Shown piece by piece: positions 1 to 35,434 of a stretch of 35,434 bases of DNA. How positions within the stretch are numbered: position 1 is the stretch's first letter; each line of letters starts with the position of its first letter. Below the pieces are notes generated by a model, which did not search any database, was not told the DNA's origin, and saw nothing but the letters and a program-made list of their open reading frames with translations. The stretch is from positions 1 through 35,434 of the forward strand of contig JAHHHT010000051.1 in NCBI GenBank assembly GCA_019359235.1, written 5' to 3'. Source of the DNA: Oscillatoria princeps RMCB-10 (GTDB lineage: Bacteria; Cyanobacteriota; Cyanobacteriia; Cyanobacteriales; Oscillatoriaceae). A program made the translations under genes and the position numbers.

Positions 1-273
1 GCAAGAAACCCGGTTTCTGGTGGCGGCACGGGGCGAGAAACCTGGTTTCTCCTCAAGGGAGACTTACATGTCGGGCTTACTTACCGCAAGAAACCCGGTT
101 TCTGGTGGCGGCACGGGGCGAGAAACCTGGTTTCTCCTCAAGGGAGACTTACATGTCGGGCTTACTTACCGCAAGAAACCCGGTTTCTGGTGGCGGCACG
201 GGGCGAGAAACCGGGTTTCTCCTCAAGGGAGACTTACATCTTGGGCTTACTTACCGCAAGAAACCCGGTTTCT
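1..273. repeat. 85-bp tandem repeat, three copies plus a partial fourth
   Basis: Units begin at 1, 86, 171 and 256, an exact 85-bp period. Each unit holds two copies of a palindrome of the form AGAAACC-S-GGTTTCT, once as CCCGG and once as CCTGG or CCGGG, joined by a G-rich spacer and followed by a conserved tail containing GGGAGACTTACAT. The fourth copy stops after its first palindrome. The same palindrome recurs singly near 2000, 7485 and 22215, so the array looks like local amplification of a dispersed element. The 96-codon reading frame across it has no other coding feature. Confidence 0.9.
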
Positions 274-299
274 AAACTCCGCCTCAGCCGGCGAAACAA

Positions 300-334
300 T
301 TAAAACTTAAAACTTAAAACTTAAAACTTAAAAA
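300..334. repeat. Heptanucleotide repeat (TTAAAAC)n
   Basis: Four perfect TTAAAAC units at 300-327 plus a degenerate end running into a T tract. This is a short tandemly repeated repetitive (STRR) sequence of the kind common between genes of filamentous cyanobacteria. Confidence 0.85.
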
Positions 335-534
335 TTTTTTAGGTGGGCACCGGAAAAGCCGCCGGCACTCCCAGAGCGCGGGAATCTCGCCCCGATGGCT
401 CCCACAAAAAGCTGATCATTAGCTATAGTGAGGGAGCTATTGGTTTGCTCCTGTCGCCAGAGCCGGTGGCTTTCAGCCTCGGGGGGAAGGGCCAGCATCC
501 AAGCTCAATCTCTGTTTTGTTGTTTTGAACTGTC

Positions 535-1479
535 ATGAACCCACAATCGATTCGGTCTCAAGGGGCAAAGGCGTCCTTTTCGATGGACGATTTTGCCAAA
601 GCCCTCGAACAGCACAACTACGAGTTTCAAAAGGGAATTGTCGTGCGCGGCAAGGTGTTTCAATACACCAAGGATGGCGCGTATGTTGACATCGGTGGCA
701 AGTCCCCGGCTTTTCTCCCTGTGGCAGAGGCTTCCTTGAGACGGGTCACAAATTTGTCGGAAGTGCTGCCGTTGCAGGAAGAGCGGGACTTCTTGATTGT
801 CCGCGAGCAGGATTCTGAAGGTCAGGTGACGCTTTCTGTCCGCCAACTGGAATCCAAGCTGGTCTGGGATCAGATGGCCCAAGTGCTGGAAAGTGGCCAA
901 ACTGTGCAGGTGCGGGTGACGGGAGTCAATAAGGGCGGGGTCACCGTCGATGTTGAGGGGTTGCGGGGGTTTATTCCCCGCTCGCACCTGATCGAGCGCG
1001 ACAATTTAGAGGGGCTCGTCGGTCAGCGCCTGAGTGCCAACTTTTTGGAAGTCAATCCCGAACAGAACAAACTGGTGCTGTCCCAGCGCTTGCTGGCTCG
1101 AGCGAATCGCGTCAGCCAGTTAAAGGTTGGCCAGCTGGTGGAGGGCGATATTGTCAGTATCAAGCCTTTTGGGCTGTTTGTGGATTTGGGTGGCGTCACC
1201 GCTTTGCTGCACATCAAGCAGATCAGCCAAACCTACATCTCCTCTCTCCCCGATGCGTTTAAGGTGGGTCAGTCGATTAAAGCCGTCATCACTGAGGTGG
1301 ATGAGTGGAAAAATCGCATTGCCCTGTCCACCCGGGTGCTGGAAAATTACCCGGGGGAAATGATCGAGAAGATGGCTGACGTGATGGCTGATGCCGAGGG
1401 GCGCGCTCAGAAGGTCAGCAAAAAGGAAAAGGACTCTGAGCCTCCCGCTGCATCTGAGTCTCCCGCTGCAGCAGAGTAA
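535..1479 (+). CDS. rpsA: 30S ribosomal protein S1 (cyanobacterial short form)
   Basis: A 314-residue RNA-binding protein with three S1 (OB-fold) domains at about residues 33-103, 119-186 and 198-267. Bacterial S1 helps the 30S subunit bind mRNA; cyanobacteria use short three-domain forms. The opening MDDFAKALEQ, then VVRGKVFQY and GAYVDIGGKSPAFLP, resembles the Rps1B (Nbp1) paralogue rather than Rps1A, although that assignment is from memory of the family. The tail, residues 290-314, is a Lys/Glu-rich then Ala/Pro/Ser-rich disordered extension with a repeated AASESP element. I chose ATG 535; an internal ATG at 583 would still keep every domain. It stands alone, preceded by repeats and followed by strong inverted repeats. 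Confidence 0.93.
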   Translation: MNPQSIRSQGAKASFSMDDFAKALEQHNYEFQKGIVVRGKVFQYTKDGAYVDIGGKSPAFLPVAEASLRRVTNLSEVLPLQEERDFLIVREQDSEGQVTLSVRQLESKLVWDQMAQVLESGQTVQVRVTGVNKGGVTVDVEGLRGFIPRSHLIERDNLEGLVGQRLSANFLEVNPEQNKLVLSQRLLARANRVSQLKVGQLVEGDIVSIKPFGLFVDLGGVTALLHIKQISQTYISSLPDAFKVGQSIKAVITEVDEWKNRIALSTRVLENYPGEMIEKMADVMADAEGRAQKVSKKEKDSEPPAASESPAAAE

Positions 1480-1486
1480 AACTCTT

Positions 1487-1594
1487 GGCGCTGCCGGCTG
1501 TCCCGCACGCGAATCCCATTTCCGGGCCATCTGGCAGCGCCACCGGCACCACCGCCTCCCTCTCCCCGCCTGCCGGTTTGAGTGGGACAGCCGG
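1487..1594. repeat. Overlapping inverted repeats after rps1
   Basis: Two competing pairings are visible. GGCGCTGCC at 1487-1495 can pair with GGCAGCGCC at 1533-1541. An 11-bp perfect arm, CCGGCTGTCCC at 1494-1504, can pair with GGGACAGCCGG at 1584-1594. The arms overlap at 1494-1495, so they are mutually exclusive. No U-tract follows, so this is not a standard intrinsic terminator; it may be a decayed palindromic element or an mRNA 3' structure. Confidence 0.6.
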
Positions 1595-1630
1595 CATTAT
1601 AATAAAGTAATTGCCCGGAAAACCTGACTG

Positions 1631-1659
1631 TTGACAAGTTCGGGTTTCTGGAGTATATT
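1631..1659 (+). promoter_or_regulatory. Near-consensus sigma-70 promoter for the 1763 gene
   Basis: TTGACA at 1631-1636, a 17-bp spacer, and TATATT at 1654-1659. Start of transcription is expected near 1666, giving a leader of about 97 nt before the GTG at 1763. Seen directly; activity is inferred. Confidence 0.75.
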
Positions 1660-1683
1660 AATAAAATTTTAAAAAGTCAGATT

Positions 1684-1715
1684 CAGGGGAGCGGCTTTGA
1701 AAGCCGGCGCTCCTG
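1684..1715 (+). promoter_or_regulatory. Leader hairpin upstream of the four-cysteine protein
   Basis: CAGGGGAGCGGCTTT at 1684-1698 pairs imperfectly with GAAAGCCGGCGCTCCTG at 1699-1715, followed by TGAAAAATC. It lies in the predicted 5' leader, between the promoter at 1631 and the ribosome site at 1751. It could be a stabilising or regulatory structure, or a dispersed palindromic repeat. Confidence 0.5.
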
Positions 1716-1762
1716 AAAAATCCGCCTGCTGCCGGTTCTGAAAGTAGACAAAGGAGGGAACA

Positions 1763-1963
1763 GTGGAAAATAAGATAAACTGCGCTATTGATTGCGTCAA
1801 CGGCTGCGTTTTGGGTGACAAATGCCCGAACCAGGGGTACGCAGCGGAGGCGTCAAAGTTCATCAGCGACACTTCGCTAGATCAGATGATCGAGATTGCT
1901 CAGGAAGCGCTGAGAAAGAAACTCACGGCACCCCCGAAGTGGGTTTTTCCTGACCAGGAATAG
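1763..1963 (+). CDS. Small conserved protein with a CxxxCxxxCxxxxxC motif
   Basis: A 66-residue protein starting at GTG 1763, set by a strong ribosome site AAGGAGGG at 1751-1758. No named function is recognised. Four cysteines lie at residues 7, 11, 15 and 21 inside CAIDCVNGCVLGDKC, a spacing that could bind a metal or Fe-S cluster; the rest is a short amphipathic helix (residues 38-52) and a basic-proline tail. No signal peptide or membrane segment is seen. The near-consensus promoter and long hairpin-bearing leader suggest strong, possibly regulated expression. The gene is real on the evidence of the ribosome site, promoter and low-noise composition; metal binding is inference. Confidence 0.8.
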   Translation: MENKINCAIDCVNGCVLGDKCPNQGYAAEASKFISDTSLDQMIEIAQEALRKKLTAPPKWVFPDQE

Positions 1964-1989
1964 TTGGGAGCGTCCTACTTTGGTAAACA

Positions 1990-2032
1990 ACGCGCTCAGA
2001 AACCAGGTTTCTTTAAGAAACCTGCTTTCTTA
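1990..2032. repeat. GAAACC-N-GGTTTC palindrome pair
   Basis: CAGAAACCAGGTTTCT followed at once by TTAAGAAACCTGCTTTCTT: two adjacent copies of the palindrome that makes up the array at 1-273, the second with one mismatch. Confidence 0.7.
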
Positions 2033-2072
2033 AATCAGGCTCGCCGGTGGGGGGGGAGCGCTCAAATTCCCC

Positions 2073-2318
2073 TCAGTCTTCTGGCAAGGCTTCAATTTCA
2101 TCCCCGATTAGATCGGGCAGATTTTCCGTATGTACGTGCAAGTGACAGACAGCGCCGGTTAATTCAGCCAGAATGTCACCTTTTTGATCATCTGTCAGAT
2201 TGGACAATTTCAGCTGAGTCAGCAAAAAGAGCACCGTCTGGCATTCTTCTTCGAGTTCGGTTAATAAAACAGACAGAGTGGAGTTAACCTGTAAAGGTTT
2301 ATCAATTTTGGAAATCAT
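2073..2318 (-). CDS. Small acidic protein, second gene of an overlapping pair
   Basis: An 81-residue protein starting at ATG 2318. The ATG overlaps the stop of the upstream gene (2315-2506) by four bases (ATGA), so the two are almost certainly translated together. The sequence is helical and acidic (about residues 20-40 and 50-65, with HLHVHTENLPDLIGDEIEALPED at the end, rich in His then Glu/Asp). I do not recognise a family. The basic-partner/acidic-partner pairing resembles toxin-antitoxin cassettes, but no toxin motif is visible, so that remains a guess. Confidence 0.65.
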   Translation of the reverse strand: MISKIDKPLQVNSTLSVLLTELEEECQTVLFLLTQLKLSNLTDDQKGDILAELTGAVCHLHVHTENLPDLIGDEIEALPED

Positions 2319-2506
2319 CTACCGCGCCTCAATCGTTTTTCTGCCCTAGCTAAACTTTTCTCTAAGCCGAGAATCTCTTTTCGCCAGTATTCAATCAAGT
2401 TTTCATCGGGAATAGGTTTCTGCTGTTCTGTGACAATCTTTTGCTGATGCTTGAGAATCTGCAGTCGGATACTATCAACCGACTTTTGGAACTTCTTCTT
2501 AGACAA
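2315..2506 (-). CDS. Small basic coiled-coil protein, first gene of an overlapping pair
   Basis: A 63-residue, Lys/Arg-rich protein that appears mostly helical, with heptad-like spacing over residues 8-60. The only usable start is TTG at 2506, which lacks an obvious ribosome site, so the start is uncertain; the mRNA leader from the promoter at 2558-2586 would be about 45 nt. It overlaps the next gene by ATGA. Family not recognised. Its strong positive charge beside an acidic partner suggests that the two products could bind each other. Confidence 0.6.
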   Translation of the reverse strand: MSKKKFQKSVDSIRLQILKHQQKIVTEQQKPIPDENLIEYWRKEILGLEKSLARAEKRLRRGR

Positions 2507-2557
2507 TTTGAGTTTATAACGCTATATCAAGGGCCGGATTGTTTTTGGACATTATAT

Positions 2558-2586
2558 ATAATACCATAAAGAACTAAAACTTGCAA
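2558..2586 (-). promoter_or_regulatory. Promoter of the 2506/2318 small-gene pair
   Basis: On the minus strand TTGCAA (2581-2586), a 17-bp spacer and TATTAT (2558-2563) make a good sigma-70 site, with the -10 embedded in an AT-only run. It points at the two-gene unit starting at 2506. Confidence 0.65.
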
Positions 2587-2624
2587 GCGATTGGGCGATG
2601 CCGGCTAAACACCGGCAAGATGTG

Positions 2625-2687
2625 GGGTGCGTTCCGCGCCCATTAATGCTCCGTGGAGAGCAGATGGTTTCGGGGCGGAACGCACCC
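2625..2687. repeat. GGGTGCGTTCC inverted repeat
   Basis: A 13-bp perfect arm, GGGTGCGTTCCGC at 2625-2637, is mirrored by GCGGAACGCACCC at 2675-2687 around a 37-bp loop. The same arm appears at 10989-11052, 17414-17444 and 23818-23852 with different loops, so it is a dispersed palindromic family. Confidence 0.75.
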
Positions 2688-2761
2688 TTCTTTGCCACCG
2701 GCAGCCGGTGGGGAGAAGGTGGGAGGCGCTCCCGCTTGCCGGTCGCGCCTTAGTCTGTGGC

Positions 2762-4003
2762 TCAACCTCGCTGCCAAATCTTAATTGTCTTGTCAAAACT
2801 GCAGCTAGCAAGCATCTTGCCATCAGGGCTGATGAAGGCAACAGAGGAAACAGTGTCTGAATGTCCAGAAAGAGTCTGGAACAATTCCCCTGTGTGCGGA
2901 TTCCACAGCTTGACTGTCATGTCCTCACTGCTACTGGCGAGAACCTGCCCATCTGGGCTGATAGCAACGGAGTGAACACGCTTTTGATGTTTGACGACGA
3001 AGGTGCGAACTGGTTCACAGGTAAACAGATTCCAGATTCGGATTTGCCCATCGTCACTGCCACTCGCGAGAATCCCTCCGTCAGGGCTAATAGCAATAGA
3101 GCGGATATAATAACCTAAGGTACGAGTGCGGGACAGCTCTCCTGTCTTGCGATTCCAGATGATAATTTTCTTGTCACTGCTGCTACTGGCAAGCATTTGA
3201 CCATCGGGGCTAAAGACTACAGAAAACACTCTATCTGAATGTTCATAAGGTGTGCCGAGCAGTTCCCCCGTGTGCGGATTCCACAGCTTGACTGTTTTAT
3301 CAACACTGCCACTGGCCAGGGTCTGGCCATCCGGGCTAAAGGCGACGCTGTATACTGAGGCTGTATGCCCAGACAGAGTTTGAAGCAATTTCCCCGTCTG
3401 AAGATTCCACAGCTTAATCGTTTTGTCTTTACTGCCACTGGCAATAGTTTGACCGTCAGGGCTAGTAGCAACAGACTGAATTGCACCTAAGTGTCCAGAC
3501 AGAGTTTGCAGCAGTTCCTTTGTGTGTGGATTCCACAGCTTAATCGTTTTGTCGTAACTGCCACTGACAAGAATATCGCCCTCAGGGCTAGTAGTGAGCG
3601 ATAAAACCGCACCGGCATGTCCCACAAGACTGCGCGAGCATTTCCATTCAGAGACAGCAGGATAAAGCGGAGAAAGGGATTTTTTCATGCCCTCAAGTTT
3701 TTCCAAAACTTCTACGGCAGTGTTTCCCTTTCCTAGGTTTATATAAAGTTGAGAAGCTGTCACTAAATCGTTACTGGCGACCGGCTGATTGCCCAGCTTC
3801 GCGTGGGCCATCCCCCGGTAATAGTAGGCGTCAGCCACTTCGGCATCAATCCTAAGCGCCTTGGTGTAATTCTCAATCGCACCGGCCCAGTCACCCCGCT
3901 TGGCAGATTTTTTGCCGCAGCAGACTTCTGCGCTGGGTTCAATCCCACCGGCTAGGAATCCATCGGGGGTGCATTCCCGAGGTTCACGCACCGGCACCCG
4001 CAC
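2762..4003 (-). CDS. TPR and seven-bladed WD40 repeat protein
   Basis: About 413 residues. An N-terminal TPR-like segment (residues 30-70, KRGDWAGAIENYTKALRID then DAYYYRGMAHAKLGN) is followed by seven WD40 units from about residue 118 to the end, each with SPDG and DKTIKLW-type endings, making one complete beta-propeller for protein binding. The last blade carries one extra residue (AFISPDG where the others have FSPDG-type). The start is uncertain: GTG 4003 has no clear ribosome site, and protein-like sequence continues upstream in frame (about 13 residues ending KLV) without a start codon. An ATG at 4044 lies two bases out of frame beside an ACAC, so a 2-bp change may have damaged the start. 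Cytoplasmic scaffold function is inferred; no enzyme domain is seen. Confidence 0.8.
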   Translation of the reverse strand: MRVPVREPRECTPDGFLAGGIEPSAEVCCGKKSAKRGDWAGAIENYTKALRIDAEVADAYYYRGMAHAKLGNQPVASNDLVTASQLYINLGKGNTAVEVLEKLEGMKKSLSPLYPAVSEWKCSRSLVGHAGAVLSLTTSPEGDILVSGSYDKTIKLWNPHTKELLQTLSGHLGAIQSVATSPDGQTIASGSKDKTIKLWNLQTGKLLQTLSGHTASVYSVAFSPDGQTLASGSVDKTVKLWNPHTGELLGTPYEHSDRVFSVVFSPDGQMLASSSSDKKIIIWNRKTGELSRTRTLGYYIRSIAISPDGGILASGSDDGQIRIWNLFTCEPVRTFVVKHQKRVHSVAISPDGQVLASSSEDMTVKLWNPHTGELFQTLSGHSDTVSSVAFISPDGKMLASCSFDKTIKIWQRG

Positions 4004-4244
4004 GAGCTTCGGGCCATTTTCTATGGTACAGATAACCGTGTCATCTATTTCTCCAGGTACTCAGCTATAAGCTTGGGAATTCTAAAAGCGAAGGAGTTTC
4101 CCCACTTGCCGGTGTGCGCCTTGGTGTCCATATCAAATCAACCGCAAGATATATCCTGCCGATTATATCAGTATCCCTCGTTCGCGGTCGGCACCGGCGG
4201 GAGTGCAACCGGGGTCTGCGCCACGCCGGCACCCCTCTCAGTGC

Positions 4245-4280
4245 GCACCGGCACCCGCACCGGCACCCGCACCGGCACCC
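4245..4280. repeat. GCACCGGCACCC, three 12-bp units
   Basis: Three perfect tandem copies at 4245-4256, 4257-4268 and 4269-4280, upstream of ispG. Related arrays of the CACCGGCACCC word sit at 7351, 22251 and 22529. Confidence 0.85.
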
Positions 4281-4347
4281 CGCTCGCCCAAACGCGCACC
4301 ATCTGTGGCAATCTGAAAAGCAGAGAGGAACAACCTACAAACCGACG

Positions 4348-5568
4348 ATGCAAACTCTGCCCAACCCAACCACCACCGCCTACAGCAACCTCAACACAGA
4401 CACCACCATCCACCGGCGCAAAACCCGCCCTGTTAAGGTGGGCGATATCACTATCGGGGGCGGCTACCCCGTGGTGGTGCAGTCGATGATTAACGAAGAC
4501 ACGCTCGATATAGACGGATCGGTGGCGGCGATTCGCCGCCTGCACGAAATCGGCTGCGAGATTGTCCGCGTCACGGTGCCGAGCATGGCTCACGCTGTCG
4601 CCCTGGCGGAAATCAAGCAGAAGCTGATTCAGACTTACAAGCCGGTGCCCCTGGTTGCTGATGTCCACCACAACGGCATGAAAATTGCCCTGGAAGTGGC
4701 TAAGCACGTTGATAAGGTGCGGATTAATCCGGGGCTGTATGTGTTTGAAAAGCCGAAAGCGAACAGAACCGAATACACTCAAGCTGAATTTGACGAAATT
4801 GGGGAAAAAATCCGCGAAACCCTGGAACCCCTGGTGATTTCCTTGCGCGACCAAGGGAAGGCAATGCGGATTGGGGTCAATCACGGTTCCCTGGCGGAGC
4901 GGATGGTGTTTACCTACGGCGACACGCCCGAAGGTATGGTAGAATCGGCTCTAGAATTTGTTCGCATCTGTGAATCGCTGAATTTTCGCAATTTGGTGAT
5001 TTCTCTGAAGGCGTCGCGGGTGCCGGTGATGCTGGCGGCGTACCGGCTGCAGGCGTTGCGGATGGATGAGCTTGGCATGGACTACCCGCTGCACTTGGGC
5101 GTTACGGAAGCAGGTGACGGGGAGTACGGGCGGATCAAGTCAACTGCCGGCATCGGCACTCTGCTCGCTGAGGGGATTGGCGATACCATCCGCGTGTCTC
5201 TCACGGAAGCGCCAGAAAAAGAAATTCCCGTCTGCTACGGCATTCTGCAAGCTTTGGGGCTGCGGAAGACGATGGTGGAGTATGTGGCTTGTCCTTCTTG
5301 TGGGCGCACCCTGTTTAATTTAGAGGAAGTGCTGCACAACGTGCGGGAAGCGACCAAACACCTCACCGGCCTGGACATAGCAGTGATGGGGTGCATTGTC
5401 AATGGCCCGGGAGAAATGGCGGATGCTGACTACGGCTATGTGGGCAAGCAGGCCGGTTACATTTCTTTATATCGCGGGCGAGAAGAAATCAAAAAAGTCC
5501 CCGAATCGCAGGGTGTGGAGGAGTTAATTAGTTTAATCAAGGCGGATGGCCGTTGGGTCGATCCTTGA
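4348..5568 (+). CDS. ispG: 4-hydroxy-3-methylbut-2-enyl diphosphate synthase IspG (GcpE)
   Basis: A 406-residue [4Fe-4S] enzyme of the MEP isoprenoid pathway that reduces methylerythritol cyclodiphosphate to HMBPP; in cyanobacteria ferredoxin is the usual donor. The N-terminal TIM-barrel part shows [24 protein letters not shown] (broken here only by the reading) and [10 protein letters not shown]; the cluster ligands are C315, C318 and C349, with E356 in the NGPGE motif. Length matches cyanobacterial homologues. I chose ATG 4348 because the 78 codons upstream in the same frame are low-complexity His/Arg/Pro sequence derived from the GCACCGGCACCC repeats. The downstream gene begins 96 bp later on the same strand. 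Confidence 0.97.
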
Positions 5569-5664
5569 GTGTTCTGGGGGAATCCAACCCTCGGTGGGAG
5601 GACAGAAATTCTACGGAACAATTCCTCCCATCGCTTGTGCTAGAGTGGGCGAAATGCCTTTGCA

Positions 5665-6999
5665 ATGTTTCCTTTCCGGCTCAGCAAACCTATGGAAATA
5701 ACAAAACGTGGCCTCGTTGTTGGTGCGACAGTGGTAACGGTTAGCGCTGTCGCTATAGCAGGAGCCAATATTCATAAGGGTCAGGCGTTCTTTCAGAATA
5801 GCCCTAAGGAACTGGTTGACGAGGTGTGGCAGATTATTGACCGCAACTATGTGGATGGCACATTCAACCAGGTGGACTGGGACGCGGTTCGTAAGGAGTA
5901 TCTGAGCCGGCCATATACCAGCAAGCCCGAAGCTTACAAGGCGATCCGGGAAATGCTGGAGAAGCTCAAAGATCCGTACACCCGGTTCATGGACCCGCAA
6001 GAGTTCCGCAACATGCAGATTGAAACCTCCGGGGAGCTCACCGGCGTGGGGATTCAGCTGGCTCAAGATGAGAAAACCAAAAAGCTGGTGGTGATTGCGC
6101 CGATCGAGGACACGCCGGCATTCCGCGCCGGTGTCGCGGCTAAGGATATTATTCTCAAGATAGACGGCAAGGACACCGAAGGCATGGATGTCAACCAGGC
6201 GGTGAACCTGATCCGTGGGCCCGCCGGCAGCTCGGTGACGCTCACCATCCTGCGGGAGAAGGAGCAATTAGAGTTTCGCCTGAAACGCGACCGGATTGAG
6301 ATCCATCCCGTGCGCTACTCTTATCGCAAAACTCCGATGGGCGGCGTGGGCTATATTCGCCTGGTTCAGTTCAGCGCCAACGCCGCTAAGGAAATGCGGG
6401 ACGCGATTAAGGCTTTGGAAAAGCAGAAGGTTACTGGGTATATTTTGGATTTGCGCTCCAACCCCGGTGGATTGCTGCAAGGTAGTATTGAAATTGCTCG
6501 CATGTGGCTGCAAGAGGGCCCAATTGTCTCAACGGTGGAGCGCCGGGGAGAAACCAGGCGCGAGGATGCCAGCCGTAACGCTTTGACGGATAAACCCCTG
6601 GTGGTGCTGGTGGATGGCGGATCGGCGAGCGCTAGCGAGATCCTGTCTGGGGCGCTGCAGGACAACAAGCGGGCCACTTTGGTGGGTGTGAAGACGTTTG
6701 GCAAAGGTTTGGTGCAGTCGGTGCGGGGTTTGGGCGACGGTTCGGGACTGGCGGTGACGATTGCCAAGTACCTCACCCCTAGCGGTCGCGATATTAATAA
6801 GCACGGCATTGACCCAGATGTGGTGTTTGAGCTGTCGGAGCAGCAGCGGGATGCTTTGAGGGGCGCTCGCGAGAAGATCGGCTCTCCAGAAGATCCGCAA
6901 TATGCTAAAGCTCTGGAAGTGCTGCGACAGGAGATTGCCCAAAGCCAAGGAAGACGAGCGGAATCCCCAGCCGGTAAGCAGGTGAAAGGTAAGAAGTAA
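5665..6999 (+). CDS. Carboxyl-terminal processing protease (S41 family, PDZ)
   Basis: A 444-residue Ser/Lys protease of the CtpA/B/C group. An N-terminal hydrophobic segment (about residues 17-36) acts as signal or anchor for the thylakoid lumen or periplasm. A PDZ domain follows (about 110-195, with GELTGVGIQL and AGVAAKDIILKIDG), then the tail-protease core. The catalytic pair reads as S322 (in GGSASASEIL) and K347 (in KTFGKGLVQ), 25 residues apart as in the D1-processing protease. ATG 5692 (MEITKRG) is an equally likely start, nine residues in; neither has a strong ribosome site. Family members mature the D1 protein or degrade lumenal proteins; which paralogue this is cannot be settled here. 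Confidence 0.93.
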   Translation: MFPFRLSKPMEITKRGLVVGATVVTVSAVAIAGANIHKGQAFFQNSPKELVDEVWQIIDRNYVDGTFNQVDWDAVRKEYLSRPYTSKPEAYKAIREMLEKLKDPYTRFMDPQEFRNMQIETSGELTGVGIQLAQDEKTKKLVVIAPIEDTPAFRAGVAAKDIILKIDGKDTEGMDVNQAVNLIRGPAGSSVTLTILREKEQLEFRLKRDRIEIHPVRYSYRKTPMGGVGYIRLVQFSANAAKEMRDAIKALEKQKVTGYILDLRSNPGGLLQGSIEIARMWLQEGPIVSTVERRGETRREDASRNALTDKPLVVLVDGGSASASEILSGALQDNKRATLVGVKTFGKGLVQSVRGLGDGSGLAVTIAKYLTPSGRDINKHGIDPDVVFELSEQQRDALRGAREKIGSPEDPQYAKALEVLRQEIAQSQGRRAESPAGKQVKGKK

Positions 7000-7028
7000 A
7001 AGGACAAAGGTATGTTGGCTGGCGTTGG

Positions 7029-7049
7029 GGACAGGCGGGACGCCTGTCC
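7029..7049. repeat. GACAGGC-GGGAC-type hairpin
   Basis: GGACAGGCG, a three-base loop (GGA), then CGCCTGTCC. It belongs to the hairpin family with changing outer stem bases also found at 19105, 19184 and 34286. Confidence 0.7.
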
Positions 7050-7070
7050 GGCGTCGAGAAGGTTTCTGCT

Positions 7071-7259
7071 TTACTGTGGTTTGCAAATGCCGGCACGAAT
7101 CAGCCCCACGCGACGGGCGATCGCTTCGTCTGCAGAGGCATAAGGCCCCCACTTCTCTGCGATGTTGGGGGCTTCTTTGTTTTCGGCTTGTTCGCCGGGG
7201 AGGATGTCGCAGAAACCCTCGGGACGCTTGACAATATACCAACTTTGTGCTGTTTCCAT
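7071..7259 (-). CDS. Conserved 62-aa cyanobacterial-type protein
   Basis: Starts at ATG 7259 (METAQSWYIVKRPEG) and ends ARRVGLIRAGICKPQ. A compact layout of WYIVK beta strand, a variable middle, WGPYASADEAIARRVGLIRAG helix and a short tail matches small conserved hypothetical proteins I associate with cyanobacteria; no function is known to me. The frame is open 44 codons further upstream, but that part comes from CACCGGCACCC repeats and is rejected. It contains a HIP1 octamer. It is transcribed away from the protease gene and ends 71 bp past the protease stop. Confidence 0.75.
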   Translation of the reverse strand: METAQSWYIVKRPEGFCDILPGEQAENKEAPNIAEKWGPYASADEAIARRVGLIRAGICKPQ

Positions 7260-7303
7260 GTGGGCGGCGGTTAGGGATTTTGGGTTCTGGATAAATAATA
7301 AAT

Positions 7304-7455
7304 GGGGGTTGCGCTCGCCGAACGCGGGTTTAGGATGTAAATAAACCCCCACCGGCACCCCGCACCGGCACCCCGCACCGGCACCCCGCAATTACAATTT
7401 AGGAGCGGGGCTCACCCCAAATCTGTGCCACAGAACGGCGGATTTAGATTATTGA
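7304..7455. repeat. Dispersed repeat, copy 1, with three ACCGGCACCCCGC units
   Basis: Shares its order of blocks with 8204-8345: AACGCGGGTTTA, then GTAAA-AAACC, a CACCGGCACCC-rich stretch, AATTA-AAT-TAGG-GCGGG, and CCACAGAACG-CGGAT. The internal 13-bp units are at 7351, 7364 and 7377. The two copies lie in the same orientation on either side of the toxin-antitoxin pair. Confidence 0.65.
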
Positions 7456-7504
7456 CGCAAAAGCCCTCGCTCCAGGGCGACAAACCCGGTTTCTTTCACG
7501 GCTG

Positions 7505-7518
7505 TGCGTAAGTCCTGA
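7505..7518. mobile_element. Solo MITE end
   Basis: TGCGTAAGTCCTGA is identical to the right terminal inverted repeat of the 92-bp MITE at 10740-10831. No partner end is visible nearby, so this is a remnant. Confidence 0.6.
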
Positions 7519-7561
7519 ATCAGCTATTGGATTTACAATTGTAGGGCAGGCTTTTCGTGTC

Positions 7562-7912
7562 CTACGGGGGAATGCCAAGAGCCTTTTTCAGCGCCTCTTG
7601 TACCCTCACCCTGATATCGGCGGGCAAGATTCCCAACTGCTTCTGGAACACAGATTTATGAACCGTGGCAATTTTATCAGCCCGGATTAAAGATGCCTTT
7701 TTAAGACCTGTTGGCCCAAACTCAGGATGCTCTTCTGCAATCAATACCCAAGTATCGCGCAATTCCTCTGCCGGTATTTTCGAGAAAATGCCGCAAATAA
7801 TCAATTCTTCTCTGTGAGCGGCTAAAATAAGAGCCGGTCTGACTTTTGTGGGAGTTAGGTCGCTAAAAGGGAACCTAACCAGCCACACCTCTCCTGGCTT
7901 AGGACTCAACAT
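7562..7912 (-). CDS. MazF/PemK-family toxin of a type II toxin-antitoxin pair
   Basis: A 116-residue protein with the PemK/MazF SH3-like fold: PKPGEVWLVRFPFSDL, then KVRPALIL, and later GLKKASLIRADKIATV. Family members are mRNA endoribonucleases neutralised by a small antitoxin. The ATG at 7912 lies inside the last codons of the upstream antitoxin gene (14-bp overlap), the usual order of antitoxin first. Length is typical and no lesion is seen, so the toxin is probably functional. The pair sits between two related repeats, which may mark past movement. Confidence 0.88.
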   Translation of the reverse strand: MLSPKPGEVWLVRFPFSDLTPTKVRPALILAAHREELIICGIFSKIPAEELRDTWVLIAEEHPEFGPTGLKKASLIRADKIATVHKSVFQKQLGILPADIRVRVQEALKKALGIPP

Positions 7913-8084
7913 CGTAGATATCTTCCTCAGGATCGTTCCACTCCTGAAAACCTGTCTCTGCCAATTCCATCATCGTAACGGTTTCCAGTCTTTCTTCAAT
8001 CTCTGCCATCAGTGCGGCGAGTTCCCGCACCGGCAGTTGCAAAATCATCGCTTTGATTTCTTCAACGCTGGGGTGTGATGTCAT
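7899..8084 (-). CDS. Antitoxin partner of the MazF/PemK toxin
   Basis: A 61-residue acidic protein (ATG 8084) with a predicted helical first half (VEEIKAMILQLPVRELAALMAEIEER, split here for description) and an acidic tail (WNDPEEDIYDVES) of the kind that fills a toxin's active groove. No DNA-binding motif is evident, unlike AbrB-type MazE. The role rests on its overlap with the toxin gene and its composition. Confidence 0.75.
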   Translation of the reverse strand: MTSHPSVEEIKAMILQLPVRELAALMAEIEERLETVTMMELAETGFQEWNDPEEDIYDVES

Positions 8085-8203
8085 AAGGGTTATGCTTTGA
8101 GAGCGCTGCGGGCGGGTGCCGGTGTGTCACAGGCGAGACTGCTGCGAAAAGCCGGTGTACTTATATTTTACACCTGGGAAACGAAACCCGCCTAAGAAAG
8201 CGC

Positions 8204-8345
8204 GGCGTGCGCCAACGCGGGTTTATCATGTAAAGAAACCGGCCCCTGCAACACCCGCACCCCCTACCCGCACCCCCACAATTATAATGTAGGGGCGGGT
8301 TTTGCCGAAATATCTTCCACAGAACGCCGGATATAAATAAACCCG
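8204..8345. repeat. Dispersed repeat, copy 2, flanking the toxin-antitoxin pair
   Basis: The diverged second copy of the element at 7304-7455 (shared AACGCGGGTTTA, AATTATAATGTAGG, CCACAGAACGCCGGAT blocks). The region 8085-8383 holds this repeat and no gene I can support. Confidence 0.6.
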
Positions 8346-8444
8346 CCCCCGCCACACCGGCACCCCACAATAACCAACCGACTCTACGGCATCCGCCAAA
8401 TCTTGATGGTTTTGTCCCCACTGCCACTGACTAAAGTCTTGCCA

Positions 8445-8469
8445 ATCTCCTTCGGAGACGCTTCGCTAA
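8445..8469. repeat. Small dispersed repeat inserted in WD40 blade 7
   Basis: A 25-base block (ATCTCCTTCGGAGACG then CTTCGCTAA) replaces a single T of the blade consensus, a net gain of 24 bp that keeps the frame and adds eight residues (VSEASPKEI in place of D). It is related to short CTTCGGAGACGC-type repeats known from cyanobacterial genomes. Confidence 0.75.
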
Positions 8470-8720
8470 CGGGGCTGATTGCCACAGAAGTAACCCCGTC
8501 GGTATGCCCGGTGAGGGTATTTTGCAGCGTGCCGGTTTCCAGATTCCAAATCTTGATGGTATCGTCCCAACTGCCACTTACTAAAGTCTTGCCATCGGGG
8601 CTGATAGCGACAGACTTAACTCCGTCGGTATGCCCGGTAAGGGTATTTTGCAGCGTGCCGGTGTTCAGATTCCAAATTTTGATGGTATGGTCATCACTGC
8701 CACTGACTAAAGTCTTGCCA

Positions 8721-8745
8721 ATCTCCTTCGGAGACGCTTCGCTAA
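8721..8745. repeat. Small dispersed repeat inserted in WD40 blade 5
   Basis: The same 25-base block, at the same position of the blade, as at 8445-8469. Blades 1-4 and 6 lack it. Confidence 0.75.
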
Positions 8746-10588
8746 CGGGGCTGATAGCGACAGAACTAACCCCGCCGGTATGCCCGGTGAGGGTTTTTTG
8801 CAGGGTGCCGGTGTCGGGATTCCAAATCTTGATGGTATTGTCACCACTGCCACTGACTAAAGTCTTGCCATCGGGGCTGATTGCGACATCCCAAACCCAG
8901 TCGGTATGCCCGGTGAGGGTATTTTGCAGGGTGCCGGTGTCGGGATTCCAAATCTTGATGGTATTGTCACCACTGCCACTGACTAAAGTCTTGCCATCGG
9001 GGCTGATGGCGACATCTCAAACCCAGTCGTTATGCCCGGTGAGGGTATTTTGCAGGGTGCCGGTGTCCAGATTCCAAATCTTGATGGTAGCGTCACTACT
9101 GCCACTGACTAAAGTCTTGCCATCGGGGCTGATGGCGACAGACATAAACACCTCGGTATGCCCAGTGAGGGTTTTTTGCAGGGTGCCGGTGTCGAGATTC
9201 CAAATTTTGATGGTTTTGTCAACACTGCCACTGACTAAAGTCTTGCCATCGGGGCTGATGGCGACAGAAGTAACTCGGTAGGTATGCCCGGTGAGGGTTT
9301 TATTTAAAAAGAATGGGCTGTAAATCAGACCTATTGGATTTGACGGAAAGATTCCATAGCGAACTAGCACATAGATTTGAGATCCTGCCAATCCCAACAG
9401 CAGGATAGCACCGGCTGCCATCCAGGGATTTTTATGCAGCTGAGAAACTCTGGAAATCAGCCCTATTAAATTTAACGGAAAGGCACCGGCTGCCCCCCGG
9501 AGATTTACAGTCGGTTGAGAAACTACCTTAGGCGGCGATGGCGGTGGCGGCGGTGACGTCCGTTTTGGCTGTCGCGGCGGCGGTGGCGGCGGTGTCAGTT
9601 GCGGTTTGCGCTGCAAATCCCTCAGCACCTCAGCAGCAGATTGATAGCGCTGCAGTCGCTCTTTTTGCAACAGCTTATCCAGAACCCCCTGCAATTCCAG
9701 ACTCACAGATTGCCGCAAATGCTGCCGCCAATTACCCACCCACTCATAGCCCTTATTCAGAAACAGGTTATAGGGGTTAGCTTGAGTGAGCAACTGAAAG
9801 CAAGTCACGCCCAAACTAAATAAATCGCTCTCCGGATACGCCTCACCGGCATCCATTTGCTCAAACGGCGCATATCCCAGGGTGCCAATTTGCGTTCCCC
9901 TCACCGAGAGGGTTGCCGCTAACTGCTTCGATGCCCCGAAATCAATCAGCACGAATTGACTTTGCCCCCCTTTCCCTTGAGGGTAAAGAGGCGTCTGGTT
10001 CGGGTGCGCGGTGCGGCACATAATATTCGGCGGTTTGATATCTCGGTGAATGATATCGCGCTCGTGGATAAACTGCAACACCGGCAGCAATTGCAGCAAC
10101 AAATCTCTCACCTGACTCTCACTCCACACCCCCTGCTGCAACTTATCCAAAGTCTGCCCCTCAATAAACTGCTGCACGAGATACTTCCGTCTTGCTCAAA
10201 ATAAGCGTATAATGTAGGAATCTGCGGGTGTTCTCCCAGCTGTTGCAGCCGCCGTGCCTCTTGCTCAAATAACTCCGTTGCCTTCCGCAGGGCGGCGGTG
10301 CCTTGCGTTTTCGGCGCTAGCTGCTTGATGACGCAGCGCTCATTGAGTTTATCTATATCTTCTGCGAGATAGGTTCTGCCAAACCCCCCCTCATTTGAAA
10401 GCAGCTGGATGGGGCGATAGTGAGTTCTCAGCAGCACCAGTGGCGTGCGGCAATTCTGGCAGAATTTTGCCCCGTCGGGGTTGTGCGGATTCTGGCAGTC
10501 GGGGTTCAGGCAGCAGTGCATAATGAGGCATAAGGGCAGATGTTGCTTTTTATGATAAGTGATGAGTGGTAACGCCGGTACTGCCGGT

Positions 10589-10912
10589 GGGGCTAAAGCC
10601 CAACTGCGAACTTTTGGGCTGAAGCCCAATTACAAACTTTTGGGCTGAAGCCCAACTGCGAACTTTGGGCTAAAGCCCAACTGCGAACTTTGGGCTAAAG
10701 CCCAACTGCGAACTTTTGGGCTGAAGCCCAACTACAAACTCAGGACTTACGCAAAGTCTCTATCTGTAGGGTGGGTTAGCGCTAGCGTAACCCACCACGC
10801 ACCACATGAAGTGTCGCTGCGTAAGTCCTGAAACTTTTGGGCTAAAGCCCAACTACAAACAATTGGGCTAAAGCCCAACTACAAACTTTGGGCTGAAGCC
10901 CAACTACAAACG
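10589..10912. repeat. Array of GGGCTRAAGCCC palindromes
   Basis: Nine copies of a unit of about 25 bp made of TTTGGGCTRAAGCCCAA plus a spacer CTRCRAAC; six precede and three follow the MITE at 10740-10831. R is A or G, so the palindrome keeps either an A-T or a G-T centre. A single copy, GGGCTTTAGCCC, is also found near 35065. Confidence 0.85.
10740..10831. mobile_element. 92-bp MITE with perfect 14-bp ends and AAC target duplication
   Basis: TCAGGACTTACGCA at 10740-10753 and its exact reverse complement TGCGTAAGTCCTGA at 10818-10831 bound a 92-bp element. AAC flanks it on both sides (10737-10739 and 10832-10834), and removing the element plus one AAC restores the array unit. Inside lies a near-perfect palindrome around GGTGGGTTAGCGCTAGCG. 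It carries no gene; a transposase acting in trans is implied. Confidence 0.85.
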
Positions 10913-10988
10913 GTAAATGAACCCGCCCTCACCTCACCGGCACACATAATGGGGTGAACTCGCACCCGGAACTCACCGCTACAAAAGG

Positions 10989-11052
10989 GGGTGCGTTCCG
11001 CTTTATCGGTTCCCGCACACAAATAAGAGGTGCGTTCAGGCGGAACGCACCC
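10989..11052. repeat. GGGTGCGTTCC inverted repeat, second copy
   Basis: GGGTGCGTTCCGC at 10989-11001 and GCGGAACGCACCC at 11040-11052, the same arms as at 2625-2687. A GC-rich palindrome CCTCCCCGC-TA-GCGGGGAGG follows near 11073-11092. The span 10522-11121 holds only these repeats. Confidence 0.75.
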
Positions 11053-11121
11053 TACAGCTACTCTTACTCCCCCTCCCCGCTAGCGGGGAGGGGGTTGGGG
11101 GGTGGGGTTCTAACGCCGCTA

Positions 11122-13197
11122 TCAGTGTTTGCCGCTATTCCCCCCATTGCTACCGCCGCCGGTGGTGGCGATCACCCGCTTCGCCTGCGGTTCCGGCACT
11201 TCTTGCAAATGGTCGAACTTCCAATTGAAGTACCCCACCCCCAGTGTCAGGGAGCGCAATTCCACAATTAAGTCCTGCATCTCCGCTTGCGGCAAATAGG
11301 CGGAAACTTTGTCCCAGCCTTTCCATTCAGCCATCCCCTCATAGCCAAGAATTTGGCCGCGACGCCCGCTAATCAGCTGCATCATCTTTGAGGTAAAGTC
11401 GCTGGGCGCACAAATCTCCACGGAGGCAATCGGTTCGAGCAGGGTTGGCTCGCACTTGGCCATCCCTTCCTGCATCGCCAGACGCGCCGCCTGCTTGAAC
11501 GCCTGTTCCGAACTGTCTACCGTGTGGTAAGATCCGTTGGTCAGCGTCACCGCCACGTCCACTACCGGGAATCCCAGCGGGCCGCGATCCAGATACTCCC
11601 GCACGCCCATTTCTACGCCGGGGATGTACTGCCGGGGGATCACGCCACCGACAATTTTCTCGCTGAAGTTAAAGCCTTCGCCGCGAGCTTGGGGTGTGAT
11701 GTCCAGATAGACATCCCCAAACTGCCCGTGCCCGCCGCTTTGGTGCTTGTAGCGCCCGTGCACCGCTGTCACCGGCTTGCGGATGGTTTCTTTGTAGGGC
11801 ACTTGGGGCAAGTGTGTCACCATCGGCAGGTTATACTTGCGGCGCAGCCGGTCGAGGGCCACCTTCAGGTGAATCTCGCCCTGACCCCAGAGGATGATTT
11901 CGTGGGTGTCGCCGTGCTGCTCCCACGCCAGGGCGGGGTCTTCTTCCATCAGTTTGGCCAGAGCGCCGGTGATTTTCACTTCATCGTTGCGCTTTTCTGG
12001 GGTAATCGCCAGAGCGAACACCGGCGGGATCAGCTCCGCTTCGGGCAATTCTTTGGACGCTTGGCTGCCGGTCAGGGTGTCGCCGGTTTTAATCCCTTCC
12101 ATGCGCCCCAGGGCGACAATTTCACCGGCACCTGCAGTCTGCACGCCCTGCTTTTGCTGGCCGGTCAGCCGGTACACGCCGCCAGCCCGCACGCCATTGA
12201 GCACCATGCCGTCCGTCACCTGGCCCTGCCAAACCCGCACCAGCGAGAGTTTCCCGCCTTCTGGGGTGTAATAGGTCTTCAGCACTTGGGCGAGAGGCTC
12301 TTGAGCGTGCAGGACAATGCCCCGGCGCTTTGCCGTGCTCTCCGGTGCCGGCGCTTCCCGCGCCAGAGCGTCCAGCAGGGGGCGCACGCCGTAATCTTGC
12401 TCGGCGACGCCAATAAACACCGGCACCACCAAGTCCGCCCCCAAATCCTTTTTCAGGTCTTCGACAATCTCTTCTTCCGGCGGATTAATTTCCTCTAGCA
12501 GTTCTTCCAGCAGGTGGTCGTCAAAATTGGCCAGCTCTTCCAGCATTTCCGCCCGCGCCGCGTGTTCCTGCTCTTTGAGCGATTCTGGCATCGGCACGGG
12601 ATCTGCCGGTGCGCCCGGATGGTAGTGATACGCTTGTTCGGTTATCAGGTCGATAAAGCCAACCAGCTGTTCGCCTTTGCCAATCGGGAACTGCTGCGGG
12701 ACGATGGGCCGGCCCGACACGGACTTGAGGGCGTGCAGCACTTCCATAAAGTTAGTCCCGCAGCGCGTCTCGTCCGTGCACAGCCGCTCCATTTTGTTGA
12801 TGAAGACGAGGTGGGGGATTTCCCAGTCGTCGAGGAATTTGAATAAGGGAGCCAGGGTGAGGACGCGGGCGCTGTCGGGCTCGCAGACGATAACCGCCGC
12901 ATCCACGCCTACGAGGGCGCTGTAGGTTTCTTGAGCGAATTCTACCGAGCCGGGGCAGTCCACAAATGTGAAGCGAATGTCGCCGTACTCGGTGCTGGCG
13001 GTGGACACCTCCACGCTCATTTTCCGCTCCCGAGCCTCAGCTGAACTGTCTCCTACGGTGTTGCCCTCTTTGATGCTGCCTTTGCGGGAAATCGCGCCGG
13101 TGACGTACAGCAAGCTTTCCAGCAAGGTGGTTTTACCGCTTAAATACGGGCCAACAAGTGCGACGTTACGCAGGCCCGACACTACTTTTTGGGTCAT
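11122..13197 (-). CDS. Elongation factor G-like GTPase (non-canonical EF-G)
   Basis: A 691-residue translation-factor GTPase with full EF-G architecture: GTPase domain with P-loop GPYLSGKT (residues 16-23), DCPG (80-83) and NKME (134-137), then domain II, III, IV and V, the last two recognisable from HGRYKHQSGGHGQFGDV and the SGRRGQILGY-type loop. Canonical EF-G has DTPGHVDF; here it reads DCPGSVEF, so Ser84 stands where the catalytic His is expected, and the G2 loop has no clear RGITI. It is therefore probably one of the EF-G paralogues with altered GTPase behaviour rather than the housekeeping FusA. The gene stands alone, not in the rpsL-rpsG-fusA-tuf context. Confidence 0.9.
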   Translation of the reverse strand: MTQKVVSGLRNVALVGPYLSGKTTLLESLLYVTGAISRKGSIKEGNTVGDSSAEARERKMSVEVSTASTEYGDIRFTFVDCPGSVEFAQETYSALVGVDAAVIVCEPDSARVLTLAPLFKFLDDWEIPHLVFINKMERLCTDETRCGTNFMEVLHALKSVSGRPIVPQQFPIGKGEQLVGFIDLITEQAYHYHPGAPADPVPMPESLKEQEHAARAEMLEELANFDDHLLEELLEEINPPEEEIVEDLKKDLGADLVVPVFIGVAEQDYGVRPLLDALAREAPAPESTAKRRGIVLHAQEPLAQVLKTYYTPEGGKLSLVRVWQGQVTDGMVLNGVRAGGVYRLTGQQKQGVQTAGAGEIVALGRMEGIKTGDTLTGSQASKELPEAELIPPVFALAITPEKRNDEVKITGALAKLMEEDPALAWEQHGDTHEIILWGQGEIHLKVALDRLRRKYNLPMVTHLPQVPYKETIRKPVTAVHGRYKHQSGGHGQFGDVYLDITPQARGEGFNFSEKIVGGVIPRQYIPGVEMGVREYLDRGPLGFPVVDVAVTLTNGSYHTVDSSEQAFKQAARLAMQEGMAKCEPTLLEPIASVEICAPSDFTSKMMQLISGRRGQILGYEGMAEWKGWDKVSAYLPQAEMQDLIVELRSLTLGVGYFNWKFDHLQEVPEPQAKRVIATTGGGSNGGNSGKH

Positions 13198-13753
13198 AGT
13201 TCCCCCGAAAATCCATACAGTTCAAGAGGTTTGATAAAATCAGCGCCTAGCGGTTTCCGCTACAATTTTTTGAGATCAACAAGCCTGAAAATTCCGTCGG
13301 CTTCAGATATGGGCGCGTGCCGGTAAACTGTCCGGGCTGGCGGTTGGGCTGGGGGCTGGGTGTGGGGCGGCACCTGTCGGGTGTCAAGCTCCCCGCTCCC
13401 CGCTCCCCGCTCCGCACGGAGCTTTAGACAAATTTACTGCTGGGAGCTTTACTATTGCTCTATGTTTTTGAGATTACCTCATTCTTGCGTCACTGAAATC
13501 AAAATTGCAGTTTATTTTAACCTTTTTTTTATGAAATATTAAGCTTAATAAATTGTTGCGAAGTATTGCTAACTTTTGTAATGAATCTGAGTCCGGGGGT
13601 GGCAAAAACTGCCGGTGTGGCGCTCTGTGCGGGGGGGCTGGCGGGCTGTCCCGCCCTGGGGAAGAGGCCGGCAGTCTTAACATTTCTGCAAATAAGAGTT
13701 AAAAAAAATTAATATAACGCAAGAGCGCCCGGAGGCGGGTGAGAGGAGGGAGG
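13198..13753. other. Gene-free interval with short tandem repeats
   Basis: Holds CTCCCCG units at about 13389-13412, a G/C-rich run and an AT-rich stretch (13500-13570). It lies between two divergent genes and must contain both promoters, but I cannot assign them with confidence. Confidence 0.5.
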
Positions 13754-14668
13754 ATGGAATTGCGAGTCAAACACCGGCGGGGGAAGGGACTCAAGAGCTT
13801 CCTGCAAGGGGTGGCGCTGGGGGTGGTGCTGCTGTGTGGCGGGGTGCCGGTGGCCCTAGGACAGTCGAGTGGCCCGACCGCAGAGGATTTGGTGGCTCAG
13901 GGGCTGCAGCTGGTGGTGCGGGGGAAAATAGCAGAGGCGACAGAAGCTTTCCGCCAAGCCACTCAGCTCGAGCCGGGGCTGGCACCGGCCCACTACAACC
14001 TGGGGCTGGCGCTGCGCCAGCAGGGGCAGTTGCAAGCCGCTGCTGATGCCTTTTACCAGGCGACGCAAGCCGATCCCCGCTTCGCCCTGGCATACGCGAA
14101 TTTAGGGGCGGCGCTGCTGGAGGGGAATAACCTGGCGCAGGCGGGGGATTACTTGCAGCGGGCGACAGAACTCGATCCCCAGATGGGTTTGGCTCATTAC
14201 AACCTCGGTTTGGTGCTGGCGCTGCGGGGATCGCTGGAGGAAGCGATCGCCTCCTACAAGCGGGCGATCGAGTGCAGCCCCAAAGCCCCAGAGCCGGCGT
14301 ACCATCTGGGGCTAGCCTACCTGCAGCAGGGGAAATTCGACAAAGCCAAAGATGCCTTCCGCAAAGCGATTCAAATCACCCCGAATTACCCGGAAGCCCA
14401 CTACAATCTGGGTTCCATCCTCTTGACGGAGGGAAAGCTCGAAGACGCCCTCAAATCCTTCCGCCGCGCCTCGCAGGCTAATCCCAACTACGCTAACGCC
14501 TACTACGGCGCAGGGATCGTGTTTTTGCGTCAAGGTCGCTTCAGTGAGGCGCAACAAGTCCTGAAATATGCTAAAGACCTCTACACCGCTCAGGGCAACT
14601 CCCAGTGGGCTGCCAGTGCCGACCGGCTGCTCCAACGCGCTGGAAATCCCAGCACCCCACCGGAGTGA
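13754..14668 (+). CDS. Exported TPR-repeat protein
   Basis: A 304-residue protein. ATG 13754 follows the ribosome site GGAGGGAGG at 13744-13752 and begins MELRVKHRRGKGLKSF, a basic n-region leading into a hydrophobic core and VALGQSS, a plausible signal-peptidase I site near residue 37. About seven TPRs run from residue 48 to 285 (repeated AHYNLGLALRQQGQ, AYANLGAALLEG, AHYNLGLVLALRG and similar), making an extended protein-binding superhelix. No catalytic domain is seen. It probably acts in the periplasm or lumen as a scaffold; its partner is unknown. A GTG at 13739 is a poorer alternative start. Contains a HIP1 site. Confidence 0.9.
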   Translation: MELRVKHRRGKGLKSFLQGVALGVVLLCGGVPVALGQSSGPTAEDLVAQGLQLVVRGKIAEATEAFRQATQLEPGLAPAHYNLGLALRQQGQLQAAADAFYQATQADPRFALAYANLGAALLEGNNLAQAGDYLQRATELDPQMGLAHYNLGLVLALRGSLEEAIASYKRAIECSPKAPEPAYHLGLAYLQQGKFDKAKDAFRKAIQITPNYPEAHYNLGSILLTEGKLEDALKSFRRASQANPNYANAYYGAGIVFLRQGRFSEAQQVLKYAKDLYTAQGNSQWAASADRLLQRAGNPSTPPE

Positions 14669-15872
14669 CACGCCGGCTCATTATATATAATCCGCTTAAT
14701 TACATTGCATAAAACCACCTGCGCCAGCAAAGCGCGGATATGGCGGCATCACGTATAAACAGGCATTAATTCAGCTGTTTGTGCGTGGGGCAATCTGTGG
14801 CGCAACTCCCACCCGTAACTATAATAAAGACCAATAAAACGGATATTCTGCTTTTTTACTGCCCGCAACAGATTTTTACCAATTTTAGGAACTTGGCATC
14901 TAGATTTTTCAGAGCATTTCTGTACAATGAAAGAGGTAGGTAGTTAGTGATTTACGTCACAGGCATGCTGTTACCTATCTGCCGCCGCACGCCTGAGGGC
15001 AGACGGGGGGGCTTGTCAATCAACCCTCACGTCGTTCGCCCAAAGTTAAACAGTTTTACCCCATCAAGGGCTACTTTGTCAAGTGTATGACACCTTTAAG
15101 TGCGAGGCCAGCTTGAAGCTACTGCTGTTCAGTATCAAACCGGCATATCGAGGAACTGACGCCTTTTGGCGCAAAGCTTTACCCAGGGGTAGCGCGGCTT
15201 CCCTGAGGGCAGCCGGTGTTCCCAGCCCGAAAAGCCCAGACCACCTAGCTCGGGCAGTCAGGGCAAAGCATTTGTGCGGAAAGTCAAGGGATGAGTGCCG
15301 CAAGCTTTCGGCACCAGTGCGGAAAGCAATTATATCATGTCCGCTGCCATCGCTGTTGTCTGATAGGGGCGGGTTCATTAAGAATCTTTGCTTGCCGCAG
15401 ATATCTGGGGTGAACCCGCCCCTACAATGGATTTATAGATCCAAAATTGGTGCGCCCGGTGGTGATATCACTCCCGCAAGGGAAGCGCTGCAGCGGTTGC
15501 TTTGGCGGGCGGCTTTGCGGCATCTAGAAACAGGCAATCGTTTTGACTGGCATTCGGCGTCGCTTAAGTCCGGCACCCCCGATCTCCCCCAAGGTGTTGC
15601 GGGTAGGGTGGGCGAGCCCTCCGGGAAGGCTGACTGGTTTATCTGGCGGCTGAAAGTACCCTGACCGAACCCCAGCCTACTGATGAGAGCGCAAGGGAAG
15701 CTCGTGCGTTGAATTCAGCTAACAACTCAGAGCGGCGGTGCTTGCGAAGGCTTGACCTTTCCAGCAGCAGCCAGCTCGATGCCAGTAACAGACAGCCTCA
15801 CCGGCCAGAATTTTGTGGATGTGAATTATAAATATCGAAACAGAGATTGCGATCCCTGGTGAGCGCAACGAG
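14669..15872. other. About 1.2 kb without a supportable gene; possible structured transcript
   Basis: Open frames on both strands (15083-15664 plus, 15079-15378 minus) lack ribosome sites and any family resemblance. Visible structure: a possible -10 TACAAT at 14923-14928; a TAGGTA/TACCTA pairing around 14937-14976; an ACGCC-TTTT-GGCGC hairpin near 15159; a GTGCCG/CGGCAC hairpin at 15295-15314; and a 13-bp inverted repeat at 15365-15423. These could belong to a leader or noncoding RNA upstream of the anti-sigma gene, or to remains of mobile DNA. No known RNA family is recognised. Confidence 0.4.
15365..15423. repeat. AGGGGCGGGTTCA inverted repeat
   Basis: AGGGGCGGGTTCA at 15365-15377 and TGAACCCGCCCCT at 15411-15423, perfect 13-bp arms around 33 bp: a MITE-like palindrome. 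Confidence 0.7.
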
Positions 15873-15902
15873 TTGTTGACTGACTCAAGGCAAGAGTGCA
15901 AC

Positions 15903-16430
15903 GTGTCCACTCAATTATCTTCAGGGGCATTGCACAGCAAACTTAAGTCTATCCACGTTAAAGCTGCGGGGTTTTTTCCAGTGATTGCCATATCTCTTCG
16001 TCCCCAGGAACGTACCTTGGGCACTATTAGCTTTGCCTCTACTCTTTACCTGTGCCCGATTCTGGATCTGCTGCTAGCAGAGATTCCGCCTCAGTGGCGG
16101 GCAGAACTCCGGCTAGGACTCCAAGAAGCGCTAGTGAACGCTGCTAAGCACGGAAATAAGCTCGATCCCAGCAAAACTGTAGTCGTTCGTTTCTCTGCGA
16201 TCGGGGATGAATACTGGTGGGCGATCACAGACCAGGGTTCTGGCTTTACCCCTCCCTTGCGCTGCAACTCTGACTACAGCGAGCAACTCCCCTGCGAGGA
16301 TGGAGAGTGCGGGCGCGGGTTATTTATCCTCTATCAAATTTTCGATCAAGTCCACTGGGACAACCAGGGCACAGAGCTAAGACTCTGCAAAAATGTCAGC
16401 AGTCGTTCGAGGCTACCTCTTCTTTGTTAA
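15903..16430 (+). CDS. Anti-sigma regulatory factor, RsbW-like Ser/Thr kinase
   Basis: About 175 residues with a GHKL ATPase fold of the HATPase_c_2 type: N-box EALVNAAKHGN, G1 box DQGSGF, G2 box GRGLFI. Such proteins bind and inhibit a sigma factor or phosphorylate an anti-anti-sigma partner (partner switching). No partner gene is adjacent. The start is unclear: GTG 15903 gives VSTQLSS, while TTG 15873 adds ten residues; neither has a strong ribosome site. The protein ends shortly after the last strand with a basic/serine tail (NVSSRSRLPLLC). A long gene-free stretch lies upstream. Confidence 0.85.
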   Translation: MSTQLSSGALHSKLKSIHVKAAGFFPVIAISLRPQERTLGTISFASTLYLCPILDLLLAEIPPQWRAELRLGLQEALVNAAKHGNKLDPSKTVVVRFSAIGDEYWWAITDQGSGFTPPLRCNSDYSEQLPCEDGECGRGLFILYQIFDQVHWDNQGTELRLCKNVSSRSRLPLLC

Positions 16431-16442
16431 ACAGCCCGAACA

Positions 16443-16474
16443 GATTTTAGATATTAGATTTTAGATTTTAGATT
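16443..16474. repeat. Heptanucleotide repeat (GATTTTA)n
   Basis: Four to five imperfect GATTTTA units, an STRR between the anti-sigma gene and the next convergent gene. Confidence 0.75.
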
Positions 16475-16550
16475 GGCGATCCCCCTGCCGTTTTCCCCGC
16501 TGCTCGGGGGAAGCGACGGGAGGAACCAAAAGCCAATTACAATATCGTCT

Positions 16551-16868
16551 TTAGCGATCCCGCCCGTGCCCGTGAGTCGGACAGGGCGGTGCGGAGAGCG
16601 AGCGATCTAGCCAGCCAGCGGCTTGCTGGAGTCTGGGGAGCGCTTCCTCTGGGTTTTCTTTCAGGAGAAATACCAGAGCTGCAGCTGCTTGCTCGCCGGC
16701 ACGCGAGAGCCGGTTAGACTTTAATCGGTGCCAATCTTTTTCGGCGATCGCTAGCCGCTCTGCCAGGGCTTGCGCTAATTCCAGGGTGCTGAATTCTTGC
16801 AAGCTGCGGGTGCTTGGGCTCTCACTGCCGGTGCTGCCGGTGGCGTGACTTGGCGTGGGGTTAGGCAT
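16551..16868 (-). CDS. Conserved small helical protein, function unknown
   Basis: A 105-residue protein (ATG 16868). After a Ser/Thr/Pro-rich head of about 25 residues come helices LELAQALAERLAIAEKDW, HRLKSNRLSRAGEQAAAALVFLL and EALPRLQQAAGWLDRSLSAPPCPTHG (each quoted only in part of the whole). The pattern resembles a conserved cyanobacterial protein of unknown function. No signal peptide or membrane segment. It is divergent from 16916, with only 47 bp between the two starts, so they share a promoter region. Contains a HIP1 site. Confidence 0.75.
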   Translation of the reverse strand: MPNPTPSHATGSTGSESPSTRSLQEFSTLELAQALAERLAIAEKDWHRLKSNRLSRAGEQAAAALVFLLKENPEEALPRLQQAAGWLDRSLSAPPCPTHGHGRDR

Positions 16869-16915
16869 ACATTTGCATCAGGGATTGACTTTTAATTATA
16901 CTCTACAGTGCTGAT

Positions 16916-17332
16916 ATGAACTCGCCTTCAGAACCGCCCCCTGGCGATGCCAAGACCGGCCAGTCAGGCCGCAAAAATCCCGACCGGCAACCGAGCGCTG
17001 ATCCGGGAGACGACTTGGAGCGATCGCTTGCAGAAGTGGAGCGATCCCTGCAACAGCTGAAAGAGCGCTACGCCGACATTCAGCGCTACCGGCACCGGCT
17101 TCCCGAACTCCTGCAGCGCCAAGAGCAAGTAAAAAAAGAACTGCGCCAGACGCGATCCCCGCAACTTCGAGAAGAGTTGCGGCTCCTGCAGCAAGAGCTG
17201 GAATCGATAGAACTTAACCTGGAAAGCAGTCTTGTCAACTGGGGCAGCTTCAAGGAGCCATTTTGGCAAGCCGTTCGCTTTGCGGGGATCGGCATCTGCG
17301 TGGGCTGGATATTGAAGTCCTGTGCCGGTTAG
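16916..17332 (+). CDS. Coiled-coil protein with C-terminal membrane anchor
   Basis: A 138-residue protein of unknown function. Residues 1-30 are polar and Pro-rich; residues 32-105 form a long charged coiled coil (LERSLAEVERSLQQLKERY followed by further heptads rich in Leu, Gln, Glu, Arg); residues 117-136 (WQAVRFAGIGICVGWILKS) form a single C-terminal transmembrane helix, suggesting a tail-anchored protein facing the cytoplasm. Contains a HIP1 site and starts at a clear ATG. The partner gene at 16868 diverges 47 bp away. Confidence 0.78.
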   Translation: MNSPSEPPPGDAKTGQSGRKNPDRQPSADPGDDLERSLAEVERSLQQLKERYADIQRYRHRLPELLQRQEQVKKELRQTRSPQLREELRLLQQELESIELNLESSLVNWGSFKEPFWQAVRFAGIGICVGWILKSCAG

Positions 17333-17382
17333 CAGCAACCCCACCCCCCAACCTATGCCCCTTATCCCCAGAGGGGGCCCCA

Positions 17383-17500
17383 CCCTCCCCGCCGGCGGGG
17401 AGGGGGAGGGTTGTAGGGTGCGTTCCCTTCGGGAACGCACCCTACTGTGCTTGTAAGCTCCCTCCGGGAACGCACCCTACTGTGCTTGTCAGGAGTGCCG
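17383..17500. repeat. Cluster of GC-rich palindromes after the coiled-coil gene
   Basis: CCCTCCCC-GCCGGC-GGGGAGGG at 17383-17404; a 14-bp stem, TAGGGTGCGTTCCC, with a TTC loop at 17414-17444; and a diverged half copy (GGGAACGCACCCTAC) at 17467-17481. The rest of 17333-17636 has no gene. Confidence 0.8.
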
Positions 17501-17636
17501 GTGCGGGGGAGGGGGCGCTGGGAATAGGGGTGAGGGGTTTGTCCCCGAATGAGCTGCGCCCTACAGCGGTAACGATCCCAGGATGTCAGCTGTGAGATAT
17601 TACGATTGAGGTGATAGCACTAAACGATAGAACAAC

Positions 17637-19028
17637 ATGGCGACGCAACGGATTGCGGAAATTTTGCGAAATGGCCAACCTGACGAGGCGGTGACGGTTC
17701 AGGGGTGGGTGCGCACGAAACGGGAATTGAAGGAGTTTGCCTTTGTGGAGCTCAATGACGGCTCATCGATGGCCAACCTGCAAGTGGTGCTGAATCCGGA
17801 TTTGCCAGACTGGGAGGGGGTGCTCAAGCAGCTGAACACCGGCGCATCGGTGGAAGTTGCCGGTGTGCTGGTGGAGTCGCCGGCAAAAGGACAGCGGATT
17901 GAGCTCAAGGCGTCGGAAGTGAAGGTTTACGGGGAAGCAGATCCCGAGACGTACCCGCTGCAGAAGAAGCGCCACTCGTTTGAGTTCCTGCGGACAATTG
18001 GCCACTTGCGCTCGCGCACCAACACCTTTGGGGCGGTGTTCCGCGTTCGCAACGCCTGCGCTTGGGCGATTCACAAGTTTTTCCAAGAGCGGGGTTTCAT
18101 GTGGATTCACACGCCAATTATCACCGCTAGCGACTGCGAAGGTGCCGGTGAGATGTTTGCGGTGACGAGTTTGGATTTGAAGGACGTACCGCGCACAGAT
18201 AAACAAGCAGTCGATTACAGCAAAGACTTTTTCGGGAAACCGGCATTCCTCACCGTCAGCGGACAGTTGGAAGCTGAGGTGATGGCGATGGCGTTTGGCA
18301 ATGTTTACACATTTGGCCCCACTTTCCGGGCGGAGAATTCTAACACATCCCGGCACTTAGCAGAGTTTTGGATGGTGGAGCCAGAAATGGCGTTCTGCGA
18401 CTTGCAAGGGGATATGGATTTGGCGGAAGCCTTTTTGAAGTATATCTTCAAACATGTGCTGGAAACCTGCCCGGAAGATATGGAGTTTTTCACCCAGCGG
18501 ATTGACAATTCCGTGCTGGCGACGGCTGACAATATTATTAACAGCCAGTTCGAGCGGGTGACCTATACAGAGGCAATCCGGCTGCTGGAAAAGGCAGACA
18601 AGACCTTCGAGTATCCGGTGAGCTGGGGGCTGGATTTGCAGTCGGAACACGAGCGCTATCTGGCGGAGGATCTGTTCAAGAAGCCGACAATCGTCACGGA
18701 TTATCCGGTGGGGATTAAGGCGTTCTACATGCGCCTGAACGAGGACGAAAAGACTGTGGCGGCGATGGATATTTTGGCTCCCAAGATTGGGGAGATTGTT
18801 GGGGGTTCCCAGCGGGAGGAACGGCTGGATGTGCTGGAGCGGCGGATTAAGGCGCAGGGTCTTGACATTGAGAATTATTGGTGGTATATGGATTTGCGCC
18901 GGTACGGTACGGTGCCGCATGCCGGTTTTGGGTTGGGGTTTGAGCGGCTGGTGCAGTTTATGACCGGCATGGGGAATATTCGGGATGTGATTCCGTTCCC
19001 GCGCGCGCCGCTGACGGTGGATTTTTGA
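17637..19028 (+). CDS. asnS: Asparaginyl-tRNA synthetase
   Basis: A 463-residue class IIb synthetase that charges tRNA-Asn in the cytoplasm. The N-terminal OB-fold anticodon-binding domain covers about residues 15-105 ([21 protein letters not shown]). The catalytic core shows motif 1 around residues 140-170 ([20 protein letters not shown]), motif 2 ([21 protein letters not shown], about 225-245) and motif 3 ([15 protein letters not shown] near the end). Typical length, intact. ATG 17637 begins the conserved [10 protein letters not shown]. Monocistronic; hairpins follow at 19051. Presence of asnS means Asn-tRNA need not be made by amidation. Confidence 0.97.
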
Positions 19029-19050
19029 GGGAATATCACCCCCCATTCTC

Positions 19051-19073
19051 GTTCCCAGGCGGAGCCTGGGAAC
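19051..19073. repeat. GTTCCCAGGC hairpin after asnS
   Basis: GTTCCCAGGC, GGA loop, GCCTGGGAAC: a 10-bp perfect stem 23 bp past the asnS stop, lacking a U tract. A related but imperfect version lies at 32366-32410. It could block 3' decay or end transcription weakly. Confidence 0.65.
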
Positions 19074-19104
19074 GCATATCTAGAGGCTCTGCCTCTTATT
19101 ATTA

Positions 19105-19247
19105 TAGCACCGGCGAGACGCCGGTGCTACGTCTGTTTTTTTCTTGTTTGCAGGTGTAGCAAAGCAACAAAGGAAGTTTTTGTGCACAGGCGAGACGCCT
19201 GTGCTACGTCCGTTTGTTCTCGTTTGCAGGTAGAGCAAAGGAACAAG
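19105..19247. repeat. Two GGCGAGACGCC hairpin units in tandem
   Basis: Unit 1 has stem TAGCACCGGCG with AGA loop at 19105-19129; unit 2 has GCACAGGCG with AGA loop at 19184-19204. Each is followed by a similar segment (GTGCTACGTC, then TGTTTGCAGGT or CGTTTGCAGGT, then AGCAAAG and AACAA). The outer stem bases differ between units but pair in both. The interval 19029-19501 has no supportable gene. Confidence 0.75.
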
Positions 19248-19501
19248 GGAGGTAGCGCCGGCTTATCGTAGCCGGTGCGGCGTCCCTTTTTTCTTGTTCC
19301 CATCTGGAACAAAGGAAGAAGAAAAATCACCCTTTAGGAAGAAGACACCGGTCACGCTTTTATTTAATCCCGTCAGGATGGGACTTCGGTAAGCTTTCCT
19401 GAGGGGGAAATCAGCCGGCTGGTGGGCAAAAGTGCCGGTCAGTCCCGGCGACGGGTGCGGCTGTACTATAAAACTTATGCCGGTTACATAGAGAAAGTGC
19501 A

Positions 19502-22204
19502 ATGAGCGAAAACCAGAATCCCGTTCCCCGCCTAGACTTGGCTCCCAAGCTAAAGCGCCGCCTCTTCAGGTGGAATCCGCTGGATTACCTGCGGTTGCTG
19601 TACTGGGTGTTTTTCTTTCCCCAGGCTTTGCGGTGGTATGTGGACACTTTCGGGGATGGGTATATTCCTGAAAAGGAAATGAATTTGCGAAAGGGATGGG
19701 AGCTGCTGCGACAGAATCGCACCGAGCGCAACTTGCTGTTGCAAGGGTTGGTTTTGACAGTTGTGACACCCCTCGCTGTGGGTGCATTTCTTGAGCATAT
19801 AGGCGTTCCTGTTGATTGGAGGGGCGTGGCGCTGGGTGTGGGGTTGGGCGTGGGGTTGGGCGTGGCGTCGGGGGTGGCGCTGGGCGTGGCGCTGGGCGTG
19901 GCGTCGGGGGTGGCGCTGGGCGTGGCGTCGGGCGTGGCGTCGGGGGTGGCGTCGGGCTTGGCGTCGGGCGTGACGCTGGACGTGATGTTGGACGTGATGT
20001 CGGGCGTGGCGTTCGGCGTGGCGTGGGGCGTGGGGTTGGGCGTGGCGCTGGGCGTGATGTCCGGGGTGGCGTCGGGCGTCACGTCGGGGGTGGCGTGGGA
20101 CGCTCTCTCGGACGCGATCTCGGAGGTGATGTCGGGCGTGGGGTTGGGCGTGGCGCTGGGGGTGGTGTCGGGCGTGGTGTCGGGCGTCGGGCTGGGCGTG
20201 GGGTTGGGCGTGGCGCTGAGCGTGGCGCTGTGCGTGGCGTCGAGCGTGGCGCTGGGCGTGGCGATCCTCCGTGTGGAAAATTGGCTGTTTTCTGTGTTGC
20301 TCACCCCACTGAAATTGGGGAATAAGCGCTTTCAGCTGTCTCACGTTACGCCACTTCCCCTTCCCTTTGTTTCGCGCCGGCTGGCAAAGTGGCTGCGGCG
20401 GGACTGGGAGGCGGGTTTGCACAACGTCAACCAAGTTTTAGCCTACACGCTTCAGTTTATCCCGGCTGTTAAGGCTGTGAATCTTGTGCTGGCGGAGACG
20501 CCGGCGGAGCAACTCATTTTTCGCGTCGCCCAGATGGCTGAAGACCCCTATGATTGGCAGTTGGTGCGTTTTGCCTCAGCTTATCAGCGCCCAATAATCG
20601 GGTTAAAGAATATAGAACTTCGCCCCGACACCCCAGCCCGCGCTGCAGCCGCCGGCTTCTGGTATCTGCACGCAAAGAATGCCCGGAAAGCCGCCGAAGC
20701 TTTTGCTGAAGTTAGCTCTCTGTTATATGGGGAGGAAATGCTCGCCATCGCTCAAACCCTGGAAGCTTTTGACACGGGTTCTGAACTCGCCGATATTGCT
20801 GCGGTGCGAGTGCCGGCTTTTCCCAAAGACGCCTCTCTCCGCCCAGCGACTTGGAAAGCGCTCGCCGGTCTGCGGCGAGTCGTGGAGGATATCCAAACTG
20901 TTGAGAAAAGTGTGTCTCCCTCTAACCGTTCGTTCGCTCTCAACCGAGCCTTGGGAGAACTGACCGGCATCCTTGACAAAACCGGCACTCTCCCAGAAGC
21001 TGAGCGAGATTTGATCGCATTCATTGCTAAAAATTGGCAAGAATCCCTGCTGGAGGTTGCTGCTGAGGTGGGGGCTGTTTCCATCGCCGAGCCGGTGCGC
21101 AATCCCTATGTTGTTGGCGACCCCGTTGAGGGGCAACTGCTTTTCGGGCGGGAAGACATAATGAGAAAGCTACAGGAAGTGTGGGGTGCCGGCAATCAGC
21201 TGCAATCTGTACTGATATTCGGACACCGGCGCACCGGCAAAACCTCTATCCTGCGCACCGCCAGCAACTCTCTCGGTTCAGGGATAACAGTCGCTTATGT
21301 CAACCTGCTGACGGTTGCCAATACCTCTCAGGGAGTTGCCGACGTGCTGATGGCGATTTGTGATGCCATTTCCAGTCAGGTACACTGCACGCCGCCAGAC
21401 GAGACAAAGTTGCTGACCTTTCCCTATCATACCTTTGAGCGCTACTTGAAACAAGTGGAGGCAAATCTGGAGGGAGGCTTAATTATCGCCCTAGACGAAT
21501 TCGAGTCAATCGAAAACCTGATAGAGGCGGGAAAACTCCCTCCCGGCTTTATGGGGTTTTTGCGGGGGATGATGCAAGTCAGTCCCAAGATAGCCTTTGC
21601 ATTCGCCGGCTCGCACACGTTGCAGGAGATGAAAGCGGATTACTTCCAGCCGTTTTTCTCCAGTGTCATCCCGATTCGGATTGGCTTCCTGACTCCAGCA
21701 ATTATCCGCCAAATCCTGGGGAACCCAGATCGTAACTTCCCCCTCGACTACACGCCGGAAGCGCTCGACCGGATTTATGCGCTGACTTCTGGACAGCCCT
21801 ATCTGGTTCAGCTGATTGGATTTCAGATGGTTCGCTGGTACAATGACGTGGTTTTTGAAATGGGACGCTCGCGGGAGCCGGTGTTTAGTGTCGATGATGT
21901 GGAAATGGAGATGGATGATGAAATTTTCAAGCGGGGGCGGTATTACTTCACCGGCGTTTGGGAGGACGCGGCGCGGGGCGCTGCCGGTCAGCAGGCAATT
22001 TTGCGGGCTCTCGCACCCCACCCGGAAGGGCTAACGCTTGCAGAGATTGCTAAGGCTGCCGGTGTGGGAAGTGAGGGCGCAACTGCAGCCCTCGATACGT
22101 TGGAGCGACATGACGTTGTTGCAAAAATCGACAGCCGGTGGCGGATTGTTGTGGAACTGTTTCGCCGGTGGGTTTTGAAAATGGAAGCCGGTGAACAAAA
22201 ATAA
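19502..22204 (+). CDS. STAND/AAA-type ATPase with a glycine-zipper membrane repeat
   Basis: A 900-residue protein, not a family I can name. Residues 1-80 are basic with an aromatic hydrophobic segment near 33-46; 81-97 is a hydrophobic helix; residues 107-254 are about 37 tetrads of G-V-x-[LS], so Gly recurs every fourth residue with almost no charge. A second soluble region (270-545) has helical repeats. The ATPase follows: GRE near 556, Walker A GHRRTGKT (574-581), Walker B ending D665-E666 (IIALDEFES), sensor-like FAFAGSHTL, then a C-terminal winged-helix (about 825-895, [20 protein letters not shown]). ATG 19502 follows AGAGAAAG. Genes of this shape are STAND-like switches; a pore or membrane-sensing role for the repeat is inference. 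Confidence 0.88.
19820..20262. repeat. Coding 12-bp tandem repeat (GGCGTGGCGCTG-type)
   Basis: About 37 imperfect 12-bp units encoding [12 protein letters not shown] and variants. Third-position and second-half changes (GCG to TTG, TCG, ATG) vary residue 3-4 while the GGCGTG (Gly-Val) half is kept. The run leaves all six frames nearly free of stops, which explains long shadow frames there. Confidence 0.9.
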
Positions 22205-22250
22205 ACGGAATATCAAGAAACCTGGTTTCTTGCCGCCCCTACTGGCACCC

Positions 22251-22283
22251 ACCGGCACCCCACCGGCACCCCACCGGCACCCC
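22251..22283. repeat. ACCGGCACCCC, three 11-bp units
   Basis: Perfect units at 22251, 22262 and 22273. Just upstream (22213-22229) is one AGAAACCTGGTTTCT palindrome as in the array at 1-273. Confidence 0.85.
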
Positions 22284-22528
22284 ACACGCCCTTTCCGGGG
22301 TAGGTTTTTTTAGGTTGTCTGTGGGTCGCGCCGGCGTGAGGGCGAAGCATGAGCAAATGTAATCCTTTCACTGATTGCAAATATCCTCACGCTCATGCTC
22401 TCTCCCCCAGGAGATTCGATGTGGGGGCTTGCGCATTTGCGCGGGGAGCTTTACTGCCCCGCCCGATATTTACATTCGCAAATGCAACGCCGTTCTTTGC
22501 TTCCAAACGAAAAACCCACCCCCGAAAC

Positions 22529-22561
22529 ACCGGCACCCCACCGGCACCCCACCGGCACCCC
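22529..22561. repeat. ACCGGCACCCC, three 11-bp units, second array
   Basis: Perfect units at 22529, 22540 and 22551, abutting the 3' end of bluB. Between the two arrays (22284-22528) I see no gene, only a GCATGAGC/GCTCATGC pairing around 22347-22400. Confidence 0.85.
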
Positions 22562-22569
22562 AGACCCCT

Positions 22570-23307
22570 TCAGGAAGCGCTTTCTAGCTCCTCCCCCTCT
22601 GTCAAAGAACTCAGCAACTCTGCGGCGCGTTGCTCATCCGCCGCACCGTAGCGCTCAAAATGTATCAAGTTCGCCAGCTCAGCACGCTTTTCCCAGCCTT
22701 TGAGAGACAATTCCGACTGGGGGTCGAACCGCGACACGTAACCCAAACACAAATACCCAACCAATACCATCTCTGCTGGAATCCCCAGCAACGCCCGCAA
22801 TTCCTCTGGCTGGAAAATGCTCATCCAGCAGACGCCCACGCCCTCGGCGCGAGCAGCCAGCCACAGGTTTTCGATAGCGCAAACAGTAGAATAGACAGCC
22901 GTTTCAGGCATCGTCTGTCGCCCCAACCCGTGTCCGCGCTTGCTGTTGCTGTCGCAAATCACGCACAGGTTGACCGGCGCTTCCAGGATGCCGGAGAGCT
23001 TCAAAGAGCTGTATAATGCTTTTTGTTTGTCCTCGTAAATTGAGGAAGCAGCTTCGTTAGCCCGCTTGAATATCTCGTAGATGCCTTGACGCACACCGGC
23101 ATCCCGAATCAAGATCAACCGCCACGGCTGCATCAGCCCCACCGAAGGCGCGTGATGGGCGGCGTCCTGCAGGCGAGCCAGAACTTCATCCTCAATGGGA
23201 GCAGGCGTGAAACTGGAGCGTATATCCCGCCGCTCGTAAATGGCGCGGTAGACGCCAAGGCGCTCTTCCTCCCCGAAACGGTGGGTATTTTGGTTGAGTT
23301 TGGTCAT
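22570..23307 (-). CDS. bluB: 5,6-dimethylbenzimidazole synthase BluB
   Basis: A 245-residue flavin-dependent enzyme of the nitroreductase fold that fragments reduced FMN to 5,6-dimethylbenzimidazole, the lower ligand of true cobalamin. Family hallmarks: VYRAIYERRDIRSSF, the AAHHAPSVGLMQPW block, AIENLWLAARAEGVGVCWMSIF, and VGYLCLGYV. ATG 23307 (MTKLNQNTHRF) is preferred; the 19 codons before it are unlike the family. Length is typical. No cobalamin riboswitch is seen in the 260 bp upstream and no other B12 gene is in the window. A nitroreductase of another specificity is possible but the AAHHAPSVG block favours BluB. Confidence 0.9.
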   Translation of the reverse strand: MTKLNQNTHRFGEEERLGVYRAIYERRDIRSSFTPAPIEDEVLARLQDAAHHAPSVGLMQPWRLILIRDAGVRQGIYEIFKRANEAASSIYEDKQKALYSSLKLSGILEAPVNLCVICDSNSKRGHGLGRQTMPETAVYSTVCAIENLWLAARAEGVGVCWMSIFQPEELRALLGIPAEMVLVGYLCLGYVSRFDPQSELSLKGWEKRAELANLIHFERYGAADEQRAAELLSSLTEGEELESAS

Positions 23308-23452
23308 CTTAGCTTCCACCTTTGCACCATCCGGCAACCACCGCAAGCGACCCCATCCTAACACAGGGCAGCCCCAGAGCGCTTCTCATCCCCTGTTTCC
23401 CAGAAAATCAGATTCCCCCTTGCCCCCCCTTAAAAAGCCTTGCTCTATCTTC

Positions 23453-23474
23453 CCCCCCCTTTTTTCAGGGGGGG
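23453..23474. repeat. CCCCCCT-AGGGGGG hairpin
   Basis: CCCCCCCT, TTTTTC loop, AGGGGGGG upstream of bluB: a common GC-clamp palindrome of cyanobacterial intergenic DNA. Confidence 0.6.
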
Positions 23475-23659
23475 CTGGGGGGGGGAGCGCCGGTCAGGAA
23501 AGCAGTTTTACGGTTTCCGATTAAATGATTTTCAAAAATATCCGATTTCAGACCTGTCTTGTATATATGCTTTCAACCGGATATTATCAAAAATCCTCCC
23601 GAACTGCCTCCCTGACGCCCATCTCCGTGTCCCGAAGCGACTAGAATATTGGTGTGGCC

Positions 23660-23814
23660 GGTCAACTTGGCAATGCAGCCGGTCAACTTGGCAATGCAGC
23701 GGGTCAACTTGGCAATGCAGCGGGTCAACTTGGCAATGCAGCGGGTCAACTTGGCAATGCAGCGGGTCAACTTGGCAATGCAGCGGGTCAACTTGGCAAT
23801 GCAGCCGGTCAACT
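23660..23814. repeat. 21-bp tandem repeat, seven full units plus a partial
   Basis: Units (GGTCAACTTGGCAATGCAGC plus C or G) start at 23660, 23681, 23702, 23723, 23744, 23765 and 23786, with a partial at 23807. The only variable base is position 21: C in the first and last units, G in those between. The period is a multiple of three and has no stop in any frame; frame 23660 would read GQLGNAA. No start, ribosome site or flanking coding sequence supports translation. There is no spacer, so it is not a CRISPR array. Confidence 0.9.
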
Positions 23815-23817
23815 AAG

Positions 23818-23852
23818 GTAGGGTGCGTTCCCTAAGAGGGAACGCACCCTAC
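23818..23852. repeat. GTAGGGTGCGTTCCCT hairpin
   Basis: A 16-bp perfect stem with an AAG loop, directly after the 21-bp repeats. Same family as 2625, 10989 and 17414. A CCCTCCCCGC-ACGCGGGG palindrome of the 17383 type follows at about 23864-23881. Confidence 0.8.
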
Positions 23853-23930
23853 GAGTTACTCCCCCTCCCCGCACGCGGGGCTGGGGTTGGGGGGTGGGGT
23901 TCATCCCCGGAAGCAACGCCGCGTCTGCTG

Positions 23931-26486
23931 CTACACCGGCGTGAAATCCGCACCCGTCACGAGAGCCGGCTGCACCCCCACCACAGTCGCCAGCAGCTCG
24001 CTGGTACTGGTGACAGTGACAGTCGCGCCCTCGGCATTTCCGGCAATCAGCAAATCCTCGAATACCAAACCGCCGGCTAATCCCAGAAAATCTATTCCAT
24101 CTTCAAAATTGAGGATTATATCAGCATTGCTGCCTTCTGTCAAGACAAGGGTGTCGCTGCCGGTGCCGCCGTTGAGGGTGTCGGTGCCCAAACCGCCGCT
24201 GAGGAGATCCGCACCGCCGCCGCCGGTGAGGGTGTCGCTGCCGGTGCCACCGTAGAGCTTGTCATCCCCAGCATCTCCGCTCAGGGTATTCTTCCCCTGA
24301 CTGCCGTAAAGAATGTCATTCCCACTCCCGCCGCAGAGTTCTTCTCCGCTTTGCGGACTTTCCCCGCTGCTGGCGCTGCTATTGCCGGCAAAAAGGGTGT
24401 CCTCGCCCTCGCCACCGCAGAGAGTGTCCCTGCCTAGCTGGCCAAATAGCAGGTCGTTGCCGGCATCCCCATAGAGCAAGTCATTCTCTTGCCCGCCGAC
24501 TGCAGTATCATTGCCCTCACCGGCAGAAATCGTGTCATTGTTCTCATTGCCATTGAGCAAGTCATCACCGGCATCCCCGAACAGCAAATCCAACCCGTCC
24601 GGATCGCCAAAGTTCGGATCGCTAACTCCGCCGAGAACAGTATCGTTACCGGCACCGCCCATCAGAGTGTCATTCCCGCGATCTCCAAATATCAAGTCAT
24701 CCCCTGTGCCGCCACCGGCAATATCATCCTCTTTACCGGCAAACAGCGTGTCAAACCCATCCTCGCCGAACAGCAGATCGTCACCCCAGTTGCCAAACAG
24801 CAAGTCATCCTCTGGGGGGCTGTCCGAGGGGGCGTTGGTGGCAGAACCCCCATACATCGTGTCGTTACCGAGATCGCCAAACAGGGTGTCATCATCCAAA
24901 TCTCCGAATATCCAATCACTGTCTTTCCCCCCACTGGCCACATCGTCGCCCAAACCCCCTTTGACCGTATCATTGCCCTGATTGCCGCCCAGGTAATCAT
25001 TGCCCTCGTTGCCCTCAATCCAGTCTCGATCGTCCTGCGCGCCTGCCGAGTTTTTGCTGCCGGTGCCCCCCAAAACCGTGTCACTCCCCGCACCCCCAAA
25101 AATGTTGTGGTTGCCGGTTTTCCCGAAAACAAAGTCATTGCCACTTCCCGCCTGAATGCCTTGATTGCCATTGCTGCCCACCAGAATGTCATCTCCAGAA
25201 GTGCCGTTTTGCGTGCTGGCGACTTCTGGGGGTTCTGCTGCGGCGGCGGCGTCGAATGTCACCTGTGGCGCTTCTGGAACCGGCGGGCATTCGCAATCGA
25301 TATCCTCAGCTATCGCCGACGCCGGCGTGGGGGTAGGCGTGGGAGTTCCTGTCGGCGGTGTGAGAGTCTCTGTCGGCGGTGTGAGAGTATCCGCTGGTGC
25401 GGGAGTTGGCGCGGGTGCCGGAGTTGGCGCGGGTGTGGGAGTTGGCGCGGGTGTGGGAGTTGGCGCGGGTGTGGCAGTGTCGTTGTCGGCGATACTGGCA
25501 GTGATGGGGGTAATGGCAATGCCGGTGTAATTCGCATCCGAGCTCGTTGCGCTAAAGCTAATCGCACTCGTGTGGTTCCCCTCAACCGCCGCATCATCCG
25601 AAGCCGTTACCGTCACCGTTTGGGGTGTGTTCCAGTTTTCTGGAGTGAAAGTCAGCGCCGTTAAATTGCTGCCAGACTGCGCGTCAGGAGTGATGCTGAC
25701 AGTCACATTAGCAGCCGGCTGGCTGGCGATCACCACATCATAGGTATCCGTCGCGCCCCCTTCGGCGATCGCAGTGCTGCCACCCGACTGGGTAATAGTA
25801 ACGCCAAATAAGGGCTGCGTTGCTAGAGAGCCACTTTTCAGGAACACCGCAGAGTCATAACTGCTGTCACCCACATCCTGAATCTTAATGCTCAGAGTGT
25901 TCTGGGCATTCTTGATCACCGCCCCCTCAAAAGTTAGGGTTTTGGTGTAGCCATCTAGCTTCGTTTCAACCTTAGGATCTTCAGGAGGGTTGTTGATGTA
26001 GTCCGGATGAAAAGAGGCTGGGTCGTTCTTGTTAGGGACAAGATCGTTAATCGTGACCGTCTTACCGTCGCTCAGCTTCGCCAGGTTTTCGCCATTCAGC
26101 AGCAGTTCAAAAGAGTCATTAAATTCCTGCCCGGCAAACTCTAGAAATTCATCAGAGCCAAACACATAGGTAAAGAATAGGTTCTCTACTGTGTTGCCAG
26201 CGTCAAAGGTGATATCCAGACTGATTGAGTCAGTTTCATCGCCAAATCCACCAGAAAGAGAAGTGCTTAAATCTCCGTCGTCCTGGTTCTGTCCCGGTAT
26301 TTCTGCTGCATTGCCGGTACTCAGAACGATGCCAGACCCCAAGTCAAAAGGATCGTCCTGGAAAATCCCAAAGGCAGCTGGGTCGCCGGTCGTGGCAATC
26401 GAGAAATTGCTCAGCCCAGCTGCGTTCCCCAGCAAGGTGTTGAGCAACTCAGAAGTATTATTGTTTTGAGTGATAGAAAACGCCAT
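23931..26486 (-). CDS. Secreted RTX calcium-binding repeat protein with choice-of-anchor L domain
   Basis: An 851-residue adhesin-like protein. ATG 26486 (MAFSITQNNN) follows an AGAGAC purine run; no Sec signal, so type I secretion by a C-terminal signal is likely. Residues 10-205 match the choice-of-anchor L domain (FGSDEFLEFAGQEFNDSFELLLNG, DVGDSSYDSAVFL). Residues 210-330 are a beta-sandwich (TYDVVIASQPAANVTVSI, PENWNTPQTVTVTASDD). Residues 335-389 form a Pro/Thr/Ala linker with PTPAPTPA repeats. Residues 432-790 hold about 30 RTX nonapeptides (GNDTLMGG, GDDLLFGD and kin). No transporter or membrane fusion gene lies nearby. Expected to be extracellular and calcium-folded. Confidence 0.88.
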   Translation of the reverse strand: MAFSITQNNNTSELLNTLLGNAAGLSNFSIATTGDPAAFGIFQDDPFDLGSGIVLSTGNAAEIPGQNQDDGDLSTSLSGGFGDETDSISLDITFDAGNTVENLFFTYVFGSDEFLEFAGQEFNDSFELLLNGENLAKLSDGKTVTINDLVPNKNDPASFHPDYINNPPEDPKVETKLDGYTKTLTFEGAVIKNAQNTLSIKIQDVGDSSYDSAVFLKSGSLATQPLFGVTITQSGGSTAIAEGGATDTYDVVIASQPAANVTVSITPDAQSGSNLTALTFTPENWNTPQTVTVTASDDAAVEGNHTSAISFSATSSDANYTGIAITPITASIADNDTATPAPTPTPAPTPTPAPTPAPAPTPAPADTLTPPTETLTPPTGTPTPTPTPASAIAEDIDCECPPVPEAPQVTFDAAAAAEPPEVASTQNGTSGDDILVGSNGNQGIQAGSGNDFVFGKTGNHNIFGGAGSDTVLGGTGSKNSAGAQDDRDWIEGNEGNDYLGGNQGNDTVKGGLGDDVASGGKDSDWIFGDLDDDTLFGDLGNDTMYGGSATNAPSDSPPEDDLLFGNWGDDLLFGEDGFDTLFAGKEDDIAGGGTGDDLIFGDRGNDTLMGGAGNDTVLGGVSDPNFGDPDGLDLLFGDAGDDLLNGNENNDTISAGEGNDTAVGGQENDLLYGDAGNDLLFGQLGRDTLCGGEGEDTLFAGNSSASSGESPQSGEELCGGSGNDILYGSQGKNTLSGDAGDDKLYGGTGSDTLTGGGGADLLSGGLGTDTLNGGTGSDTLVLTEGSNADIILNFEDGIDFLGLAGGLVFEDLLIAGNAEGATVTVTSTSELLATVVGVQPALVTGADFTPV

Positions 26487-26802
26487 GACTGATGTCTCTT
26501 TGTGATAAGTTAATAAAAAGGGGAACCGCCCGCGCCAACCCCCCAACAGCCCCAACCCCAAGCCGCCTCCCTGTTTCTGAGAGCCTGACGGCTGTCGGGC
26601 GAGGGAATAGGGCGGTGGGGTGATGGCTCGCCGGCGTGCCGGTGAGGTAAGATAAGCAATTAAAACCCCACGCTAGCATCCTCTCCCTTTGAGGGAGCCG
26701 AAATCTTGATTCTCCCGGCTCAGCTCAATAACCCGGGTTGCCTTTGATGATATTGCAATCGCAGACCGTCGTCTCCCCAGTTCTGTTTTGGGGGCGCGTC
26801 CC

Positions 26803-27039
26803 ATGAGACGCGCCGCTGCTGCGCTGCTGGCAACATCCGCGTTGATATTCTGGTGCGGCTTGTCACCTGAAAAAACCCTAAATCCCCATCAGATTGGCAC
26901 TCACCGTCTGCCGGTGCGCCAACAATTCACCTGTGCCGGCAATGCCGGTCAAAGTGCCACCGGCACTTTGACTTACGCACAGTGGCTCGAATCTCAGAGC
27001 GCCGCTCGACTTCAGGAAATCTCTGCCTTTTTAGAATAA
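26803..27039 (+). CDS. Possible small exported protein
   Basis: A 78-residue frame from ATG 26803. MRR followed by AAAALLATSALIFWCG looks like a signal or anchor; the rest has two cysteines' worth of features (C near 17 and 43) and ends in a helix AARLQEISAFLE. No family is recognised, and no ribosome site is clear upstream, so this may be chance. The gaps 26487-26802 and 27040-27424 have no other gene. Confidence 0.4.
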   Translation: MRRAAAALLATSALIFWCGLSPEKTLNPHQIGTHRLPVRQQFTCAGNAGQSATGTLTYAQWLESQSAARLQEISAFLE

Positions 27040-27424
27040 AAATTATATCACGTTCTTTTGGGAACGATGCTCTGGGCGGCTGCTGCCTCCCTTTCCACCG
27101 CTAGCAGACTAAAACCGCTATAGTTTATCACGCTCTTTTGCAGATGTCAATAAAAATTGGTCGCACCGGCAGCCGCCGGCAGTCACTGGCGTCACCGGCA
27201 TCCATCAAGTCTGGGCAAGTCAGGGGTCACACAACTTAATATAAGTCTTGGGAAAGTGCGGGGCGATTTTCCCCTCCGGGGGGAGCGCGAGAGAGCCGGC
27301 TCTGCGGGAAAGCGCCGGCAGCGGCGGCGACTGACGGCGGCGCAAGTGAGGTGGGAGCGCAGTTTGGCTTGCGGAGGGTGCCGGTGGAGGCGTCTAATCC
27401 CGCGTGGCCACACTCCTGTTTGAA

Positions 27425-27497
27425 AGCTGGTGACAGGATTTGAACCTGCGACAGGCTGATTACAAATCAGCTACTCTACCAACTGAGTTACACCAGC
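27425..27497 (-). tRNA. tRNA-Thr (anticodon UGU)
   Basis: Read on the minus strand: acceptor GCTGGTG pairs with CACCAGC over seven bases, D arm with AGTTGGTAGAG, anticodon stem GCTGA/TCAGC around loop TTTGTAA (anticodon TGT), and T arm CGCAGGTTCAAATCCTG. The 3' CCA is not encoded. UGU reads ACA and, with modification, other Thr codons. Confidence 0.96.
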
Positions 27498-27936
27498 AGC
27501 TTATCTAACATAGCACACTCTCGCTCACTTGCGCAACCCTGTCTCAAAATTTTACCTTTCCCCGCCCGCCGGCATTCCTGGGGCATCCCGCCGGCTGCCG
27601 GCGAGCGAGCGCTTGCGGGCACCGGCTGCTGCCACCTGCGCCAATCCATACCGTTCCCCCTACTGCCTGCCTTACATGGTGAGCGAGATTGCAAACAATC
27701 CGCCGAAACACCGGCATTGTACCTGACTGCGAACCGGCTGGATGCCACAGCACCACAGCTTATCTTGCCCTTGACCAAACCCACTGGACAACTGGATGCC
27801 TAAAATGGTATGAATTGTCTGTTGCAGGGTGAGGGGTCAGTCCCCCCAAACCTGCCTTCAATCTGGCCACAGGGGTGGGCCAGCCGACACGCGGCACTTG
27901 TATCCAGGATCAGCGTTCTTATAAAAAGAGGCAGCA

Positions 27937-28479
27937 ATGGCGCACTTTCCCATTTTAGAATACGACGAACTGACCGATTCAAAATCCAGAGAAGTGTATG
28001 ACGAAATCCGGGCTGAACTCGGGTTTGGCATCGTCCCCAATTTATTCAAATCGATGGCAACCAACCCAGAGTTTCTGGAAAACAGCTGGAATAAATTCCG
28101 CGCTACTGTCCTGCAAGGAGATGTGCCCCGCACCCTCAAAGAGATGATTGGCGTTGCCATTTCCCAAGCCAACAATAGCCAGTACGCCCTGCAAGTGCAC
28201 CTGCACGGGCTGTCAGCCCTGGGAATCAGTGAGGAAGTTTTGCGCACCCTCGTCTCAGACTTTGCCAACTGCCCGCTTCCGGATCGCGAAAAAGCCGCGA
28301 TTGGCTTTGGCTTGCAAGCGGCGACTCATCCGCAGGATTTGACTGCCGAAGATTATCAGCAGCTGCGAGACTTGGGGTTGGATGATTTAGAAATATTTGA
28401 AATAATTGCCACTGCAAACTTGTTCACACAAGTCAACCAATACACGGATGCGATTGCGCTGGAGATAGACGCCCTATGA
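27937..28479 (+). CDS. AhpD-like / carboxymuconolactone decarboxylase-family protein lacking redox cysteines
   Basis: A 180-residue all-helical protein. FPILEYDELTDSKSREVYDEIR, then GIVPNLFKSMATNP and PRTLKEMIGVAIS, matches the peroxidase-related AhpD fold. The usual CxxCxxxH active site reads S81-Q-Y-A84-L-Q-V-H88: both cysteines are gone, the His stays, so disulphide peroxidase chemistry is unlikely. ATG 27937 follows AAGAGGCAGCA. The stop overlaps the next gene's start by ATGA, giving translational coupling with the adenylate cyclase, so a sensory or structural role in that pathway is a reasonable inference. Confidence 0.85.
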   Translation: MAHFPILEYDELTDSKSREVYDEIRAELGFGIVPNLFKSMATNPEFLENSWNKFRATVLQGDVPRTLKEMIGVAISQANNSQYALQVHLHGLSALGISEEVLRTLVSDFANCPLPDREKAAIGFGLQAATHPQDLTAEDYQQLRDLGLDDLEIFEIIATANLFTQVNQYTDAIALEIDAL

Positions 28480-29855
28480 CACCCAACTCCCCCTCGATGA
28501 AAGGCAGGGAGCTACAATCACAGGATCGGGAAGAACTCTTGCAAACAACCAGGCACCTCCTGGCAGAAGTTCAGGCGCTGTCTACCCGGATCGCCGCCGT
28601 CAATGAAATTGCCACGGCGATCAACCGGTCCCTGAATCTGGATGAGATTTTGCGGATCGTGGGCAAGCAAGCTAAATGGCTGCTGGACTTCGAGCACTTG
28701 AGCGTGTATGTCTGTCACAGGGGTTCTTGCCGCTTTGTGAAACTTTTTGGCCCGCCGGTTGAGTTCGATGACAGCCAGATCGCTCCCACCAGTCCGATGG
28801 GTTGCGCCATGAAAACTAAGCAACCCCAGCTAATTCGCGAGCGTGTTGCGCAAAGCCAGGAGACAGGTAGTGCAATGGGTCTGGACGCCTACACCTCCCT
28901 GATTGTGATTCCCCTGGAAAGTGAGCGCGAGGTGATAGGCACAATCAACTTTGCCAGGAAAAAGGCCGGTGCCTACACTCAGGAAGATGTCCGCATCGGC
29001 TACTTGCTGGCGCTGCAACTCTCAGCTGCTATCCGCAACGCCGATCGCTTTCAAGAGTTGAACCGGCTGTATGCCGAACTCGACGAATCAAAGCAAAAGT
29101 CTGACAAACTGCTTTTGAATATACTGCCGCTAGAGATTGCCAATGAGCTAAAACAAGCGGGGAAAGTCAAACCTGTCTATTATGAATCGGCCTCTGTTTT
29201 ATTTACCGACTTCAAGGGCTTCACCCAGCTCGCTGAACAGATGACGCCAGAGGAGCTAGTTGACGAACTGGATTATTGCTTCTGTTACTTCGATCGGGTG
29301 ATCGACAAATACAATTTAGAAAAATTGAAGACAATAGGGGACAGTTACATGTGTGCGGGTGGGATTCCCTCGCCGAATCGCACTCACGCAATTGATGCCG
29401 TGCTGGCTGCCCTGGAAATTCAAACATTCATGTACCTGCGGAAAGCGCAGAAGCTTAAAAAGAGCCAGCCCTACTGGGACATCCGCATCGGAATTCACTC
29501 AGGGCCTTTACTCGCGGGGGTGATTGGCCGGAATAAGTTTGCTTACGATGTGTGGGGAGACACGGTTAACACGGCCTCCCGAATGGAATCCTCCGGCATC
29601 CCTGGAAGAGTCAACATTTCCCGCTCCACTTTTGAGTTAACTGGAGATTTTTTTAAGGTTGAATATCGGGGTAAAATCCAGGCGAAAAACAAGGGCGAGA
29701 TTGACATGTATTTGGTTAAGGGTCTTAAAGAGGGGCTTTCGACAGATCCGGTGGGGTTCCTGCCCAATGATGAATTTATAAAAGTTTATTTGGATATCAA
29801 TTCCGACTCGAATATAACACCCCCGTTTTGCAACTGGACATTTGCCTCATCCTGA
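28476..29855 (+). CDS. GAF-domain adenylate cyclase (class III)
   Basis: A 459-residue signalling enzyme converting ATP to cAMP. An N-terminal helix leads to a GAF sensor domain (about residues 35-195) with GLDAYTSLIVIPLESEREVIGT; a coiled linker of the usual cyclase-signalling type (LDESKQKSDKLLLNILPLEIA) precedes the catalytic domain (235-420). Metal ligands D245 (FTDFKGFT) and D289 (IGDSYM); adenine-selecting K285 and D358 (YDVWGDTVN); transition-state N365 and R369. All key residues are present, so it should be active as a homodimer in the cytosol. Coupled by ATGA to the AhpD-like gene upstream. GAF ligand unknown; no Cys typical of a bilin site is evident. Confidence 0.94.
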   Translation: MTPNSPSMKGRELQSQDREELLQTTRHLLAEVQALSTRIAAVNEIATAINRSLNLDEILRIVGKQAKWLLDFEHLSVYVCHRGSCRFVKLFGPPVEFDDSQIAPTSPMGCAMKTKQPQLIRERVAQSQETGSAMGLDAYTSLIVIPLESEREVIGTINFARKKAGAYTQEDVRIGYLLALQLSAAIRNADRFQELNRLYAELDESKQKSDKLLLNILPLEIANELKQAGKVKPVYYESASVLFTDFKGFTQLAEQMTPEELVDELDYCFCYFDRVIDKYNLEKLKTIGDSYMCAGGIPSPNRTHAIDAVLAALEIQTFMYLRKAQKLKKSQPYWDIRIGIHSGPLLAGVIGRNKFAYDVWGDTVNTASRMESSGIPGRVNISRSTFELTGDFFKVEYRGKIQAKNKGEIDMYLVKGLKEGLSTDPVGFLPNDEFIKVYLDINSDSNITPPFCNWTFASS

Positions 29856-29875
29856 TTCAGCGATAAAAATAGATA

Positions 29876-29974
29876 TATAGCGCGTCTAAATGATTCGTAC
29901 AACCTCCGTGGGTAGGGGCAGCCACGGGGGGACTGCCCCTACAGGAATTGTCCAAAGGATTTAGACTCGCTATA
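29876..29974. mobile_element. MITE-like element with TATAGCG ends
   Basis: Ends TATAGCGCGTCTAAAT and, on the other strand, TATAGCGAGTCTAAAT give imperfect terminal inverted repeats of about 27 bp. Inside is GTAGGGGCAG/CTGCCCCTAC at 29912-29942. 99 bp, no gene. Confidence 0.7.
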
Positions 29975-30020
29975 GCGGTTTAAAATTTGTGATGGCACTC
30001 ACAAATTGAAAACCGCTATA
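29971..30020. mobile_element. Second palindromic element sharing the TATA junction
   Basis: TATAGCGGTTTAAAATTTGT pairs with its near-complement ending AAACCGCTATA at 30020. It begins at the last four bases of the preceding element. The rest of 30021-30216 has no gene. Confidence 0.65.
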
Positions 30021-30216
30021 TCTACAGTCAGCATAACAGCCACCTGCTTCGACCGGCACCGCTCCAGACAGAGAGAGATTGCTAAACACGCCGTCAGTCT
30101 GTCTGTTTCGGTGAAGCATTGGGCCATTCAGAGATATTATGGGTATTCCACCGGACTAGATATGAGGTGTCCTCAAACACCGGCTGCGCAATCGCCATCA
30201 GGCGGATAGCATCAAG

Positions 30217-30738
30217 CTACTGATTGGGCTGACTCGCAGTCTGGCTGTCCCTGGCCAGTCCAACAGCACTTTGCAATTGAGCGCTCAGGAGCCTAGCGCC
30301 CTTGAGGTTGGCACCATTCAAGTGGGCATTAAAGAGGTTGGTGTCAGACAGGTCGGTATAGCTCAGGTCAGCACCTTTGAGGTCAGCATCTCTGAGGTCT
30401 GCTCCACTCAAATCAGCCGTCTTCAGGTTGGCACCTTGCAGGTTGGCACCTTGCAGGTTTGCTCCTCTGAGGTCAGCTCGTTGCAGGTTGGCACCTGCTA
30501 GGTGCGAACCATTCAAGTCAGCAGAAAAGAGATTGCTCTCATTGAGATCGGCGTGACTGAGATCGGAACCCCTGAGGTTCGCACCGCCCAGCATTGCCCC
30601 CGTCAAATTTGCGCCCTCCAGACTGCACCCCTGACACTGTTTGGTTTCCAGCAATCGTTTGACGTGTGCCCCCTCCGCCCAACAGCCGGTGCAAAGTGCC
30701 ATCAGCAGTGCGCCGCTCGCTAAGATTCTCAGTTTCAT
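30217..30738 (-). CDS. Exported pentapeptide-repeat protein
   Basis: A 173-residue protein from ATG 30738 (MKLRILASGALLMALC), with a signal peptide; LCTGC resembles a lipobox but has Cys at -3, so lipid attachment is uncertain. Then VKRLLETKQCQGCSLEGANL, the cysteine-bearing lead-in common in cyanobacterial members, and about 23 A(D/N)LxX pentapeptides to residue 155, which fold as a right-handed quadrilateral beta-helix. The frame extends 20 codons upstream but those lack signal features. Probably lumenal or periplasmic; the binding partner is unknown. Confidence 0.88.
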   Translation of the reverse strand: MKLRILASGALLMALCTGCWAEGAHVKRLLETKQCQGCSLEGANLTGAMLGGANLRGSDLSHADLNESNLFSADLNGSHLAGANLQRADLRGANLQGANLQGANLKTADLSGADLRDADLKGADLSYTDLSDTNLFNAHLNGANLKGARLLSAQLQSAVGLARDSQTASQPNQ

Positions 30739-30865
30739 ATTTCTTTTCCCTTCAGCTGTCCCACTCACCGGGGTTCCTTGTGGTAAGTCACCCCACATAA
30801 AATTTATTGCCTGTCAATAAGGGTAACACCCCTCACCCTTTTTCACTCACCCTGTTCAAACCCCA

Positions 30866-31085
30866 ATCAGGATGCAGGGCGTTAGGGGTTAGGGCTTAGG
30901 GGTGGGGATTAGGGGTGAGGGGTGAGGGATTAGGGGCATCATCGCATCATCGCATCATCGCATTGGGCACTGAGCACTGGGCATTGGGCACTGAGCACTG
31001 GGCATTGGGGATTGCGGCGGGAGTGAGGAACTGAACAATCTCCAATGCGCAATGCCCCATGCGCAATGCCCTATGCGCCATGCGC
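30866..31085. repeat. Low-complexity tract: GGGTTAGG, CATCATCG and GGGCACTGAGCA repeats
   Basis: Consecutive short-period runs: TAGGGGTGAGGG-type (30880-30937), ATCATCGC (30939-30963), TGAGCACTGGGCATTGGGCA (30967-31010) and GCGCAATGCCC / GCGCCATGCGC (31040-31090). It has no gene and precedes sbpA. Confidence 0.8.
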
Positions 31086-31207
31086 CATCGCCCATTCCCT
31101 GGCTACCTTAATGTGGGGATTGCATTTTTGCCGGTTTGCCTGTAATATGTGTAAACTGAAAGAACGGTATCCCGACCGAAGAACCGGGGTTTAGAGAGGA
31201 AGGTTTA

Positions 31208-32323
31208 ATGAGTCCGTGGCAACGCATCGGGGATTGGTGCCGGCAGCAGTCCAGCAACAGGGTGAAACTCAGTCCAGTGAAAAGGTTTGTGTCCCTCTTC
31301 TTGATAGGGGTGACGTTAAGTGTGGCGGTGGCGTCGTGCACCGGCAAGTCCACCGGCGGCGGCGAGGCGCAAGTCGGCAGTGCCCAAGGCGGCGACGTGC
31401 AGCTGACCTTGGTGTCCTACGCCGTCACCCGCGCCGCCTATGAAAAAATCATCCCGCAGTTCGTGCAGCAGTGGAAGCAGGAGCACAACCAGAACGTTAC
31501 CTTCAATCAAAGCTATGGCGGATCTGGCTCGCAAGCTCGCGCTGTGGTTGACGGGCTGGAAGCCGATGTCGTGGCGCTGGCCCTCGCCCTGGACACCAAG
31601 AAGGTTGAGAAAGCTGGGCTGATTCAGCCCGGGTGGGAAAGCAAAGCGCCCAATAACGCCATCGTGCACAAATCTGTGGCGGCGATCGTCACCCGCGACG
31701 GCAATCCCAAAGGCATCAAAAGCTGGGAAGACCTGGCCAAAGATGGGGTGAGCACGATTACCGCTAACCCCAAAACCTCTGGGGGTGCCCGGTGGAATTT
31801 CCTGGTTTTGTGGGGTGCGGTAACAAAAACCGGCGGCGATGACGCCAAAGCCGAGGAATTCACCGCCAAAGTCTACAAAAACGTGCCGGTGCTGCCCAGA
31901 GATGCCCGTGAAGCCAGCGATGTCTTTTTCAAGCAAGGTCAGGGGGATGCCTTAATCAACTACGAAAACGAAGTGATTCTGGCTAAGGCTAACGGTCTTA
32001 ACCTTCCTTACGTCGTGCCCGATGTCAACATCTCCATTGACAGTCCTGTCGCCGTCGTCGATAAGAATGTAGACAAACACAAAACTCGCGAAGTGGCAGA
32101 AGCTTTTGTTAAGTTTCTTTACACCCCTGCCGCCCAGCGCGAGTTTGCCAAAGTGGGATTCCGTCCCATTGACCCGGCTGTAGAGCAAGAATTTGCCACC
32201 CAGTATCCCAAGATTAAAACTCTGTTCACCGCTCAAGATTTGGGGGGGTGGGATGAGATTCAGAAGAAGTTCTTCGATGACGGTGCGGTTTTTGATAAAA
32301 TTCAGGCTAACCTGAAGAAATGA
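31208..32323 (+). CDS. sbpA: Sulfate ABC transporter substrate-binding lipoprotein
   Basis: A 371-residue periplasmic binding protein that delivers sulfate (or thiosulfate) to CysT/CysW. A basic n-region (VKLSPVKRF) and hydrophobic core end in VASC, a lipobox with C44 as the likely lipidated residue. Diagnostic regions: LVSYAVTRAAYEKIIPQF, FNQSYGGSGSQARAV, DVVALALALDTKK, and NPKTSGGARWNFL. ATG 31208 follows GAGGAAGG at 31195-31202. First gene of a same-strand sulfate cluster; 156 bp separate it from cysT. Confidence 0.95.
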   Translation: MSPWQRIGDWCRQQSSNRVKLSPVKRFVSLFLIGVTLSVAVASCTGKSTGGGEAQVGSAQGGDVQLTLVSYAVTRAAYEKIIPQFVQQWKQEHNQNVTFNQSYGGSGSQARAVVDGLEADVVALALALDTKKVEKAGLIQPGWESKAPNNAIVHKSVAAIVTRDGNPKGIKSWEDLAKDGVSTITANPKTSGGARWNFLVLWGAVTKTGGDDAKAEEFTAKVYKNVPVLPRDAREASDVFFKQGQGDALINYENEVILAKANGLNLPYVVPDVNISIDSPVAVVDKNVDKHKTREVAEAFVKFLYTPAAQREFAKVGFRPIDPAVEQEFATQYPKIKTLFTAQDLGGWDEIQKKFFDDGAVFDKIQANLKK

Positions 32324-32365
32324 CCGCGCCTTGCAATGGGGAGGACCTGCCTCCCAGCTCTCATT

Positions 32366-32410
32366 CCCGGGCGTGCGGACTTAAGCGGCAAGCGCGGAGC
32401 CTGGGAACGA
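32366..32410. repeat. Imperfect CTCATTCCCGGG...CCTGGGAACGAG inverted repeat
   Basis: Between sbpA and cysT. Related to the hairpin at 19051-19073. It could reduce readthrough into the permease genes, as is common between binding-protein and permease genes. Confidence 0.5.
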
Positions 32411-32479
32411 GAAAAAGGGAAAAGAACGAAGCTCACCTTCTTTTTTTTCCCAGTACCCAGTTCTTAGTCTGTAGTCTGT

Positions 32480-33334
32480 ATGACTGTATCTGTTCCTCCA
32501 TCCAATCCGATTGGGCCAAACCCTGTGGGCCAGCTGTCGAAGCTCTCTTGGCCTTGGCGCATCACCCTGGGGTATCTCACCCTGATGCTATTTCTGCCGG
32601 TGGCGGCGCTGCTGTTGAAAGCCAGCACTGAGAATCCGCTTAACTTCTGGAAGATTGCGACCGATCCGGTGGCAATGGCCACCTATGATGTTACCTTCGT
32701 CACAGCGCTGGTGGCGGCGCTGGTGAATGGAGTCTTTGGCACTTTAATTGCTTGGGTTTTAGTCCGGTACGATTTCCCTTTCAAGCGGTTAATTGATGCG
32801 GCGATTGATTTGCCGTTTGCCCTGCCCACCTCGGTTGCCGGTTTGACCCTGGCAACAGTGTACAGCGATAACGGCTGGATTGGGTCGTTGCTAGCGCCCC
32901 TGGGAATTAAGGTGGCATTTACCCGCCTGGGGGTGGGGGTGGCAATGATTTTTATTTCCTTGCCTTTCATCGTGCGCACATTGCAGCCGGTGTTGCAGGA
33001 AATGGAAAAGGACGTTGAGGAAGCTGCTTGGTCGCTGGGCGCTTCTCAATGGCAAACCTTCTGGCGCGTTGTTCTGCCTCCCTTAATCCCAGCTATTTTG
33101 ACCGGGGTTTCCTTGGGGTTTTCCCGCGCGGTTGGCGAATACGGTTCAATTGTAATTGTGGCTGCCAATATTCCCTTTAAAGATTTAATCGCCTCGGTGC
33201 TGATTATCCAAAGGTTGGAGCAGTACGATTATTCGGGCGCGACGGTTATCGGCACCGTTTTGTTAGCTATTTCGCTGCTGATGCTGTTGGCAATTAACCT
33301 CTTGCAAGCTTGGAGGCGTCGCTATGAATCCTGA
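32480..33334 (+). CDS. cysT: Sulfate ABC transporter permease CysT
   Basis: A 284-residue inner-membrane permease with about six transmembrane helices (first at residues 30-50, [17 protein letters not shown]). The cytoplasmic EAA loop reads [18 protein letters not shown], which docks the CysA ATPase. Pairs with CysW to form the channel for sulfate. The gene's end overlaps cysW by 11 bp. Confidence 0.95.
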
Positions 33335-34196
33335 GGTTGGACATTTGAACAATAAGGTCGCACCGGCAGCCGGCTCGCCCGAAAAGGAGCGCCCGTGGGT
33401 GAAACCCACTTTGATTGCTGTGGCGGTCGCCTATTTATCCTTAGTGATGTTCATTCCAGCGCTCAACGTGTTCGCGCAAGCGTTTAAGGGAGGTGCCGGG
33501 CCGTTTTTTAGCAACCTGACGGAACCGGCGTTTATCAATGCTGTAAAGCTAACCGTCTTAATCGCCCTGATTGTTGTGCCGGTGAATACAGTTTTTGGGC
33601 TGTGCGCCGCTTGGGTGATTGCGCGGAATCAATTTCGGGGGCGGGCTTTGCTCATTAGCATTTTAGACGTGCCCTTTGCGGTATCGCCGGTGGTGGCGGG
33701 GCTGATGATTGTGCTGCTTTACGGGCGGAATGGCTGGTTTGGGCCACTGCTAGAAGCCGCCAACATTAAAATTGTGTTTGCCATGCCGGCAATGGTGCTG
33801 GCAAGTGCGTTTATCACCCTGCCTTTCGTCGCCCGCGAAGTGATTCCGGTTTTGGAAGAAGCCGGTGAGGATCAGGAGGAAGTCGCCCGGACTTTGGGCG
33901 CGAATGACTGGCAAATCTTCTGGCGCGTCACTCTGCCGAATATCAGGTGGGGGCTGCTGTATGGGGTGATTTTGACCAATGCGCGGGTGATGGGCGAGTT
34001 TGGCGCTGTGTCGGTGGTATCTGGGAATATTGCTAACAAAACGCAAACTCTGCCTCTGTTTGTTGAGGAAGCCTACAAGCAGTACCAGACGCAATCGGCT
34101 TTTTCCGCTGCGGTTCTGCTGGGTTTTCTCGCAGTCGTTACGCTAGTATTGAAGGAAATTCTAGAGCGCAAAACCAAAATTAAAGAGGTTGAATAG
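33324..34196 (+). CDS. cysW: Sulfate ABC transporter permease CysW
   Basis: A 290-residue permease partner of CysT, about six membrane helices beginning at residues 28-50. EAA loop [21 protein letters not shown] 33324 lies inside the end of cysT, so translation is coupled. The cytoplasmic ATPase gene cysA would be expected next but is absent; NIL-domain genes follow instead. Confidence 0.95.
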
Positions 34197-34208
34197 CGCG
34201 AATTGTAG

Positions 34209-34392
34209 GGTGGGTTCCCCTCCCAGGGGAACCCACCGCTGGTTTTGGACAGTTTTGGATCGGAGGGAACGCCTGTCCAACGTCGGGACAGGCGAGACGC
34301 CTGTCCAACGTCGGCGATAAAACGAGATAGGTTTTGGACAAGCCGAACGCAGCTCTGCGCGACGGCTAAAGGTTACTAAAAAGTTTTTTAGT
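34209..34392. repeat. Hairpins between cysW and the NIL genes
   Basis: GGTGGGTTCCCCT stem with CCC loop at 34209-34237; GGACAGGCG stem with AGA loop at 34286-34306; and ACTAAAAAGTTTTTTAGT at 34375-34392, an A/T palindrome that ends right where the ribosome site AAAGGAGG (34393-34400) begins and could occlude it. Confidence 0.7.
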
Positions 34393-34405
34393 AAAGGAGG
34401 AAAAT

Positions 34406-34669
34406 ATGACAATTTCTGCTGCCGGTGAAAATCAGATAGCTCGCATACGAATTCGGATTCCCCCAAAATACCATCAGGAGCCGGTAATCTCTCGACTCGT
34501 CTCTCAGTACGGCCTAACCGTCAATATTGCGGCTGCCTTACTTGGCCAAAATGCCAGAGATGACGGCTGGTTCGACTTGCAACTCCAAGGCAATAGCGCT
34601 CAAATTCGCAGCGCTTTAATTTACTTGAATGATTTAGATTTGGAAGTTTGGGATGATTCAAATAAGTAG
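34406..34669 (+). CDS. NIL-domain protein 1
   Basis: An 87-residue protein consisting of little more than one NIL domain (RIRIRIPPKYHQEPVISRLVSQYGL, shown in parts; then DDGWFDLQLQG and NDLDLEVW). NIL domains occur at the C terminus of methionine importers such as MetN, where they bind an amino acid and regulate transport; stand-alone forms are often beside sulfate genes in cyanobacteria. Strong ribosome site AAAGGAGG, five bases before ATG. Followed nine bases later by a paralogue. A sensor or regulatory role in sulfur uptake is inferred. Confidence 0.88.
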   Translation: MTISAAGENQIARIRIRIPPKYHQEPVISRLVSQYGLTVNIAAALLGQNARDDGWFDLQLQGNSAQIRSALIYLNDLDLEVWDDSNK

Positions 34670-34678
34670 GAGACTAAG

Positions 34679-35023
34679 ATGATTGCTCAGGACAGACAAG
34701 ATTCTGAATACACGCTCATTCATCCTGCCGGCGAGACAGCAGATGTCGCAGGGGAGGACAAAAGGCCGACTCAAATCCGCATCCGGATTCAGATCCCTCA
34801 AAAATATCATGAGGAGCCGGTGATTTCCCGCCTGATTTCTGATTTCGGCTTGAGCGTGAATGTCAATGGTGCTCTACTGGCCGGCAACGCTCCCAGTGAT
34901 GGCTGGTTTGATTTGGAACTCCGGGGAGCGAACAGCCAAATCCAGCGGGCTCTGGTTTACTTGGATGAAATAGATGTGGGAATCTGGAGCAAATCCACCG
35001 ATCCGGATGAGGAGAATTGGTGA
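34679..35023 (+). CDS. NIL-domain protein 2
   Basis: A 114-residue paralogue of the gene before it (shared RIRIQIPQKYHEEPVISRL and GWFDLELRG) with a longer polar N-terminal extension of about 35 residues. Starts at ATG 34679 after AGGAGACTAAG. The pair probably arose by tandem duplication and may form a heterodimer. Confidence 0.87.
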   Translation: MIAQDRQDSEYTLIHPAGETADVAGEDKRPTQIRIRIQIPQKYHEEPVISRLISDFGLSVNVNGALLAGNAPSDGWFDLELRGANSQIQRALVYLDEIDVGIWSKSTDPDEENW

Positions 35024-35311
35024 GTGGCTGTTGCCGGTGCTTGTGGGCTAATGTTTGTAGTTGGGCTTTAGCCCTACCGACTCGCCTGCTGCCGGCCAAG
35101 TTTTCATGGGTGGCGGTGTGCGCCGTTCCGAAGCGACTGCCTCCCCCCTCTTGCAAGATCCCGCTGGCAAGGGCACCGCTGCGCGGGCCGCACGCGCACA
35201 CGAGTGGCCATTCCCTGCCGGTGCGGGGAACGAGAAGTCCTGAGGGGATGAGAGCGACAAATGATAAGAAAACCTTATCACTCTCATAAGTAAATTTTTA
35301 CTTAAACCCCC
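35024..35311. other. Interval upstream of psbA with palindromes
   Basis: Contains a single GGGCTTTAGCCC palindrome near 35065, a TGATAAG/CTTATCA hairpin at 35262-35280 and an AAGTAAA-TT-TTTACTT palindrome at 35288-35303 just upstream of the psbA -35 element; the latter could be an operator. Confidence 0.5.
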
Positions 35312-35341
35312 TTTACAAACCTTAACAAGGTGTGTGATACT
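35312..35341 (+). promoter_or_regulatory. psbA promoter
   Basis: TTTACA at 35312-35317, an 18-bp spacer and GATACT at 35336-35341. This resembles other cyanobacterial psbA promoters (TTTACA with TATACT). Start of transcription is expected near 35348. Confidence 0.7.
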
Positions 35342-35346
35342 GTAAT

Positions 35347-35370
35347 CACGGTAGAGAAAGCACTACCGTG
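35347..35370 (+). promoter_or_regulatory. psbA leader hairpin
   Basis: CACGGTAG, eight-base loop, CTACCGTG at the very 5' end of the predicted mRNA, then an A/U-rich stretch (AAAAATAAATAA) that resembles the AU box cut by RNase E in psbA leaders. Confidence 0.6.
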
Positions 35371-35404
35371 AACCTTGAAAAATAAATAACGGACTCATAA
35401 ATCA

Positions 35405-35434
35405 ATGACCACCACCTTACAGCGTCGCGAAAGC
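35405..35434 (+). CDS. psbA: Photosystem II D1 protein, start only
   Basis: Ten codons, MTTTLQRRES, which is the conserved N terminus of cyanobacterial D1; the gene runs off the window. D1 carries the cofactors of the photosystem II reaction centre in the thylakoid membrane. Identification rests on the N terminus plus the promoter and leader upstream. Confidence 0.85.
   Translation, partial: MTTTLQRRES

Follow-up and report, generated by a model that had tools for sequence, protein, structure and literature searches.

The gene at positions 19502..22204 of the window, the 35,434-nucleotide stretch of DNA analysed here, which is the whole of contig C5 of an 8.5-Mb genome, was found to be an orphan duplicate from a family whose members typically lie directly downstream of a second STAND-type ATPase gene. 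The pairing with this partner is the main new result and falls outside the original observation on this DNA. On balance, we lean towards reading the gene as the membrane-anchored, constant half of a cyanobacterial two-gene STAND/STAND switch of the conflict type, acting in immunity or programmed cell death. The parts of the gene and the relic in front of it are as follows.

19317..19502, + strand: relic of the upstream partner STAND gene, its C-terminal 62 residues, with two stop codons (translated homology)
19502..22204, + strand: putative membrane STAND-like ATPase gene, 900 aa, single intact ORF, with a 94%-identical copy in Oscillatoria sp. PCC 10802
19502..19813, + strand: N-terminal conserved domain, aa 1-104 (profile matches), with a hydrophobic segment at aa 78-96
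19823..20263, + strand: 37-tetrad G-V-x-x tract, aa 108-254 (repeat and hydropathy analysis), predicted to lie in the membrane
20264..21088, + strand: conserved linker region, aa 255-529 (sequence conservation)
21089..21994, + strand: STAND-like NTPase core, aa 530 onward, with FGREDI near its start (motifs and profile matches)
21221-21247, + strand: Walker A, GHRRTGKTS, aa 574-582 (translation)
21482-21505, + strand: Walker B, IIALDEFE, aa 661-668 (translation)
21791-21799, + strand: GQP motif, aa 764-766, within the NTPase core
21995..22123, + strand: winged-helix-type domain, aa 832-874, after the NTPase (HTH_IclR, 23.7 bits, cutoff 22)

Neither the linker nor the N-terminal domain of the window protein matched a Pfam family at E<=1. 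A Pfam identity for the N-terminal domain was also sought among 16 rows, which returned seven single-row matches, the best at E 0.01, and these were set aside as noise. Three overlapping ORFs (19550-20434 and 19585-20304 on the - strand, 19816-20325 on the + strand) cover the 12-bp repeat and were read as spurious. Since the flanking homology places the coding frame there, the real frame over the repeat is the one on the + strand.

When the neighbours at 24 loci were clustered, one companion was common to 23 of them, that is, to all but the window. A profile search then placed this partner directly upstream and on the same strand in 62 of the 69 members (of 70) having at least 1.3 kb of upstream DNA, a share that is not a population frequency, since the members were taken from homology hits and are no random sample. 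The gap was within 200 bp in 43 of the 62 pairs and was zero or an overlap in 17; downstream or on the opposite strand, the same search found no partner within 1.3 kb in any of the 70. The seven members lacking a partner were the window gene, its PCC 10802 ortholog, L066, L162, L167, L168 and one L175 copy, the last of which follows a paired copy without an ATPase.

The partner is a small STAND-type ATPase. The nSTAND1 cutoff was passed by five of the seven partners scanned whole (those of L059 and of the divergent pair on contig C33, L010, fell below it), and a Walker A pattern was present in all 62. By similarity, the N-termini of the 62 partners fell into 17 of an HTH-like type A, 13 of type B, five trypsins, four of type C, four LuxR/sigma-HTH-like, two of type E and 17 single cases; the 12 partners with an N-terminal extension shorter than 60 aa were all among the single cases. 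Pfam identified Trypsin_2 in the partners of L059 and L174, TIR_2 in those of L175, L176 and L177 (the L175 gene beside it being an ATPase-less copy), CHAT in that of L142 (1/62), EAD4 at 1.4e-36 in that of L065, the LuxR-type HTH domain GerE in that of L180, and Sigma70_r4_2 in that of L153. The HTH matches of type A stayed under the Pfam cutoffs, and no Pfam family could be assigned convincingly to types B, C and E in the rows scanned. His-Asp-Ser motifs were recognized by pattern in four of the five trypsin partners, the Ser pattern failing in L174. On a quick tree of the ATPase domains, the partner type changed at least 20 times, and well supported sisters carried unlike types, such as trypsin in L174 and TIR in L177, type B in L058 and CHAT in L142, and the pair L156 and L170.

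Since the exchangeable effector or adaptor is carried by the partner, the membrane ATPase may best be read as a constant anchor and sensor, of which the tract would be the fast-changing membrane part. The initial annotation had proposed the repeat as the effector; the proposal was not supported in that form, as the Pfam effector and adaptor domains sit on the upstream partner of the relatives, which is a relic here.

The state of the window locus was clarified by comparison with PCC 10802. The relic of the partner directly precedes the window gene, and the ortholog in PCC 10802 is preceded by a remnant that shares one stop with it. Downstream of the PCC 10802 ortholog lie an intact partner and, behind it, a second copy whose tract is shorter (56 aa vs 152); this partner begins 1303 bp after the ortholog, just outside the 1.3-kb limit. 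A search of the window's own genome with that partner brought up no more than the relic and, on contig C38, a 1179-aa frame that matched weakly at 29%. A divergent intact pair with a gap of 17 bp is present on contig C33 (L010). Beside this pair there is a paralogue of 494 aa consisting of the N-terminal half only, and two more large adjacent ORFs appear by eye to be kinases with a formylglycine-enzyme-like C-terminus. Because the whole-gene dN/dS against PCC 10802 is well below 1, the orphan is probably still in use.

As judged from its motifs and profile matches, the ATPase is STAND-like, in agreement with the initial annotation, and the Walker A and B motifs reported there were intact. The Walker A pattern was kept in 61 and the DEFE pattern in 58 of the 62 paired membrane proteins, and GxRRxGKxS and DEFE were invariant in 14/14 aligned rows. 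STAND proteins carry an hhGRExE-type motif ahead of Walker A and a GxP-type motif after the NTPase core. The LLFGREDI of the window protein fits hhGRE but not the last E of GRExE, and GR was found in 12/14 rows, with KP in L010 and L083. The GxP-type motif reads GQP in the window protein; its Pro was invariant in 14/14 rows, its Gly was not, and a looser pattern was recognized in 55 of the 62. The C-terminal winged helix, also anticipated, was recovered over its cutoff as the HTH_IclR match, at the level of a sequence-profile comparison.

In Pfam, AAA_16 (29.8, cutoff 32.6) and ATPase_2 (26.5, cutoff 33.2) both stayed under the gathering score. When a profile was compared with solved structures, the archaeal-type ATPases 2fna (E 2.4e-4) and 2qen (E 1.2e-3) were matched over a long stretch; Midasin chains scored better (2.6e-5) but over only about 64 positions. 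A single-sequence search of the PDB with the window protein gave nothing at E<=0.1. 2fna and 2qen are thus the closest STAND-like structures that the profile matched at length; however, their chains count 350-357 residues and so have no comparable membrane part.

The tract was delimited by Tandem Repeats Finder (TRF) as a 12-bp period in 36.8 copies at 19822-20263. In register, it comprises 36 full tetrads followed by GVA, so that the roughly 37-fold G-V-x-[LS] repeat described initially was recovered, with its start at aa 108 in place of 107. Gly stands first in 29 of the 37 tetrads, so that a glycine at every fourth residue, as had been claimed, holds for about four in five tetrads and not for the remainder, which begin with D (four), S (two), E (one) and C (one). 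Val is second in 34 of the 37, and the fourth position is L or S in 33 of the 36 full tetrads (F once, W twice). The identity at lag 4 was 0.65, whereas 2000 shuffles of the residues averaged 0.17 and never exceeded 0.29, and the tetrad periodicity is thus far from chance.

The tract has the spacing of a glycine zipper, with 27 GxxxG, and hydropathy suggests helices in the membrane. Five segments reached KD >= 1.6, one of them ahead of the repeat, and the sequence N-terminal to the tract carried a net positive charge in 40/40 members. Moreover, in all 70 members the membrane slot holds a 19-mer whose insertion energy is low (sum <=1.9). The tract is probably membrane-embedded, and its hydropathy is compatible with several membrane passes, where the initial annotation proposed six or seven.

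The length of the tract is hypervariable among relatives, ranging from 56 to 223 aa in the 40 members compared. This comparison was made between species, with one genome per species, and used 40 of 49 rows, four of which are ATPase-less copies (L072, L073, L075, L076). The rows left out were L009 and L085, both fragments of the window gene, and L065, L066, L069, L084, L094, L096 and L097, in which inserts are long, repeats weak or missing, or matches incomplete. Tract lengths were congruent with that of the window modulo 4 in 27 of 39 relatives (binomial p 8e-9, with no correction for phylogeny); this agreement arises because the mutational unit is 12 bp and by itself lends no support to helices. 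The predicted expansion and contraction of the repeat was thereby borne out between species, as changes of whole units.

In one genus, flanks about 90-95% identical, with a dS of 0.02-0.09, enclose tracts of 112-220 aa; the longest belong to the four ATPase-less copies, and the measured tracts of the full-length copies were 112, 114 and 145. The closest pair, L073 and L075, both without the ATPase, differed by 88 residues in the tract with flanks 95% identical. Between full-length copies, the difference was 31 residues for L064 vs L059 (94% identity) and 35 residues for L045 vs L046 (87% identity); L062 and L050 (91% identity) had tracts of unchanged length.

The tetrads themselves can also be lost. 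Among the 70 members with both the N-terminal domain and the ATPase (the window included), tetrads were clear in 43, weak in nine and absent in 18, by classes set with thresholds and counted without a repeat filter. The initial annotation had regarded homologues without the repeat as evidence against it, and such homologues exist in part: 27 of the 70 keep the N-terminal domain and the ATPase with weak or no tetrads, and each has other sequence in the slot that includes at least one hydrophobic stretch. A WD40 insert occupies the slot in L066 (Pfam) and, by eye, in L065. The slot of L083:4227-7127 appears by eye to hold a different hydrophobic tandem repeat of about 90 aa and no tetrads. L058, whose C-terminal part is 62% identical, carries tetrads in which Ala replaces Gly (FAVQ/FAVV). 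On the quick tree of 63 ATPase domains, the tetrad state changed at least 17 times.

The window gene and its PCC 10802 ortholog have tracts of equal length that differ at five amino acids (four V to L/M, one S to K), with no change of Gly. The dN/dS of the tract in this pair was 0.098 (bootstrap 0.02-0.23) vs 0.313 (0.21-0.44) elsewhere in the gene, the two intervals barely overlapping, and the tract is thus under purifying selection in the single ortholog pair compared.

The main rival explanation is that the tract is itself the effector, the ATPase, once activated, assembling a pore or a membrane-disrupting bundle by which the cell would be depolarised. We regard it as possible but doubtful. 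The tract stands in the N-terminal position at which STAND proteins carry effectors, and its purifying selection in the one ortholog pair would fit. A precedent exists in the glycine-zipper toxins TelE, EsxX and CdzC/D (PMC10434224, PMC12744356, PMC5380434), which likewise have a hydrophobic segment with GxxxG spacing; for TelE, the glycine-zipper motif is described as required for membrane damage (PMC10434224), and the literature classes EsxX and CdzC/D as toxins of the glycine-zipper kind (PMC12744356, PMC5380434). Nevertheless, these are secreted or surface toxins, and a fused ATPase goes unmentioned in the excerpts of their descriptions considered here. A pore is further opposed by the effector domains on the partner in relatives and by the range of tract lengths among the 40 members together with the tetrads weak or absent in 27 of the 70, which are hard to reconcile with a fixed pore.

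Tract-bearing ORFs without an ATPase also exist and speak against the pore, although their flank dN/dS does not show function. These four copies (L072, L073, L075, L076) are uninterrupted ORFs from one genus that contain the membrane half only and end near the same residue. The flank dN/dS was 0.47-1.24 when these copies were compared with one another and 0.40-0.95 between full-length copies from that genus. An argument that took them as selected, and hence as evidence against a pore, was dropped because the flank dN/dS does not show selection.

The distribution and neighbourhood of the family were surveyed as well. A match at E<=0.001 was obtained in 150/291 sampled genomes of the order and in 104/291 of the class, two samples that overlap, many of the matches being to the ATPase or the repeat alone. 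A separate profile of the N-terminal domain matched in 41/386 sampled genomes of the phylum, all 41 within the window's class. Outside the phylum, the searches covered phages, plasmids, viral contigs and one pattern scan of genome contigs; that scan returned one relative, PCC 10802. A phage or viral origin was rejected, as there was no match in phages and no relative was confirmed in viral contigs. The sole plasmid hit was an Acinetobacter protein annotated as an N-6 DNA methylase (L044:5337-9308), whose C-terminal part is 24% identical to aa 522-895; it was discarded as a true relative and regarded as a distant ATPase match. Short frames elsewhere in cyanobacterial genomes (for example in G344, G035 and G128 C362) matched the tetrads alone and could be frames running over other 12-bp repeats.

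The initial annotation had asked whether neighbours in other genomes are defence genes. This was not the pattern found: six of ten recurrent neighbours scored over a curated cutoff and all six are ordinary cellular genes (lepA, nucleotide sugar dehydrogenase, polyphosphate kinase, isocitrate dehydrogenase, panC-cmk and PBP4), and the other four, below every cutoff, were sugar dehydratase-like, ABC transporter-like, Ser/Thr kinase-like and histidine kinase-like. The loci are syntenic within groups, and the neighbourhood is unlike a typical mobile defence island. PADLOC gave no dedicated match for the window protein, its best hit being 2.9e-5 over the ATPase. Among ten partners and paralogues, it gave no dedicated match, the only strong hits being those of the trypsin part of L059 to the LmuA and RT-protease models.

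Some further features of the window were recorded. A protein kinase-WD40 gene on the - strand at 8396-10629 is apparently split: the kinase match in the ORF at 9020-10177 starts at profile position 79, a second ORF occupies 10108-10629, and repeats with the 126-bp length of a WD40 unit run on to 8396, past the end of the former ORF. An 876-aa ORF at 23934-26561 on the - strand has 11 RTX calcium-binding repeat stretches. About three near-identical tandem units of 85 bp occupy positions 1-273, at the contig end.

The ordinary character of six of the ten neighbours and the stability of the loci within groups would suit a regulator of membrane stress or homeostasis without an immune role, in which transcription would be altered by an HTH partner in response to what the membrane protein senses in the bilayer. 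HTH-like partners are indeed the commonest class (17/62 of type A, with four more LuxR/sigma-HTH-like). However, the type A matches lie under the Pfam cutoffs, and the TIR, CHAT, EAD4 and trypsin domains found in the same slot are parts of predicted conflict systems; we consider such a regulator unlikely.

It may also be supposed that the tract is a soluble segment, beta-rich, amyloid-like or disordered, that forms no membrane helices. Gly/Val tetrads can also yield a strand that has small residues on one face and large ones on the other, and neither Gly nor Val readily forms helices in water. Furthermore, the best 19-mers of the tract summed to -0.1 to +2.4 on the Hessa scale, which is only marginally hydrophobic. 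Nevertheless, the tract has few charged residues (7 in 152), a hydrophobic segment precedes it, and L083 and L156 place, by eye, plainly hydrophobic non-repetitive sequence at the same position, so that a soluble tract seems improbable. A further reading, in which the tract arose neutrally through 12-bp slippage and persists as tolerated filler separating two conserved domains, would agree with the fast turnover of its length and sequence and with the absence of tetrads in some members, but is very improbable given the unchanged glycines and four of five changes from V to L/M in the ortholog pair, the tract dN/dS below that of the rest of the gene with intervals barely overlapping, and the hydrophobic stretch retained where tetrads are lost.

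The two-gene switch was also compared with described systems. The conflict systems of Kaur et al. join a constant core to exchangeable effectors or EADs (PMC7159879 and the excerpted description in PMC8195603). The two-gene membrane conflict system EACC1 (Kaur et al. 2020, PMC7159879) is alike in having two genes, a membrane element rich in small and Gly residues proposed as the sensor, and a second gene with exchangeable effector domains. However, EACC1 has one conserved TM helix in a small domain, whereas a long tandem repeat is fused to a STAND ATPase here; the constant part of its partner is a caspase in place of a STAND ATPase; and it is described as prevalent in actinobacteria, the present pair being found in cyanobacteria. 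The present family departs from EACC1 by its several hydrophobic segments, ATPase fusion and STAND partner, and CHAT occurs in one of the 62 partners.

The predicted STAND/EAD conflict systems described in 2021 (PMC8195603) resemble the pair in their STAND core with an exchangeable N-terminal EAD, TIR, caspase or trypsin, but no glycine-tetrad membrane domain appears in the excerpts of that description. Their pattern of exchange was seen in the partner, where TIR, CHAT, trypsin, EAD4 and HTH occupy one slot that changed content at least 20 times on the tree. The nSTAND2 two-gene operon is similar in its adjacent genes, STAND cores on both and exchangeable domains, but is described, in the same excerpts, around GT4 glycosyltransferase fusions (PMC8195603). 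No profile named nSTAND2 was among the matches of the window protein and the scanned partners, in a library that may lack one. Among the matches listed from the open-licence PMC literature, no title or abstract start described the tract or the pair.

In the two-gene STAND/STAND switch that we favour, the tetrads, with a small residue at every fourth position, would pack as transmembrane helices, and these helices would hold the protein in the membrane, bring its copies together and signal when the membrane is disturbed. The protein would then oligomerise in an ATP-dependent manner and engage the STAND domain of the partner, and the partner's effector would be released. Points that weigh against the switch are the ordinary neighbours and syntenic loci, the absence of a dedicated PADLOC match and the 12 partners with short N-terminal extensions. 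Since the window locus has no intact partner, the pair mechanism cannot operate there as described; the window copy may work by itself, have a different partner or control the intact divergent pair on contig C33. More tentatively, we speculated that the tract is a fast-evolving membrane recognition module of a switch resembling paired NLRs, whose 12-bp units would be gained and lost as in a contingency locus, giving close relatives unlike membrane bundles, while the effector is swapped too.

As a natural experiment of an unusual sort, a long and nearly pure GVxx tract bears on how few sequence rules suffice for a membrane bundle. The module is compact, with an effector slot and a membrane slot both evolving fast around constant ATPases. 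If the module is immune, it would be a bacterial counterpart of paired sensor/helper NLRs with the sensor embedded in the membrane, and, should the tract be a recognition module, tandem-repeat slippage acting on a membrane sensor would be a novel source of diversity for bacterial immune receptors.
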